Positions 1 to 64,000 of a stretch of 64,000 nucleotides of DNA are shown here, piece by piece. The stretch is from Halarcobacter anaerophilus (GTDB lineage: Bacteria; Campylobacterota; Campylobacteria; Campylobacterales; Arcobacteraceae): the NCBI RefSeq assembly GCF_006459125.1, contig NZ_CP041070.1:620001-684000 (forward strand). The letters run 5' to 3'. A program made the translations under genes and the position numbers. The number at the start of each line of letters is the position of its first letter. Within the stretch, counting starts at the first letter, position 1. The notes beneath the pieces were generated by a model that was not told where the DNA came from, ran no database searches, and saw only the letters and a list, made by a program, of their open reading frames with translations.

Positions 1-122
1 CTGCACATACGGAAACAGATTTTATTAATAAAGCAAAAGAGTTGGGAGTAGATAACTATTTGCTTAAACCTTTTGATTTTATTAAATTTATTGATTTAAT
101 AACTGAGATGGAAATCAAATAA
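1..122 (+). CDS. Response regulator, C-terminal end only
   Basis: The reading frame is open from the window edge to the TAA at 120-122 and encodes the last 39 residues of a protein. The tail holds the sequence YLLKPFD, which carries the conserved lysine of beta-5 in CheY-type receiver domains, followed by a short helix. The domain therefore ends the protein, either as a single-domain regulator or as a receiver at the C-terminus of a larger kinase. The next gene begins 5 bases downstream and is also a receiver protein, so the two are probably co-transcribed signalling components. The N-terminal part is outside the window. Confidence 0.75.
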   Translation, partial: AHTETDFINKAKELGVDNYLLKPFDFIKFIDLITEMEIK

Positions 123-127
123 ATAAA

Positions 128-1510
128 ATGTCTACAGCAACTATAGATAAAAAACTTCTAAAAAATTTAAACTTGCTTTATGTAGAAGATGATGAAACGG
201 TACGAGCCGATCTAACTTCTTTGTTATCAAAATTTTTCGGTACTGTTTACAGTGCAAAAAACGGTGAAGAGGGTCTACTTTTATATAAAAAAAATCAAAA
301 AAATATAGATGTAATTATAGCTGATATAAATATGCCTGTTATGACAGGTATAGACATGCTGAAAAAAGTGCGGGAATTTGATAAAGAGGTACCGGCAATT
401 TTTGCTACGGCGTATTCAGATAAAGAGTTTTTAGTTGATGCAATAAAATTAAAAGTATTTGAATATATGATAAAACCTTTGGATATAAGAAATCTTATGG
501 TTTGCCTAAATGAAATTGCAAAAAACAGATACAATGATTTTCTTATCAAACAACAAAATAAAGAGCTGAAAAAATATAAAGATATTATATATAACAATGA
601 TATTGTTATAAAAACAGATAAACAGATGAACATAACTTTCGTAAATGAACTTTTTTGCAAAATAACCGGATTTGACGAAAAAGAACTTTTAGGTCAAGAG
701 TTAAGTTCTTTAAAACACAAAGATACGGACAAAACTTTATATAAAAAAATCTATAGTAGTGTTTTAGCAAACAAAGCTTGGAATGGAGAGCTAAAAAGTA
801 TAACAAAAGACGGAAGTTTTTATTATGCCTTAACGACTGTCGTTTCAACATTAGACGATTCAGGAGAAATAACAGGCTCTTTGGTAATCCAAAAAGATGA
901 GACTCAAAAAGAGTTAAGAAGAAAAGAGATTCAAAGCTCTTTAATAAAAGATAAAAGTGAAATTTTTAAAAAGAGTAAAGAAAGTACTTCCGAATTATCT
1001 CAGATGATTAATACTTTAAATCAAGAAATAGAAGATCTTACAAATAAACTCACTTCTGAAAAACAAGAAAAAAACAGTTATATTTATACTCTTGAAAGAT
1101 ACAGTACGGAGAATAAAAGACTTTCAAGCGAGTTATCTTCTTTTAGAAAAGTAGAAGGAAACTCTCATAACGTAAGTAAAAAACTGATTAAACTTACTAA
1201 AGAAAATGCTGATTTAAAAGTTGAAGTAAATAGATTAAACGGAAAAATTGAGCTGTTAAACGATGAACATAAAAAAGAGTTAAAACAACAAAAAGTTAAT
1301 TTTGAAGTGGAAATTGATGATTTGGAAAAAGTATTAAACCAAACAAAAGAGAAACTTGAAAACGTAGGAGATGTTGAAGCAATATCTCAAAAACTTGCTT
1401 ATTGGAAAGAAAAAGCAAAAAATGAAGCAAAAAGAAGTGAAAAAATGGAACACGAAATTATTGCTTTTGGAAATGAAAACCTGATGTCAAAAGCTTTCGG
1501 AGGAAGATAA
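128..1510 (+). CDS. Receiver-PAS response regulator with long coiled coil
   Basis: The 460-residue protein starts with a CheY-like receiver domain (about residues 12-130) with acidic residues E20/D21/D22, phospho-acceptor D66, T94 and K116. A PAS domain follows at about 150-260 (FVNELFCKITGFDEKELLG) and then a PAC-like segment. From about 265 to 445 the sequence is rich in Lys, Glu, Leu and Ser in a heptad-like pattern, which predicts a long coiled coil. No DNA-binding, GGDEF, HD-GYP or kinase domain is visible, so output is probably through protein interaction or dimerisation. It follows another receiver gene by 5 bases. Its role is unknown. Confidence 0.85.
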   Translation: MSTATIDKKLLKNLNLLYVEDDETVRADLTSLLSKFFGTVYSAKNGEEGLLLYKKNQKNIDVIIADINMPVMTGIDMLKKVREFDKEVPAIFATAYSDKEFLVDAIKLKVFEYMIKPLDIRNLMVCLNEIAKNRYNDFLIKQQNKELKKYKDIIYNNDIVIKTDKQMNITFVNELFCKITGFDEKELLGQELSSLKHKDTDKTLYKKIYSSVLANKAWNGELKSITKDGSFYYALTTVVSTLDDSGEITGSLVIQKDETQKELRRKEIQSSLIKDKSEIFKKSKESTSELSQMINTLNQEIEDLTNKLTSEKQEKNSYIYTLERYSTENKRLSSELSSFRKVEGNSHNVSKKLIKLTKENADLKVEVNRLNGKIELLNDEHKKELKQQKVNFEVEIDDLEKVLNQTKEKLENVGDVEAISQKLAYWKEKAKNEAKRSEKMEHEIIAFGNENLMSKAFGGR

Positions 1511-1524
1511 ACTTCCTCTTTATT
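1500..1524. terminator. Bidirectional hairpin between convergent genes
   Basis: The arms GAGGAAG and CTTCCTC are separated by ATAAA and followed on the plus strand by a T-rich stretch. The hairpin overlaps the stop of the receiver-PAS gene and lies just before the 3' end of the convergent cyclophilin gene, so it could serve both. Confidence 0.6.
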
Positions 1525-2050
1525 TAATAGTTATTGATATTATTTTTTGTTCTATTATAGGTCTATCTCCACCTGAACGCCCCGTAGTAGGAACACTTTC
1601 TATTTTCTTTAATGTTTGCATACCGTTTTTTAAAAACCCAAAAATAGTATGTCTTCCGTTTAACCAATAAGTTGCTGCTGTAGTGATAAAAAACTGACTT
1701 CCGTTTGTATTAGGACCTGCATTAGCCATAGCTAAAACTCCTGGTTTATCGAAAGTTACATTTGGTGCAAATTCATCTTTAAAAGGTTTACCCCAAATTG
1801 ATTCGCCGCCTCTTCCCGTACCTGTAGGATCTCCACCTTGAATCATAAAATTTTTTATAACTCTATGGAAAATAAGTCCGTCATAATACCCATTTTTTGC
1901 ATGGGTAACAAAATTTTCAACTGCTTTTGGCGCAATATCAGGTTTTAACTCAAACTCCATTTCTCCTTGTGTTGTTTTTATTACTGCAGTCGGATTTGCT
2001 GCATGTAAAAACAGTACGAATCCAAAAAGAAAAAAAACTATTTTTTTCAT
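1520..2050 (-). CDS. Periplasmic cyclophilin-type peptidyl-prolyl cis-trans isomerase
   Basis: This 176-residue protein is a cyclophilin. The core contains FHRVIKNFMIQGGDPTGTG, then GVLAMANAGPNTNGSQFFIT and the tryptophan-containing WLNGRHTIFG, which match the catalytic Arg, the Gln-Phe pair and the cyclosporin-site loop of the family. Residues 1-17 form a hydrophobic signal peptide (MKKIVFFLFGFVLFLHAA), so the enzyme is expected to act in the periplasm on prolyl bonds of folding proteins. The start is supported by AAGGGA about 6 bases upstream. It converges with the receiver-PAS gene. A cytoplasmic PpiB-like role is less likely because of the signal peptide. Confidence 0.93.
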   Translation of the reverse strand: MKKIVFFLFGFVLFLHAANPTAVIKTTQGEMEFELKPDIAPKAVENFVTHAKNGYYDGLIFHRVIKNFMIQGGDPTGTGRGGESIWGKPFKDEFAPNVTFDKPGVLAMANAGPNTNGSQFFITTAATYWLNGRHTIFGFLKNGMQTLKKIESVPTTGRSGGDRPIIEQKIISITIK

Positions 2051-2150
2051 TACTATCCCTTTATAATTTAAAGATTTAGTATATTATCTAAGATTTTAAA
2101 CTTTTATTAAAATATCTTTTTTAGATGAGTTTAAAAAATATCTGTTAGAA

Positions 2151-2171
2151 TTAAGATAAAAATTATCTTAA
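2151..2171. promoter_or_regulatory. Perfect inverted repeat upstream of the ferredoxin-like gene
   Basis: TTAAGATAA and TTATCTTAA are perfect 9-base arms around AAA, 21 bases before the start of the next gene. It may be an operator, with some resemblance to AT-rich Fur/PerR-type boxes, or a leader hairpin. It is not followed by a T-run and does not lie at a gene end, so a terminator is unlikely. No regulator can be named from the sequence alone. Confidence 0.35.
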
Positions 2172-2192
2172 ATTGAAAAAGGACTGAATATT

Positions 2193-2552
2193 ATGGAAAT
2201 GCCAGCAATTCCGCAACCGACTTTTTATATCTTTAAATGTGAACAAAGTGCACCTCCTGGTATGCCCAAACCCTCATGTGTAACAGAACAAAGTAGAGAT
2301 TTATTTAACTATTTAGCACAAACAATGATGCAAAAAGGTCTTATGGGACCGGTTCAAGCAATTAGAACTTCATGTCTTGGACGCTGTCAAATGGGTCCAG
2401 TTATGCTTGTAGAACCGGGGCATCATATGTATTGTCAGTTATCTAAGGAAAAAATTGATAAAATTATTGAAGAACATATAATAGGTGGTACTCCTGTTCA
2501 AGAGTATTTGATTCCTGAACAATTTTGGGGAGCACCAATTAGTTTATCTTAA
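2193..2552 (+). CDS. Thioredoxin-fold (2Fe-2S) ferredoxin-like protein
   Basis: The 119-residue protein resembles the (2Fe-2S) thioredoxin-like ferredoxin family. Cysteines occur in two clusters: the first in FKCEQSAPPGMPKPSC near the N-terminus and the second in TSCLGRCQMGPVMLVEPG, which is the usual CxGxC-type second half of this family. The final third (VQEYLIPEQFWGA) is also typical of short bacterial forms. A small cytoplasmic electron-transfer role is inferred; no partner is evident. The start has AAGGA about 8 bases upstream. It heads a run of genes with panD, the YbaB protein and ispA, but shares no pathway with them. Confidence 0.8.
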   Translation: MEMPAIPQPTFYIFKCEQSAPPGMPKPSCVTEQSRDLFNYLAQTMMQKGLMGPVQAIRTSCLGRCQMGPVMLVEPGHHMYCQLSKEKIDKIIEEHIIGGTPVQEYLIPEQFWGAPISLS

Positions 2553-2571
2553 TAGATAGAGGACGAATTTA

Positions 2572-2955
2572 ATGACATTTGATATGCTTTATAGTAAAAT
2601 TCATAGAGCAACCGTAACAGATGCAAATCTTAATTATGTAGGTTCAATTACGATTGATGAGGAGCTTATGAAAGCTTCAAAATTAAGAGTTGGACAAAAA
2701 GTAGAAATAGTAAATATAAACAACGGTGAAAGATTTGCAACTTACGTAATAAAAGGAAAAGCAGGCAATAGAGATATGTGCCTAAACGGTGCAGCTGCTA
2801 GAAAAGTTGAAATAGGTGATAAAATTATCGTTATCTCTTATGCTTCATACACAGAAGATGAATTAAAGAGTTATTCACCGACGATTGTAATTGTTGATGA
2901 AAAAAACGATATACAATCAATTACAAATGAACTTGTAGGAAGTGATCATGTTTGA
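2572..2955 (+). CDS. panD: Aspartate 1-decarboxylase proenzyme
   Basis: PanD makes beta-alanine from L-aspartate for pantothenate and coenzyme A synthesis. The 127-residue length is normal for the family. The N-terminal [20 protein letters not shown] leads directly to S25, and the G24-S25 bond is the known self-cleavage site that creates the pyruvoyl group. K9, H11 and the later NGAAARKV segment are family signatures. The gene lies 19 bases after the ferredoxin-like gene and overlaps the start of the next gene by 8 bases, so translation of the YbaB protein is probably coupled to it. Confidence 0.97.
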
Positions 2956-3268
2956 TGGTATTGATTTAAGTAAAATCAACTTAAATGAAGTTATGGGTCA
3001 AGTTCAAGAGATGGCAGATAAAGCAAAAGAGGAAAATGCCTCTAAAATATTTACTGCAAAATCGGGTGGAGGAATGGTTGAGATATCAATCAATGGAAAC
3101 TCTGAAGTAGTCGATTTACAAATTGACGACTCTTTAATGGAAGATAAAGACTCTCTTCAAATATTATTAATTTCTGCAATGAATGATGTTATAAAACAAG
3201 CAGATGAAAATAAAAAAATGATTGCCATGAATATGATGGGCGGTCTTGGCTCTTTCGGTCAAAAATAG
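2948..3268 (+). CDS. YbaB/EbfC-family nucleoid-associated protein
   Basis: This 106-residue protein has the features of YbaB/EbfC: an amphipathic N-terminal helix ([18 protein letters not shown]), the central [21 protein letters not shown] beta segment and a C-terminal helix ending in MMGG. The family forms DNA-binding dimers. I chose the ATG at 2948 because GTAGGA ends 7 bases before it; an in-frame GTG at 2942 would add two residues but fits the ribosome binding site less well. The start lies inside the end of panD. The panD-ybaB pairing is, as I recall, also seen in Helicobacter. Confidence 0.9.
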
Positions 3269-3271
3269 ATT

Positions 3272-4135
3272 ATGCTATATCTTTTAAAATCTTTTGAAGA
3301 TTATCTTTTAGGTAATCTTCCTGTTTCAAAATCTTTTCATCCATATTTTGAAGAGGCTTTAGGTGATATGTTAAAAGCCGGAGGGAAAAGGTTTAGACCC
3401 ATGCTTTTACTTTCCGTAGTAAAAGCAAAAAAACCTCTTTTAATAGAAAACTCATTCCCTGTTGCATTGGGATTAGAGATGCTTCATACTTATTCTCTTA
3501 TTCATGATGATCTTCCTGCTATGGATAATGCAGATTTAAGAAGAGGATTTGAAACTCTACATAAGAAATATGATGAAGTAACGGCAATTTTGGTTGGAGA
3601 TGCTTTAAATACACAAAGTTTTAATTTAATAGCAAATGCTTCTTTGCACAATGATATAAAAGTAGACTTGGTAAAAACATTAAGTTTAAACGGCGGAATT
3701 GACGGAATGATTATAGGACAAGCAATTGATTGTTTTTTTGAAAACCAAAAATTAGAGCTTGGACAATTGGAATTTTTACATATTCATAAAACGGCAAAAC
3801 TAATTGCGGCAAGTCTTAAAATGGGTGCAATAATAAGCGAATACAGTAAAGAGATTCAAGAAAAGCTTTTTAAATTTGGAATTGATATAGGCTTGTTGTT
3901 CCAAATTCAAGATGACATTATAGATGAAACAAAAAGTGAAGAAGAAGCAGGGAAAACAACACAAAATGATTCTTCTAAAAACTCTTTTGTAAATCTTCTT
4001 GGACTAGAAGGTGCACTTAAAAGTGCAGATGAGTTAGCAAGTAACTGCGAAAAAGAGCTTAACAGTTTTAGCAATGATTTAAAAAAATCACTAAATAGTC
4101 TGCTTTTAGAATATTTATATAGACACAAAAATTAA
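3272..4135 (+). CDS. ispA: Polyprenyl (farnesyl/geranyl) diphosphate synthase
   Basis: The 287-residue enzyme belongs to the trans-isoprenyl diphosphate synthases. The first aspartate-rich motif is in LIHDDLPAMDNADLRRG, the second is in FQIQDDIIDE, and GGKRFRP near residue 37 is the substrate-binding signature. It should condense isopentenyl diphosphate with allylic primers to give farnesyl diphosphate for undecaprenyl and quinone side-chain synthesis. Length and motif spacing match the IspA branch rather than the longer octaprenyl synthases. The start lies 3 bases after the stop of the YbaB gene, so it is probably co-transcribed with it. Confidence 0.93.
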   Translation: MLYLLKSFEDYLLGNLPVSKSFHPYFEEALGDMLKAGGKRFRPMLLLSVVKAKKPLLIENSFPVALGLEMLHTYSLIHDDLPAMDNADLRRGFETLHKKYDEVTAILVGDALNTQSFNLIANASLHNDIKVDLVKTLSLNGGIDGMIIGQAIDCFFENQKLELGQLEFLHIHKTAKLIAASLKMGAIISEYSKEIQEKLFKFGIDIGLLFQIQDDIIDETKSEEEAGKTTQNDSSKNSFVNLLGLEGALKSADELASNCEKELNSFSNDLKKSLNSLLLEYLYRHKN

Positions 4136-4171
4136 ATTTTATAAAACTTTAGTCAAATCTACTCAGATTAC

Positions 4172-4200
4172 TTGACAATTAATCAAAAATTTTTTATAAT
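4172..4200 (+). promoter_or_regulatory. Sigma-70 promoter of groESL
   Basis: A perfect TTGACA (4172-4177) and a perfect TATAAT (4195-4200) are separated by 17 bases. The CIRCE operator begins at the next base, covering the expected transcription start. Confidence 0.93.
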
Positions 4201-4227
4201 TTGGCACTCTAAAAATTTGAGTGCTAA
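4201..4227. promoter_or_regulatory. CIRCE operator (HrcA binding site)
   Basis: The arms TTGGCACTC and GAGTGCTAA are separated by 9 bases, matching the CIRCE consensus (TTAGCACTC-N9-GAGTGCTAA) except for one base in the left arm. It directly follows the -10 box and precedes groES by 35 bases. This implies heat-shock repression by HrcA; hrcA itself is not in the window. Confidence 0.95.
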
Positions 4228-4262
4228 AAAACATAAATTTAAGAATTTATAGGAGATATATT

Positions 4263-6162
<1,900 letters not shown>

Positions 6163-6170
6163 GAATAAGT

Positions 6171-6198
6171 AAAAGAGGACAATTAATTGTCCTCTTTT
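6171..6198. terminator. Terminator of groESL
   Basis: A perfect inverted repeat: AAAAGAGGACAATT and AATTGTCCTCTTTT meet without a spacer. It starts 8 bases after the groEL stop and ends in TTTT on the plus strand. Confidence 0.85.
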
Positions 6199-6237
6199 AT
6201 GATTGAAAGTCGCAAAGCCTGTTATTATTCAGGCATT

Positions 6238-6275
6238 AAAAAAGGGAAGAAACTTTAAGTTCTCTTCCCTTTTTA
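6238..6275. terminator. Second hairpin, bidirectional terminator candidate
   Basis: The arms AAAAAGGGAAGA and TCTTCCCTTTTT enclose a smaller inner stem (AACTT/AAGTT, with one bulged base). T-runs are present in both directions. On the plus strand it backs up the groESL terminator; on the minus strand it would end the small transcript proposed from the promoter near 6410. Confidence 0.6.
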
Positions 6276-6329
6276 TTATTATTTTGTAAATAAAACGTAT
6301 ATTTACAAATTTACTTGATAGCAAATTTA

Positions 6330-6377
6330 TTAAATATGTTTAAAATTTAACAATACCAAAAAGTGAATTTTTCTCAT
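6330..6377 (-). CDS. Possible 15-codon small ORF
   Basis: On the minus strand a strong Shine-Dalgarno sequence (GGAGGTG, 6387-6381) lies 5 bases before ATG at 6377. The frame reads MRKIHFLVLLNFKHI and stops at 6330. A minus-strand -10 box (TATAAT, 6413-6408) lies upstream and the hairpin at 6238-6275 downstream. It could be a leader-like peptide or a small membrane peptide, since the middle is hydrophobic. At this length chance is possible; the ribosome binding site is the main argument. Confidence 0.35.
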   Translation of the reverse strand: MRKIHFLVLLNFKHI

Positions 6378-6407
6378 TAACACCTCCATATTGTTTAGAT
6401 TAGAAGT

Positions 6408-6437
6408 ATTATAACATGAATTAAACATAAAAAACAA
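6408..6437 (-). promoter_or_regulatory. Possible minus-strand promoter of the small ORF
   Basis: On the minus strand TATAAT is at 6413-6408, with TTGTTT about 18 bases upstream. No gene other than the 15-codon ORF follows before the hairpin at 6275-6238. The rest of the 344-base gap between groEL and the next gene is AT-rich, with a 14-base palindrome (ATCAAAATTTTGAT, 6464-6477) close to the next gene. Confidence 0.4.
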
Positions 6438-6506
6438 TTAAACCTGTATATTAATTGTTCCAAATCAAAATTTTGATAAAATTTTCAAAAAATTAACGGA
6501 TTAAAA

Positions 6507-7283
6507 ATGAAAGATAAATTAATAGAAATAATAAAAGAAGCCGGTGAACTTTTAAAAGAGGGATACTTCTCAAACAAAGAGGTCAACTTTAAGGCAAAAA
6601 AAGACTTAGTTACCAAATATGACGTAGCAGTTGAAAACTTTTTAAAAAATAGATTTTCAAAAGAGTTCCCCTCTTTTACTCTTATAGCAGAAGAATCAGA
6701 CAATACTGATATTAAATTCGGCGATTCAATAATAATTGATCCTATTGACGGTACAACGAATTTTGTAAATCAAGTTCCTCATACTGCTATTTCTGTAGGT
6801 GTATATAAAAATAAAGAACCGTACATAGGTGTAGTTTATAACCCGATTTTAAATGAGTTATATGAAGCAAAAACAGGTTGTGGATCTTTTTTAAACGGCA
6901 AAAAAATTGAAGTTTCAAAAGAGAATGATTTCCAAAAATCTTTAATATCAACAGGTTTCCCTTATACTAGCGGTAGCAATCAAAATGATCTAAATGATGT
7001 AATCAAAAAAATTGAGATAATTTTGCCAAAATGTCAAGATATAAGAAGATTAGGTTCTGCTGCACTTGATTTATGTTATGTAGCAAGAGGGACATATGAA
7101 GGGTATTATGAAATGAATTTAAAAGCATGGGATGTTAGTGCGGGTATTTTAATCTTGTCAGAAGCAGGCGGAAAAATTTCAAATATAAACGGTGAAGAAT
7201 ATAAACTTTTTGATGATAAATATATCGTAGCTACGAACGGATATATTCATAAGGAATTAATACTAAATTTAAATGCGAAGTAA
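6507..7283 (+). CDS. Inositol monophosphatase family protein (SuhB-like)
   Basis: The 258-residue protein has the metal-binding signatures of the family: IAEESD (first Glu), IIDPIDGTTNFVNQVPH (the DPxDGT motif) and the C-terminal WDVSAGILILSEAGG. Members dephosphorylate inositol phosphates or related sugar phosphates with Mg2+. Some instead act on NADP or fructose bisphosphate, so the substrate is uncertain. Length is typical. The ATG at 6507 has no strong ribosome binding site but is the first start before the conserved region. It lies 59 bases upstream of glmS, in the same direction. Confidence 0.9.
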   Translation: MKDKLIEIIKEAGELLKEGYFSNKEVNFKAKKDLVTKYDVAVENFLKNRFSKEFPSFTLIAEESDNTDIKFGDSIIIDPIDGTTNFVNQVPHTAISVGVYKNKEPYIGVVYNPILNELYEAKTGCGSFLNGKKIEVSKENDFQKSLISTGFPYTSGSNQNDLNDVIKKIEIILPKCQDIRRLGSAALDLCYVARGTYEGYYEMNLKAWDVSAGILILSEAGGKISNINGEEYKLFDDKYIVATNGYIHKELILNLNAK

Positions 7284-7342
7284 TTTTTTAGTAACTTTTA
7301 GATAATATAACAAATTTTAAAAGAATTGCGAAGGCTTAAATA

Positions 7343-9145
7343 GTGTGTGGCATAGTAGGATATATAGGTAAAAAAGATACAACGAAATTTATACTTGAGG
7401 GTTTACGAGAGTTAGAATACAGAGGTTATGATTCTGCTGGGATGGCTCTTTTAAATGATGAAAAAATTGATGTTTTTAAAGCATTGGGTAAATTAGTTAA
7501 TTTAGAAGATAAAATAAAAAAAGCTACATTAGGAGACTATACCTTAGGAATAGGGCATACAAGATGGGCAACACACGGAAAACCTACAGAACTGAATGCT
7601 CACCCTCATCTTGGAGAATACTCTTATGTAGTGCATAATGGAATTATTGAAAATTATAAAGAGATAAAAGATGAATTGATAGAAAAAGGTGTTAAGTTTA
7701 TATCTCAAACAGATACTGAAGTAATAGTTCATCTTTTTGAAAATTATAATAATAAAATAAACGACACTGCACAAGCTTTCAAAAATACGATATCTAGATT
7801 AAAAGGAGCTTTTTCTATTCTTTTAATCTCAAAAGCAGCTCCAAACAAAATATTTTTCTTCAAAAACGGAAGTCCTTTAATTGTGGCAAGAGGAAAAGAA
7901 GAGGGTGAAGTTATGTTTGCTTCATCTGATGCGCCTTTAATTGGACTTGCGGATGATGTTGTATATTTAGAAGATCAAGTAGGAGGCATTGCTTCTGCTT
8001 CTTCAATAGAGTTTTTGAATGACAATTACTCTTGGAGCAGACTTCCTACTTCAAAACAGTTTGCCCAAAAAGACGGTTTCAGATTCTTTATGGAAAAAGA
8101 GATTTATGAACAAAGTGATGTAGTAAGTGACTGTATGATAGGGCGTTTAAAAGATAAAGAGATAAATTTCGATGAAATAGACTCTTCTATATTAGAAGGC
8201 ATAAAAGAGATTAAAATTTGTGCTTGCGGAACATCTTTTCATGCAGCAATTACCTCTTCGTATCTTTTTGAAAGACTCTCAAAAATCAAATGTAATGTAG
8301 AAGTTGCAAGTGAATTTAGATATAAAGATCCTCTTTTGACAAAAGATACGCTTTTTGTAGTAATATCACAAAGCGGTGAAACGGCAGATACCTTGGAAGC
8401 TTTGAAGATGGCAAAAAAAGCAGGACTTAAATCTTTAGTTATTTGTAATGTAAACAACTCTTCTATGACAAGACTTGCCGATTATACAATTTTAACAAGA
8501 GCAGGAATTGAAAAAGGGGTTGCTTCAACTAAAGCCTTCTCTACTCAAACAGTAGTTTTATGGATGTTGTCTCTTTATTTTGCTAAAATAAAGGGTTCTA
8601 TTGATGAGCAAACTTTGCAAAAAGAGTTGAAAGCTTTGAGAGAAGTTCCTAAAACTTTGATTGTAGAGAGTAAGCTTCATGAAAAATGCAGAAGATTATC
8701 TAAAAGATATCTTCACGGTCATGGTTTTTTCTTTATAGGACGAGATGTCTTTTACCCATTGGCGCTGGAAGGTGCTTTAAAATTAAAAGAAATTTCATAT
8801 TTGCATGCAGAAGGATATCCCGCAGGTGAAATGAAACACGGTCCAATAGCATTGGCAGATCCGGAATTGTTTACAATTGCTTTGATGCCTGAAAATATGT
8901 TATATGATAAAATTAAATCAAATGTTGAAGAGTTAAGTGCAAGGGACAGTACTATATGTACGATTTCACCTCTTGATTTTGAATTAAGTGATGATTTTAT
9001 CAAAACTCAAAAATTAGAACACTATATGTTAGAGTTTTTTGAGATGTTAGTTGTATTGCAACTTCTATCAATGGAGATTTCAATACGATTAGGAAATGAT
9101 GTTGACATGCCGAGAAATTTGGCGAAGTCCGTAACTGTTGAATAA
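7343..9145 (+). CDS. glmS: Glutamine-fructose-6-phosphate aminotransferase (isomerizing)
   Basis: GlmS makes glucosamine-6-phosphate from fructose-6-phosphate and glutamine, the first step to UDP-GlcNAc for peptidoglycan and lipopolysaccharide. The 600-residue protein begins CGIVGYIG after the initiator, exposing the catalytic Cys1 of the class II amidotransferase domain; HTRWATHG and the NGIIENY segment follow. Two SIS domains contain CGTSFHAA, SQSGETADTLEAL and the C-terminal DMPRNLAKSVTVE. The start is GTG at 7343, required to place Cys next. No glmS ribozyme fits in the short upstream gap. Confidence 0.98.
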   Translation: MCGIVGYIGKKDTTKFILEGLRELEYRGYDSAGMALLNDEKIDVFKALGKLVNLEDKIKKATLGDYTLGIGHTRWATHGKPTELNAHPHLGEYSYVVHNGIIENYKEIKDELIEKGVKFISQTDTEVIVHLFENYNNKINDTAQAFKNTISRLKGAFSILLISKAAPNKIFFFKNGSPLIVARGKEEGEVMFASSDAPLIGLADDVVYLEDQVGGIASASSIEFLNDNYSWSRLPTSKQFAQKDGFRFFMEKEIYEQSDVVSDCMIGRLKDKEINFDEIDSSILEGIKEIKICACGTSFHAAITSSYLFERLSKIKCNVEVASEFRYKDPLLTKDTLFVVISQSGETADTLEALKMAKKAGLKSLVICNVNNSSMTRLADYTILTRAGIEKGVASTKAFSTQTVVLWMLSLYFAKIKGSIDEQTLQKELKALREVPKTLIVESKLHEKCRRLSKRYLHGHGFFFIGRDVFYPLALEGALKLKEISYLHAEGYPAGEMKHGPIALADPELFTIALMPENMLYDKIKSNVEELSARDSTICTISPLDFELSDDFIKTQKLEHYMLEFFEMLVVLQLLSMEISIRLGNDVDMPRNLAKSVTVE

Positions 9146-9203
9146 ATATTAATTTTTTATTTTTTTATTTTATATTTAAAGATAAAAAGTAAATGTGTAT
9201 TTG

Positions 9204-9255
9204 ATGGAAAACAAAAATGGAAAACAATATAGGAAAACAAAAATGGAAAACAAAA
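9204..9255 (+). repeat. Short direct repeats across the metK start
   Basis: The unit ATGGAAAACAAAA occurs at 9204 and again at 9243, with partial copies (ATGGAAAACAA at 9219 and GGAAAACAAAA at 9232) between them. The result is several ATG codons and repeated A-rich units over about 50 bases. It could be a tandem duplication that copied the metK start. Confidence 0.6.
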
Positions 9256-10454
9256 CAGAATACTTATTTACAAGTGAAGTTGTAAGCCCGGGGCATCCAG
9301 ATAAGTGTGCAGATATTATTGCTGATTCTATAGTTGATAAACTAATAATGGAAGATAGCGGAAGTAGAGTTGCTTCTGAGGTTTTTGTTGCAGGAAAAAA
9401 TGTTGTAATTGGCGGTGAAGTTAAATCTAAATGCCAATTATCAGATGAAGATTATGAAAAAATAGTAAAAGATACATTGGCAAAAATCGGTTACGACGGT
9501 AAATCATCTTTTACAAAAGAACAATGTTTACATCCTGATGATGTAAAAGTTCAAGTTTTATTAAATCAACAAAGTCCGGATATTTCACAAGGAGTTGACC
9601 AAACAACAGGTGAAATAGGAGCAGGTGACCAGGGGATTATGTTTGGATTCGCATCAAGTGAAACAGCAGATTTAATGCCCGCAGCGATTACATATGCAAG
9701 AATGCTTGCAGAAAAAGTTTATAATTATGCTTTAAATCATAAACATAAACTAGGTGTTGATATTAAAACTCAGGTTACTATTGATTATGGAACAAAAGAG
9801 AATTTTGAGAATTGCAAACCTCAAAAAATCCATACAATAGTCGTAAGTGCACCTTCAGTTGAAGGAATGCCTATTGAAGAAGTAAGAGAGTTGATTCAAG
9901 GATTAATTGATGATACGGGATTACCTCCAAGAATGTATAAAAAAGATGAAACAATAATTCATATAAATCCTACGGGAAGATATGTAAACCATTCAAGTTT
10001 GCATGACAGCGGACTTACAGGTAGAAAACTTATTGTTGACTCATTTGGCGGATACTCTCCTATAGGTGGAGGAGCACAATCAAGTAAAGATTATACGAAA
10101 GTTGATAGAAGCGGTCTTTATGCTGCAAGATGGCTTGCAAAAAATATAGTCGCAGCGGGACTTGCTAAAAAAGCTATTGTTCAAATCTCTTATGCAATAG
10201 GTCTTGCAAGACCTACATCTGTTGCTGTTGATACAATGGGAACAGGTACAAAATTAACCGATGAAGAGCTTTCGAAGTTTGTTATGGGAGAATATGCTTT
10301 AACTCCAAGATGGATAACCGAAAAATTCGGTTTAGATAAACCTTCTGAAGAGACTTTCCTTTATGCTGATGTTGCAGCAAGAGGTCAAGTAGGACAAAGC
10401 GATTATCCGTGGGAAAGACTTGACGAAGTTGATAAGTTTAAAAGTTTAGTATAA
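9243..10454 (+). CDS. metK: S-adenosylmethionine synthetase
   Basis: MetK makes S-adenosylmethionine from methionine and ATP. The 403-residue protein has the hallmark SEVVSPGHPDKCADIIADS, GAGDQGIMFGFA, the loop region FGGYSPIGGGA and the C-terminal DYPWERLDEVDK. I chose ATG at 9243 because AGGA lies 8 bases upstream and the family begins just before the F-TSE segment; an in-frame upstream start at 9195 would add 16 residues of low-complexity sequence (MENKNGKQYRKTK) encoded by a short direct repeat. It is followed 15 bases later by accD. Confidence 0.97.
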   Translation: MENKTEYLFTSEVVSPGHPDKCADIIADSIVDKLIMEDSGSRVASEVFVAGKNVVIGGEVKSKCQLSDEDYEKIVKDTLAKIGYDGKSSFTKEQCLHPDDVKVQVLLNQQSPDISQGVDQTTGEIGAGDQGIMFGFASSETADLMPAAITYARMLAEKVYNYALNHKHKLGVDIKTQVTIDYGTKENFENCKPQKIHTIVVSAPSVEGMPIEEVRELIQGLIDDTGLPPRMYKKDETIIHINPTGRYVNHSSLHDSGLTGRKLIVDSFGGYSPIGGGAQSSKDYTKVDRSGLYAARWLAKNIVAAGLAKKAIVQISYAIGLARPTSVAVDTMGTGTKLTDEELSKFVMGEYALTPRWITEKFGLDKPSEETFLYADVAARGQVGQSDYPWERLDEVDKFKSLV

Positions 10455-10469
10455 ATAGAGGAATATATA

Positions 10470-11339
10470 ATGGATTTAAAAAACCTGTTTAGTAAAATTA
10501 CGTTTGACAGTAAAAACAAAGAACAACCTACAAAAAGCGATGCACCTACACACTGGATAAAATGCCCGGAATGTTCTGCACTAATGTTTTTCAAAGAGGT
10601 TGAAAATCAAAATAATATCTGCCCTAAATGTAATTTTCATATGAGAATTGGTGCAAAAAGAAGATTAGAAATATTAGCTGATGCTAACTCATTTATTGAG
10701 TATGATTCTGATTTAAAACCAATTGATCCATTAAAATTCGTTGATAAAAAATCTTATAAAAAAAGACTCGACGAAGCATTTAAAAAGACAGGAAGAAACT
10801 CAGCCGCTCTTAGCGGTGAGTGTACAATGAACGGCGTAGCTGTTCAAATAGTTGTATTTGATTTTGCCTTTATGGGTGGAAGTTTAGGTTCTGTTGAAGG
10901 TGAAAAAATCGTAAGAGCAGTAAATAGAGCTATAGAAAAAGAACAAGGATTGATAATAGTATCTGCTTCAGGCGGTGCTAGAATGCAAGAATCAACTTTT
11001 TCATTAATGCAAATGGCAAAAACTTCAGCCGCATTGAAAAAAATGGATGAAGCAAAATTGCCTTTTATCTCTGTTTTAACCGACCCTACAATGGGAGGAG
11101 TTTCTGCTTCTTTTGCTTTTTTAGGTGATATTATTATGGCAGAACCGGGCGCTCTTGTAGGATTTGCGGGACAAAGAGTTATTAAACAAACAATCGGAGC
11201 AGATTTACCCGAAGGCTTCCAAAGAGCGGAATTTTTACTTGAAAAAGGTTCGATTGATATGGTTGTTAACAGAAATGATATGAAAAAAACATTATCTGAT
11301 TTGTTAACACTATTTTACAAAAACAGCGAGGCATGTTAA
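10470..11339 (+). CDS. accD: Acetyl-CoA carboxylase carboxyltransferase subunit beta
   Basis: AccD transfers the carboxyl group from biotin to acetyl-CoA to form malonyl-CoA for fatty acid synthesis, together with AccA. The 289-residue protein carries the N-terminal zinc ribbon (CPECSALMFFKE, then CPKCNFHMR) and the crotonase-like core with SASGGARMQES, TDPTMGGVSASFA and GFAGQRVIKQT. Length and motifs are standard. It follows metK closely and precedes rlmH by 23 bases. The other subunits are not in the window. Confidence 0.97.
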   Translation: MDLKNLFSKITFDSKNKEQPTKSDAPTHWIKCPECSALMFFKEVENQNNICPKCNFHMRIGAKRRLEILADANSFIEYDSDLKPIDPLKFVDKKSYKKRLDEAFKKTGRNSAALSGECTMNGVAVQIVVFDFAFMGGSLGSVEGEKIVRAVNRAIEKEQGLIIVSASGGARMQESTFSLMQMAKTSAALKKMDEAKLPFISVLTDPTMGGVSASFAFLGDIIMAEPGALVGFAGQRVIKQTIGADLPEGFQRAEFLLEKGSIDMVVNRNDMKKTLSDLLTLFYKNSEAC

Positions 11340-11362
11340 ATCAGTATATCTAAAGCTTTCTT

Positions 11363-11821
11363 ATGGCAAAAATAAATATTTATGCAATAGTAAAACCCAA
11401 TAGAGATGAATTCGATAAGTTAGCCAATGAATTTATCAAAATGTGTTCAAAATTTGCAAAAGTAGAAGTTCATGCAATATTTAATAAAAGCATTGCAAAA
11501 GCTCAAACTATAAATGAAACAGAAGCTCAAAAATCATATACCCAAGCTTTTTTGCCATATATGAAAGGTCATTGTATTGCTTTAGATGTATTAGGAAAAA
11601 AAATCGATAGTTTTGAATTCTCAAAATTGATTACAAATTCAAGTGAAGTCAATTTTTTTATAGGTGGTGCATATGGTTTTGAAAGAGATTTCTTAAAAAA
11701 ATGTGACACAATAATTAGTCTGAGCTCTTTAACAATGGCTCATAAAATAGTAACTTTAGTTCTTCTTGAACAGATATTTAGAGGATTAGCAATAAAAAAT
11801 AACCACCCCTATCATAAGTAA
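11363..11821 (+). CDS. rlmH: 23S rRNA pseudouridine-1915 N3-methyltransferase
   Basis: RlmH is a SPOUT methyltransferase that uses S-adenosylmethionine to methylate pseudouridine 1915 in helix 69 of 23S rRNA. The 152-residue protein shows the SPOUT knot signature: FFIGGAYGFERDF, then SLSSLTMAHKIVTLVLLEQI and the C-terminal NNHPYHK. Length is normal. It lies between accD and a dksA-like gene; the same order is, as I recall, found in Campylobacter. Confidence 0.95.
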   Translation: MAKINIYAIVKPNRDEFDKLANEFIKMCSKFAKVEVHAIFNKSIAKAQTINETEAQKSYTQAFLPYMKGHCIALDVLGKKIDSFEFSKLITNSSEVNFFIGGAYGFERDFLKKCDTIISLSSLTMAHKIVTLVLLEQIFRGLAIKNNHPYHK

Positions 11822-11870
11822 TTTATAATTTTTTTTGTATAATTGCAAAATTTTTTTAATAGGGTATAAT

Positions 11871-12224
11871 ATGGCTAACACTAAACAGATTGAAGAACTG
11901 AGGAATATCTTACTTGAAAGAAAAGATAAGATTACGAAAAACATTCAAGGAAGTAGAGAAAGTATAGATTCTTTAAAAGATTCTGAGTGCAGAGATGATT
12001 ATGATTTTGCAGAGGTTTCAAGCGATAGTTTCAAAGAAGGAATTATTGCAAATCAACAAATCACGGAATTAAAAGAGATAGAAGATGCTCTTAAAAGAAT
12101 TGAAAACGGAACTTACGGAATTTGCGAAATGTGTGATGAACCAATTGCAATCGGCAGATTAAGAGCAAAGCCCTTTGCAAAGTTTTGTACACCTTGTAGA
12201 GAAATTTATGAAGTAGAAAAATAA
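11871..12224 (+). CDS. dksA: DksA/TraR-type zinc-finger transcription factor
   Basis: The 117-residue protein has an N-terminal coiled-coil helix pair, with DSLKDSECRDDYDFAEVSSD at the expected acidic tip region, and a C-terminal four-cysteine zinc finger (CEMCDEPI...FCTPCREIY). DksA proteins bind in the RNA polymerase secondary channel and, with ppGpp, adjust rRNA and amino-acid promoters. It is shorter than E. coli DksA (151 residues) but normal for this lineage. The ATG at 11871 is preferred to an upstream in-frame start at 11835 because AGGG lies 7 bases upstream. Confidence 0.9.
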   Translation: MANTKQIEELRNILLERKDKITKNIQGSRESIDSLKDSECRDDYDFAEVSSDSFKEGIIANQQITELKEIEDALKRIENGTYGICEMCDEPIAIGRLRAKPFAKFCTPCREIYEVEK

Positions 12225-12241
12225 GATATAAAGGATTAGAA

Positions 12242-13258
12242 GTGGGACTTAAAGCATATATTGGCTTTTCACTATTATTTATTTTGGTAATAGGAATTGC
12301 TATTTTTAGTATGGAAGCAGGATATTATGAAATAAACTTTTTTGATATTTCATTTAATTTACCTATTGTTGTATGGGTATTATTACCGGTCATTATTCTA
12401 TTTGTTTTAAGTCTTTTACATCTACTTTTTTATGGAACATTAAACTACTGCAGAAGTAAAGCATTTGTAAAAGATGAAGAGACTTTTGTAGCTTCGATTA
12501 GAAGTTTCTTATTACAAAAAGAGGAAAAATTTAAATTTAAAACAAAAGGATATAAAAAAATATTCAGAGTTTTAAGTCAATTGAAACTTGATGTAAAAGA
12601 TACGGCTTTTACATCAAGTAGTGAAGATTTAAATAAAGCCGTTTCTGCAATAAAAGATATAAAAGACGGAAAATTTGTAAACGACAGATCTTTGAAATTA
12701 GATGCTAACAGTGAACTTGCAAAACAGAATTTAATTAATAAAATAAATGAACAAACAGATTACTCTTTAGATGTATTAAAAAAAGTTGAAAACTATTCTG
12801 AAGATGTAGTGAAAATTGCCTTTTTAAATGTTGTAAAAGACAAAGCAATGACAACTGTCAAAAAAGTTTATACAAACGTAAAACTTGACAGGGAAATGGC
12901 ATTTAAACTCTTTTTAAAAGATATTGAAAATATTGAGTTTGGTTTAACAAATGAAGAGATTTTAAAAATTACAAAATCGTTAAACTATTCAAAAAGTGAA
13001 TACCTGACTTTAGCAAAACTTTATAAAGAGGTTTTATCTCCTGATAAAATAATAGAACTTTTTGAAACTATTTCAAATGAAGTAGAAGAAGCAGTTGAAG
13101 CATATTTATATATACTTTGTGAACTTGAAATGATTGATAAAGTGAGAGAAATATTAAGCGGATACAATAGCGATGAATTGTTGGCATTTAGAGCCTTAAT
13201 AGATTTAAAAGAGGCTGGAAAACAGTACTCGTTAGATGATATCTCATATAATAATTAA
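12242..13258 (+). CDS. Conserved membrane protein of unknown function
   Basis: I do not recognise a named family for this 338-residue protein. Two membrane segments lie near the N-terminus (about residues 5-24 and 38-62, the latter VVWVLLPVIILFVLSLLHLLF). The remaining 270 residues are charged and mostly helical, probably cytoplasmic. The start is GTG at 12242 with AAGGA about 7 bases upstream. The stop overlaps the dusB start (TAATG), so translation is coupled. A membrane protein at this position between dksA and dusB is, as I recall, conserved in Campylobacter, which argues that it is real. Confidence 0.85.
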   Translation: MGLKAYIGFSLLFILVIGIAIFSMEAGYYEINFFDISFNLPIVVWVLLPVIILFVLSLLHLLFYGTLNYCRSKAFVKDEETFVASIRSFLLQKEEKFKFKTKGYKKIFRVLSQLKLDVKDTAFTSSSEDLNKAVSAIKDIKDGKFVNDRSLKLDANSELAKQNLINKINEQTDYSLDVLKKVENYSEDVVKIAFLNVVKDKAMTTVKKVYTNVKLDREMAFKLFLKDIENIEFGLTNEEILKITKSLNYSKSEYLTLAKLYKEVLSPDKIIELFETISNEVEEAVEAYLYILCELEMIDKVREILSGYNSDELLAFRALIDLKEAGKQYSLDDISYNN

Positions 13259-14190
13259 TGAATAAAAAAATTGATTTCAGCCAGCCTTTAATGGTGCTGG
13301 CTCCACTTGCAGGATATACGGATTTACCTTTTCGTTCTGTTGTTAAAAAATTCGGTGCAGATGTAACTATTTCTGAAATGATATCTTCAAATGCGCTTGT
13401 TTACAAGTCTGAAAAAACAAGAAAAATGATTGAAAAATCTCCAAGCGAAGATCCCTATATCGTACAAATTGCGGGAAATAAAGTAGAACTAATAAGAGAT
13501 GCCGTTGAAATACTTAATGATATCGAAGGAATCGACGGGATTGATTTAAACTGCGGATGCCCTGCACCTAAAGTTTTTAATCACGGTTCAGGTTCAAATC
13601 TTTTAGGAGATTTAAAAAAGTTAGAAGAGATATTAGGAACTGTTAAAAAATACAATAAAAAACAGTATACAACAGCAAAAGTAAGAATAGGTGTAAATGA
13701 AAAAACACCTGTGGAAATTGCAAAAGCAGTTGAAGCCTGCGGTGTAGATTATATGGCAGTTCACGGAAGAACAAGAGCCGGAAAATATAAAGCACCTGTT
13801 GATTACGATGCAATAAAAAAAATGAAAGAAGCCGTAGCTATTCCTGTTATTGCAAACGGTGATATAAAAGATTATGAAAAAGCTAAAGAGGTTTTAAAGT
13901 ACACAAACGCTGACGGAGTTATGATAGGACGAGCGGCAATTGGAAAACCTTGGATTTTTTATCAGCTAAAACATGGAATTGAGAATATAACGGAAGATAA
14001 GAAAAAAGAGATTATCTTAGAACATTTCGATGAAGTATTGAAATTCCACGGCGATCATGGGGCAATAATGTTTAGAAAACTTCTTCACTCTTACTCTAAA
14101 GGTTATAAAGGTGCTGCCGAATTTAGAGATATAATAAATAGAATATCAGAACCTAAAATTATGAGGGATATGATAGAAAACTTTTTTTAA
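13258..14190 (+). CDS. dusB: tRNA-dihydrouridine synthase
   Basis: This 310-residue flavoprotein reduces specific uridines in tRNA to dihydrouridine using NADPH and FMN. Signatures are PLMVLAPLAGYTDLPFR at the N-terminus, GIDLNCGCPAPKVF with the catalytic cysteine, VHGRTRAGKY and IANGDI...ADGVMIGRAAIGKPW in the phosphate-binding part of the TIM barrel. The ATG overlaps the stop of the preceding membrane protein gene. It is DusB-like, but assigning the exact uridine needs comparison with characterised members. Confidence 0.92.
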   Translation: MNKKIDFSQPLMVLAPLAGYTDLPFRSVVKKFGADVTISEMISSNALVYKSEKTRKMIEKSPSEDPYIVQIAGNKVELIRDAVEILNDIEGIDGIDLNCGCPAPKVFNHGSGSNLLGDLKKLEEILGTVKKYNKKQYTTAKVRIGVNEKTPVEIAKAVEACGVDYMAVHGRTRAGKYKAPVDYDAIKKMKEAVAIPVIANGDIKDYEKAKEVLKYTNADGVMIGRAAIGKPWIFYQLKHGIENITEDKKKEIILEHFDEVLKFHGDHGAIMFRKLLHSYSKGYKGAAEFRDIINRISEPKIMRDMIENFF

Positions 14191-14234
14191 AAACTTTTTA
14201 GATAAAATATTAAACTTTTTTCAAAGGATAATAT

Positions 14235-15041
14235 TTGTCGGAATACTACTATGAATTAATAATAACCCCATCGAAAAATTATGAAGTTTTTCTTGAGCTG
14301 CTTAATTCTTTGCTAAGTGAAGCATTAGAAGAGAGCAATAACTCAATTATTGCAAGAAGCGAAGATGATTTAAGTGATATTGAATACGGAATTAAAGAGT
14401 TTTCAAAAGCAGTAGGTATTGAGTGTAAAACAGTCTTGACAAAAAAGAAAAACATTGATTGGATTAAACAGTATCAAGATTCGGTAAAAGCAGTAGAAGT
14501 CGGTAAATTCTATGTAAGACCTTCTTGGAATAAAGAAAAAGAGGATAAAATAAATATCATTATTGATCCTGCTCTATCTTTCGGTTCAGGACATCATGAA
14601 ACAACTTCAAGTTGCCTAGAAGCAATAAGCGAGTATGTAAAAAAAGATGATGAAGTATTAGATGTGGGAACAGGAAGCGGTATTTTAGCAATAGCAGCGT
14701 CGAAGCTTGGTGCTAAAGTTGATATATGTGATACGGATGAAGTCTGTATCAAAGATACAAAAACAAATTATAATTTAAATAATGTTATATTTAACAAATC
14801 ATGGTTAGGAAGCGCTAATAAAGCAGAAAAAAAATATAATGTCGTAATAGCAAATATTGTTGCTGATGTATTAGTTCTTATATCTAAAGATTTGAAAAAC
14901 TGCTTAAAAGATAATGGTATTTTAATAATATCAGGGATATTGGACAAACATATTGATAAGGTTTTAAAAAAATTTGAAGATATAGAGCAGTTAAAACTAA
15001 TCCACAAAAATGAGTGGATAACTGTAGTATTTAAAAAATAA
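14235..15041 (+). CDS. prmA: Ribosomal protein L11 methyltransferase
   Basis: PrmA methylates ribosomal protein L11 using S-adenosylmethionine. The 268-residue protein shows DPALSFGSGHHETTSSCLEA, the characteristic PrmA motif preceding motif I (VLDVGTGSGILAIAASKLGA), then ANIVADVLV as the catalytic NxxxD-like strand. The predicted start is TTG at 14235, with AAGGATA about 7 bases upstream; no better ATG precedes the conserved region. It lies 17 bases before ftsH. The prmA-ftsH order is, as I recall, conserved in Campylobacter. Confidence 0.93.
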   Translation: MSEYYYELIITPSKNYEVFLELLNSLLSEALEESNNSIIARSEDDLSDIEYGIKEFSKAVGIECKTVLTKKKNIDWIKQYQDSVKAVEVGKFYVRPSWNKEKEDKINIIIDPALSFGSGHHETTSSCLEAISEYVKKDDEVLDVGTGSGILAIAASKLGAKVDICDTDEVCIKDTKTNYNLNNVIFNKSWLGSANKAEKKYNVVIANIVADVLVLISKDLKNCLKDNGILIISGILDKHIDKVLKKFEDIEQLKLIHKNEWITVVFKK

Positions 15042-15058
15042 AAGGAGAGTAATATTTA

Positions 15059-17101
15059 ATGGCTGATAAAAATAATAAAAATAGTGGAGATAATAACAAC
15101 AATTTTTTTAATAACAATCCGCTTTTAGTTTTTGTGATATTTTCAATAGTCACAATCTTTGTTTTTAAGGCGATTTTCCCTGAAGGAAATGACCAATCAA
15201 TGATGTCTCAAAGTAGCGGACTGTCAAGTTTCGGACAAACAAAAAACAAAACAGTTCCTTATTCGGACTTAAAAAAATTGATAAACTCAAATTCTATTGA
15301 GTATGTTGGAATAGGAAATACTCAAATAAAAGCTGTAAGTAAACCGTCAAACGGTCAAGTTACGACTTATACGGTAAGAAGAGTAGTTCCTGATGATACT
15401 TTAATTCCTACTTTGGAGCAAAAAGGTATTGCCTACGGAGGAATAAACGAAGAAAATCTATTAGCTGATATATTGTTTGGCTGGGTTTTACCTATTTTTA
15501 TATTCTTTGCAATTTGGATGTTCTTAGCTAGAAGAATGTCAAAATCAATGGGCGGAGGTTCAGGAGGAATCTTAGGAATCGGAAGTTCTAAAAAAATGAT
15601 AAATTCCGAAAAACCGAATGTAACTTTTGATGATATGGCAGGGAATCAAGAAGCAAAAGAAGAGGTTCAAGAAGTAGTTGATTTTCTTTCTGCTCCTGAC
15701 AGATATATAAAACTTGGTGCGCAGATTCCAAAAGGTGTGTTATTAGTAGGACCTCCGGGTACAGGTAAAACACTTTTAGCTAAAGCTGTTGCAGGGGAAG
15801 CAGATGTTCAATTCTTATCAGTTTCAGGTTCAGCTTTTATCGAAATGTTCGTAGGGGTTGGAGCAAGTAGGGTTAGAGATCTTTTTGAACAAGCAAAAAA
15901 AGTGGCTCCTGCTATTATTTTTATCGATGAAATTGATGCAATCGGTAAAAGTAGAGCTTCTGGTGGACCTATGGGTGGAAATGATGAAAGGGAACAAACC
16001 CTGAATCAACTTTTGGCAGAAATGGACGGATTCTCAACAGAAGCTGCACCTGTAATTGTTCTTGCAGCTACAAATAGACCTGAAGTTTTAGATCCTGCAT
16101 TACTTAGACCGGGAAGATTTGATAGACAAGTTTTAGTTGATAAACCTGACTTTGAAGGTAGAAAAGAGATTTTAAATGTTCATATCAAAAATGTAAAACT
16201 TGGTCGTGACGTAGATTTGGTAGAAGTTGCAAGAATGACAGCAGGACTGGCAGGAGCAGATTTAGCAAATATCGTTAATGAAGCTGCTCTTTTAGCGGGA
16301 CGTGCATCTAAAGAAGAGGTAAATGCAGAAGATTTCAAAGAAGCTGTTGAAAGACAAATTGCAGGATTAGAAAAGAAATCAAGAAGAATCTCACCAAAAG
16401 AGAGAAAAATTGTGGCTTATCACGAATCAGGTCATGCAGTAATTGCAGAGATTACAAAAGGTGCTAAAAAAGTAAATAAAGTATCTATTGTACCAAGAGG
16501 TTTAGCTGCACTTGGATATACGTTAAATACTCCTGAAGAGAATAAATACTTAATGCAAAAACATGAACTTATCGCAGAAGTAGATACTCTATTAGGTGGA
16601 CGTGCTGCTGAAGAGGTATTTATAGGTGAAATAAGTACAGGTGCAGGAAACGACTTAGAAAGAGCAACTGATATTATAAAATCAATGGCAACAATCTACG
16701 GAATGAGTGATATTGTCGGACTTATGGTATTAGAAAAGAGACAAAATCAGTTCTTAGGCGGTCAAACACAAAAAGATTTTTCTGATGAGATGGCAAAAAA
16801 TCTTGATGAATATGTAAAAAGAGTCTTAGATGACAGATATCAAGCTGTATTACAAGAATTAAGAGATAATAACGATGCAATTGAAGAGATGGTAAAAGAG
16901 CTTCTTGATGTTGAAGTAATAACAGGGCAAAGAGTAAGAGATATTATCAAAGCTCACGGCGGAGAAGTATTTGAAGAAGAAGATCTTCATACAGATTCGG
17001 TAAAAGAGGGTGAAGATAAAGAAGATTCTGAAGAGAGTTCTGAAAATAGTGAATCTTCTACTCAAAACAGTGAAGAAGAAAAAAAAGAGGATAAAGAGTA
17101 A
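15059..17101 (+). CDS. ftsH: ATP-dependent zinc metalloprotease FtsH
   Basis: FtsH is a membrane-anchored hexameric AAA+ protease that degrades misfolded membrane proteins and some regulators. The 680-residue protein has an N-terminal membrane segment ([19 protein letters not shown]), a periplasmic region, a second segment near 140-158, Walker A (GPPGTGKT), Walker B ([11 protein letters not shown]), the second region of homology and the zinc site HESGH. The tail after residue 640 is very acidic and low complexity (E, S, D, K), which is common and poorly conserved. The ribosome binding site is AAGGAGAG. Confidence 0.98.
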
Positions 17102-17106
17102 TTATT

Positions 17107-17697
17107 ATGTTTGATAGTATTGTTGCAAAAGAGGGTAAAAGACCGATTTTAATTATTTTTATAATATTTTTGTTTTTATTTATAATTGATTGTGATTTTT
17201 TAGCATTTTTATCTTTTGTGGCATTACTCTTTTCTATCTTTATATATAGATTTAAATATATAGATATAACTGCACATGAAAAGGACAAAATATATACTCC
17301 CGTTTCAGGGAGAATAAGCTCTATAGACAGTGACGGCTTTAAAAAAAGTATCACGATAGACGTAGGGCTTTGCGATTTGCATATTTTAAGAAGTTTAGAA
17401 GATGCAGAAGTTAAAATCACTCAAAAAAGAGGTATAAATCTACCTCTTGGAACATATAAAGCAAAAAAATTAAACGAACAAATCTTAATTGAATATGATA
17501 AGATAAGTATGGAATTATTATCTTCTTTATGTAACCCTTCAATTAGAATAGAAGAAAAAACAAGTTTTAAAAAAGGTGAAAAAATAGGTATGTTTTTTCA
17601 CGGAAAAGTTATTGTACATCTTGATAAAGATATGCAAGTAAAAGTAAAACTTGGAGAAAAACTTATATCGGGGAAATCAGTTATAGCAACATTTTAA
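17107..17697 (+). CDS. Phosphatidylserine decarboxylase-like membrane protein, catalytic Ser missing
   Basis: The 196-residue protein has two N-terminal membrane segments (about 13-48) followed by a domain that lines up with small Psd proteins: IYTPVSGRISSID, CDLHILRSL, and the C-terminal GEKIGMFFHGKVIVHL. In true Psd the last segment carries a Gly-Ser whose cleavage makes the pyruvoyl cofactor. Here the serine is replaced (HGK), so the protein should not self-process. I infer a non-catalytic or altered role. A Psd-related gene after ftsH is, as I recall, also found in Campylobacter, where pssA follows; pssA is absent at this site here. Confidence 0.7.
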   Translation: MFDSIVAKEGKRPILIIFIIFLFLFIIDCDFLAFLSFVALLFSIFIYRFKYIDITAHEKDKIYTPVSGRISSIDSDGFKKSITIDVGLCDLHILRSLEDAEVKITQKRGINLPLGTYKAKKLNEQILIEYDKISMELLSSLCNPSIRIEEKTSFKKGEKIGMFFHGKVIVHLDKDMQVKVKLGEKLISGKSVIATF

Positions 17698-17741
17698 TAA
17701 TATCTTTTATTTAATTAATATATAAAATGATATTATTTTAA

Positions 17742-19352
17742 ATGCCAAAATATAAAACTAAATTATCAACGATTATTATTCTGTTTTTAACTCTTTTTAT
17801 AGGGATATCTTTTGTTCTTCGTTATTATCTTATTGAAAATACAAAATTAAAATATCTAAAAAACGAACAAATCTTTTTTTACAAACTTCAAAATGAATCA
17901 AACAGTTTATTAACATATATCTTATATCAATATAGTAGTGAAAGAGAAAATCTTAAAAAACTACATCAAAAGGTTGTAAAGTATTTAGTTTCTAACGGAT
18001 ACGATAACTCTTTAGATGAAATATATAATGAGATAAATAAAAATCATCCAAATAAGCCTTACGATATTTATATCACAGATAAAAATTTAACAATAATCAA
18101 TACTACCTATAAGCCTGATTTAGGTTTTAATTTAAGTTTTGCAAAAGAGAGTTTTCTTGAGCATAAAAAAAGAGGAGAGATAGGTGTTTCAGCACCAATA
18201 TTTGAATCATATTCTCAAAAGTTTTTTAGTTATACCGACTCTTTTCTTCCAGATTCAAACAGAGTTGTTCAAGTAAGTTTTAAATATAAAAATGCAGATA
18301 ATAAACTTGAAAAAATCTACTCACTTGTTAATAAAAACAGTACGGTATCAAGTTATAGAGCCTATACAATTTCAAAAGACGGATATATAGGAGACTTTAT
18401 TTTTAAAAAGTTTAAAGGTAGAAAATTATCTTTAGATGAAATGAAAAAAATAAAAAACGATGTTAAAAATATTGTCAAAAAGATGGACAAAAACTTTATA
18501 AAAATAGATAAATCATATAAAACACTATATGCAAAACAACAATCTATAATTTTTGATGATATAAAAATTATTTATAGTCTTACTTTTGATAAAAGTTTTT
18601 TACAAAATGAAATTGATAAAATAGATATTATATACATTATTTTACTCTTAATAGGACTTCTTACAATATATATACTTTTTAAAATAAGAGACAAAGAGAT
18701 ACTACTTAATCAAAAAGATATGTTTATAAAACACTCTGTCCATGAAATAAAAACACCTTTAAGCATAATTCTTTTAAACAATCAACTAAGAGATAAAATA
18801 AAAGGGAAAGATAGTTATTCGCTTAAAATAGAAGGGGCAATAAAAACTCTTAAAAATTCTTATGATGATATGACTTTTTTGATGACTAGAAATAAATTGG
18901 ATTATTCAATCAAAAAAATAGAGTTGTCTAAATGTTTAAAAGAGAGAGTTGAGTATTTTTCTACCATAGCTACGGCTCAAGGAAGAGAGATAAAACTTCA
19001 AATAAACAGTAAGTGTATTGTAAAAATGGATAAAAAAGAGTTGATAAGACTAATAGATAATAATCTGTCAAATGCAATAAAATATAGTAAGTTACATTCC
19101 CTTATAGAAGTTACTTTGGAAAACAATATATTAAATTTCACAAGTCAAGGAGATAAAATTGTCGATAAAAAGGCAATTTTTGATAAATATAAAAGAGAAA
19201 ACAGTTCAATAGGAGGTCATGGATTAGGATTAAGTATAGTAAAAGATATTACACAAAAATATAATATAAAAAAAGATGTAATATCTAAAAAAGGAGTAAA
19301 TAGTTTTATTTATTATCTTAACTGCCACAATCCTGCCACGAAAAAAGATTAA
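17742..19352 (+). CDS. Membrane sensor histidine kinase
   Basis: The 536-residue kinase has a first membrane segment at residues 8-27, a periplasmic sensor region of about 260 residues and a second segment (IYIILLLIGLLTIYILF). The HisKA motif is SVHEIKTPLSIILLNNQ with the phosphorylated His near 334. The ATP domain shows DNNLSNAIKYS (N box) and GGHGLGLSIV (G2 box). It is the partner of the OmpR-type regulator 8 bases downstream. No clear ribosome binding site precedes the ATG. The signal is unknown; the next gene after the regulator is a flagellin, which is only a contextual hint. Confidence 0.92.
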   Translation: MPKYKTKLSTIIILFLTLFIGISFVLRYYLIENTKLKYLKNEQIFFYKLQNESNSLLTYILYQYSSERENLKKLHQKVVKYLVSNGYDNSLDEIYNEINKNHPNKPYDIYITDKNLTIINTTYKPDLGFNLSFAKESFLEHKKRGEIGVSAPIFESYSQKFFSYTDSFLPDSNRVVQVSFKYKNADNKLEKIYSLVNKNSTVSSYRAYTISKDGYIGDFIFKKFKGRKLSLDEMKKIKNDVKNIVKKMDKNFIKIDKSYKTLYAKQQSIIFDDIKIIYSLTFDKSFLQNEIDKIDIIYIILLLIGLLTIYILFKIRDKEILLNQKDMFIKHSVHEIKTPLSIILLNNQLRDKIKGKDSYSLKIEGAIKTLKNSYDDMTFLMTRNKLDYSIKKIELSKCLKERVEYFSTIATAQGREIKLQINSKCIVKMDKKELIRLIDNNLSNAIKYSKLHSLIEVTLENNILNFTSQGDKIVDKKAIFDKYKRENSSIGGHGLGLSIVKDITQKYNIKKDVISKKGVNSFIYYLNCHNPATKKD

Positions 19353-19360
19353 AATGCCAT

Positions 19361-20005
19361 ATGAAAATTTTTTTATTAGAAGATGATTATAGTTTAAATA
19401 CCGCAATTAAAGAATCTTTGGAATTAGAAAATCACAATGTAGAGAGTTTTTATGACGGCTTACAGGCTTTAGATAGTCTCTCTTCTTTATATGATTTATA
19501 TATTCTAGATATAAATACACCTACACTAGAAGGGATATCCTTAATTGAATCCATAAAAAGAATAAGTAAAAAAATAAAAGTAATAATGATAAGTGCAATA
19601 ATAGATATCGATAAAATCAGAGAATCATATAACAAAGGGTGTGATGATTATCTAAAAAAACCTTTTGATATAGAAGAGTTGCTTCTAAAAATTAAAAAAT
19701 ATGATTTAGAAAGAAGTGAAACTAATATTGAATTATCAAAAAATATTCATTATTCTTTAATAGATAAAAAGTTTTATATAAATAATAAAAATGTGCATCT
19801 AACAAAAAACGAACAAGCCTTTTTACATCTTTTAATTCTAAATAAAAACAGTATAGTAACAAATTCTCAAATAGAAGATTATGTTTATGAAGGAGAATCC
19901 AAAACTTCCGTAGCAATAAGAAGTATGGTAAAAAGATTAAGAAAAAAACTATCAAACAATATAATAGAAACCGTAAATCAAGAAGGTTTTATAATACATT
20001 TATAG
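19361..20005 (+). CDS. OmpR-family response regulator
   Basis: The 214-residue protein has a receiver domain (E7/D8/D9, phospho-acceptor D50 in YILDINTP, and the YLKKPFD lysine) and a C-terminal winged-helix domain (HLTKNEQAFLHLL, then TSVAIRSMVKRLRKKLS and a final hairpin). It should bind DNA when phosphorylated by the kinase encoded immediately upstream. The flagellin gene follows 81 bases later in the same direction, and could be a target, but no repeated binding site was recognised in the gap. Confidence 0.93.
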   Translation: MKIFLLEDDYSLNTAIKESLELENHNVESFYDGLQALDSLSSLYDLYILDINTPTLEGISLIESIKRISKKIKVIMISAIIDIDKIRESYNKGCDDYLKKPFDIEELLLKIKKYDLERSETNIELSKNIHYSLIDKKFYINNKNVHLTKNEQAFLHLLILNKNSIVTNSQIEDYVYEGESKTSVAIRSMVKRLRKKLSNNIIETVNQEGFIIHL

Positions 20006-20086
20006 AAATTTCTTTAGACAACTCTGACACATATTAGCCACAAATTCATCATATAATCAATTTAATAATTCTTAAATAGGTTATAA

Positions 20087-21523
20087 ATGTTACTAAATAA
20101 TTCTTTTTTAACTCTTAATAATAGTACATTAAACCAAAAAAAATTATCCCAATCTTTAAATAAATTATCTACTTCCCTTGAAATAAATAAAGCCAGTGAT
20201 GATGCTTCAGGACTTGCGATTGCAGATAAACTAAGAACCCAAGCAAGTGGTATTAAACAAGGAATTGAAAATGCAAACAGTGCAATAGCAATGATGAATA
20301 TTGCTGATAAAAGTATGGATGAACTTAGTAATATTTTAGATAATATAAAAGCAAAAGCAATACAAATGAATACTGATACCACCTCTGAAGAAGGCAGAAT
20401 TATAATTAAAACAGAAATCTTAAAATTAATTGAGGCTTATGATAATATTGTTTGCAGTACAAATTATAATACAACACCTTTATTGAATGGTTGTGCGAGT
20501 CCATTTGATTTTCAAGTAGGAGAGGACTCATTTAATATTGTAAGTGTAGATATAAATTCTGTTGCTTCAAAAAATATGGGTTTAGAAGACCCGAATAAAT
20601 TAAATAATTTCATTACAGGATTTGATTCTAATCCCACTGTTATCCCTCCTGAGACAATTGGTTCTTCTGAAGATGGGATTATTTTATCAAATGATCTTGA
20701 TGACAGAGTATCATATAGTTCAAATCCAGCAGGAAATTATATGATTACAATTCCCTCTGGAACTAAGAATTTGACTATTCATTTGGATGACCATGGCGCA
20801 AATGATACAATTCAAGTTTTTACAAAAGATGGAGTTCATGCAGCTGGTACAGTAAGTACAGATTCTAGTTGGAGTTCTGGATATAGCCCTGAAGATATAA
20901 TATCTTTAAATTCAGATAAATTTAATTCAGGTGCTTCATATGTAAATGATTTAACTAGATATACTTTAAATTCTCCAAAAGATGCTTTGGGAGATACTAC
21001 AGTAGAATATGTTGATAAAGAAGGTGAAACTCAAACAAAAGTATTAAATGTAAATGATGAAATGATAGTTATATCCGAAGTTACAGAAGATTTGATCATT
21101 TTTATAAATGGTAACGGTTCTTATGATGTCGGTGCTGAATGGAAGGGTACATCAGAAGGAACGAATACTTCAGAAGAAGATGAAACTTGCAGCTGTGAAA
21201 ATTTAAATTTAGTTAGAAATGATACTAATCCAGATTTAAAGATTCAATCCCAAATATTGATGGACGTTATAAACTCATCTCTAACTCAATTAAACTCACA
21301 AAGGGCAAATGTCGGTTCAGGAACAAACCAATTAGAATCTTCAGTAAGAAATTCTTTAACAAACTATACAAATATAAAAAATGCCGAAAGTATAATAAGA
21401 GATGTCGATTATGCAAAAGAGAGTGCGAATTTCAATAAGTTAAATATAATAAATCAAGCAGGTTCTTTTGTTCAAGCCCAACAAAATGAAACTATGAAAA
21501 GAGTATTAGATTTACTAAAGTAA
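20087..21523 (+). CDS. Flagellin with inserted surface domain and cysteines
   Basis: The 478-residue protein has conserved flagellin ends: residues 1-110 (LSQSLNKLSTSLEINKASDD, GLAIADKLRTQA) and 390-478 (LNSQRANVGSG...VQAQQNETMKRVLDLL). The centre, about 150-380, is a beta-rich acidic domain (NYMITIPSGTKNLTIHLDDHG) exposed on the filament surface. Four cysteines (123, 136, 368, 370) are unusual for a flagellin; 368-370 form CSC in an acidic linker. The N-terminus (MLLNNSFLTLNNST) also differs from the usual MGFRINTN. It could be a minor or specialised flagellin. No sigma-28 or sigma-54 promoter was clear. Confidence 0.9.
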   Translation: MLLNNSFLTLNNSTLNQKKLSQSLNKLSTSLEINKASDDASGLAIADKLRTQASGIKQGIENANSAIAMMNIADKSMDELSNILDNIKAKAIQMNTDTTSEEGRIIIKTEILKLIEAYDNIVCSTNYNTTPLLNGCASPFDFQVGEDSFNIVSVDINSVASKNMGLEDPNKLNNFITGFDSNPTVIPPETIGSSEDGIILSNDLDDRVSYSSNPAGNYMITIPSGTKNLTIHLDDHGANDTIQVFTKDGVHAAGTVSTDSSWSSGYSPEDIISLNSDKFNSGASYVNDLTRYTLNSPKDALGDTTVEYVDKEGETQTKVLNVNDEMIVISEVTEDLIIFINGNGSYDVGAEWKGTSEGTNTSEEDETCSCENLNLVRNDTNPDLKIQSQILMDVINSSLTQLNSQRANVGSGTNQLESSVRNSLTNYTNIKNAESIIRDVDYAKESANFNKLNIINQAGSFVQAQQNETMKRVLDLLK

Positions 21524-21602
21524 AAACAAAAGAGCTTAAAGAATAAAAAAAGAAAGGTTGGTTACATATGAAAAAATATTTTTATAGAGTTACTTCAAAC
21601 TC

Positions 21603-21631
21603 TTGACAAACAATCCATAAATTTATATAAT
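21603..21631 (+). promoter_or_regulatory. Sigma-70 promoter of the leu leader
   Basis: TTGACA (21603-21608) and TATAAT (21626-21631) are both perfect and 17 bases apart. The inverted repeat AGAGTT-N6-AACTCT (21586-21603) touches the -35 box and could be an operator. Transcription would begin near 21638, about 23 bases before the leader peptide start. Confidence 0.85.
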
Positions 21632-21660
21632 GACAAACTTTAAAATTTTAGGAGAGTAAA

Positions 21661-21738
21661 ATGAAAATATTTGATTTTTTCAACAACAATTTCATAAAAA
21701 GTGTTAACTCTCTTCTGCTTCTTTCAAAATCACTCTAA
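21661..21738 (+). CDS. Leucine leader peptide for leuA
   Basis: The frame encodes 25 residues, MKIFDFFNNNFIKSVNS followed by LLLLSKSL, so four consecutive leucine codons (CTT CTG CTT CTT) occur near the end and a fifth (CTC) is the last codon. AGGAG lies 6 bases before the ATG, and a perfect sigma-70 promoter lies upstream. The next gene is leuA, the first enzyme of leucine synthesis. Together these are the hallmarks of an amino-acid leader peptide in which ribosome stalling at leucine codons senses leucyl-tRNA. A classical terminator hairpin is not obvious in the 103 bases before leuA, so the mechanism may be translational or use weak AT-rich structure. Confidence 0.8.
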   Translation: MKIFDFFNNNFIKSVNSLLLLSKSL

Positions 21739-21809
21739 TATTTAACTTTAAAATAACAAAAATCAAAATTTACGAACATAGGTTTACTTTTTTTACAATA
21801 AAAAAAAGG

Positions 21810-21815
21810 TATAAT
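21810..21815 (+). promoter_or_regulatory. Possible internal -10 box before leuA
   Basis: TATAAT lies 27 bases before the leuA start. The -35 region is only T-rich (17 bases upstream is CTTTTT), so activity is uncertain. If used, it would bypass the leader peptide. Confidence 0.3.
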
Positions 21816-21841
21816 GCGTCACTTTTACAAGGGTAATAATT

Positions 21842-23395
21842 ATGGATAAGAATAAAATTTACGTATTTGATACTACATTAAGAGATGGAGAACAATCTCC
21901 TGGTTGTTCTATGAATACAGAAGAGAAAATAAGAGTTGCATTACAATTAGAAAAATTGGGTGTGGATATTATAGAAGCAGGATTTGCAGCAGCAAGTCCC
22001 GGAGATTTTGATGCTGTAAGCAGAATAGCGGAAGTTGTTAAAAACTCTTCAATCTGTTCTTTAAGCAGAGCTATTGAAAATGATATCAAACAAGCAGGAC
22101 TTGCGGTTCAAAATGCACCGAAACACAGAATCCACACTTTTATTGCTACTTCACCGATACATATGAAATATAAATTAAAAATGAGTGAAGATGAGGTTAT
22201 CAAAAGAGCCGTAAGAGCAGTAGAGTATGCAAAAACTTTTGTTGATGATGTTGAGTTCTCATTGGAAGATGCGGGAAGATCTGAAATCCCTTTTATGAAA
22301 GAGGTTATGGATGCTGTTATAAGTGCGGGAGCTACAACTATCAACTTACCTGATACAGTTGGATATAGATTACCCAGCGAATTAGGTGCTATGGTAAAAG
22401 AGTTAAGTGATTTCGCAGGTGACAGAGCTATAATTTCAGTACACAATCACAATGATTTGGGTTTGGCTACTGCAAATACTTTAGCTTCGGTTGTAAACGG
22501 AGCGAGACAAATTGAAGTAACAATCAACGGTTTAGGTGAAAGAGCAGGAAACTCAGCTTTAGAAGAAGCTGTAATGGCAATAAAAACTAGAGGTGATGCT
22601 TTCGGCGGATTGTATACTGATATTAATACTCCTGAAATCTATCCTACTTCAAGATTAGTTGCAACAATAACAGGTGTTGAACCGCAACAAAACAAAGCAA
22701 TAGTCGGTAAAAATGCATTTTCACATGAAAGTGGAATCCACCAAGACGGTGTTTTAAAACATCAAGAGACATATGAAATTATGAAACCTGAAGATGTGGG
22801 AGTATTCAAAGATTCTACATTGATTTTAGGAAAACACTCGGGAAGAGCTGCCTTTAGAGACAAAATCAAACAGTTAGGATTTGATAAAGTAAGTGATGAA
22901 GAGTTAAACGCAACCTTTGAAAAATTTAAAGTTTTAGCCGATAAGAAAAAAGATATAACAGATGATGATGTTAGAATGTTAATTACGGATGAAGCATTAA
23001 ATTCAGATAAAACTTACGATTTATTGGGCTTACAAATCTCTGATTGTTCAAACGGTATGCCAATGGCAGCAGTTACAATCAAATATAAAGATGAGATTAT
23101 ACAAGATGCAAATATCGGTGACGGTACTATGGATGCAATCTTTAAAACAATCGACAGACTTACAGGTTATGACGGTCAATTAAAAGATTATAAAGTTTTA
23201 TCCGTAACTGAAGGAAAAGATGCTTTGGCAAAAGTTACAGCTAGAGTCTCTTTTGATGAAGCTTCACCTGAGTTTGTAGGTCACGGCTTAAGTATTGATA
23301 CTATGATGGCAACTGCAAAGGCTTATTTAGGAGCCGTTAACTCTTATCTTTCTCAAAAAGAGAGATTGTCTAAAAAAACAGAACACCAAGTATAA
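21842..23395 (+). CDS. leuA: 2-isopropylmalate synthase
   Basis: LeuA condenses acetyl-CoA with 2-oxoisovalerate, the committed step of leucine synthesis. The 517-residue protein shows [16 protein letters not shown] with the metal-binding Asp, [16 protein letters not shown] with the metal-binding histidines, and NGLGERAGN. The C-terminal 130 residues form the regulatory dimerisation domain that normally binds leucine, so feedback inhibition is expected. AAGGG precedes the ATG by 8 bases. A leucine-rich leader peptide upstream adds a second level of control. No other leu gene follows. Confidence 0.98.
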
Positions 23396-23420
23396 AGTAG
23401 TTTTCTACTTTATACTTTCT
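23390..23420 (+). terminator. Terminator of leuA
   Basis: The arms GTATAAAGTAG and CTACTTTATAC are perfect, with a TTTT loop, and TTTCTCT follows. The leuA stop codon lies in the first arm. Confidence 0.8.
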
Positions 23421-23529
23421 CTCATAATAAATAAGCAAATAAAAAAATAACTTCCATATTGAGATTTAAAATCAATTATAAGCTTAATTAGATAAAATAT
23501 CTATATTAAAATAACTTTCAAGGAAATTT

Positions 23530-25143
23530 ATGCTGACTATTATTGTCACCACTTTGTTTTTTGCACTTATGACAAATATTTTTTTAAAAAGGTTCAATCT
23601 TCCTACTATTATAGGTTATATTTTTACGGGAACGATTATTGCTTACGGATTTGAATTACATGATGCGGTAAATAATCATACTTTAAAAGAGATTGCAGAA
23701 TTCGGCGTTGTTTTTCTTATGTTTACAATAGGCTTGGAGTTCTCTTTAGAGCATCTAAAAAAGATGAAAAACGAGGTTTTCGTAGCAGGAACACTTCAAA
23801 TAGCAGTCACTTCAATAATCGTATTTTGTATTAGTTATTATATTTTTGATATTCCAAAAGATATTTCATTTATTTTATCTCTTGTTATCTCTTTATCCTC
23901 AACGGCAATTGTTCTAAAAACTTTTAATGAAACAGGTGAAATAAATAAAAGATACGGACAAAGAAGTCTGGGAATATTGATTATGCAGGATATTGCTGTT
24001 ATTCCTATTCTTTTGACTATAGGATTTATGACAACGTCTTCTGAAAGTATTCATGAAGTTTTACTTGAAATGTTTATTCATGCGATTATTTTATTAGTCT
24101 TACTTTTTACTATAGGAAAATATCTGCTTGAACCTTTTTTTAAAGCAATTTCAAAAACAAATTCCGATGAACTTTTTGTAGGAACTATTCTGTTTTTAGC
24201 AATAGGCGCTTCTCATTTAGCTCATTTACTCGGGTTTTCATACTCTTTAGGTGCTTTTATTGCGGGTATGTTGATTGCAGAAACCAGATATAAACATCAA
24301 GCAGAAGCTGATTTGGTTCCTTTTAGAGATTTGCTTTTAGGAATCTTCTTTATAACAGTTGGTATGCAGCTTAGTTTTGAAATTATTTTTTCATATATTC
24401 ATATAATATTGGCTCTGCTTGCAGCAGTTATGGTTTTAAAATTTATAATTATCTTTTTGATTATTAGAATAAATGAAAACAAAAGAGTCAGTCTTAAAAC
24501 TGCACTTAGTTTGATTCAAATAGGTGAATTTTCTTTAGCTTTGCTTGAGCTGGCAAAAACAGGAGGACTTGTACCTGCCCCTTATGGACAAATTATGATT
24601 GTAACGATAGTTTTAAGTATGATTGCAACTCCTATAATACTTAAAAATTTGACTTCCATTGTGGATTTTCTTACAAAAAATGAAGAGACCGTAGTAGAAC
24701 AAGAAGATATCGAGTCAAGCAGTTTAAAAGATCACACTATTATTTTGGGCTTAGGTGAATTTGGAAGAAATATTGCAGATGAATTGGCAAACAGTTCAGA
24801 ACCTTATATAGCTATTGAAAACAACGTAGAGAGCTTTTACCGCTCTTTAAAAAGCGGTTATAACGTAGTTTTTGGAAATGCCACAAATAAAGATTTACTA
24901 AGAAGTGCTAATTTAAAAGAGGCAAAATATGTAATCGTAGCTATTGACAATGCAAAAAAATTATATCAAGTATGTGACAGTATTCAACAGACAGTCTCAA
25001 CAGATAAAATAATCGTAAAAGTGCATACAAAAAAAGAGAGTGATATTATAAGTGATTTTAATATCTCAAATATTTTTGTAGAAAATATGATTACCAGTAA
25101 AAAAATTACAAATCTAATCATAAAAAAAGAGGGTGAAGAATAA
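23530..25143 (+). CDS. CPA2-type monovalent cation/proton antiporter with RCK domain
   Basis: The 537-residue protein has about 12 membrane segments in the first 390 residues with CPA2 features (LPTIIGYIFTGTIIAYG, EFGVVFLMFTIGLEFSLEHLKKM, LSLSSTAIVLKTFNE, GAFIAGMLIAE). The C-terminal part from about 405 is a TrkA-N/RCK domain with a Rossmann motif (IILGLGEFGRNIADELA). KefB/KefC relatives export K+ or Na+ in exchange for protons. Its place before a K+ channel and a soluble RCK protein supports a role in potassium balance. Ion specificity cannot be read from sequence. Confidence 0.9.
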   Translation: MLTIIVTTLFFALMTNIFLKRFNLPTIIGYIFTGTIIAYGFELHDAVNNHTLKEIAEFGVVFLMFTIGLEFSLEHLKKMKNEVFVAGTLQIAVTSIIVFCISYYIFDIPKDISFILSLVISLSSTAIVLKTFNETGEINKRYGQRSLGILIMQDIAVIPILLTIGFMTTSSESIHEVLLEMFIHAIILLVLLFTIGKYLLEPFFKAISKTNSDELFVGTILFLAIGASHLAHLLGFSYSLGAFIAGMLIAETRYKHQAEADLVPFRDLLLGIFFITVGMQLSFEIIFSYIHIILALLAAVMVLKFIIIFLIIRINENKRVSLKTALSLIQIGEFSLALLELAKTGGLVPAPYGQIMIVTIVLSMIATPIILKNLTSIVDFLTKNEETVVEQEDIESSSLKDHTIILGLGEFGRNIADELANSSEPYIAIENNVESFYRSLKSGYNVVFGNATNKDLLRSANLKEAKYVIVAIDNAKKLYQVCDSIQQTVSTDKIIVKVHTKKESDIISDFNISNIFVENMITSKKITNLIIKKEGEE

Positions 25144-25146
25144 AGA

Positions 25147-25222
25147 TTTTTCCTATTTATAAGTAGTTTAAACTATATTTATTGATATAATAAATATATT
25201 AGCTCAATAAAAATAGGAAAAA
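25147..25222. repeat. Inverted repeat whose second arm covers the K+ channel ribosome binding site
   Basis: TTTTTCCTATTT (25147-25158) and AAATAGGAAAAA (25211-25222) are perfect 12-base complements. The first arm starts 4 bases after the antiporter stop. The second contains the AGGA ribosome binding site and the first base of the channel start codon. A -10-like TATAAT (25186-25191) lies between them. Only transcripts reading through from the antiporter gene would contain both arms. Confidence 0.65.
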
Positions 25223-26778
25223 TGGAAAATATAATAGTCAATGCTTTTTATAAATTAGATGCATCCGCAAAATATAGCTCTTTTAAAAAGTTTACGAAAA
25301 ATATATTAGAAAACAATCAATACAAATATAAAAAATATTTTGATTTTTGTATGATTTTTCTAGTTTTAAGTACTATTGGTATATTAATTTATGAAGTTAA
25401 TCATCCAAAGCTATTTCTTCTTGATACTTATGAATACTTTGCTATTGTTATATTTTTGTTTGAATGGCTGGGAAGAGCTTGGGTATACAGTGATGTCAGG
25501 AAAACGGTTATAAAAGATTATGAAGAGAGTCTTTTTCTTGCAAAAGAGTATAAAGTCTCAAAATCTTTAAAAAAAGCATTTAAAGAAAAACTTGATTTTA
25601 TCTTTTCTCCTATGTCTATAATCGATCTCTTAGCAATCCTTCCTGCATACAGACCTATAAGAGTTTTAAGAATTTTTTTGCTTTTTAGACTTTTTAAAAT
25701 ACTTAGATATACAAACTCTCTAAAAGAGTTTTTAAATATCTTTATCGAAAGAAAATTTGAACTTTATACTTTGGCTATCTTAAGTGGTGTTGTTATCTTT
25801 TTCGGTTCAACTATTATGTTCGTATATGAAGGACCGCAAGGCGTAAATGATAAGGTAAATCATTTTTTCGATGCAGTATATTGGTCTTTAATTACAATTT
25901 CTACAGTTGGTTACGGTGATATAGTTCCCATTACTCCCGAAGGTAAAATGGTAACTTTAGTTCTTATAATAAACGGTTTTTTGGTTATTGCTTTTAGTAC
26001 CTCTATTGTTACTACGGCTTTAGCAGAAAGAATGGAAAAAATAAAAAAGAACAGAGTAGAAAACGAAGTTAAAAAACTTGAAGAGTTTGTAATAATCTGC
26101 ACTTACGATATTTTGGCAAAAAATTTGGCAAAACAGTTTATCAGGCATAAAAGGAGAGTTTTAATAGTAGATGATAACGAAGATAGAATAGCTTCGGCAA
26201 AAGATGACAATCTTTTGGGAATATTATCAGATCCTACAAATATGGATTTCTTAAAAAATGTCGGAGTAGGTGACGGTGCTTCAACAATAATAGCACTTAG
26301 TGAAGATGATGCAACAAATCTCTCAATAGTTCTTGGAGCAAGAGCTTTGGATAGTAATATTCAGATAATAACGTTGGTAAATGATCCAGAAGTGGAAAAT
26401 AAACTAAAATTGGCAGGTGCAGATTTTACAATCAACTCAAATCAGATAAGTGCTTTTGTAGCAGGAGAATATATAGGACAACCGGTTGCATTTGAAGCTG
26501 TTGACGGAATTTTGCTAGAAGAGGATAAATATGCAAAAGTTGATGAAATAGAGATTGTAAGCGGAATGAGAATAATAGATAAAGATATAAATCTTATAAA
26601 TTTTGAAGATTATAATCTGACCTTGATAGGTATAATAAATCGTTCAAACAATAATGAATTTATTTTTAATCCTATAAATTTGAAATATACCTTAAAAGAG
26701 AAAGATATCTTAATCGTGATAGGGTTTAAAGAGTCTTTAAAAGAGTTAAGAAATGATTTCTTGACAAAAGAGTTTTAG
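25222..26778 (+). CDS. Kv-type potassium channel with C-terminal RCK domain
   Basis: The 518-residue protein has six membrane segments, with an S4-like voltage-sensor helix (RPIRVLRIFLLFRLFK, about 144-159) carrying basic residues at three-residue intervals. The pore helix and selectivity filter TVGYGD (228-233) identify a K+ channel. After S6 (to about 268) comes a TrkA-N/RCK domain (about 285-420) and a TrkA-C-like domain to the end. Such channels are gated by voltage and by ligands or ions bound to the RCK ring. It lies 8 bases before a gene for a separate RCK protein, suggesting a mixed gating ring or paired regulators. Confidence 0.92.
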   Translation: MENIIVNAFYKLDASAKYSSFKKFTKNILENNQYKYKKYFDFCMIFLVLSTIGILIYEVNHPKLFLLDTYEYFAIVIFLFEWLGRAWVYSDVRKTVIKDYEESLFLAKEYKVSKSLKKAFKEKLDFIFSPMSIIDLLAILPAYRPIRVLRIFLLFRLFKILRYTNSLKEFLNIFIERKFELYTLAILSGVVIFFGSTIMFVYEGPQGVNDKVNHFFDAVYWSLITISTVGYGDIVPITPEGKMVTLVLIINGFLVIAFSTSIVTTALAERMEKIKKNRVENEVKKLEEFVIICTYDILAKNLAKQFIRHKRRVLIVDDNEDRIASAKDDNLLGILSDPTNMDFLKNVGVGDGASTIIALSEDDATNLSIVLGARALDSNIQIITLVNDPEVENKLKLAGADFTINSNQISAFVAGEYIGQPVAFEAVDGILLEEDKYAKVDEIEIVSGMRIIDKDINLINFEDYNLTLIGIINRSNNNEFIFNPINLKYTLKEKDILIVIGFKESLKELRNDFLTKEF

Positions 26779-26786
26779 GCAGAAAA

Positions 26787-27497
26787 ATGAAAAATAGTGT
26801 AATAATTTACGGATATACGACTTTAGGAGTAAAAATAGCCAATATTTTGGATGAAAAAGGCTATAAAGTGATTATTGTAGATTTTGAACCTTTGGCTTTA
26901 GAAAAAGCTCAAAAAGAGGGTTTTATAACCCATGATTCTACACTTCTAAATGACAATGAACTTGTAGAATTGGGAATCGGAAGTTCGATAGATTCACTAT
27001 TTTGCGTAAGTAACAGCAATAAAAACAATCTTTTCGTAACTTTGTCTGCTAGAAACTTGGATAAAAATTTGAAGATAATTTCCACTTCAAAAACAAAAGC
27101 GGAATCAAAAAAACTGATGATAGCAGGAGCTACAAAAGTTTTGAACCCAAATGAACTTGCAGCTTTCAGAATATACAGATATATGACAAAACCTCTGATG
27201 TTGAAAGTTTTAGATGAAATTTTATTTAGTAAATCGGATTTGAATATATCGGAAATATCGATTACAAAAGATTCTAAGCTGGACGGAAAACTTTTAAAAG
27301 AGATAACAAGTCATAAAAAGTTTAATATTTTGCTTATCGGAATAATGGATAAGGAAAGAGGAAATAATTTTATTTTTAATGCGAAAGGAATAAATCATAA
27401 AATTGACGAAGGAGATATTTTGGTTGTTGTAGGTAAAAGTTCTGATTTACGGAATTTTAGAAATTATATTATAGGTGTTGCTAATGATGCAGTTTAA
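26787..27497 (+). CDS. Soluble TrkA-N/TrkA-C (RCK) potassium regulator
   Basis: The 236-residue protein has no membrane segment. Residues 1-135 are a Rossmann-type TrkA-N domain (VIIYGYTTLGVKIANILDEKG with an altered glycine motif), and 150-230 resemble TrkA-C (ISITKDSKLDGKLLKEIT, then GDILVVVGKSSDLRNF). It looks like the RCK half of the upstream channel (both end with Asp-Ile-Leu-hydrophobic-Val-hydrophobic-Gly), so it may have arisen by duplication. It could associate with the channel or with the DUF1538 protein whose gene overlaps its end by 14 bases. Confidence 0.87.
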   Translation: MKNSVIIYGYTTLGVKIANILDEKGYKVIIVDFEPLALEKAQKEGFITHDSTLLNDNELVELGIGSSIDSLFCVSNSNKNNLFVTLSARNLDKNLKIISTSKTKAESKKLMIAGATKVLNPNELAAFRIYRYMTKPLMLKVLDEILFSKSDLNISEISITKDSKLDGKLLKEITSHKKFNILLIGIMDKERGNNFIFNAKGINHKIDEGDILVVVGKSSDLRNFRNYIIGVANDAV

Positions 27498-29511
27498 CTT
27501 TTTTTTAAAGCTCTTAAGAGAGTCTTTTAGAGATTTGGTACCTATTGTAATAGTTATTCTGTTTTTTCAATTGGCAATTATCCAAGCAGTGCCTGAAGGC
27601 TGGGTTTCAACTGCTGTTGGATTATGTATAGTAGGTTTTGGTTTAGCTGTTTTTTTACAAGGACTTGAGATAGGAATTTTCCCTGTGGGAGAAGGTCTGG
27701 CAAGGGAGTTTGCAAGAAACGGCTCTATGAAATGGGTCTTGATTTTCGGTTTTTTAATAGGTTTCGGTACAACAATAGCGGAACCTGCACTTGTGGTAAT
27801 TGCAGATAAGGCAGCTTCTATTTCAAGCGGAAGAATCGATGCCAATATTTTAAGACTTGTTGTGGCAGGTTCTGTAGGATTTGCCATTTTATTAGGAGTT
27901 TATAGAATTTACAAAGGTCATGCAATCCATTATTATATTATAGCTGGATATATTTTGGTTGTAGGCGTTACTTTTTTTGCTCCAAAAGAGATAATAGGTC
28001 TTGCATATGATTTAGGTGGAGTTACGACTTCTACTGTTACTGTTCCTCTTGTTGCAGCACTCGGAATAGGTCTAGCTTCTTCAATAAAAGGAAGAAATCC
28101 CGTTATTGACGGCTTTGGACTTATAGCTTTTGCTTCTTTAACCCCTATGATTTTTGTGCAGATTTACGGAATTGCCGTTTATAATCTTGTTGAAGCCAAA
28201 GATGTTGCCTCTGTAGTAATTAATGCAAAGGTCTCTGTACCTACAGATACTACGATTTTCTCTGTTTTTAAGGGAATAGCTTCAGTTGTAAAAGATGTTG
28301 CTCCAATACTGCTTATTATTCTATTTTTTCAATACGGTGTTTTAAAGAAAAGAATAGACAATATTAAAACCGTATTCTTAGGTTTCTTTTTAGTAGTAAT
28401 AGGACTTTATGCTTTTATTTTAGGTTTGGAAATGGGATTATTCAGCCTTGGTGAAACTATGGCTTTCCAACTTACCAAATCAGAATCTATGAATATGGTT
28501 TATGCTTTTGCTTTTGCAATCGGTTTTTCTACAACAATGGCAGAACCAGCGCTTATGGCTATTGCAAAAAAAGCAAAAGAGATTAGTGACGGAAAAATAA
28601 ATGATTTTGCCCTTAGAATATTTGTTGCTTTCGGTGTAGCTATAGGAATTGCTTTAGGAGCATTTAGAATAGTTGACGGCGGACATATTCACTACTATAT
28701 TATATTTGGGTATATTATTGTTATTATATTAACTTCAATTGCTCCTAAATATATTATTCCAGTTGCTTATGACAGCGGCGGAGTTACTACTTCAACGGTA
28801 ACTGTTCCTCTTGTTGCCGCACTTGGAATAGGACTTGCTACGAATATTGAAGGAAGAAGTCCTTTAATCGACGGATTCGGGCTTATAGCTTTTGCTTCTC
28901 TTTTTCCTATGATTACGGTTATGCTTTATGGAATCATTACAGAAAAACTAGGAGTTAAATCAGATACCGAAATTGAAGCGGCTAATATTTTAAGGGATGC
29001 TTTAGTTGATGCCGAAAATATGGATTTAGCAACGGTAAATATTGACGGAAGCGACAGAAGACACTCTTTACCGATGGATTTTTCCGCTGTTGTTATTATT
29101 GTTCCAAATGAGAAAAAAGTGGATGCTATTCAAGCTGCAAATAAAGCAGGAGCCCCTGGTGTTACTGTTTTAAGAGCAGACGGAATAGGGCTTGGGCAGA
29201 TGGATAATTATTATAGAAGTTCTTTTGAGGCAAATGACGTGTTACTACTCTTTTTACTTCCTCAAAGTTTGGTTAATCCCGTTATTAAATCTATTATTCA
29301 CACTTTACACCTAACTACAACGGGAAAAGGTATAGCTTTTGCTTTTCCTTTGAGTCATATGAAAGGAATAAGTCTAAGCAGACATGATATTTTTATAAAT
29401 AGAAAAGATCATAAAAATCCTGAAAATGACACGGAAACCTTGATAAAAAAAGAGGAAGAAAAACTAACATCAAAAATAGAAGAGCCGGTATTAAATGAAA
29501 CAGATAAATAG
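27484..29511 (+). CDS. Tandem DUF1538 membrane protein fused to a PII-like domain
   Basis: The 675-residue protein contains two copies of a membrane unit of about 230 residues. Each copy has a GLE(I/M)G-F-GE motif, a TT(I/M)AEPAL segment and the near-identical GGVTTSTVTVPLVAALGIGLA. This is the DUF1538 pattern, inferred to be a transporter with inverted or repeated halves. Residues about 520-640 (VVIIVPNEKKVDAIQAANKAG, then TTTGKGIAFAFPL) resemble a PII-like regulatory domain. I chose ATG at 27484 with AGGTG upstream. The substrate is unknown; neighbours suggest a cation. Confidence 0.8.
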   Translation: MMQFNFFLKLLRESFRDLVPIVIVILFFQLAIIQAVPEGWVSTAVGLCIVGFGLAVFLQGLEIGIFPVGEGLAREFARNGSMKWVLIFGFLIGFGTTIAEPALVVIADKAASISSGRIDANILRLVVAGSVGFAILLGVYRIYKGHAIHYYIIAGYILVVGVTFFAPKEIIGLAYDLGGVTTSTVTVPLVAALGIGLASSIKGRNPVIDGFGLIAFASLTPMIFVQIYGIAVYNLVEAKDVASVVINAKVSVPTDTTIFSVFKGIASVVKDVAPILLIILFFQYGVLKKRIDNIKTVFLGFFLVVIGLYAFILGLEMGLFSLGETMAFQLTKSESMNMVYAFAFAIGFSTTMAEPALMAIAKKAKEISDGKINDFALRIFVAFGVAIGIALGAFRIVDGGHIHYYIIFGYIIVIILTSIAPKYIIPVAYDSGGVTTSTVTVPLVAALGIGLATNIEGRSPLIDGFGLIAFASLFPMITVMLYGIITEKLGVKSDTEIEAANILRDALVDAENMDLATVNIDGSDRRHSLPMDFSAVVIIVPNEKKVDAIQAANKAGAPGVTVLRADGIGLGQMDNYYRSSFEANDVLLLFLLPQSLVNPVIKSIIHTLHLTTTGKGIAFAFPLSHMKGISLSRHDIFINRKDHKNPENDTETLIKKEEEKLTSKIEEPVLNETDK

Positions 29512-29824
29512 TTTAGAGCAAATAAACAGTCTAATAGATACAAGAGAACCTGTACTTGTATATTTTTCGGGAGAAAATTGCTCTGTATGCAAAGCTTTGA
29601 AACCCAAAATAGAAAAAGAGGTTTTAAAAAACTTTCCTAAATTTGAGCTTCGGGAAATAAAAGTTGATTTATATAAAGAGATAGCAAGTAGTTTTTCGGT
29701 ATTTTCTATTCCGACAATAGTAATATTTTTTGATTCAAAAGAGTTTAAAAGGTACGGAAGAAATATCTCCGTATCTTGCTTTATTGATGAGATAAAAAGA
29801 CCTTATAAGCTATTTACGGAGTAG
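29495..29824 (+). CDS. Thioredoxin-like protein
   Basis: The 109-residue protein has the thioredoxin fold pattern with the active-site-like CSVC motif in YFSGENCSVCKALKP and the cis-proline segment FSIPTIVIFF. No signal peptide is present, so it should be cytoplasmic. The second half is short and lacks the usual final Gly motif of classic TrxA, so it may serve a dedicated partner. It overlaps the DUF1538-PII gene by 17 bases and precedes a haem-binding protein gene, suggesting co-translation and possibly redox input to the cluster. Confidence 0.85.
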   Translation: MKQINSLEQINSLIDTREPVLVYFSGENCSVCKALKPKIEKEVLKNFPKFELREIKVDLYKEIASSFSVFSIPTIVIFFDSKEFKRYGRNISVSCFIDEIKRPYKLFTE

Positions 29825-29829
29825 AATTT

Positions 29830-30249
29830 ATGAAAAAAACGATTTTTATTATAGCAGTTGTTTTTATAGCTATGCAGTTTATACAAATTGATAAAACAAA
29901 TGAAAAAACAGATAAAAACTTGGAAATAAAAGCACCTGAAAATATAATGACGATGTTAAAGACTTCATGTTATGATTGCCATTCAAACGAGGTAAAATGG
30001 CCGTGGTATTCAAATATTGCACCTTTTTCCTGGATGATAAACAGACATGTAAAAGATGGAAGAAAAGCATTGAATTTTTCTACTTGGGAAAATTATACAA
30101 AAGAAGAAAAAAACAAAAAACTAAAAGAGATATTTAGAACGGCATATGCGGCAATGCCTTTAAACAGCTATAAATGGATTCATAAAGATGCCGAATTAAC
30201 AAGAAGCCAAAGAACTATGATTAGAGAATGGACGGGAGTTAAAAAATAG
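29830..30249 (+). CDS. Haem-binding domain protein, periplasmic
   Basis: The 139-residue protein has an N-terminal signal or anchor segment (residues 4-18) and a CYDCH motif near residue 47 for covalent haem c. The context SCYDCHSNEVKWPWYSNIAPFSWMINRHVKDGRKALNF is typical of the small Haem_bd family, whose function is not established. It should be exported and matured by the cytochrome c system. It lies 5 bases after the thioredoxin-like gene and 1 base before the MutS gene. Confidence 0.88.
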   Translation: MKKTIFIIAVVFIAMQFIQIDKTNEKTDKNLEIKAPENIMTMLKTSCYDCHSNEVKWPWYSNIAPFSWMINRHVKDGRKALNFSTWENYTKEEKNKKLKEIFRTAYAAMPLNSYKWIHKDAELTRSQRTMIREWTGVKK

Positions 30250-30250
30250 T

Positions 30251-33214
30251 TTGAGAGAAGAAGTTCAAGAATTATTAGACGATAAAAAAACACTACTTAC
30301 TGTTACTTATTTTAAACTTCAAAAAATGTTTGAAAAAAAGTACGGTCAAAATACTGTTATTTTGATGGAAATAGGTACTTTTTTTGAGGTTTACGAAGTA
30401 AATAATGATGAAGAACAGATAGGAAAAGCAAAAGAGATAGCTGAACTTTTAAATATTCAGCTAACAAGAAAAAACAAATCTATTTTGGAAAATTCAAAAG
30501 AGAATCCTATTATGGCAGGAGTTCCTGCAATCTCGCTGGAAAAACATTTAGCAAGAATAATCGGTGAACAAAAATATACCGTAGTTTTAATAAGACAAAA
30601 AGGAGTACCTCCAAAAGTATCAAGATATCTTGATACGGTAGTAAGCCCCGGAACGAATTTTGATTTTGTTTTAGATCAAGATGAAAACAATATAACCTCT
30701 TTGGTCGTAGATGAGATAAAAGGAATTTATCTTATAGGTTATTCTGCTATTGATGTTACAACGGGAAAATGTTTTTACAATGAAGTTCACGGAACAAGCG
30801 AAGATAAGTTTTTTGCTCTTGATGAAGTTTTCAATTATATGAATATGCATAAAACAAATGAAGTAGTAATAACTTTTAAAGATAAAAATATAAATCAAAA
30901 AGAGGTAATAGATTATCTTGAACTTAAACTAAAAACTTTTCATATAGGCTCTTTTGTTCCTAAAATTACATATCAAAACGAACTTTTTAAAAATGTATTT
31001 AATATAGAATCTCTTTTGACTGCAATAGAACATCTTGATATGGAGAGAGTTCCTTTAAGCTCGGAAGCTTTGGCTATTTTGATTGATTTTGTAATAGGAC
31101 ATGATTCAAATATAGTTCAAAAACTTTCACATCCCGTTAAACTTGACGTAAGTAAATATATCTATTTAGGAAATAATGCTTTAGAACAGTTAAATATTAT
31201 AGAAACAACCCATAATCCAAGTCTTATAAAACTTATAAACCAAACTTCGACGGCAATGGGTAAAAGACTTTTAAAAGAGAGATTAACCCATCCAATAAAA
31301 GAGAGTAAAGAGTTGTTAAGACGATATGCTCTTTCAAAAGAGCTATATGATTATCATGCTCCAATAGAGAATGAACTTGCAAATATTTATGATATAGAAA
31401 GACTTACAAGAAGAATAAAACTAAGCAGACTTCACCCTTTTGAGTTAAATTATTTATATGATTCTTTACTTAGTATAAAAGAAGTAGTCTCTTTTATGGA
31501 AAATTATAAATTTATAACACCTCCTTGTTCTTTGGCCCAGCTTCAAATGTTTATTGATTCTATTGATTCAACTTTTGATTTAAGCGTGTCGGGAAAATAT
31601 ATGCTTAAAGATGTAGAGTCAAATATGGTTTGCAGCGGAATAAATCATAAAATAGATGAATTAAATAAAGAGAATGAAAAACTTTACGCAAAACTTGAAC
31701 TTTTGAAAAATCATATTTTATCTTTTTTAAGCAGCAGCGATCAAAACTATGTTTCAATTCAAAGACTTGATAAAGAGGGATTCTTCTTAAGTTTGACAAA
31801 AAACAGATATAACTCAATAAAAGAGCAGCTTTTAACCTCCCATTTAATAATTGATGATGATCTTCTTTTATTTAAAGATTTTAATATAAAAGTGCAGACA
31901 ACAAGCGTAAAAATCTCTTGCAGTTTAACAGATAGAATATCAGACAGATATGTACACAATTTACGAAGAATAATTGAGCTTAATAAACTTGTGTTTAAAG
32001 AAAAACTTTCTGAATTTGAAAAAAAATTTGCAACGCTTTTAGAGGATTTGGTACAGTTTATTGCTGAGGTTGATTTAACGGTTTCAAATATAAAAACAGC
32101 AAAAAAACACAATTATGTTTGTCCTAAAATAGTTAAAACAAAAGATGATGAAAACTTTTTGGAACTTATTGATTTAAGACATCCGATTATTGAAGAAAAT
32201 GAAGAGCAGGGAATCTATGTACCTAATGATATTATCTTAGGAGAACTTAGTTTAGCACAAGATGAACATAAAAACAATGTTATTATAAAAAACTCAAATC
32301 CTATTAATATTAACAATAATAAAATGCACGGTATTTTGCTTTACGGAATCAACTCTTCAGGAAAATCCTCTTTGATGAAATCAATAGGAATAGCGGTAAT
32401 TCTTGCACAAGCAGGATTTTATGTACCTTGCAAATCTATGAGATTTTCTATTTTTGATTCAGTTTTTACCAGAATCAGCGGAGCTGATAATATTGCAAAA
32501 GGTTTATCCTCTTTTGCGGTTGAGATGTTAGAGCTTAAAAATATTTTTAATAGAGCAAATAAACGCTCTTTGGTTTTAGGAGATGAAATTTCCCACAGTA
32601 CGGAAACAATGAGCGGCTTGTCTATTGTCGCAAGTGCGATATTAAAACTAGCCAAACTGGAATCTCTTTTTGTATTTGCGACACATTTACATCAACTTCC
32701 CGAAATAGAAGAGATAGCACAACTTAAAAACATAATTTCTCTTCATCTATCCGTAATGTATGAAAATCAAGAAGACAAACTTATTTTCGATAGAAAACTA
32801 AAATACGGAAGCGGCTCTTCTATGTATGGATTGGAGTATGCAAAATCTTTACATATGGATAGAGAGTTTTTAAGCGTAGCAAATGAGATTAGAAAAAAAC
32901 TGACCGATGATTATACTCCTGTTGAGAGATTAACCAAAAGAAAAGCTTCAAAATACAACAAAGATGTATTTGTAAGCTCTTGCGTAATTTGCGGAAAAGC
33001 TTGTGATGACGTTCACCACATAAAAGAACAGGCAAGGGCAAATAAAGATGGGTTTATAGGGCATGTTAACGCAAATCATAAATATAATCTAATACCTCTT
33101 TGTAAAGAACATCATAAAATGGTACATGAAGGAACTATAAATATAAACGGTTTTGTAGCAACTTCAAAAGGATTGGAACTTCATTATACTATGGTAAAAG
33201 AAGAAGAGAGATAG
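30251..33214 (+). CDS. MutS-family protein with C-terminal HNH nuclease (MutS7 type)
   Basis: The 987-residue protein has a MutS mismatch-recognition domain at the N-terminus, with the Phe-x-Glu motif in EIGTFFEVYEV, connector, lever and clamp regions, and an ATPase domain with GINSSGKSS at about 698 and the later SHSTETMSGLS and FATHLHQLPE segments. The last 80 residues form an HNH-type domain: SCVICGKACDDVHHIKEQ, HKYNLIPLCKEHHKMVH. This architecture is the MutS7 form known from epsilonproteobacteria, octocoral mitochondria and some giant viruses. The start is TTG at 30251, one base after the haem protein; a weak GGGAG lies upstream. Confidence 0.93.
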   Translation: MREEVQELLDDKKTLLTVTYFKLQKMFEKKYGQNTVILMEIGTFFEVYEVNNDEEQIGKAKEIAELLNIQLTRKNKSILENSKENPIMAGVPAISLEKHLARIIGEQKYTVVLIRQKGVPPKVSRYLDTVVSPGTNFDFVLDQDENNITSLVVDEIKGIYLIGYSAIDVTTGKCFYNEVHGTSEDKFFALDEVFNYMNMHKTNEVVITFKDKNINQKEVIDYLELKLKTFHIGSFVPKITYQNELFKNVFNIESLLTAIEHLDMERVPLSSEALAILIDFVIGHDSNIVQKLSHPVKLDVSKYIYLGNNALEQLNIIETTHNPSLIKLINQTSTAMGKRLLKERLTHPIKESKELLRRYALSKELYDYHAPIENELANIYDIERLTRRIKLSRLHPFELNYLYDSLLSIKEVVSFMENYKFITPPCSLAQLQMFIDSIDSTFDLSVSGKYMLKDVESNMVCSGINHKIDELNKENEKLYAKLELLKNHILSFLSSSDQNYVSIQRLDKEGFFLSLTKNRYNSIKEQLLTSHLIIDDDLLLFKDFNIKVQTTSVKISCSLTDRISDRYVHNLRRIIELNKLVFKEKLSEFEKKFATLLEDLVQFIAEVDLTVSNIKTAKKHNYVCPKIVKTKDDENFLELIDLRHPIIEENEEQGIYVPNDIILGELSLAQDEHKNNVIIKNSNPININNNKMHGILLYGINSSGKSSLMKSIGIAVILAQAGFYVPCKSMRFSIFDSVFTRISGADNIAKGLSSFAVEMLELKNIFNRANKRSLVLGDEISHSTETMSGLSIVASAILKLAKLESLFVFATHLHQLPEIEEIAQLKNIISLHLSVMYENQEDKLIFDRKLKYGSGSSMYGLEYAKSLHMDREFLSVANEIRKKLTDDYTPVERLTKRKASKYNKDVFVSSCVICGKACDDVHHIKEQARANKDGFIGHVNANHKYNLIPLCKEHHKMVHEGTININGFVATSKGLELHYTMVKEEER

Positions 33215-33216
33215 AG

Positions 33217-33381
33217 TTACTTTTTATCTTCTCTCTCTTTTTTTGTTTTTAAAATATTCCTTACAAGAAGAATTATAAAAAATACAGCCGTCAAAAAAGA
33301 TATAACAGCTCCTTGCATATTTGAATCTTGAAAAAAAGTATATGCAAGAGCTAAACAGATTAAAGATATAACCAAACACAT
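33217..33381 (-). CDS. Small membrane protein, translationally coupled to the GGDEF gene
   Basis: A 54-residue frame starts at ATG 33381-33379, overlapping the stop of the upstream GGDEF gene (TAATG). It has two hydrophobic helices, about residues 3-16 (LVISLICLALAYTF) and 24-42 (GAVISFLTAVFFIILLV), and a basic tail (RNILKTKKEREDKK). The topology suggests a small hairpin inner-membrane protein with the tail inside. The stop lies 2 bases from the convergent MutS gene. No family was recognised. Codon use and the coupled start support it as real. Confidence 0.7.
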   Translation of the reverse strand: MCLVISLICLALAYTFFQDSNMQGAVISFLTAVFFIILLVRNILKTKKEREDKK

Positions 33382-35237
33382 TAATATTTCTCTTTCTCTC
33401 CGTTTTTAAGTATATCTTTCGTAAATCTTATAACTCTGTTTCTTCCTGTCTCTTTTGCTTTATAAAGACATAAATCCGCATATTTGATACATTTCCAAAA
33501 TTGGTTGGTATCTTCAGGATAAAAAGCATAACCTATACTTACTGTTTTACTAAAAGATTCATTGTTAAAATTAAATACGATTTTTCCAAATTCGCTGTTT
33601 ATTCTTGAAGCCAGCTCTTTTGCACTCTCATGAGTTGGATTTCTCATTACTATTAAGAACTCTTCTCCTCCGAATCTTACGATAAACTCATTGTTTGTAA
33701 TATTGCTTTTCATTGTTTTTGCAAGTCTTTGTAAAATCGCATCTCCTGCATCATGACCGTAAGTATCGTTTACCATTTTAAAATAGTCGATATCTAAAAA
33801 CATTACGGCATAAGTAGTATTATGAGAAAGCTCTTTAGGCATAGTTTTATCTACAAACTCATCTAAATATTTTCTGTTATAAAGACCTGTTAATCCGTCT
33901 ACTAGATTTCTTTCTCTTAACACATCCATTAAAATTCGGCTTTCTAAAATAGGTTTTGTCTCTTCAAGATATTTTTTAATTATTCCTATTTGATACTTAT
34001 TGTGATGAATACAAGCTTTATCTTCACATAAAATATGAATTGTAATAGCTTTTTGTTCATTTATATTAAAAGGAATACAAGTATAATCGTCAGGTGCTTC
34101 ACAAGAAGCTACTCTACAAACTTCCGGAAAAGTTTCAGAAGAGATAACATTGTCGGTTCTTTGCGCTCTGCATAACTCTCTTATCTCTTTTTTTATACTA
34201 CAACAAGGAGCTTTTCCTTTCGGAGCATAAATGATTTTTCTTTCATCTTTTTGTAAATCCTCTTCAAAAATATAAAAACTTTTTATCTCCAATTTATCTT
34301 TTAATACCTGAATAAGTCTGTAATATATATCATCTTTTGTTAAATCCGTTTCTATGGTTTTTTTATAGTTGTAGATTTCCGAAATATCTTCTATTATCTC
34401 TTTTGCAGTTAAGAGTTTGTCGTTATTTACGTTTGTAGCTCTGTTATGAACAAAAGATGTAAGATTTTTTTCAATTCCTGTCAAAACCGTTTCAAGTTTT
34501 TCTATAATCTCATTTAACCACATAAAGGCTTCTTTATCCTCTTTTAGAATGCCTTCTTTGGCTCTTATTGTGTAATTGCCTTCATGAACTTGTTTTAAAA
34601 CCTCTGTAATATAATCAAAAGAGGTAGTATAAGGTTTGATTTTTTTGCTTATAAATATAAGAATAAAAATTAAAAAAAGTATAACTATAGCTATTATATT
34701 AAGCAAAATAGCAATACTTGACATTCTATCTTCTTGTATATCAAAAGTTAAGGAAATAGCTCCTAAAACCTCTCCCTCTTTTGCATTATGACAGCTTAAA
34801 CAGTTTGGTTTATCTGCCGAAGAAGCCGTATAAGGAATCGTTATTCTAAGATTTGCTTTTTTTATACTTTCATTTACTACAACTTTCTCTTTTCCAGTTT
34901 CTAAAACTTGCTTGTCTATTTCATCTCTTGGGGTTTCATTTGCGAAATTGCTGTTTCCGAATTGCTCACTTACTCTAGGTGATCTAATCACCCAAAGTTC
35001 ATTTAACTCTCTTAATCTTTCTAAACTGTTTAAGAAAACATCTCTTTGGTTCATATTCCCGTTTATCATATGGGAAGTTAAAGTATTTTTTACAATATCG
35101 GCAGTTAAATAGGCTCTCTTTTTTGCACTGTCATAACCGCTTTGTCTTGAACCGATTGCTACCAAAGCAACAATAATCAAGGTTAAAAGTGTAACCATTG
35201 AAAATATAATAAGAGTTATCTTCTTGTTAGAATTCAT
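33381..35237 (-). CDS. Membrane diguanylate cyclase with periplasmic haem-c motif
   Basis: The 618-residue protein has membrane segments at 8-30 and 174-196, flanking a periplasmic sensor with CLSCH at 146-150, a covalent haem c motif preceding the second membrane helix. After a HAMP-like stretch comes a cytoplasmic domain rich in cysteine (APCCSIKKEIRELC, VCRVASCEAPDDYTC, HILCEDKACIHH), then a GGDEF domain with GGEEF, which should make cyclic-di-GMP. The RxxD inhibition site is not present five residues before GGEEF. Redox or gas sensing is inferred from the haem and cysteines. Confidence 0.88.
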   Translation of the reverse strand: MNSNKKITLIIFSMVTLLTLIIVALVAIGSRQSGYDSAKKRAYLTADIVKNTLTSHMINGNMNQRDVFLNSLERLRELNELWVIRSPRVSEQFGNSNFANETPRDEIDKQVLETGKEKVVVNESIKKANLRITIPYTASSADKPNCLSCHNAKEGEVLGAISLTFDIQEDRMSSIAILLNIIAIVILFLIFILIFISKKIKPYTTSFDYITEVLKQVHEGNYTIRAKEGILKEDKEAFMWLNEIIEKLETVLTGIEKNLTSFVHNRATNVNNDKLLTAKEIIEDISEIYNYKKTIETDLTKDDIYYRLIQVLKDKLEIKSFYIFEEDLQKDERKIIYAPKGKAPCCSIKKEIRELCRAQRTDNVISSETFPEVCRVASCEAPDDYTCIPFNINEQKAITIHILCEDKACIHHNKYQIGIIKKYLEETKPILESRILMDVLRERNLVDGLTGLYNRKYLDEFVDKTMPKELSHNTTYAVMFLDIDYFKMVNDTYGHDAGDAILQRLAKTMKSNITNNEFIVRFGGEEFLIVMRNPTHESAKELASRINSEFGKIVFNFNNESFSKTVSIGYAFYPEDTNQFWKCIKYADLCLYKAKETGRNRVIRFTKDILKNGEKEKY

Positions 35238-35284
35238 ATTTTGCCTTTTTTAATTAAAATTGTAAAATATCTATATATTAAGAG

Positions 35285-35992
35285 TTACAATACTTTAAAT
35301 GCTTCTTCTAAATCTAAAGTTCCTTCATAAAATGCTTTTCCTACTATTACTCCGGAAACATTTCCATTGTTTTTGCAATTTTTAATATCTTCTATATCTT
35401 TGACTCCGCCGCTTGCAATAGTATCAATACCGCTTGCTTGGGCAATAGATTGAGTAAATTCAACGTTTACTCCGCAAAGCATTCCGTCTTTGCTTATATC
35501 AGTACAAATAATTGCCTCAACTCCTGCATTTGCAAATTCACGTGCTAAATCCGTAGCTTTCATTGAGCTGACTTCTGCCCATCCTTCAACGGCTACCATA
35601 CCGTCTTTTGCATCAATTCCCACGGCAATAGGATATTTTGCTGCCATATCCTTTACAAATTTAGGATCTTTTACAGCAATTGAACCTAGTATTAATCTGT
35701 CAACACCTAGTTTTAAGTACATTTTTATAGTCTCTTCATCTCTGATTCCACCACCTAGTTCCACTTTCAAATTACAGTTTTCTCTGATTTTTTTTATCTG
35801 TTCCAAATTTGCAGGTTTCCCGGCAAATGCGCCGTTTAGATCTACTATATGAACCCATTTGCTTCCTAATTCTTCAAATCTTTTAGCAACCATCCAAGGT
35901 TCATCGGAATAAATTTTTGCACTATCCATTAAACCTTTGCTAAGTCTTACTGCTTTTCCATCTTTTAAATCAATCGCCGGTAATATATCCAT
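35285..35992 (-). CDS. hisA: Phosphoribosylformimino-5-aminoimidazole carboxamide ribotide isomerase
   Basis: HisA isomerises ProFAR to PRFAR in histidine synthesis. The 235-residue TIM barrel has [19 protein letters not shown] at the N-terminus with the catalytic Asp, [11 protein letters not shown] and the second phosphate loop [12 protein letters not shown], and [13 protein letters not shown] with the second catalytic Asp. Length is normal. hisH, its usual neighbour in related bacteria, is about 3.6 kb away on the same strand. The 346 bases upstream of hisA separate it from a divergent HD-GYP gene. Confidence 0.96.
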
Positions 35993-36368
35993 TATTCTCT
36001 CTTTTATTTTTGTAAAGTAAAATTATAGTAATTTTTTTTAGTATTTTCGCTAAAACATTTATGAAAACTCGTTTCTTAGGGAAATATAAAAGAGATTTTA
36101 ATATATTAAAAATTAAAAAAAATTAATTAAAATAAAAAATTAAGCTTATGTTTACAAATTCTAAAAAAAAAATTATAATAGTGAAGATATTTTTTGTAAG
36201 TTAAATTTTTTCTAATTTAAAGGATTGTTTATAGGCTTACGGAACAAAAATTGCTTTATATGAAGAAAAAATTATTATAACATAAAATATACACAATAGA
36301 GAGATTGATAAAAAATATTATAACTATATAATTTTGTTATGAAATGTTCCTATTTTATAAGGATGGCG
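35993..36368. other. Long AT-rich gap between hisA and the HD-GYP gene
   Basis: The gap is extremely AT-rich. A good sigma-70 promoter (TTTACA 36151-36156, 17 bases, TATAAT 36174-36179) points to the HD-GYP gene and would give an untranslated leader of about 180 bases. A minus-strand TATAAT just upstream of hisA may be its -10 box. No riboswitch, RNA gene or protein-coding frame with a convincing ribosome binding site was recognised. Confidence 0.5.
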
Positions 36369-38195
36369 ATGGGGAAGAAAAAAGATATATTAAAATCATT
36401 AAGTCTAATTACTCTTTTAATAGTTGAAGAAAATAAGAAATCAAGAGATAAAATGACTGCTTTTTTAAAAGATAAGGTAAAAGAAATTTATACGGCTTCA
36501 AATGCCAAAGAGGGATTAACAGAGTATAAAAAAAATATGCCGGATTTGGTGATAAGCGATATTAAATTACCTCAAGAAGACGGAATTTGGATGTCAAAAG
36601 AGATTAAAAATATTGATAAAAACGTAAAAATTATCTTTATTACTAAACTAAGCGATTCAAAATATCTTTTTGATGCGATTAAACTTCATGTGGATGATTA
36701 TCTTGTAAAACCAATAGAGTGTGATATTTTACAAAGCTCTTTGCTTAATATCGCAAAAAGTATAAATCTTGAAAAAAAGAGCAAGCAGATAATCAATACT
36801 TTGGAGCAATATAAAGATATAGTCGATGAACGTTCAATTGTATCAAAAACAGATCTTAGAGGGGTTATTACCTATGTAAATAAACCTTTTGAGGATATTT
36901 CAGGATATGATAAAAGCGAGTTAATAGGAAGACCTCATAGTTTAATAAGACATGAAGAAACACCTAAAGAAATTTTTGAAGACCTTTGGAAAACTATTCT
37001 TTCAAAAAAAACTTGGCACGGAACTATTAAAAACAAGAAGAAGAACGGAAATTATTACATAGTAGATACGATTATAAAACCGATTTTAGATATTAACGGA
37101 AATATAGAAGAGTTTATTGCCTTAAGAAATGATATAACGGATTTGGAAGAATCAAAAGAGTATTTTAAAAATCAAAGTGAAAAGAGTAATTTAGATCTGA
37201 AAGAGAGTATTAAAAAAGCTACAATCTATAAAAAAGCAATCGATAAATGTAATATTATATTAAGAATTTCAAAAGATAGAAGAATAACTTTTGCAAATGA
37301 CGCTTTTTGCAAAATAAGCGGCTTTTCAAAAAAAGAGTTGATAGGCAAACCTTATTTACTTATAAGAGATAAAAATATAGATTTAGAAGAGTATGAAAAA
37401 GAGATTAGTAAAATGCAAAAAAGTCTTGATAAAGGCAATATTGTGGAAGGAAGAATCTCAAACAGCGCAAAAGACGGTTCGGTTTATTATTGTAAATATA
37501 CGGTTTTTCCTATTGAAGATGAGAAGGGAAATATCATAGAGTATATGAGTATAAGACATGATATTACGCAGATTATAAAACTTCATACAGAACTTGAAGA
37601 GACCCAAAGAGAAGTTATATACAAACTAGGGGAAATAGGGGAAACCAGAAGTAAAGAGACGGGAAATCATGTAAAAAGAGTTGCCGAATACTCAAAGGTT
37701 CTGGCAAGAAAAATAGGAATGCCCGAAAATGAAGTTAAAACTCTTTTTGCCGCTTCACCTATGCATGATATAGGAAAAGTGGGAATCCCCGATTCTATTT
37801 TAAATAAGCCCGGAAAACTAAATCCCGAAGAGTGGGAATTTATGCAAAGTCATGCGGAAATAGGATATAACATTTTAAAATCATCAAATAGACCTATTTT
37901 AAAAGCTGCGGCTATTATATCTTATACTCATCATGAAAAATGGAACGGGAAAGGTTATCCTAGAGGTTTGAAAAAAGAAGATATTCATATTTACGGAAGA
38001 ATTACGGCTGTTGCCGATGTATTTGATGCTTTAGGAAGTGATAGATGCTATAAAAAAGCTTGGGAAACCGAAGATATTTTAACTTTTTTAAACACTCAAA
38101 GCGGAAAACATTTTGATCCTGATTTAATAAAAGTTTTTATGGAAAATGTTAATGAATTTTTGGAAATAAGAGAAAAATATAAAGATAATTTTTAA
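36369..38195 (+). CDS. Receiver-PAS-PAS-HD-GYP cyclic-di-GMP phosphodiesterase
   Basis: The 608-residue protein starts with a receiver domain (phospho-acceptor D64 in VISDIKLP), followed by two PAS domains (YVNKPFEDISGYDKSELIG; FANDAFCKISGFSKKELIG) and an HD-GYP domain with MHDIGKVGIPDSIL and HHEKWNGKGYPRGL. It should hydrolyse cyclic-di-GMP in response to phosphorylation and PAS input. I place the start at ATG 36369 because AAGGA lies 5 bases upstream; upstream in-frame starts (36339, 36363) lack this. A GGDEF gene of related receiver-PAS design follows 82 bases later. Confidence 0.93.
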   Translation: MGKKKDILKSLSLITLLIVEENKKSRDKMTAFLKDKVKEIYTASNAKEGLTEYKKNMPDLVISDIKLPQEDGIWMSKEIKNIDKNVKIIFITKLSDSKYLFDAIKLHVDDYLVKPIECDILQSSLLNIAKSINLEKKSKQIINTLEQYKDIVDERSIVSKTDLRGVITYVNKPFEDISGYDKSELIGRPHSLIRHEETPKEIFEDLWKTILSKKTWHGTIKNKKKNGNYYIVDTIIKPILDINGNIEEFIALRNDITDLEESKEYFKNQSEKSNLDLKESIKKATIYKKAIDKCNIILRISKDRRITFANDAFCKISGFSKKELIGKPYLLIRDKNIDLEEYEKEISKMQKSLDKGNIVEGRISNSAKDGSVYYCKYTVFPIEDEKGNIIEYMSIRHDITQIIKLHTELEETQREVIYKLGEIGETRSKETGNHVKRVAEYSKVLARKIGMPENEVKTLFAASPMHDIGKVGIPDSILNKPGKLNPEEWEFMQSHAEIGYNILKSSNRPILKAAAIISYTHHEKWNGKGYPRGLKKEDIHIYGRITAVADVFDALGSDRCYKKAWETEDILTFLNTQSGKHFDPDLIKVFMENVNEFLEIREKYKDNF

Positions 38196-38277
38196 AATTT
38201 TAATTATATAGAAAACAGATAATTATATTAATGAACAAATTGTATAATAAATATATAAATAAAATTTAAGAAAAGAA

Positions 38278-39561
38278 ATGAATAAAATAAATAAGAATAT
38301 TTTAAAAAATACAACTGTTTTATATGTAGATGATGAAAAAGAGATAAGAGATAAAATTGAATATTTTTTGGCAGAATATTTAGAAGAACTTTATGTCGCC
38401 TCAAATGCAAAAGAAGCAATAAAACTTTTTAAAGAAAAAAGACCCGATATAATTATAACAGATATTCAAATGCCCGGTATGAACGGTATAGAGATGCTAA
38501 AGCAGATGGATATCAAAAATCAAATCCCTGTTGTTATTACAACCGCTCATTCCGATGCAGACTATTTTATAGAGGCAATAGAGCTTAAAGTAGATAAATT
38601 CGTGATGAAACCTATAGATTTGGTTGAACTTGTTGAGACTATTCAAACTTTGATTGAGGGCTCAAAATTAAAACAAAGACTTATTGAAAATAATAAACTT
38701 TTGGAAATAATAGATGAAAACGTATTAATGTCAATTACGGATGAAGAAGGAGTAATTGTAGATGTAAGCAGTGCCTTTTGTCAGTTTGTAGGGTATTCAA
38801 AAGATGAATTAATAGGTCATACCCACAGAATACTAAAAGATGAAAAGAATGAAAAATCTTTTTATGAAAATATGTGGAAAGTAATTAAAGAGGGTAAAGT
38901 TTTTAAATCAGAGTTAAAAAATAGAAAAAAATCAGATGAAATATGCTGGGTAAATTTAACTATAAGTCCACTTTTTCATAATAATAAAATAGAGAATTTT
39001 ATTGCCATAAGACAAGATATTACAAATAGAAAAGAGCTTGAAAAACTTGCAATTCATGATCCGATGACAGGACTTTACAACAGAAGGTTTTTAAATGAAG
39101 TTGTAGAAAAAGAGATTAGAAGAATAAAAAGGGAAGGTTCTGTTTTAAGTCTTGTAACAATGGATGTTGATTATTTTAAAAGATATAACGATAAATATGG
39201 ACATCCAGCAGGAGATAAAGTCTTAATAGAAATTGCAAAAGTCTTAAAAAAACATGCCCAAAGAGCAACCGATTATTGTTTTAGAATGGGAGGAGAAGAG
39301 TTTGGAATAATTTTCAGTAATTTAAAAAAAGAGGACTCTTTGATTTTTGTTCAAGAAATGATAAAAGCGGTTGAAAATTTAAAGATTATTCATGAAAACA
39401 GTGCTTGCAGTAAATATGTAACTATCTCTGCCGGATTAATTGTGGAATCATCTAAACATTTGGATTCTTTTAAAAAATTATACAAATACTCCGATGAAGC
39501 TTTATATAAAGCAAAGAAAAACGGGAAAAATCAGGTAGTTTTATCTGAAAATTCCCTGTAA
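38278..39561 (+). CDS. Receiver-PAS-GGDEF diguanylate cyclase
   Basis: The 427-residue protein has a receiver domain (D19/D20... phospho-acceptor D62 in IITDIQMPGMNG, K in KFVMKPID), a PAS domain (VSSAFCQFVGYSKDELIG) and a GGDEF domain with GGEEF. RATD lies five residues before GGEEF and matches the RxxD inhibition site, so product feedback is likely. It should make cyclic-di-GMP, opposing the HD-GYP enzyme encoded just upstream. It converges with hisH, with 2 bases between the stops. Confidence 0.94.
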   Translation: MNKINKNILKNTTVLYVDDEKEIRDKIEYFLAEYLEELYVASNAKEAIKLFKEKRPDIIITDIQMPGMNGIEMLKQMDIKNQIPVVITTAHSDADYFIEAIELKVDKFVMKPIDLVELVETIQTLIEGSKLKQRLIENNKLLEIIDENVLMSITDEEGVIVDVSSAFCQFVGYSKDELIGHTHRILKDEKNEKSFYENMWKVIKEGKVFKSELKNRKKSDEICWVNLTISPLFHNNKIENFIAIRQDITNRKELEKLAIHDPMTGLYNRRFLNEVVEKEIRRIKREGSVLSLVTMDVDYFKRYNDKYGHPAGDKVLIEIAKVLKKHAQRATDYCFRMGGEEFGIIFSNLKKEDSLIFVQEMIKAVENLKIIHENSACSKYVTISAGLIVESSKHLDSFKKLYKYSDEALYKAKKNGKNQVVLSENSL

Positions 39562-39563
39562 AG

Positions 39564-40172
39564 TTATAGATTCATAAAATTTTTTAAGATTTTAAGACCG
39601 TTATCATGTGATTTTTCGGGGTGTGGCTGAAAACCGTATATATTATCTTTATTTACGGCACTAACGAATTTATATCCATACTCTGTTGTTCCGATTACGT
39701 TTTTATCATCGGTAACAGCATGGTATGAGTGTACGAAATATAAATAAGGATCTTTTAATCCTTTAAAAAGAGTATGATCGTCTTTTACTTCAATTGTATT
39801 CCATCCCATATGAGGAATTTTCGTATCTTCGTGCATTTTAGATTTGTCAAATTTTATAATTTGTCCCTCTATAAGTTCTAAGCCTTTGTGTTTCCCAAAC
39901 TCAACAGAGCCTTCAAACAAAAGTTGCATTCCCAAACAGATACCGATCATAGGTTTTCCGCTTTTAGAAAACTCCCAAATAGCTTCTTTCATTCCAGTTG
40001 TATTTAAATTTTCCATTGCATCGCCGAATGCGCCTACGCCTGGCAGAATAATTCTATCATAATATTTAAGTTCATTCGGGTCTTTTACGAAGGAGGCCTT
40101 TGCATCCAATAAATGACAGGCATTATAAACACTTGCTAGATTTCCCATATTGTAATCTATAATTCCAACCAC
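39564..40172 (-). CDS. hisH: Imidazole glycerol phosphate synthase glutaminase subunit
   Basis: HisH supplies ammonia from glutamine to HisF in histidine synthesis. The 202-residue class I amidotransferase has the nucleophile elbow GICLGMQLLFEGS, the early GVGAFGDAM segment and the catalytic His/Glu in GFQPHPEKSH. The start is GTG at 40172 with AAGGAT about 8 bases upstream; the family begins directly with the VGIIDYNMGN segment. HisF is not in the window. hisA lies downstream on the same strand beyond two divergent signalling genes. Confidence 0.96.
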   Translation of the reverse strand: MVGIIDYNMGNLASVYNACHLLDAKASFVKDPNELKYYDRIILPGVGAFGDAMENLNTTGMKEAIWEFSKSGKPMIGICLGMQLLFEGSVEFGKHKGLELIEGQIIKFDKSKMHEDTKIPHMGWNTIEVKDDHTLFKGLKDPYLYFVHSYHAVTDDKNVIGTTEYGYKFVSAVNKDNIYGFQPHPEKSHDNGLKILKNFMNL

Positions 40173-40270
40173 ATAATATCCTTTTGTGTTAAAAAAAATA
40201 TTATACAGAAATTTTGCCTCAGCTAGGGTTAAAGATTCTATTTGTTTAGAATTTTAAAGAATTAATATAG

Positions 40271-40299
40271 TTGATATTTAATGGATTTTTCAATATAAT
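40271..40299 (+). promoter_or_regulatory. Sigma-70 promoter of the lipoprotein-two-component operon
   Basis: TTGATA (40271-40276) and TATAAT (40294-40299) are 17 bases apart. Transcription would start near 40306, leaving an untranslated leader of about 90 bases before the lipoprotein gene. Confidence 0.65.
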
Positions 40300-40395
40300 T
40301 TTTATTGTTTATTAATAAAAAAATTGATCTTTTTAACAAAAAAATCTTAAAAAAAGAGCTGATTCTCTCAAATAAAAAATAAAGGAAAGTTTAAA

Positions 40396-40830
40396 ATGTT
40401 CACTGCTTGGAGAGTATATTTTTTTATAGGTTTTATAATCCTGTTTTCGGGTTGTACTCAGAAGAACTTAGAAAAAAATGTACCTGTTTCAAAAAATATT
40501 CAAAAAAAAGAGACAAAAGAGTATAAAAAGTATAAATATTGTAACAAACATGAAGAGATAATGACTTTTGCTTCAAACTATATACAAGAGGAGTTTAAAA
40601 AAGCTTATTTCTCTTCTAATGATACAGTAGGAGCAAAAGCTCAGCTTTTTTTAATAGAGAAAAATTCTCCCACTGCTTTTGCAAAAAATATAAATGCGGC
40701 AAGAGAATCTTATAACAGTCAATATTTAACGGCAAAAGAGAACGGATGCAATATTGAAGAGTTTAAAATATTTCCCCTTGAAAAAATCAAAAACATAATT
40801 AAAAAGCTAGAAGAAGAGCAGAATAAATGA
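40396..40830 (+). CDS. Putative lipoprotein of unknown function
   Basis: The 144-residue protein has a signal peptide with a lipobox (ILFSGC), so Cys20 should be lipidated. The mature part is Lys/Glu-rich, with two further cysteines (YCNKHEE, NGCNIEE) and a C-terminal helix. No family was recognised. Its stop overlaps the start of the next small secreted protein gene (ATGA), and a response regulator and kinase follow, so all four are likely one operon. Confidence 0.8.
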   Translation: MFTAWRVYFFIGFIILFSGCTQKNLEKNVPVSKNIQKKETKEYKKYKYCNKHEEIMTFASNYIQEEFKKAYFSSNDTVGAKAQLFLIEKNSPTAFAKNINAARESYNSQYLTAKENGCNIEEFKIFPLEKIKNIIKKLEEEQNK

Positions 40831-41081
40831 AAAAATATATCCTGCTTTTTACTCTTTTTTCCTTTTGCATATTAAATGCACAAAATTTAAAAATCGAAGA
40901 TCTTCTTGAAAAAATAAACGGAAGTTCAAATGAAAAAGAGAAGATACAGTTGATTAAAGAGTTAAAACAAAAATTGGCTTTGAAAAATAAAAAAGAGAGA
41001 CAAGAGGCAAAGGCAATTTTAAAAGCAAAGCAGAAAACTCCTTCAAAACCCTATGACGATACCTTCTTACGTAAGCAGTAA
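40827..41081 (+). CDS. Small secreted helical protein (paralogue of the one at 42789)
   Basis: The 84-residue protein has a signal peptide (MKKYILLFTLFSFCILNAQ) and a highly charged helical mature part (IEDLLEKINGSSNEKEKIQL, then KQKLALKNKKER). It resembles the small protein encoded on the other strand at 42789-43034: both have Ile-x2-Leu-x2-Lys-Ile-Asn near the start, then Lys-x-Lys and Leu-x2-Glu-Leu at the same spacing. A periplasmic location is expected. It begins inside the lipoprotein stop and is 3 bases upstream of the response regulator. Confidence 0.8.
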   Translation: MKKYILLFTLFSFCILNAQNLKIEDLLEKINGSSNEKEKIQLIKELKQKLALKNKKERQEAKAILKAKQKTPSKPYDDTFLRKQ

Positions 41082-41084
41082 AAT

Positions 41085-41729
41085 ATGGATGATAGAAAAA
41101 AAATACTACTTTTGGAAGATGATACTATTTTAGCCCAGACTATGAAGGCACTTTTGGAACAAGAAAATTATAATGTTACTTTAGTAGAGGACGGAGAAGA
41201 GGTTTTAAACGCAACTTATGAAAAAAAGTATGATCTCTATCTTTTTGATATTAATGTTCCTTTGTTAAACGGAACCCAGACTTTAAAACTTTTAAGAGAA
41301 GCCCAAGATACTACACCTACTTTTTTTATAACGGCACTTAGAGATACGACTTCGATTCTAAAAGGTTTTGACTGCGGTTGTGATGATTATATTAAAAAAC
41401 CTTTTGATCCTGATGAACTTTTAGCCAGAGTAAAAGCGGTTATGAAAAGAAATAATCCCGTAATAAAATATAAAAATATAACCTTTGATTTGTTAGAAAA
41501 CAGATTGATTTTAGATAAAGAGGAACTCTCTTTGGGAAGTGTAGAAAAAAATGTTTTTGCACTTCTTATAAAAAATATAGGCAGAACGGTTGATAAAACG
41601 GTTTTCTTTGAGTATATGAATAAACCAAGCGATGCTGCTTTAAGAGTTTTAATAAGTAAATTAAAAAAGATGCTAAATATTGATATAAGTAATACAAAAG
41701 GTGTAGGGTATAAACTTGAAAAACTATGA
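41085..41729 (+). CDS. OmpR-family response regulator
   Basis: The 214-residue protein has a receiver domain (E11/D12/D13, phospho-acceptor D55 in LYLFDINVPL, K in YIKKPFD) and a winged-helix output domain (LSLGSVEKNVFALL, then SDAALRVLISKLKKML and the final GVGYKLE hairpin). Its end overlaps the kinase gene by 14 bases. It is likely to control the operon and possibly the related small gene at 42789. Confidence 0.94.
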   Translation: MDDRKKILLLEDDTILAQTMKALLEQENYNVTLVEDGEEVLNATYEKKYDLYLFDINVPLLNGTQTLKLLREAQDTTPTFFITALRDTTSILKGFDCGCDDYIKKPFDPDELLARVKAVMKRNNPVIKYKNITFDLLENRLILDKEELSLGSVEKNVFALLIKNIGRTVDKTVFFEYMNKPSDAALRVLISKLKKMLNIDISNTKGVGYKLEKL

Positions 41730-42750
41730 AAAAAAATCTTTTTTTACCTCAATTTTTCTATTTTTTGTTCCTTTAGTTCTATTTTCAAGCATAGTTTTAT
41801 ATATGTATCATGAAGATAAAATCAAAGATATAGAACAAAATATTCTTTATCAAATGAGAGATTATACTTTTGATTTTAAAGGAGATAAATTCTCTTTGGA
41901 TGTAATTGAAAATGACAATAGCAAAGAACTTTTTAAACTTTATCATTGCAGTGAGGGACTTTGTGCCTATTTTAAAGCAGCAAGTTCTGGACTCTATCTT
42001 TTAAAAGTAATTTATGCCCAAGAAAAGTTTGATAAAATTTATCATGAATTTTTTATAAAAACTTTAAAAATCAGTATTATTATATTTTTTTCTCTTCTAT
42101 TTTTATCAATAGGTTTTGCTTTTTACTCATTAAGACCAATGAGAGAAGCTTTGTATCTTTTGGAAAATTTTTTAAAAGATTTGATTCATGATTTAAATAC
42201 TCCTTCAACTTCTATTTTAATAAATTCAAAAATGCTTAAAAAACATGGAGATTTTGAAGAGATTGAACGTATAGAACTTAGTGCAAAAACTATAAGTTCT
42301 TTATATAAAAATTTAGAATTTATTAATTCAAAAAAAATTATAAAAGATGAATCAATCTCTATAGAAGAGGTAATTAATGCAAGAATTACTCTTTTACAAA
42401 AACTTTTTCCTTCTATACAATTTAAAAAAGATATTCAAAATTTTACTATACAAAGCAATAAAAATGCCCTTGAAAGAATCTTTGACAATCTATTAACAAA
42501 TGCTTGCAAATATAATAAGAAAAAAGGAGAAGTTCGTATCTTTGCAAAAGATAACAAAGTTTTTATAGAAGATACTGGAGTAGGGATTAAATCCGTAAAC
42601 AGAGTATTTGAGAGATACTACAAAGAGAACGACAGAGGACTTGGAATAGGTATGAATATTGTAAAAAAGCTGTGCGAATCTTTGAATATAGAGATAAAAA
42701 TAAAAAGTAAAGTAGGCGAGGGTACAAAAGTAGAACTGGCTTTTAAATAA
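41716..42750 (+). CDS. Compact sensor histidine kinase
   Basis: The 344-residue kinase has membrane segments at about 9-31 and 114-138 around an 80-residue periplasmic sensor with a close cysteine pair (HCSEGLCAYF). The H box is LIHDLNTPSTSIL and the ATP domain has DNLLTNACKYN and GLGIGMNIV. There is no HAMP domain of full length. It partners the overlapping response regulator. The cysteine pair could sense redox or metal, which is inference. Confidence 0.92.
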   Translation: MKNYEKKSFFTSIFLFFVPLVLFSSIVLYMYHEDKIKDIEQNILYQMRDYTFDFKGDKFSLDVIENDNSKELFKLYHCSEGLCAYFKAASSGLYLLKVIYAQEKFDKIYHEFFIKTLKISIIIFFSLLFLSIGFAFYSLRPMREALYLLENFLKDLIHDLNTPSTSILINSKMLKKHGDFEEIERIELSAKTISSLYKNLEFINSKKIIKDESISIEEVINARITLLQKLFPSIQFKKDIQNFTIQSNKNALERIFDNLLTNACKYNKKKGEVRIFAKDNKVFIEDTGVGIKSVNRVFERYYKENDRGLGIGMNIVKKLCESLNIEIKIKSKVGEGTKVELAFK

Positions 42751-42780
42751 TCATTCAACTAATAATTTAGTTGAATGATT
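42749..42780. terminator. Bidirectional terminator between convergent genes
   Basis: The arms AATCATTCAACTAA and TTAGTTGAATGATT are perfect 14-base complements with a TAAT loop. The hairpin lies between the kinase stop and the convergent small secreted protein gene. Confidence 0.75.
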
Positions 42781-42788
42781 AAATCAAA

Positions 42789-43034
42789 TCAATTTTCAGA
42801 AAAAATAGGTCTTTTTAACTTTTTATCTACTAGATCTCTTGCTCTTTGCAGAAAATCTCTGTCTAACGCGGCAATTTCATCATCAAGTTCATTCAGCAGT
42901 TCTGTTTTTACTTTTACATCTTCAGTGTTATTGATTTTATCAACTAATTTATCAATATCATTTAGATCTGTTGCAAAAAGTGCTGTTACGGTCAGAACTG
43001 CTAAGATTAAAACTCCTTTTGCTAATACTTCCAT
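42789..43034 (-). CDS. Small secreted helical protein (paralogue of the one at 40827)
   Basis: The 81-residue protein has a signal peptide (about residues 1-21, ending TALFAT) and a mature charged helix (IDKLVDKINNTEDVKVKTEL, then DDEIAALDRDFLQRARDLVD). It lines up with the small protein at 40827-41081 over about 50 residues. AAGGAG lies upstream of the ATG. It converges on the kinase gene and is monocistronic. A role as a target or accessory of the neighbouring two-component system is inferred. Confidence 0.8.
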   Translation of the reverse strand: MEVLAKGVLILAVLTVTALFATDLNDIDKLVDKINNTEDVKVKTELLNELDDEIAALDRDFLQRARDLVDKKLKRPIFSEN

Positions 43035-43097
43035 TTTTACTCCTTCTTTTTGTTTTATAATGAAAGTATATATCTTGAGTGTAAGTTAAGTATAAGT

Positions 43098-43667
43098 TCA
43101 TCTTTTTGCATCGGCAAGAGTTAGTGAAAAAAGAACATTGTTCCCTCTTTTTTCCAAAGTTTTTTTAGCCTCTAAAATAGTAGTTCCCGTAGTAATCAAA
43201 TCATCAACTAGAATGATAGATTTATTAAAAAGAGATGTTTTAAATTTTCTTGGATTTTTTTGTCTAAAATTTAAATCTTTCCCGGCATATTTTACGATAT
43301 TAGTTGCTTTGCATCTACCAAAAACAGGTTTTATATATTTTGATTTTAAATGTTTTGAAAGAATTGCCGTTTGGGAAAAATCATGTCTGGTATGTTCATC
43401 AATTCCTACTGAATATATTTGTCGGTCAAATTCGAAATTTTGTGCAAACTCTTTAAATGATAGTTTTGCCAAAATATTAAAAATCTTATCTCCGTGGAAG
43501 TAATATTTTGAAAGAAGTAGATCTTCAATATCATTAAAAGAGTAAAAAGAGTAATTGAAAAAATCCTTTTCAAGCTCCCTTTTATAAAAATCGGGCATTA
43601 AAATATTTTTTTGACACTTTTTACAAATAATAGAAAAAGATAAATTACCGCAAACTAGACATTTCAT
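43098..43667 (-). CDS. ComF-family phosphoribosyltransferase-like protein
   Basis: The 189-residue protein has an N-terminal zinc-ribbon-like part (CLVCGNLSFSIICKKCQ) and a C-terminal phosphoribosyltransferase fold with the PRPP motif ILVDDLITTGTTI. This matches ComF/GntX proteins, which are linked to DNA uptake in competent bacteria, although the biochemical role is not settled. Length is a little short but usual for the lineage. It stands alone on the minus strand; other competence genes are not in the window. Confidence 0.88.
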   Translation of the reverse strand: MKCLVCGNLSFSIICKKCQKNILMPDFYKRELEKDFFNYSFYSFNDIEDLLLSKYYFHGDKIFNILAKLSFKEFAQNFEFDRQIYSVGIDEHTRHDFSQTAILSKHLKSKYIKPVFGRCKATNIVKYAGKDLNFRQKNPRKFKTSLFNKSIILVDDLITTGTTILEAKKTLEKRGNNVLFSLTLADAKR

Positions 43668-43806
43668 AATAAAAATAATTATATCACAATTATTTTAAAT
43701 TATTTTCTTTAATATATATAAATAATTTATTTTATAGAGTAATTTTTATTTTAAATAATTCTATATTTAATATCATCTTTTATAAATATATCTAAAAGGA
43801 GTATAA

Positions 43807-44358
43807 ATGAAAACAAAACTGATTTTGGGATTAACTTTGCTGTTTGCTTTAGTAAGTGCAAACGCTTATGAGTTAAACGGAGATTTAAATCTAAAATGGA
43901 CAGGTTTTAAAACCGCTCAAAAAGTGGGTGTTTCAGGTACATTCAAAAATGTTGAGTTTAAAATTTCAAAAAATGATGATTTTGCAGAGTTTTTAAAAAG
44001 TGCAAATGTTAAAATAGATACCTTAAGTTTTGACTCAGGGCTTGACGTTAGAAATAAAAGTATCGTCTCTACGCTATTTTCTTTAAAAAGTTCGGAAAAT
44101 ATTTTGGCAAGTATTTCTAAAGTAGATATGAAAAACAAAACTTTAACATTGAAATTAACTATGAACGAAGTTTCTAAAAATGTTCCTATGACATATTATA
44201 TAAATAAAGGCAGTATGATAGCAAAAGGGCAAATAGATATTTTGGATTATAATATGAATGACTCTTTTGCAAAATTTGCAAAAGCTTGTTTTGATCTGCA
44301 TGAAGGAAAAAGTTATTCAGAAGTTCATATAGCTTTTACTCTTCCTTTTAAAAAATAA
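43807..44358 (+). CDS. YceI-family periplasmic protein
   Basis: The 183-residue protein has a signal peptide (ending VSANA) and a YceI-type lipocalin-like beta-barrel (LKWTGFKTAQKVGVSGTFKN, then the C-terminal EVHIAFTLPFKK). Family members bind isoprenoids or other amphiphiles in the periplasm; the ligand here is unknown. AAAGGAG precedes the start. The gene is followed by a strong terminator and is probably monocistronic. Confidence 0.88.
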   Translation: MKTKLILGLTLLFALVSANAYELNGDLNLKWTGFKTAQKVGVSGTFKNVEFKISKNDDFAEFLKSANVKIDTLSFDSGLDVRNKSIVSTLFSLKSSENILASISKVDMKNKTLTLKLTMNEVSKNVPMTYYINKGSMIAKGQIDILDYNMNDSFAKFAKACFDLHEGKSYSEVHIAFTLPFKK

Positions 44359-44362
44359 AAAC

Positions 44363-44388
44363 AGCAGTATTAATTTTTTAATACTGCT
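44363..44388. terminator. Terminator of the YceI gene
   Basis: The arms AGCAGTATTAA and TTAATACTGCT are perfect, with a TTTT loop, starting 4 bases after the stop. Confidence 0.75.
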
Positions 44389-44462
44389 TCTCCAAAACTT
44401 TCAAATAATAAATTTAAAACTTAAAACAGCTATTTTTATAATTTAATTTTAAGATTTTATAT

Positions 44463-44484
44463 CATATGATTACATATTCATATG
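44463..44484. promoter_or_regulatory. Operator candidate for the ArsR/SmtB repressor
   Basis: CATATGA and TCATATG are perfect arms separated by 8 bases, located 21 bases before the repressor start. ArsR/SmtB regulators typically bind such AT-rich dyads overlapping their own promoter, so autoregulation of the repressor-ATPase operon is likely. Confidence 0.6.
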
Positions 44485-44505
44485 TACATATAAAAAGGAA
44501 TTCAG

Positions 44506-44847
44506 ATGATTGTAGATTGTTGTGATCACTCCAAAGAGGTAGAAAAAGTAAGAAAAACATTAATATGTGACGAAACTTTATACGATATAGCTGAACTCTT
44601 TAAAGCTTTTGCAGATACTACAAGAATCAAAATTATTGCAGTTTTAAAAGAAGAAGAGTTATGTGTAGGAGCTATTAGTGAGCTTATAAATGTAAGTCAA
44701 TCAGCTGTATCTCACCAATTAAGGGCACTAAAAAGTGCAAAAATAGTAAAACCTAGAAGAGAAGGTAAAAATATATTTTATTCTTTAGATGATGAACATA
44801 TTAAAAAAATCTATGATATGGGATTAGAGCATATAACAAAAGGATAA
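44506..44847 (+). CDS. ArsR/SmtB-family metal-sensing repressor
   Basis: The 113-residue winged-helix protein has an N-terminal Cys pair (DCCDH), the alpha-3 segment ELCVGAIS, the recognition helix SQSAVSHQLRALKSA and a C-terminal helix with D-x-H-x10-H (DEHIKKIYDMGLEH), matching most of the alpha-5 zinc site of SmtB/ZiaR proteins. It should release DNA when zinc, cadmium or lead binds. It is followed 2 bases later by a P-type ATPase gene, its expected target. Confidence 0.92.
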   Translation: MIVDCCDHSKEVEKVRKTLICDETLYDIAELFKAFADTTRIKIIAVLKEEELCVGAISELINVSQSAVSHQLRALKSAKIVKPRREGKNIFYSLDDEHIKKIYDMGLEHITKG

Positions 44848-44849
44848 GC

Positions 44850-46982
44850 ATGCAAAAAGTCAAATTAGAAAATCTTGATTGTGCAAATTGTGCACTTAAA
44901 ATTGAAAACTCTTTAAACCAGATGGAAGAGTTATCAAATGTGAAGTTGAATTTTTCCACTTCTACACTTACTTTTGAGCAAAAAGGAGATGACAATTTAT
45001 TTGATAAAATAGAAAAAGAGATTCAAAAAATTGAGAATGAAGTAGTTATTGTAAGAGATGAAGAAAAAACACAAAGAACTTTTTGGCAACTGCTTGATAA
45101 AAAACTGTTATTAATTACGCTTTTTTCTCTTTTATTGACATTTTTTTCTTATAACTATATTCAAAACGCTACTTTGCAATTAGCAGTTTATCTGCTTGCT
45201 TATTTTTTAGTAGGTTGGGATGTTTTATTTAAAGCAGTAAAAAATCTTTTAAACGGAAAACTTTTTGACGAACATTTTTTAATGGGAATTGCAACAATAG
45301 GAGCTTTTGCTTTAGGAGAGTATATTGAAGGTATTGCTGTAATGATATTTTATCAAGTAGGGGAGATGTTTCAAGCAGTTGCCGTTAATAATTCAAGAGA
45401 CAGTATAAATGCTTTACTTGATATAAAACCCGAATTTGCAAATGTAAAAGTAGGTGAAACAATAGTTCAAAAAAAACCCGAAGATGTGAAAATAGGAGAT
45501 ACTATTTTAGTAAAAGCAGGAGAAAAAGTTCCTGTTGACGGAGTTTTGGAAAAAGAAAATGCCTCTTTTGATACAAGTGCGATTACGGGAGAATTTAAAC
45601 CTAAAATGATAAGAGAAAAAGAAGAGGTTTTAAGCGGGTTTATAAATCTTACAAAAGCTTCATATATAAAAGTAAGCTCTTTATACAAAGATTCAACTGT
45701 TGCTAAAATAATTGAACTAATAGAAAATGCCTCTTCAAAAAAAGCAAAAGCCGAAAAATTTATTACAAAATTTGCAGCGGTTTATACACCTATAGTGGTT
45801 GTTCTTGCAGTACTGCTCGCTTTTTTACCTCCTTTATTTATAGAAGGTGCTTTATATTCAGACTGGATTGAAAGGGCATTGGTATTTTTAGTTATCTCTT
45901 GTCCTTGTGCTTTGGTTGTCTCAATTCCTTTATCTTTTTTTAGCGCAATAGGAGCTGTATCAAAAAGAGGAGTTTTGGTAAAAGGTGCAAATTATATTGA
46001 AAAACTAACAGAAATAGAAAATATTATTTTTGACAAAACAGGAACTTTGACTCACGGGGTATTTGAAGTTACAAAAATAAAAAGTTTCGGTTTAAAAGAG
46101 GATGAACTTTTAAAATATGCTGCCTTTGCGGAGAGTTTTTCAACTCACCCTATTGCAAAATCAATAGAGAAAGCTTACGGCAAAGAAATTGATTTTAAAG
46201 CTGTTAAAAGTCATGAAGAGTTTAGCGGTTTAGGAGTAAAAGCAAATATTGATTCAAAAGATATTTTAGTAGGAAATGAAAGACTTCTTGAAAAATTCAA
46301 GATAGAAATAAAAGAGCAAATAAAAGAGAATCTTAATGTAATTTATGTGGCAGTAGATTATGAATTTGCAGGTTTTATAGTTGTAAGCGATATTATAAAA
46401 GTAGAAGCAAAAGAGGTTATTAAAAACCTTAAAGAGCTTGAGGTTTCAAAAGTCTATATGCTAACAGGAGATAAAAAAGAGGTTGCCTTGGATGTGGCAA
46501 AAAACCTGGGAATCGATGAGGTTAAATATGAACTTCTTCCTCAAGATAAGTTAACAAATTTTGAAGAGATAAAAAAACAAACCAATGCCGTCACGGCTTT
46601 TGTTGGAGACGGAATAAACGATGCACCGACTCTTGCAAATTCCGATGTGGGTTTTGCAATGGGAGGAGTTGGAAGTGATTTAGCCGTAAAATCGGCAGAT
46701 GTAGTAGTTTTAAATGATAATTTGTCTGCAATTAGCGATGCTATAAAAATTGCAAGAAAAACAAAAAGAATCGTATATGAAAATATTACCTTTATTATGA
46801 TTATAAAAATCGGCTTTTTAAGCTTGGGAGCTACGGCAATGATTGGAATGGCAGAAGCAATTTTTGCGGATGTGGGTGTTGCTTTATTGGCTATTTTAAA
46901 CTCAATGAGAATTCTAAAAACTATAAAAGAGAAACCAAAAGCATCTGTTTGTGAAGATAGCTGCTGCAATATAAAAAGCTAG
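44850..46982 (+). CDS. zntA: Zn/Cd/Pb-exporting P1B-type ATPase
   Basis: The 710-residue pump has an N-terminal metal-binding domain with DCANC, eight predicted membrane segments, the ion-path motif SCPCALV, the phosphorylation motif DKTGTLT and the hinge GDGINDAPT. The C-terminal tail CEDSCCNIKS is cysteine-rich and may bind metal. CPC with this context indicates Zn2+/Cd2+/Pb2+ export to the periplasm rather than copper. It forms an operon with the SmtB-like repressor. A terminator overlaps its stop. Confidence 0.94.
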   Translation: MQKVKLENLDCANCALKIENSLNQMEELSNVKLNFSTSTLTFEQKGDDNLFDKIEKEIQKIENEVVIVRDEEKTQRTFWQLLDKKLLLITLFSLLLTFFSYNYIQNATLQLAVYLLAYFLVGWDVLFKAVKNLLNGKLFDEHFLMGIATIGAFALGEYIEGIAVMIFYQVGEMFQAVAVNNSRDSINALLDIKPEFANVKVGETIVQKKPEDVKIGDTILVKAGEKVPVDGVLEKENASFDTSAITGEFKPKMIREKEEVLSGFINLTKASYIKVSSLYKDSTVAKIIELIENASSKKAKAEKFITKFAAVYTPIVVVLAVLLAFLPPLFIEGALYSDWIERALVFLVISCPCALVVSIPLSFFSAIGAVSKRGVLVKGANYIEKLTEIENIIFDKTGTLTHGVFEVTKIKSFGLKEDELLKYAAFAESFSTHPIAKSIEKAYGKEIDFKAVKSHEEFSGLGVKANIDSKDILVGNERLLEKFKIEIKEQIKENLNVIYVAVDYEFAGFIVVSDIIKVEAKEVIKNLKELEVSKVYMLTGDKKEVALDVAKNLGIDEVKYELLPQDKLTNFEEIKKQTNAVTAFVGDGINDAPTLANSDVGFAMGGVGSDLAVKSADVVVLNDNLSAISDAIKIARKTKRIVYENITFIMIIKIGFLSLGATAMIGMAEAIFADVGVALLAILNSMRILKTIKEKPKASVCEDSCCNIKS

Positions 46983-46998
46983 GATATTCTAGCTTTTT
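46973..46998. terminator. Terminator of the metal-export operon
   Basis: The arms AAAAAGCTAG and CTAGCTTTTT are perfect, separated by GATATT, and include the ATPase stop codon. The T-run follows directly. Confidence 0.85.
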
Positions 46999-47064
46999 AT
47001 AATTAATTCATAAAATATAATTTTATGATATGATTCTTCGTTAATTTATAAAAAAGAAAAACTG

Positions 47065-48396
47065 ATGTTAGAATCAAAAACTTATATTGTATTTTTTAAA
47101 TACGCAATTCCTTCGATTTTAGGGTTACTGTCAATCTCTTCTGCAAATATCGTTGATGGATATTTTATTGGAAATTATATAGGAGCAGTAGGCTTAGCCG
47201 CTATTAATATCTCTTTTCCTATTTTAGCAATACTTTTTGGTTTAGGATTGATGTTTGCAGTAGGCAGTTCTGTTACAGCCGGGAAATTAATGGGTGAAAA
47301 AAAAGTAAATGAGGCTTCAAATATTTTTACCAAATCTGTAATTATAGTGGCACTTTTGAGTATCACTTTAAGTTTGCTGCTTCATTTTAATATTGAGTTT
47401 ATATTAGATATTTTAAATGTAAAAAACTCTTTAAGAGAGATGACTTTAGAGTATTTGCCTACACTTTTACTCTTTTTGCCTTTTTTGATTACGGCTATTG
47501 TAATAGATTATTTTGTAAGAGTTGATGAAAATCCTAATCTCTCTTTTATTGCTTGTTTAGTTAGTGCTGTTGTAAATATTATATTAGATTACCTTTTTAT
47601 AGTAAAGTTTGACTGGGGTTTAAGTGCAGCTGCATATGCAACGGGAATTTCTCAAATTGCTATTATCCTTACTTTGATTCCACACTTTTTTTTAAAAAAA
47701 GCTACTCTTAAATTAATAAAACCCAAAGGCAGTTTTTTAAGTATAATACAAATGTCTAAAAACGGTATTTCTGAGTTTATAAATGAAGCTTCTGCAGGAA
47801 TTACGGTTTTGATTTTTAATTATATTATGTTGAAAAATTTTGGAGCTTTAGGTGTTGCTTCTTATACCATAATAGGTTACTTTATTATGATAAGTATTAT
47901 GATAAGTTTTGCCATAGCAGATTCTATGCAGCCTGTAATCAGTAAAAATTACGGAGCGCAATATTTTAACAGAATAAAGAGTTTTTTAAAACTTGGATTC
48001 TCTTCTGTTTTATTTATTGAAATAGTTTTATCTATATTAGCAATATTAACTCCCGAGCTTTTGATAAATCTGTTTCTTGAAAATCGTGACTTAAGAACAA
48101 AAGAGATTACTTTGGAATTTATATCTTATGCTTGGCCTGCTTTTTTGTTTTCAGGACTTAATATAATGATAACTTCATATTTAACTTCAATGCAAAAAGC
48201 TAAATATTCAGCATTAATTGCAATTCTGAGAAGTCTTTTTTTACCGATATTTTTTATATTTGTACTTCCTATTTTCTTAGGAACAAAAGGGATTTTTATG
48301 GCTTTGGCATTTGCCGAATTTATTACTTTTCTAATAGCTTCATATCTGTTTTTTAAAAATTCGCCTAATAAAGTGTCAAAAAATTTGAAGAGTTAA
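47065..48396 (+). CDS. MATE-family multidrug/organic cation exporter
   Basis: The 443-residue protein has 12 predicted membrane segments and MATE features in the two homologous halves (PSILGLLSISSANIVDGYFIG; the second half around GISEFINEASAGITVLIFNYIM). Members export drugs or organic cations using Na+ or H+ gradients. The substrate is unknown. It converges with lepA, with 11 bases between the stops. Confidence 0.9.
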   Translation: MLESKTYIVFFKYAIPSILGLLSISSANIVDGYFIGNYIGAVGLAAINISFPILAILFGLGLMFAVGSSVTAGKLMGEKKVNEASNIFTKSVIIVALLSITLSLLLHFNIEFILDILNVKNSLREMTLEYLPTLLLFLPFLITAIVIDYFVRVDENPNLSFIACLVSAVVNIILDYLFIVKFDWGLSAAAYATGISQIAIILTLIPHFFLKKATLKLIKPKGSFLSIIQMSKNGISEFINEASAGITVLIFNYIMLKNFGALGVASYTIIGYFIMISIMISFAIADSMQPVISKNYGAQYFNRIKSFLKLGFSSVLFIEIVLSILAILTPELLINLFLENRDLRTKEITLEFISYAWPAFLFSGLNIMITSYLTSMQKAKYSALIAILRSLFLPIFFIFVLPIFLGTKGIFMALAFAEFITFLIASYLFFKNSPNKVSKNLKS

Positions 48397-48423
48397 AGTG
48401 CTGAAGATTAGATCTTCAACACT
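48397..48423. terminator. Hairpin at the MATE/lepA convergence
   Basis: AGTG-C-TGAAGAT and ATCTTCA-A-CACT form an interrupted stem with a TAG loop. It overlaps the 3' end of lepA and the region after the MATE stop. There is no clear T-run on either side, so termination is uncertain. Confidence 0.4.
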
Positions 48424-50195
48424 GCCATAAAGGCTTCTTGAGGAACATTTACTTTTCCGATAGCTTTCATTCTTTTTTTACCGGCTTTTTGTTTTTCCAA
48501 AAGTTTTCTTTTTCTAGTAATATCACCGCCGTAACATTTTGCGGTAACATTTTTCCCCATTGATTTTACAGTCTCTCTTGCAATAACAGTATTACCTATA
48601 CTTGCTTGGACCGCAACTTCAAACAACTGTCTTGGAATTAACTCTTTTAATGCTTTGATAAACTCTCTTCCTCTGCTTACGGCTTTATCTTCTGGAACTA
48701 TAATAGATAAAGCATCAACAACTTCACCCGCTACTCTAATATCAAGTTTTTTAAGATTTCCCGGTCTAAATTCTATTGGTTCATAATCAAAAGAAGCGTA
48801 ACCTTTGGTTGTACTTTTTAATCTGTCGTAGAAATCCATAACTATCTCATTCATAGGTAAATCATATTCCAAAAGCACTCTTTTACCTATATAATCCATT
48901 TTTATCTGTACTCCTCTTCTTTCATTAAGAAGTTTGATTACATTTCCTAAAAACTCATCAGGAACCAAAATAGTTGCTTTTACATAAGGCTCATATATTG
49001 TATTTATATAGTTTGGTTCAGGCAGTTCAGAAGGATTTTGTATTGTAACTTTTTCTCCGTCTGTTTTTTCAACTTCATAAACAACAGTCGGCGCAGTTGC
49101 TATTAGATCAAGATTAAACTCTCTTTCAAGTCTCTCTTTAATAACTTCCATATGAAGCATACCTAAAAATCCTGCTCTAAAACCACTTCCAAGAGCAGCA
49201 GAAGATTCAGGTTCAAAAGAGATAGAAGAGTCATTTAATTGAAGTTTTGTCAAAGCTTCTCTTAAATCTTCGAATTTATCCGTTTCTATAGGGTATAATC
49301 CCGCAAACACAAAAGGTTTTGCAGGTTCAAACCCTGAAATAGGTTTAGTTGTAGGATTTTTGGCGTCAGTCATTGTATCACCTACGGCAATACCGTCTAA
49401 GGTTTTAAGTCCTAATACTACAATTCCGATTTCTCCTGTTTTTATTTCAGCAGTATCTTTTCTGTGAATAGGGTGGGGATACATAAGATTTAGAACCTGA
49501 TGTTCGACTTTTGTATTCATCATTTTTAGCATTTGACCTTTTTTTATGCTTCCGTCATAAACTCTTACAAGTGCCAATGCTCCCAAATAGTTGTCAAACC
49601 ATGAATCATAAATAAGTGCTTTTGTAGGTGCGTTTTCATCACCGTTTGGAGCAGGAACTCTTTCTACTATTGAATCTATTAACTCTTTTACTCCAAGACC
49701 TGTTTTTGCACTAACTAAATTGTGTTCGGTGCAATCTAATCCGATAGCTTCTTCAACCTCTTCAAGAACTCTCATAGGATCGGCACTTGGAAGATCGATT
49801 TTATTTACAACAGGAAGAAGTTCCAAATCATTGTCCATTGCAATATATACATTTGCAATAGTTTGTGCTTCAACTCCTTGTGTTGAATCTACAATAAGTA
49901 AAGCACCCTCCGAAGAGGCTAAACTTCTGCTTACTTCATAAGAGAAATCAACGTGACCTGGAGTGTCAATTAGATTAAGTACATATTGTTGACCGTCTTT
50001 TTCATAGTCAAGTCTTACACTTTGGGCTTTGATTGTAATACCACGCTCTTGCTCAATATCCATCGTATCCATCATTTGAGAAGATAGTTCTCTATCCGTT
50101 ACGGCTCCACACTCTTGGATGATTCTATCAGCTAATGTAGATTTACCATGGTCTATATGTGCGATTATACTAAAATTTCTAATATTTTTTTGCAA
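48408..50195 (-). CDS. lepA: Elongation factor 4
   Basis: LepA is a ribosome-bound GTPase related to EF-G. The 595-residue protein has the GTPase motifs AHIDHGKST (G1), DTPGH (G3) and NKIDLP (G4), domain III/V signatures and the LepA-specific C-terminal domain ending [17 protein letters not shown]. Length and motifs are standard. The ATG at 50195 has AGGAAAAG upstream. It is not linked to lepB in this window. Confidence 0.98.
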
Positions 50196-50272
50196 ATCTT
50201 TTCCTAATTGAGATTTAAATTTCGCGATTATATCTAAAAATAAGTTATGTGTGATTTAATTTAAGAAGTTAT

Positions 50273-50312
50273 ATAAAAAATAGAAAAAGTAAATAGGAGT
50301 TAACCTATTTAC
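50273..50312 (-). terminator. Terminator of the OmpA-family gene
   Basis: The arms GTAAATAGG and CCTATTTAC (50289-50312) enclose AGTTAA. On the minus strand the stem is followed by a T-rich run (CTTTTTCTATTTTTT). It lies 15 bases after the gene's stop. Confidence 0.75.
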
Positions 50313-50326
50313 TTAAATAAAGATTA

Positions 50327-51349
50327 TTATCTTTGAATAGAACCTTCAACTCTTCTGTTTTGAGCTCTACCTTCAGCTGTATCATTTGTAGTTAGAGGTT
50401 TAGTTTCCCCGTAACCGATTGATTGTAATCTTGTTTTATCTACACCGTAAGCTTCAAGTGCTTTAACAGTAGCCGCTGCTCTTCTTTCAGATAGTTTTTG
50501 GTTATACTCTTCTGTACCTACAGAGTCGGTATGAGCTTCGATTTTACCTTTTACTGAAGGGAAAGCTTTCATAAAGTCTGCAAATTTTTTGATTTTTGAG
50601 TCATAAGAGTTGCTTATTCTTGAACTATCAAAGTCGAAGTTAATATTTAAATCAACTTTTAAAGAACAACCGTTTTCATCAACAATATCACCTTTTGGAG
50701 TATCAGGACATTTGTCTAGTGAATCTACAACACCGTCACCGTCACTGTCAGCTTCAACCACAGTTTTTTCTACAGGTTCAACAGGTTTTGGTTCTTCTTT
50801 TACTACAGGTGCAGGAGCTGCTTTTTTACCGAATGGAATTGCTAAACCTACTGTATATAAAAGAGTGTTATCTCCGTGATCTGTTTCGATTAGATGTCTT
50901 AAATCCGCTTTTAATGCAACTTTTTCTGAAAGTTTGTATTTGATACCGAAACCGTAGTTACCGAATAATCCGTCTTCATTTCCGAATTTTTCATGTTGGA
51001 AAGTTTCTATACCGATCCCTGCTAACGCATATAAAGATGTTGAATTTGTTAATACATACTCTTTAACTACGTTTGTAAACATTCTTGTAATAGCAGTATC
51101 TCCACCCTTGTGGTCATAATCTACATCTTCAAGAGTTCTTAAAAATCCAAGTTCGATTTGGTCAAACATTGAATCATCTAAATTGAAACCTAAACTTAAA
51201 CCGCCGTTTGCATAGCTTCTGTCGTCTAAGTCCATATTCCCTTCGCTATAAGCTCCACCGATCATCGGTGTAATTTCATACTTATAGTCACTATTGGCTG
51301 CGAACATCATAGTTGCACAAAGTGCAGTTGATAATAAGATTTTTTTCAT
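50327..51349 (-). CDS. OmpA-family outer membrane protein
   Basis: The 340-residue protein has a signal peptide (MKKILLSTALCATMMFAA), an N-terminal eight-strand beta-barrel-like domain (to about 185), a proline-rich linker (VVKEEPKPVEPVEKT), one calcium-binding thrombospondin type-3-like repeat (DSDGDGVVDSLDKCPD) and a C-terminal OmpA peptidoglycan-binding domain (EAHTDSVGTEEYNQKLSERR). It anchors the outer membrane to the cell wall. The layout resembles CadF-type proteins. The start at 51349 has AAGGAAATG upstream; an earlier in-frame ATG adds a non-signal-like extension. Confidence 0.93.
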   Translation of the reverse strand: MKKILLSTALCATMMFAANSDYKYEITPMIGGAYSEGNMDLDDRSYANGGLSLGFNLDDSMFDQIELGFLRTLEDVDYDHKGGDTAITRMFTNVVKEYVLTNSTSLYALAGIGIETFQHEKFGNEDGLFGNYGFGIKYKLSEKVALKADLRHLIETDHGDNTLLYTVGLAIPFGKKAAPAPVVKEEPKPVEPVEKTVVEADSDGDGVVDSLDKCPDTPKGDIVDENGCSLKVDLNINFDFDSSRISNSYDSKIKKFADFMKAFPSVKGKIEAHTDSVGTEEYNQKLSERRAAATVKALEAYGVDKTRLQSIGYGETKPLTTNDTAEGRAQNRRVEGSIQR

Positions 51350-51417
51350 AACATTTCCTTGTTTTGTGTTTCTTAATGCTAACAAAAAGTAAATTAAATT
51401 TTTATTTAATTTATTTT

Positions 51418-52350
51418 TTAATCTGTAAATATAGAATTCACTGATTCATTATTTGTAATTCTTCTAATAGTCTCAGCTATTATTTTCGTAGCATTTAAAA
51501 CCGTAATTTTTTCATGAGGTCTTTTCATCGGTATAGTATCAGTTATTACTAGCTCGTCTAAAGTTCCCTCTTGGATTCTTTCGTAGGCAGGTCCTGATAA
51601 AACTCCGTGTGTACAACATGCCATAACAGATGTTGCACCTCTTTGTTTTAAAGCTTCAGCAGCTTTTACCAAAGTTCCTGCCGTGTCAACCATATCATCA
51701 ACCAAGATTACGTCTTTACCGTCAACTTCCCCGATAATATTCATAACTTCCGCAACATTTGCTTTTTCTCTTCTTTTATCAACAATTACTAAATCATACC
51801 CTAATTTGTTTGCATAAGATCTAGCTCTTGCAACTCCTCCGATATCAGGACTAGCAATGATTGGGTTGGGAAGATTTTTTGCTCTTAAATAATCAACAAA
51901 TAGAACTGAACCGTAAAGATTATCAACAGGAATATTAAAAAATCCTTGAATTTGAGCTGCATGAAGATCAATAGTAATAACTCTGTCAACTCCTGCCGTT
52001 TCTAACATATCCGCAACTAATTTTGCAGAAATAGGAACTCTTGGAGCCGCTTTTCTATCTTGTCTTGCATATCCAAAGTAAGGCATTACCGCAGAAATAG
52101 ATTTTGCACTTGATCTTTTTAAAGCATCAATCATAATCAGTAGTTCCATTAAGTGATCATTCGCCGGTGCGCATGTCGGTTGAACAATAAATACATCCTG
52201 TCCTCTTACACTCTCATGGATTTGAACAGAAACTTCCCCGTCACTAAATTTTTGAATACTTGCTCCCCCAACGCTCATATTTAAATAGTGACTAACTTTT
52301 TCAGCAAATGCACGGTTTGCAGTACCGCTAAAAAGTTTAAACTTTGCCAT
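51418..52350 (-). CDS. prs: Ribose-phosphate pyrophosphokinase
   Basis: Prs makes PRPP from ribose-5-phosphate and ATP for nucleotide, histidine and tryptophan synthesis. The 310-residue protein shows FSDGEVSVQIHESVRG, the ATP-binding PYFGYARQDRK, the DLHAAQIQGFF motif and the PRPP loop VILVDDMVDTAGTL. Length is standard. It lies upstream of the OmpA gene on the same strand, but the two probably have separate promoters. Confidence 0.98.
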   Translation of the reverse strand: MAKFKLFSGTANRAFAEKVSHYLNMSVGGASIQKFSDGEVSVQIHESVRGQDVFIVQPTCAPANDHLMELLIMIDALKRSSAKSISAVMPYFGYARQDRKAAPRVPISAKLVADMLETAGVDRVITIDLHAAQIQGFFNIPVDNLYGSVLFVDYLRAKNLPNPIIASPDIGGVARARSYANKLGYDLVIVDKRREKANVAEVMNIIGEVDGKDVILVDDMVDTAGTLVKAAEALKQRGATSVMACCTHGVLSGPAYERIQEGTLDELVITDTIPMKRPHEKITVLNATKIIAETIRRITNNESVNSIFTD

Positions 52351-52457
52351 AAAATTTTCCTTTATTGATTTTTATTTGTGTAGTGAATTTTTTTGGGATT
52401 ATACAATCTTATTACTTATACACAATTTAGGAAAATTTATTTAAGCTTTTGGGTAGA

Positions 52458-53618
52458 TTATTTTCTTAGATATTTTAGGCTGTAAATTAAAATCAAAAGA
52501 GCAAAGAAAGCCCATAAAAGCAGCTGTACAGTTACATATTCCCAAGAACCAGACTGCCATGCCCAAACACCTACAAAAGTACCGATTGAACCGCCTAAAA
52601 ACATAATTGACATATATGCGGTATTTATTCTGCTGTGTGCTTTTTCATCAAGAGAATATATTTGGGCAAGATTACTTATTTGAATAGCTTGAACTGCTAT
52701 ATCAAGCAGAATAGTTGCTAAAATAAAAGCTAATAAACTATTATCAAACCATCTTATTAGTAGTACGCTTATTATTAGCATTAAAACAGCAAGAAATTTT
52801 GTAAAAAAAGGATTTATTCTCTCTGCTAATTTCCCTATTTTAGGTGCAAAAATTACTCCTGCAATAGCTAAAATACCGAATAAACCGATAATATCACTCT
52901 CATAATTAAAAGGTGCTTGGGATAATTTAAAAGTTAAGGTTGTCCAAAAAGAGCAAAAAATACCGAAAGCCAAAGCTATAAGCAAAGAGTTCCTTCTTAA
53001 AAGTGAAAATCTTTTAAGTTGTAAAACAGAAGATTTAATAAGAGAAAAATAGCTGTTGTTAAAATGAGACTGCATATTAGGCAGAGTTTTTTCTATGGCA
53101 AAAGTACATAATAAGACAAAAAAAGCGGATATCCCAAAAACATAATGCCAATTATCAAACCATTGGGTTATATACCCGCTAATAGTTCTTGCAATTAAAA
53201 TACCGCTTAAAAGTCCACTGAAAATCATTCCTACGATTTTCCCTTTTTTCTCCGGACTCATGGCAGCTGCCATAGGAATAATTACTTGTACCGAAACTGC
53301 AAATAGACCTATAAGCAGACTTAAAATATATAATAAATAGATATTACTCGTAAAAGCCAAACCTAGAAGAGAAAAAGCCAAAAGCAGATGTAAAATTATA
53401 ATTAATTTTTTTTTATCGATTTTATCACCTAAAGGACTTACTAAAAGCAATCCCAATCCATATCCTGCCTGACACAAAGTAGGAAGATTTCCTACTGTCA
53501 TATGACTTACTTTCAAATCATCTGCAATATTGTTTAAAATAGGTTGATTATAATATATATTTGCAACATTGACTCCCGCTGCAATAGACATTACAAAGAT
53601 TTGCTTTTTAGTAATCAT
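52458..53618 (-). CDS. Major facilitator superfamily transporter
   Basis: The 386-residue protein has 12 predicted membrane segments. The loop between segments 2 and 3 carries the MFS motif in LLVSPLGDKIDKKKLIIILH, and YYNQP follows the first segment. It belongs with drug or sugar exporters of the DHA1-like group, but substrate and direction cannot be inferred. It lies 16 bases downstream of mnmA and may be co-transcribed with it. Confidence 0.88.
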   Translation of the reverse strand: MITKKQIFVMSIAAGVNVANIYYNQPILNNIADDLKVSHMTVGNLPTLCQAGYGLGLLLVSPLGDKIDKKKLIIILHLLLAFSLLGLAFTSNIYLLYILSLLIGLFAVSVQVIIPMAAAMSPEKKGKIVGMIFSGLLSGILIARTISGYITQWFDNWHYVFGISAFFVLLCTFAIEKTLPNMQSHFNNSYFSLIKSSVLQLKRFSLLRRNSLLIALAFGIFCSFWTTLTFKLSQAPFNYESDIIGLFGILAIAGVIFAPKIGKLAERINPFFTKFLAVLMLIISVLLIRWFDNSLLAFILATILLDIAVQAIQISNLAQIYSLDEKAHSRINTAYMSIMFLGGSIGTFVGVWAWQSGSWEYVTVQLLLWAFFALLILIYSLKYLRK

Positions 53619-53634
53619 AGTGCTTTTTTAGAAT

Positions 53635-54669
53635 CTATTTTGCATTTTTTATCCAACCGCTTCCAAGTACTTTTTCATCTTTGTAAAATACTGCAAGTTG
53701 TCCTGCTGCTACTCCGAAAGCAGGTTCTTCTAATGTTATATAACCTTTGTCATTTTCAATTTTTACATGGCAAGGAGTTGATTTTGATCTGTATCTTAAT
53801 TTTACAGTACAATCAAACTCTTTGTCCTCAATAAACATATTAAGATTTTCAATTTCTACGTTATTTATTTCAAGAGACTCTTTTTTGCCTACGACTATCG
53901 TATTGTCTTTTGGATTTAGTTTTGTAACAAAATGAGGCTCATGGGCTCCATGAACGGTAAAACCTCTTCTTTTTCCTATTGTATAGTGCATATAACCTTT
54001 GTGTTCACCTACTACATTTCCCTGTTCATCCAAAACTTTTCCGGGCATATCAATATTTGCATGTTTTTTAATAATATCAGTATAAACCGTATCAACAAAA
54101 CATATCTCTTGAGATTCATTTTTTTCCGTAATTCTTTTATAGGCTTTATCAAGTTTTTCACCGAATTTGATAATCTCCTCTTTTTTATGGGTACTTAAAG
54201 GAAACATCATAAAAGGAAGTGCCTCTTTTTCAACTTGCGATAAAAAATAACTTTGATCTTTTGTTTTATCATCAGCTTCATAGAAAAATTTACCGTCTGT
54301 TTTTGCATAATGCCCTGTAGCCAAATATGAAGCTCCATGCTCTTTTGCAAATTTCAGCATTGCTCCGAATTTTATCTGTCTGTTACATTTTACGCAAGGA
54401 TTAGGAGTACTACCTTCTAAATATGAATCAACAAAATAGTCGTAAACTTTTTGCGTGAATTCATCAGATAAATCCAATACATGATATTTTATACCTAAAA
54501 ATTCGGCAACATCTTTTATATAACCTAAGTTCCTCTCATGATATCCGTCTGTTCTGTTATGCAGTTTTAAGTATACTCCTTCTACTTCATAACCTTCTTC
54601 TTGGAGCATATAAGCGGTAACTGAAGAATCAATTCCGCCACTCATTCCAACCATTACTTTCTTTTTCAT
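53635..54669 (-). CDS. mnmA: tRNA 2-thiouridylase
   Basis: MnmA adds sulfur to U34 of tRNAs for Lys, Glu and Gln. The 344-residue protein has the ATP-binding VMVGMSGGIDSSVTAYML, the first catalytic Cys in NPCVKCNR, the second in SQEICFVDT and the C-terminal domain with YTIGKRRGF. The ATG at 54669 is chosen because AAGGGA lies upstream and the conserved domain begins at once; an earlier in-frame start (54744) lies inside folK. Its start is 20 bases from the folK stop. Confidence 0.97.
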   Translation of the reverse strand: MKKKVMVGMSGGIDSSVTAYMLQEEGYEVEGVYLKLHNRTDGYHERNLGYIKDVAEFLGIKYHVLDLSDEFTQKVYDYFVDSYLEGSTPNPCVKCNRQIKFGAMLKFAKEHGASYLATGHYAKTDGKFFYEADDKTKDQSYFLSQVEKEALPFMMFPLSTHKKEEIIKFGEKLDKAYKRITEKNESQEICFVDTVYTDIIKKHANIDMPGKVLDEQGNVVGEHKGYMHYTIGKRRGFTVHGAHEPHFVTKLNPKDNTIVVGKKESLEINNVEIENLNMFIEDKEFDCTVKLRYRSKSTPCHVKIENDKGYITLEEPAFGVAAGQLAVFYKDEKVLGSGWIKNAK

Positions 54670-54689
54670 TTTTTCCCTTGTTTTTATAT

Positions 54690-55175
54690 TTATAAAAGAC
54701 CCATCTGCTGTAATGGAATTATTACAGAATCTCTTTGGCTCCAAAACTTATGTGGAATAGTTAATTTTTTTGTATTGATTTTTTTATCATGAAAAAATAT
54801 GATATCAATATCAAGAGTTCTTGGAGCATCTTTGAAAGAGCGAGTTCTTTTAAGTCTTTTTTCTAATCTTTGCATATTTTTTAAAAACTCATTAGGTGCA
54901 AGATTAGTTTTGAGTGAAATTATACCATTTAAAAAGTCATTTTGCTGCAAAAAACCAAAGGGTGGATTTAAAAGCAGAGGTGAAGTCATAAGTATATCAA
55001 ATCTGCTGTCGCTTTTTAGATATAAGAAGAGTTTATCAAAGATTTTTTTTGTATTTCCTATATTTCCCCCGATGCCGATAGTTACACGGTATCTCTTTTT
55101 TGAGTCGGATTTTAGTTTTTTGGGAAAATTAGAAGTTTTGAAAATAGTCAATTTAGGTGTTAAAATTTTTTTCAC
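54690..55175 (-). CDS. folK: 2-amino-4-hydroxy-6-hydroxymethyldihydropteridine pyrophosphokinase
   Basis: FolK transfers pyrophosphate from ATP to the pterin in folate synthesis. The 161-residue protein contains GGNIGNTKKIFD, the pterin-binding FGFLQQNDFLNGI and the signature RTLDIDIIFFHD. It has a basic N-terminal extension of about 30 residues before the usual start of the domain. The start is GTG at 55175 with AGGAC 7 bases upstream. The folK and aroQ genes are, as I recall, also neighbours in Campylobacter. Confidence 0.94.
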   Translation of the reverse strand: MKKILTPKLTIFKTSNFPKKLKSDSKKRYRVTIGIGGNIGNTKKIFDKLFLYLKSDSRFDILMTSPLLLNPPFGFLQQNDFLNGIISLKTNLAPNEFLKNMQRLEKRLKRTRSFKDAPRTLDIDIIFFHDKKINTKKLTIPHKFWSQRDSVIIPLQQMGLL

Positions 55176-55233
55176 AATTTGTCCTGAAAATGGTACTTTA
55201 GAAATTTACTCAAGATTTATTTTTATAAAAAAT

Positions 55234-56259
55234 TTAAAGAATTTGGGCTTTGCCGTTTTTCATAACAACCGTATCTTCTATTCTTACTCCAAACTCATTT
55301 GGAAGATAAATTCCCGGTTCTACGGTGAAAACCATATTTTCTTCGATAATTACATCCGATTTTGAATTAATATTGGGAAATTCATGAATATCAAGTCCTA
55401 CTCCATGTCCGGTGCTATGAACGAAATATTCTGCAAAACCGCCTTTTTCAATCACATCTCTTGCCAATTTGTCAATTTGTGATGCTTTCATTCCTACCCT
55501 TGCTTTTTCAATGGCATTTAATTGGGCTTTATAAACCAAATCATAGATTTTTTGGTGTTTTTTATTTTTGAAAAACTGTTCTCTTTTAAAAGAGAATTTT
55601 TCAAAATTCGCATTTGAAGTACAAGTTCTGTCAGAGCAATATCTTTTATATTTCACTCCTGCATCGACTAAAATCAAATCATTTAATTTAAGTTTTTTTG
55701 ATGTAGGCAAAGCATGAGGTTTTGCCGCATTTTTATTGATAGCAACAATGGGATCAAAACTTAAATCGTATTTTCCTTGATGGCTCATTTTTTCTATAGC
55801 TTTAAAATGTAATAGATTTTCACTCTTTTCAAAACCGTTTTTTCTAATATATTTTGCAAGGTTTTTAAACCCGCTTCTTCCTATTTGAGCCGCTTTTTTC
55901 AGAAGTTCAATCTCTTTGTCGCTTTTTATAACTCTTTTCTCTTTTGAAAAATTCTCTTCAGGTTTAAATTCAACTTTTATATCAGAAGTCAGTTTTTGAT
56001 AAAATGACAGTTTAAAATCATTTGGATCAAAAGTGATTTTTTTGATTTTTGATTTTTTTAATAATTCTTGAACATCTTTTATAAAATCGGAACTTTGTAT
56101 AACAATACAGTTTTTTGCATACTCTTGTGCTTCAGTTGTATATCTTGCATCGGTTATAAAATATTTATCACTTCCTAGATTCAGAAAAACTACATTATCG
56201 CAAGAGAAACCACACTCATAAAAAATAGCATTTTCATTTAGTAAGATATAGTTTTTCAT
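55234..56259 (-). CDS. M24-family aminopeptidase (Xaa-Pro type)
   Basis: The 341-residue protein has a creatinase-like N-terminal domain and an M24 pita-bread catalytic domain. Metal ligands are visible in [20 protein letters not shown] (two Asp), [12 protein letters not shown] (His) and the C-terminal [14 protein letters not shown] and GVRIEDTVV (two Glu). It should remove N-terminal residues before proline. The start at 56259 has AAGGA upstream; an earlier in-frame ATG (56304) adds 15 residues without support. It is divergent from aroQ. Confidence 0.93.
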
Positions 56260-56326
56260 ATTTTTCCTTTTAATTAAACAAAATTTGAATATAATCTTAC
56301 CCAAAATTTATAAAAGGAAATATAAT

Positions 56327-56812
56327 ATGAAAATAGCGGTAATTCAAGGTCCAAATCTAAATATGCTGGGAATTAGAGAAAAACATATTTATGGTCCAAT
56401 GAGTTTAGAACAAATTCATGAACAAATGAAAGCAAGTGCAGAACAAAACGGGGTTGAACTTGAATTTTTTCAATCAAATTTAGAGGGTGAAATCGTAGAT
56501 AGAATTCAAGAGTGTTTAGGTACGGTTGACGGAATATTAATCAATCCTGCTGCTTTTTCACACACTTCAATCGCAATCAAAGATGCATTAAGTGCGGTAA
56601 ATTTACCAACTGTAGAAGTTCATATTTCAAATATTTATAAAAGAGAAGAGTTTAGACAAAAATCTGTAACAGCAGGAGCTAGTACGGGTGTTATTTCAGG
56701 ATTCGGTCCTTTTGGTTATCATATGGGATTAATCGCTTTAACTCAAATTGTATCAGAAGTAAAAGCTATTCAAAATCAACAAAAACCTGAAACACCGGCA
56801 CAAAATAGTTAA
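56327..56812 (+). CDS. aroQ: 3-dehydroquinate dehydratase type II
   Basis: AroQ dehydrates 3-dehydroquinate in the shikimate pathway. The 161-residue protein has [18 protein letters not shown] with the catalytic loop, the [16 protein letters not shown] segment, [13 protein letters not shown] with the substrate-binding Asn and [15 protein letters not shown]. The ATG at 56327 has AAAGGA upstream; an in-frame upstream ATG at 56285 overlaps the divergent promoter region. It is followed 1 base later by an amidohydrolase gene. Confidence 0.97.
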
Positions 56813-56813
56813 A

Positions 56814-58043
56814 ATGAAAATTTTAAAAGCATCATGGGTAATCTCTTGTGATGAGAATAACACCATCATAAAAGATGGTGCTGTTGCTTTTGACAAAAAA
56901 ATTATTGCCGTTGCTACGGAAGATTTTATAAAAGAGAAATATCCCGATTCAAAAATTGAAGATTTGGGGGAAAACTCTGTTTTAATGCCAGGACTTATAA
57001 ACTCTCATATCCATTTGGAATTCTCTTCAAATACTACGACTTTGAAATACGGAAATTTTATGTCGTGGCTAAACTCTGTAATAACTTCAAGAGAAAAGCT
57101 GGTAAAAAATGCAACAAAAGAGTTGATTAAAGAGAAACTTGAGTTTATAAAAAGAAGCGGTACTACTACAATAGGAGCAATCTCTTCTTACTCTTTTGAT
57201 TTGGAACCTTGCTTTAACAGTGATTTAAATGTAGTTTACTTTAGTGAGGTTATCGGAAGTAAACCTGATATGATAGATTCTCTTTTTGATGATTTTAAAG
57301 AAAGATTAAAAAGTGCAAAAGAGAAAAAAAGAGAGGGATTTTTCCCTTCAATTGCCATTCACTCTCCATATTCTGTTCATCCTTTTTTAATAAGAGAGAG
57401 TTTGAAAATTGCAAAAGATGAAAAAATGGCAGTAAGTACGCACTTTTTGGAATCACCTGAAGAGTTTGACTGGTTACACAAAGATGAAGGCGGTTTTGTC
57501 GAGTTTTTTAAGAACTTTTTAGGACAAGAAAAAGCAGTAACCAAACCTATGGAATTTTTAAATCAGTTTGAGGGGGTAAAACCTCTTAGTTTTACTCACT
57601 GTGTTGAAGCTAGTAAGAGTGATTTAGAAAAGATAAAAGATTTAGATGCTGTTATTAACCATTGTCCTACATCAAACAGAGTTTTAAATAATTCAAGACT
57701 TAAGATACAAAATCTGCTTGATTTAGATATTCCTTTTGCAATAGGAACCGACGGGCTTAGTTCAAATAACTCTTTATCGATGTTTGATGAATTAAGAAAT
57801 GCTTTAATGATACATACGGAGCAAAACGTAGTTGCTTTTGCCAAACTTTTAATCCTTGCAGCTACAAAAAACGGTGCAAAAGCTTTGGGTTTAAACAAAG
57901 GTATTTTAGAAAAAAACGCAGATGCAGATTTAATAGCAATATCTCTGCCCGATGAGGTTGAAGATGAAGAGGATTTATGTCTGAATATCATCTTACATAC
58001 AAAAGAGGTAAACAAAACAGTAATTGGAGGGAATTATGTTTGA
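56814..58043 (+). CDS. Amidohydrolase, probably aminofutalosine deaminase family
   Basis: The 409-residue protein is an amidohydrolase-superfamily enzyme: LMPGLINSHIHLEFSSNTT carries the first metal histidines, HFLESPEEF and THCVEASKSDL the later ones, and GTDGLSSNNSLSMFDELRNA the catalytic Asp. It resembles proteins annotated in epsilonproteobacteria as aminofutalosine deaminase family, linked to menaquinone synthesis. The exact substrate is not proven from sequence. It sits between aroQ and sppA, an order I recall from Campylobacter. Confidence 0.85.
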   Translation: MKILKASWVISCDENNTIIKDGAVAFDKKIIAVATEDFIKEKYPDSKIEDLGENSVLMPGLINSHIHLEFSSNTTTLKYGNFMSWLNSVITSREKLVKNATKELIKEKLEFIKRSGTTTIGAISSYSFDLEPCFNSDLNVVYFSEVIGSKPDMIDSLFDDFKERLKSAKEKKREGFFPSIAIHSPYSVHPFLIRESLKIAKDEKMAVSTHFLESPEEFDWLHKDEGGFVEFFKNFLGQEKAVTKPMEFLNQFEGVKPLSFTHCVEASKSDLEKIKDLDAVINHCPTSNRVLNNSRLKIQNLLDLDIPFAIGTDGLSSNNSLSMFDELRNALMIHTEQNVVAFAKLLILAATKNGAKALGLNKGILEKNADADLIAISLPDEVEDEEDLCLNIILHTKEVNKTVIGGNYV

Positions 58044-58926
58044 TTTTATAAAGAAACTTTTTTATCCGATAATTGCAATTTTAGATTTTATTACAAAATA
58101 TTTTAAAACAATAGTATTTTTGACTATTGTTTATTTTTTTGTATCAAGTTCTACTGAAAATGCAATAAATACAGATAGTTTCCAACAAGCGAATTTACAA
58201 AAAATTGAACTTTTCGGTGCTATTATGACAGCAGATAAAGTTTTAGCCAAAATTGAAGAGGCAAAAACTAATAAAAATATCAAAGGTGTACTGCTTGATG
58301 TAAACTCTCCGGGAGGTGCAGTTGCTCCATCTGTTGAATTAAGTTATGCAATAAAAGAGTTAAGTAAAATAAAACCCGTGGTAGCTTATGCAAGCGGAGT
58401 TATGGCAAGCGGAAGTTATTATGCTTCTATCTGGGCTGATAAAATAGTTGCGAATCCTGGAGCAATGGTAGGTTCAATAGGTGTGATTTTTCAAGGTGCA
58501 AACTTTGAGGAGCTTATGGAAAAAGTCGGAGTTAAAACTCAAACAATAAAAGCAGGACTTTATAAAGAGTCAGGAACACCTACAAGGCAGTGGACTACTT
58601 ATGAAAAAGAGGAGCTTGAAAAAGTTATAAAAGATACATACAATATGTTTGTAGGTGATGTCGCAAAAGCAAGAAAACTAAAAGTGGAAGATCATACTAA
58701 ATTTGCAAATGCACATATTTTTACCTCTTCACAAGCTAAAAAAGTTGGACTAGTAGATAGTGTTGCAACGCTTTCATATGCGAAAAACTTAATTATAAAA
58801 CTCTCAAAAGTTCAAAAACCTGTTTGGAAAAAAGAGGATAAATTCGATAAATTTTTAGATAGAGTTATCAGTGAAGCAGTTACAAATTTTTCTGTTATGT
58901 TTAACTCTAATTTAAAAGCATATTAG
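58036..58926 (+). CDS. sppA: Signal peptide peptidase SppA, short S49 form
   Basis: The 296-residue protein has an N-terminal membrane anchor (about 24-44) and an S49 protease domain: LLDVNSPGGAVAPS, then the nucleophile region ASGVMASGSYYASIWADKIV, and the lysine-containing IKAGLYKESGTPTR segment. It degrades cleaved signal peptides in the membrane. The ATG at 58036 is preferred because GGAGG lies 6 bases upstream. It overlaps the amidohydrolase stop by 8 bases. Confidence 0.94.
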   Translation: MFDFIKKLFYPIIAILDFITKYFKTIVFLTIVYFFVSSSTENAINTDSFQQANLQKIELFGAIMTADKVLAKIEEAKTNKNIKGVLLDVNSPGGAVAPSVELSYAIKELSKIKPVVAYASGVMASGSYYASIWADKIVANPGAMVGSIGVIFQGANFEELMEKVGVKTQTIKAGLYKESGTPTRQWTTYEKEELEKVIKDTYNMFVGDVAKARKLKVEDHTKFANAHIFTSSQAKKVGLVDSVATLSYAKNLIIKLSKVQKPVWKKEDKFDKFLDRVISEAVTNFSVMFNSNLKAY

Positions 58927-58961
58927 AATAGAGGCAGGACTAAAAAATCTTTCTTTTCATA

Positions 58962-60560
58962 TTAATGGGGTAAAAGTATGGTAAACTTTGCTCCTTTTTG
59001 AATATTTTGAGCTTTGATTATTCCATTAAATTGATTTTTTATAATAATTTTTGACATATAAAGTCCAATACCAGTAGAGGGTTTGTCTTTTTTAGTATTA
59101 AAAGGTTCAAATATATCATTAATTGGATAAATTTTTATCCCTCCTGCATTGTCTTTAATACTCAAAACTATATATTTACTGGAATCTTTTAAATTAATTG
59201 TAATAGAAGGTGATTCGATTTTATTTGATTTTATTATGTCTATACTATTTTGAATGATTGATAAAACAATATGGGCAAGACTATTTGAATTCCCATATAT
59301 ATTAATTTTTGAATCAATTCTTTTTATTAATGTTACTTGGTTTAATTTGAGTATAGAATCAAGGATTTTTAAAGCTTGATTAATTGATACTATGGGATTA
59401 AAAATACTATTATCTGTTTTTTTATAGAAATCTTGAAAATTTGTAATAGTTTTAGACATAAATTGAATAATTTCTTCATTGTCAAGTGTTTCACGTATAA
59501 TCTCTTTATCTTTTGTTTTTTTTCTGATATACATACAATTAAAACTTAGTTGAGATAACGGTTGTCTCCATTGATGTGCAATAATTGCTATCATTTCGCC
59601 TAATGCCGCAAACTTAGACTGTTGTTCAAGAATTTTTTCATTCAATTTTTCTTTTGAAATATCTTGAATATTTGCAACTATTGCAACTTCTTTATTCTCT
59701 CCACTAGAACCCAAAGAGATTCTTATCGGGAACTTCTCTCCTTTTTTATTTAACGCTTCTGCTTCTTGAACTTTATTAAAGTTTTTAGAATTTAATATAT
59801 TATATTCTTTTGGAATAATTTCTTTGAATCTTGCTTTATTTAACATCTCTTCTTTAGTGTATTTGAATATATTTTCTGCCTCTTTATTGAATGTCCTGAT
59901 TTTCAATTGGCTGTCTAATGTGATAATGGCATTAGTACTTGATTCAATAACTGCATTGGAAAACTCTTTCTCTTTTATGAGTTCATTTGTACGGTTATTT
60001 ATTTTTCGATTTGCAGGCATAAAAATAAATAAAGCTTCGAAGAACAAAGTTATTAAAGTAAAGATTAAAATATATGATTCAATTTGTTGTAACTTATTCG
60101 TGTTTTCTTGGGCTTCCTTTAAATAAACTAGTACAGCTTTTTCTAAATCAACTAATAATTTTTCAGAATTTTTTAATACGTAGTTTTGACTTCGACCATC
60201 TCTATTATTATAAAATCTTTTTGCATGGAATAGATATTTTTTTACTTTTTTATCTAAATTTACTTTTTTACCATAATATATAGAATGCAACTCTTTTGAC
60301 ATTTTTATAGATGTGAGTTTTTTATGAGTATCTTCCATTTTTTTTATTCTAACTTTTAGTCTGTCAACTTTATAATAAATTGCAAAAAATGCAATTTCTC
60401 TGGTGATAATTTTTTGATTACCGCTCATATTTACAAGTTTTGCATCATTTGATTGGATAGATAAAAGTTTGCTTAAATTAAAAAATGCTAGTATAGATAA
60501 AAAAGCAATAATAGTTAAAGCTAAAATATATCTTTTTGTAAAACTAAAACTTTCAAACAT
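58962..60560 (-). CDS. Membrane PAS histidine kinase with PilJ-like sensor
   Basis: The 532-residue kinase has membrane segments at about 10-32 and 166-186 flanking a helical periplasmic sensor. This begins with VNMSGNQKIITREIAFFA, resembling the PilJ/NarX-type nitrate sensor motif. A PAS domain (about 200-310) is followed by an H box (IAHQWRQPLSQLSFNC) and an ATP domain with NSIDI, DNAGGI and STGIGLYMS. It is divergent from an OmpR-type regulator 72 bases away and near nosZ, suggesting nitrogen-oxide sensing, which is inference. Confidence 0.9.
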   Translation of the reverse strand: MFESFSFTKRYILALTIIAFLSILAFFNLSKLLSIQSNDAKLVNMSGNQKIITREIAFFAIYYKVDRLKVRIKKMEDTHKKLTSIKMSKELHSIYYGKKVNLDKKVKKYLFHAKRFYNNRDGRSQNYVLKNSEKLLVDLEKAVLVYLKEAQENTNKLQQIESYILIFTLITLFFEALFIFMPANRKINNRTNELIKEKEFSNAVIESSTNAIITLDSQLKIRTFNKEAENIFKYTKEEMLNKARFKEIIPKEYNILNSKNFNKVQEAEALNKKGEKFPIRISLGSSGENKEVAIVANIQDISKEKLNEKILEQQSKFAALGEMIAIIAHQWRQPLSQLSFNCMYIRKKTKDKEIIRETLDNEEIIQFMSKTITNFQDFYKKTDNSIFNPIVSINQALKILDSILKLNQVTLIKRIDSKINIYGNSNSLAHIVLSIIQNSIDIIKSNKIESPSITINLKDSSKYIVLSIKDNAGGIKIYPINDIFEPFNTKKDKPSTGIGLYMSKIIIKNQFNGIIKAQNIQKGAKFTILLPH

Positions 60561-60632
60561 AAATATCCTAAACGTTATTTAATTTTATAATGCTATCATA
60601 ATTTGCTAAAATTTGATTAATGGATTATTCTA

Positions 60633-61319
60633 ATGACAGAAAAATGTGAAATAAAATTAAAAAAATCTTCTATCCTTTTAGCAGAAGATGAAGATTCTTT
60701 AAGGAATAGTTTTAAAAAAGTTCTATTACTTTATGTTCAGAAAGTTTATACTGTATCTGATGGAGAAGAGGCTTTAGATGTTTATAATAAATATAAACCA
60801 GATATAATAATTACTGATCTAAAAATGCCGAAATTAAATGGATTGGACTTAATAAAAATAATTAGAAAAGAAAATGAAAATATACCTATTATCGTTACTA
60901 GTGCCTATACTGATCAAAGTTTTTTATTAGAGTCCATAAAATTATCTTTAGTAGAATATGCAATAAAACCATTGCGAGAAATAAATTTATCACAATTACT
61001 TGAAAGATGTGCAGAAATTTTATTAAAAAATTCAAAAACAATTATTGATTTTGGGAAAAATGGTTTTTATGATTACAATAATAAAACTTTTTCTTTTCAA
61101 GGTGATATTATTCTTTTAACTAATAAAGAAATTGATTTTTTTGAACTTCTTCTTGCTAACAGAGGAACTTTAGTTACTAAAAACGATATAGAAGATAAAT
61201 TGTATATTTATGATGAAGTTCCTCCTAGTGCCTTAAAAAATCTTGTTTTTAAATTAAGAAAAAAATTAAAAGCAGATATTATTAAAACAATTTCCAAACT
61301 TGGATATATGATAGAATAA
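60633..61319 (+). CDS. OmpR-family response regulator
   Basis: The 228-residue protein has a receiver domain (E18/D19/E20, phospho-acceptor D62 in IIITDLKMPKLNG, K in YAIKPLR) and a C-terminal winged-helix domain (ILLTNKEIDFFELL, then PSALKNLVFKLRKKLK and ISKLGYMIE). It is the likely partner of the divergent PAS kinase. nosZ begins 214 bases downstream in the same direction and may be its target. Confidence 0.92.
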   Translation: MTEKCEIKLKKSSILLAEDEDSLRNSFKKVLLLYVQKVYTVSDGEEALDVYNKYKPDIIITDLKMPKLNGLDLIKIIRKENENIPIIVTSAYTDQSFLLESIKLSLVEYAIKPLREINLSQLLERCAEILLKNSKTIIDFGKNGFYDYNNKTFSFQGDIILLTNKEIDFFELLLANRGTLVTKNDIEDKLYIYDEVPPSALKNLVFKLRKKLKADIIKTISKLGYMIE

Positions 61320-61475
61320 AATTTTACTTAATAATTTATTCTAAATTTATAAATACAGCGACTCAAAAGAAACTTGGCTTATTATACAATTACTTTAAGA
61401 TAAAATATTAATATTATAAGTAAAGTTTGAATTAATAATAGTGGTTGTTTCTTTTAATTTAACCTTATCTTTATA

Positions 61476-61489
61476 TTGATATTTATCAG
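61476..61489. promoter_or_regulatory. FNR/CRP-type box upstream of nosZ
   Basis: TTGAT-ATTT-ATCAG matches the FNR consensus TTGAT-N4-ATCAA at 9 of 10 positions. It lies 45 bases before the nosZ start codon in the otherwise AT-rich 214-base gap. Control by an FNR-like regulator under low oxygen or nitrogen oxides is likely; the gene for that regulator is not in the window. Confidence 0.6.
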
Positions 61490-61533
61490 ATTAGAATGTT
61501 ATTTCTAATATATTTAAAGGAGGAGAAGTTAAG

Positions 61534-64000
61534 ATGGAAAAGTCATTTAATAAAGTTTCTTCATTGATTTTAGGTACTGCTCTTACTGCTTCAGTAGCTT
61601 CTGGTGCAACAGGAGAATTGAGTAAAGTAATGAAAGAAAGAGGTCTCTCTGAGATTGACGTTGTTAGAGCTGCAAAAACTTATAATCCAACGGGAGTAAA
61701 AGATAAGTATGTAGTATTTTCTTCCGGTGGACAATCTGGACAAATGATTGTTTACGGTGTACCCTCAATGAGACTATTAAAATATATAGGAGTATTTACT
61801 CCCGAACCATGGCAAGGATATGGGTATGATGAAGATTCAAAAAAAATCTTAAGACAAGGAAATATTAGAGGTAGAGAAATTAATTGGGGAGATACTCATC
61901 ACCCAGCACTTTCTGAAACAGATGGAAAATATGATGGTAAATGGTTAGCAATTAATGATAAAGCAAATCCCAGAATTGCAATTATAGATTTAACAGATTT
62001 TGAAACGAAACAAATTGTAGTTAATCCAGTTTTTAAATCTGATCATGGTGGAGCATTTTTTACTCCAAATTCTGAGCATATATTGGAATCTGCTCAATAT
62101 GCTGCACCTTTTGACAATAATTATCACTCTATTGAAGATTATAAAGAAGAATATAGGGGCGGTGTTACTGTTTGGAAATTTGATCCTAAGATAGGAAGAG
62201 TTATTCCTAATGATTCTTATACAATTGAAATGCCTCCATATATGCAAGATTTATCTGATTCAGGTAAAGGTATCAGCAATGGATGGGGTTTTACAAACTC
62301 ATTTAATTCTGAAATGTATACGGGTGGAATTGAGGTTGGAATGCCCCCTAATGAGGCAGGAATGTCAAGAAATGATACTGACTTTTTACACGTTTATAAT
62401 TGGGAAAAACTTTATAAATTATCAAAAAATCCTAAAAATGTAAAAATGATAAATAATCATAAAGTTATTCCCATGGATGTGGCAGTTAAAAATAATGCAT
62501 TATTTTTAATTCCTGAACCAAAATCACCGCACGGTGTTGATGTTGATCCTACCGGTCAATATATAGTTGTATGTGGTAAATTAGATACTCACGCATCTGT
62601 ATATGATTTCAAAAAAATCAAAGAACTTATTAATAATAAAGAATTTGTTGGAAAAGATCCTTATGGTATTCCTATTTTAGATATGAAAAAAACACTCCAT
62701 GGACAAGTAGAATTAGGACTTGGACCTCTGCATAATCAATTTTCACCAGTGGACGGAGAAATTTACACTTCATTATATGTTGATTCTCAAGTTGTAAAAT
62801 GGAATTTCAAAACTTTAAAAGTTCTTGACAAACAAAATGTTCATTATAATATTGGACACTTAGCTGGAATGGAAGGGAAATCTGCTGATCCTCAAGGTGA
62901 ATATATTATTGCATTAAATAAATTATCAATTGATAGATTTCAGAATGTTGGTCCATTACATCCTCAAAATCATCAACTAATTGATATAAGTGGAAAGAAA
63001 ATGGACTTATTAGTTGATATGCCTTTACCTTTAGGTGAACCTCATCAGGCAGTTGCAATTAGAGCTAGTAAATTGCACCCTCATGTAAGATATGAAATGG
63101 GTACAAATACTAAAACAGGTAAACAACATATCGGTAAAACACTTGCTGGACAAGAAAGAATTGAAAGAGATGGTAAAAATGTAAAGGTTTATGCAACATT
63201 GGTTCGATCTCATATTAATCCAGAAAGAATAACTGTTAATAAAGGTGATAATGTAACTATATATATTACAAATTTGGAAAGAGCAGAAGATGAAACTCAC
63301 GGTTTTACTGTTGACAATTATGATCTTCACGGTTCTTTAGAACCTGGTGAAACAATAGAATTAAATTTTAATGCAGATATTGAAGGGGTTTTCCCTTACT
63401 ACTGTACAGAATTCTGTTCAGCGCTTCATTTAGAAATGATGGGATATCTAATGGTCAAAGATCCTAATAAAAAATATGTTAGTTCTCAAAAACTAAAAAT
63501 GAAAAAAATGAGTCCAGAAGAATTAAAAGCTGAATATGACAAAACAATTGCTGTTAATAATGCCACAGATTCTGTTATTCAATCTGTTGTCAAATTTTTA
63601 AAAGATAATAATTATCAAGAACATAAGGTTGTTGCAAATTTAGTAAAAGATGCCCTTGATCAATATAATAAAATCCCAGAACAAAAGAGAAAAGCGAATG
63701 AAGCATTGAAAAAAGGTGATGTTGAAAAAGCAATTTTATTTGAAAATATGATATGGCAATTGATGGTTAAAACGGCAGATGTTGGTATAAGAGCAAAAGA
63801 TTCATTAGTTAGACTTGTTGCCACAAAGCAAAGTACTGCAGCAGCAAGAGGTGAAACAGCATTTGCAGAAGGTGGTTGTAATGGATGTCATGTTATCGGT
63901 AAGGTATCATCTGGACCGGATTTAACAGGTGTATTACAAAGACATGAAAATGGTATTGATTGGGTTAGTAGATTTATTTTAGCTCCTGAAACTAAATATA
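61534..64000 (+). CDS. nosZ: Nitrous oxide reductase, cytochrome c fusion type (partial)
   Basis: NosZ reduces N2O to N2 in the periplasm. The frame is open from ATG 61534 to the window end (822 codons). The N-terminus (MEKSFNKVSSLILGTALTAS) is a Sec-type, not Tat-type, signal, as in clade II NosZ. WGDTHHPALS and many further histidines belong to the CuZ propeller; the CuA site is YYCTEFCSALHLEMMG. A C-terminal cytochrome c domain begins with GGCNGCHVIG at about residue 780, the Wolinella-type fusion. AAAGGAGGAG precedes the start. The 3' end is missing. Confidence 0.97.
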   Translation, partial: MEKSFNKVSSLILGTALTASVASGATGELSKVMKERGLSEIDVVRAAKTYNPTGVKDKYVVFSSGGQSGQMIVYGVPSMRLLKYIGVFTPEPWQGYGYDEDSKKILRQGNIRGREINWGDTHHPALSETDGKYDGKWLAINDKANPRIAIIDLTDFETKQIVVNPVFKSDHGGAFFTPNSEHILESAQYAAPFDNNYHSIEDYKEEYRGGVTVWKFDPKIGRVIPNDSYTIEMPPYMQDLSDSGKGISNGWGFTNSFNSEMYTGGIEVGMPPNEAGMSRNDTDFLHVYNWEKLYKLSKNPKNVKMINNHKVIPMDVAVKNNALFLIPEPKSPHGVDVDPTGQYIVVCGKLDTHASVYDFKKIKELINNKEFVGKDPYGIPILDMKKTLHGQVELGLGPLHNQFSPVDGEIYTSLYVDSQVVKWNFKTLKVLDKQNVHYNIGHLAGMEGKSADPQGEYIIALNKLSIDRFQNVGPLHPQNHQLIDISGKKMDLLVDMPLPLGEPHQAVAIRASKLHPHVRYEMGTNTKTGKQHIGKTLAGQERIERDGKNVKVYATLVRSHINPERITVNKGDNVTIYITNLERAEDETHGFTVDNYDLHGSLEPGETIELNFNADIEGVFPYYCTEFCSALHLEMMGYLMVKDPNKKYVSSQKLKMKKMSPEELKAEYDKTIAVNNATDSVIQSVVKFLKDNNYQEHKVVANLVKDALDQYNKIPEQKRKANEALKKGDVEKAILFENMIWQLMVKTADVGIRAKDSLVRLVATKQSTAAARGETAFAEGGCNGCHVIGKVSSGPDLTGVLQRHENGIDWVSRFILAPETKY

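Follow-up and report, generated by a model that had tools for sequence, protein, structure and literature searches.

A leucine leader upstream of leuA in Halarcobacter anaerophilus, with leucine codons predicted to pair with the leader's own Shine-Dalgarno sequence

The leuA gene of Halarcobacter anaerophilus is preceded by a short open reading frame that is rich in leucine codons, and the question raised by this locus is how such a leader could regulate leuA when no terminator is evident between the two. It lies in a 64,000-nucleotide stretch of the 3.02-Mb genome (contig NZ_CP041070.1, positions 620,001 to 684,000), here called the window, whose numbering is used throughout. The features of the locus are as follows.

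21603–21631, + strand: predicted promoter P1, -35 box TTGACA (21603–21608), 17-base spacer and -10 box TATAAT (21626–21631), by consensus match
21650–21656, + strand: leader ribosome site AGGAGAG, from the window sequence
21650–21657, + strand: 5' arm of the predicted hairpin, AGGAGAGT, which includes the leader Shine-Dalgarno (predicted fold, co-variation across the order)
21661–21738, + strand: leuL, 25-codon leader peptide MKIFDFFNNNFIKSVNSLLLLSKSL, ATG at 21661 and TAA ending at 21738 (open reading frame, orthologues upstream of leuA, dN/dS)
21707–21714, + strand: 3' arm of the predicted hairpin, ACTCTCTT, the last part of which is the first leucine codon (predicted duplex with the Shine-Dalgarno)
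21712–21723, + strand: control codons CTT CTG CTT CTT, codons 18–21, from the window sequence
21733–21735, + strand: fifth leucine codon, CTC, codon 25, from the window sequence
21739–21809, + strand: untranslated, no intrinsic terminator, candidate region for early termination of the Rho type (homologous tails)
21786–21815, + strand: candidate promoter P2, T-tract/A-tract inverted repeat (21786–21810) and TATAAT (21810–21815) (conserved box, putative activity)
21842–23395, + strand: leuA, 2-isopropylmalate synthase, the regulated gene (517-aa open reading frame)

All 12 positions of the P1 boxes match the consensus, in agreement with the perfect sigma-70 promoter reported by a first-pass annotation of this DNA, and P1 is the predicted driver of the leader. 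The other elements described in that annotation, namely the ribosome binding site (AGGAGAG), the 25-codon frame with four adjacent leucine codons and a terminal fifth ahead of leuA, and a second possible -10 box (TATAAT, 32 nt before leuA), are likewise found at the coordinates above, and the G+C-rich terminator that it had not seen between leader and leuA is indeed not present. Five of the last eight leader residues are leucine, 103 untranslated bases separate the leader stop from leuA, and the leuA product is 80–94% identical to those of its closest Arcobacteraceae relatives. AGGAGAG is also the Shine-Dalgarno of ilvB in the same genome, so the leader Shine-Dalgarno is in itself ordinary. 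A phosphatidylserine-decarboxylase-like gene adjoins leuL-leuA in several relatives; its relative in the window (17107–17688) is kept apart from leuL-leuA, with a histidine kinase, a response regulator and a flagellin-like gene lying between (region 17107–21523).

Leucine leaders of this kind, LeuL, were predicted in 2013 in C. jejuni and other Epsilonproteobacteria by a survey that includes three Arcobacter genomes in its comparison and finds LeuL in the majority of genomes that carry leucine genes (PMC3847290), and a 2025 Ribo-seq study reports that the C. jejuni LeuL start codon is occupied by ribosomes (PMC11955535). The window leader belongs to these Campylobacterota LeuL leaders: they are open reading frames of 20–35 aa with a ribosome site directly upstream of leuA (here 25 aa, AGGAGAG and 103 nt), with C-terminal leucines encoded by rare codons (CTC and CTG here, CTT being the exception). 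When the peptide of a relative was used to search 60 related genomes, the leader was found in 27 at E <= 4.4e-4, once each and at the leuA locus, and no second significant copy was found in that search. It is present in all 16 genomes examined of the same genus and in most other Arcobacteraceae, where its spacing to leuA is near-constant, and is absent in some family members in which another gene directly precedes leuA. The family consensus is MKIFxFYNNHFIKSVN[ST]LLLLxxSL, and the TTGACAAA/TATAAT promoter, GGAGAG, the CTC-TAA end and the downstream TATAAT are near-invariant in the alignment. The comparison of leucine codons across the Arcobacteraceae that the first-pass annotation had suggested finds the run conserved, and its reading of the frame as a leucine leader peptide is upheld by this and by the match to the LeuL of PMC3847290.

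Elsewhere in the Campylobacterales the bodies of the leucine leaders differ, and one type found widely carries KSIKxLPKIEIKN just before the leucines. This motif is near-invariant as protein across several Campylobacterota families (L135, L141, L197, L052 and about 20 others, at -120 to -160 from leuA). At one Arcobacteraceae leuA locus (L055/L109) the second promoter box (TTGATATAAT) is kept and the leader peptide seemingly lost, and at another locus (L033/L107) the leucine run is broken (TLNLSRITL) and an ACTCTC stretch complementary to the Shine-Dalgarno is still kept. In the H. anaerophilus genome no similar leader was seen upstream of ilvB, trpE, two ilvB-like genes or a candidate leuC (an aconitase-family match), and an Rfam scan of the leader region matched no leader family.

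The peptide itself is under constraint. By simple, tree-free pairwise counting, dN/dS for codons 2–16 is 0.12 across the 44 Arcobacteraceae-type leaders, whereas the other two frames give 0.74 and 1.21; for the fourteen codons around PKIEI it is 0.14 in 22 leaders, among which PKIEI[KR]N is almost invariant and synonymous sites are saturated. Judged by these ratios, the residues ahead of the leucines are conserved at the protein level, and the value of 0.12 argues for translation of the leader in the source organism. Such conservation is unexpected, since leader sequence outside the control codons has been thought unimportant. A chance open reading frame was considered and is ruled out by conservation and dN/dS; the same peptide in 27 genomes, its near-constant spacing and the protein-level constraint place the leader far beyond chance. 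The choice of leucine codons is biased as well. Measured against the window genes, on which the codon-use and Shine-Dalgarno statistics rest, CTC makes up 30% of leucine codons in Arcobacteraceae leaders versus 1.5%, TTA 4% versus 45%, and TTA and TTG together 8% versus 60%; CTG (4.3%) is scarce in the window genes and CTT (26%) is not rare.

The structural partner of the leucine codons seems to be the leader's own ribosome-binding site. Complementarity between the Shine-Dalgarno and the start of the leucine run was first spotted in distant leaders, and at the window locus AGGAGAGU (21650–21657) can form a helix with ACUCUCUU (21707–21714), an 8-bp duplex with a predicted energy of -10.3 kcal/mol. 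Co-variation was evaluated in 102 leaders (some minus-strand loci lie outside this set), with the first GG of the Shine-Dalgarno and the first leucine codon setting the register. The best register has 79% of cells paired and the next best 68%, the pairing is centred on about -6 to +6 of the first leucine codon, and two pairs just outside the Shine-Dalgarno core co-vary with z of about 5 each. Own arms pair better than permuted arms in the 102 leaders (z -9.7, with 0 of 3000 permutations as good), and also in the 34 dissimilar leaders with less than 50% peptide similarity (-9.8 versus -7.9 kcal/mol, z -6.2, 0 of 5000), the latter being the one set in which the permutations do not ignore kinship. 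Bases outside the Shine-Dalgarno core alone give z -3.5 (1 of 5000 permutations). Paired arms such as AGGAGGATAG/CTATCCTCCT (L154), AGGAGGTTG/CAACCTTCT (L036) and AGGAGATAGATT/AATCTACTCCT (L037) exemplify the pairing. Predicted accessibility of the Shine-Dalgarno is 0.07, versus 0.25 for synonymous recodings, and is lower than in the recodings at 94 of the 102 loci; at the window locus it rises from a predicted 0.03 to 0.52 with a ribosome footprint on the first leucine codons. Comparison thus gives strong support to a hairpin between leader Shine-Dalgarno and leucine run across the order.

Within Arcobacteraceae alone the arms hardly vary and their co-variation has a z of 0, and the pairing at the window locus taken singly beats synonymous recodings only at about the 5–7% level. 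The fold of the whole 233-nt window leader is no better than that of shuffled sequences (z +1.5), so folding of a single sequence would have missed the hairpin. The pairing is lacking or barely present in one subgroup of the KIEIKN leaders and in genus g32, and since it is missing in some lineages the hairpin is not essential everywhere.

Between leader and leuA no intrinsic terminator was found at 99 of the 102 loci, the window included, and the terminator-like sites in the other three tails are at other loci. These tails contain more C than G at 95 of 102 loci (C/G 2.17), and from the leucine run to the stop codon the ratio is 6.16, versus 0.96 upstream of the leaders and 1.04 in the other upstream regions of the window, of which 15 of 26 have more C than G; the window's own tail has a weak skew (10 C versus 7 G over 21739–21826). 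A Rho protein is encoded in the genome (PF07497 match, 96 bits), and according to the 2013 survey the LeuL RNA of C. jejuni ends a short distance past the stop codon of the leader (PMC3847290). The lack of an intrinsic terminator, the C-rich tails, the presence of Rho and the ends of the C. jejuni RNA make Rho probably the likeliest terminating agent.

In nearly every one of the 44 Arcobacteraceae-type leaders a TATAAT-type box precedes leuA by about 30–35 nt, most often with a T-tract/A-tract inverted repeat immediately ahead of the box, and the second -10 box of the window is best read as a putative second promoter, P2, which would supply leuA without passing through the leader. The other -10-like boxes of the window at a similar distance from gene starts also lack a -35 box, and so P2 looks like the ordinary promoter type of this genome, with P1 and its TTGACA as the exception. 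The inverted repeat at or just before the putative P2 box has arms that differ between lineages and stay complementary (CTTTTTTT/AAAAAAAG, TCTAAT..ACCC/GGGT..ATTAGA, CCGATTT/AAATCGG and GCCC/GGGC; at 21786–21815 in the window and at L041, L059, L065, L154, L161 and L190), and may be an operator, an RNA hairpin or both.

We favour, with modest confidence, a reading of leuL-leuA as a leucine attenuator, probably Rho-dependent, in which the ribosome is the sensor and the leader closes itself. Sequence comparison supports its leader, codon bias, hairpin, protein-level constraint and lack of an intrinsic terminator; we infer stalling on leucine shortage, Rho as the terminator, the direction of the response and the activity of P2. 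RNA from P1 would carry a leader frame with many leucine codons of kinds seldom used in the genome, and these codons, once transcribed, would pair with the Shine-Dalgarno of their own leader. When leucyl-tRNA is plentiful, the ribosome would complete the peptide and depart, the hairpin would close and no new ribosome would load, leaving the RNA past the stop codon, C-rich and G-poor, bare for an early end of transcription before leuA, most likely through Rho. With scarce leucyl-tRNA the ribosome would halt on the leucine codons, masking the 3' arm together with a large part of the C-rich region; the Shine-Dalgarno would then stay open to further ribosomes and transcription would read through into leuA. 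In the Arcobacteraceae the second promoter past the leader could give leucine-independent basal expression of leuA; it would bypass the leader and lessen the effect of attenuation. A broader proposition is put forward only tentatively: that a family of leucine attenuators across the Campylobacterota uses its control codons as the anti-Shine-Dalgarno strand of the same leader, with the result that a starved ribosome holds its own ribosome site open, together with a conserved nascent-chain motif that strengthens the stall (FIKSVN or KSIKxLPKIEIKN) and a switch that relies on Rho in place of an intrinsic terminator.

The same conserved motifs could mean that the leader is an arrest peptide, with FIKSVN or, in other families, KSIKxLPKIEIKN sensing leucine or prolonging the stall from within the ribosome tunnel and with hairpin and codons secondary. 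Residues before the predicted stall site are selected as protein (dN/dS 0.12, n=44; 0.14, n=22), and these conserved residues, including the nearly invariant PKIEI[KR]N of the 22 leaders with saturated synonymous sites, directly precede the leucine codons; no feature, however, is shared as widely as the leucine codons themselves, the N-terminal sequence is a different one in many lineages and the codon bias points to tRNA sensing, which makes this unlikely as the principal mode of action. Alternatively, the hairpin might merely limit wasteful leader synthesis or pace RNA polymerase, with no role in leucine sensing. The E. coli trp leader is a described case of self-limited synthesis, which counts in favour of such a role, as does the retention of leucine leaders in some lineages where the pairing is missing; but a 3' arm placed on the leucine codons in many unrelated leaders would be needless for a simple shut-off, and we regard this as quite improbable.

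Two further alternatives had both been offered by the first-pass annotation. In a classical attenuator with an AT-rich intrinsic terminator the position of the ribosome would select between antiterminator and terminator hairpins; the leader does carry control codons, and an A/U inverted repeat (ACTTTTTTTACAATAAAAAAAAGGT) is found at 21786–21810, but that hairpin is followed by ATAAT and not by a U-tract. Moreover, no terminator-like hairpin with a U-tract accompanies 99 of the 102 leaders, the entire leader folds no better than shuffles, and no downstream alternative partner of the leucine run co-varies; the suggestion of an AT-rich attenuator thus fares poorly, and we consider it a long shot. 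The folds inspected showed no mutually exclusive antiterminator built from the strand that follows the control codons. Translation-level control, in which the leucine run would mask the leuA Shine-Dalgarno until a ribosome stalls, has a precedent in the actinobacterial LEU element, in which a run of leucine codons is base-paired with the Shine-Dalgarno of leuA (PMC1262725), and the leucine runs of the present leaders contain CUCC/CUUC. No co-variation was found between leucine run and leuA Shine-Dalgarno, however (z +1.1 in 34 leaders, +0.5 in 102), the partner that does co-vary is the leader's own Shine-Dalgarno, and the intervening gap of 47–190 nt varies freely; this second suggestion is thereby not borne out, and it is the least probable of those weighed here.

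The favoured, probably Rho-dependent attenuator shares parts with several known systems. Like the LEU element it has a leader leucine-codon run upstream of leuA that is predicted to pair with a Shine-Dalgarno, and no clear terminator; in the LEU element, which includes a pseudoknot, the partner is the downstream leuA Shine-Dalgarno (PMC1262725), whereas in the window leader it is the leader's own, upstream. E. coli leuL, trpL and hisL likewise lie ahead of the first pathway gene and encode a peptide with many residues of the amino acid that regulates the pathway, specified by rare control codons; in contrast to these, no intrinsic terminator or antiterminator is detected with the window leader, and its control codons are predicted to pair upstream with the Shine-Dalgarno rather than with a downstream strand. 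In E. coli tnaC and in toiL-topAI (PMC12121999) the position of a ribosome on a short open reading frame decides Rho termination and RNA pairs with a ribosome site; there the signals are tryptophan or antibiotics and the site occluded in toiL is that of the downstream gene, whereas in leuL the action of Rho is a presumed one.

Leucine leaders in Campylobacterota are already known, Arcobacter among the genera surveyed (PMC3847290), as is initiation at the C. jejuni LeuL (PMC11955535). The main texts of these LeuL papers describe no hairpin, Shine-Dalgarno pairing, conserved peptide motif or second promoter (PMC3847290; PMC11955535). The order-wide predicted pairing of leucine codons with the leader's own ribosome-binding site is so far unreported; a search of mostly open-access main texts turned up neither the hairpin nor the peptide motifs nor the lack of a terminator, a silence that is weak evidence. 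The 2013 listing presumed LeuL to be a classical attenuator and described no terminator or switching structure, and the co-varying hairpin would be the missing structural part, one short helix that links leader initiation to the decoding of leucine codons. If the Rho step is true, leuL-leuA would represent amino-acid attenuation that operates with no intrinsic terminator, in bacteria for which few RNA switches are known.
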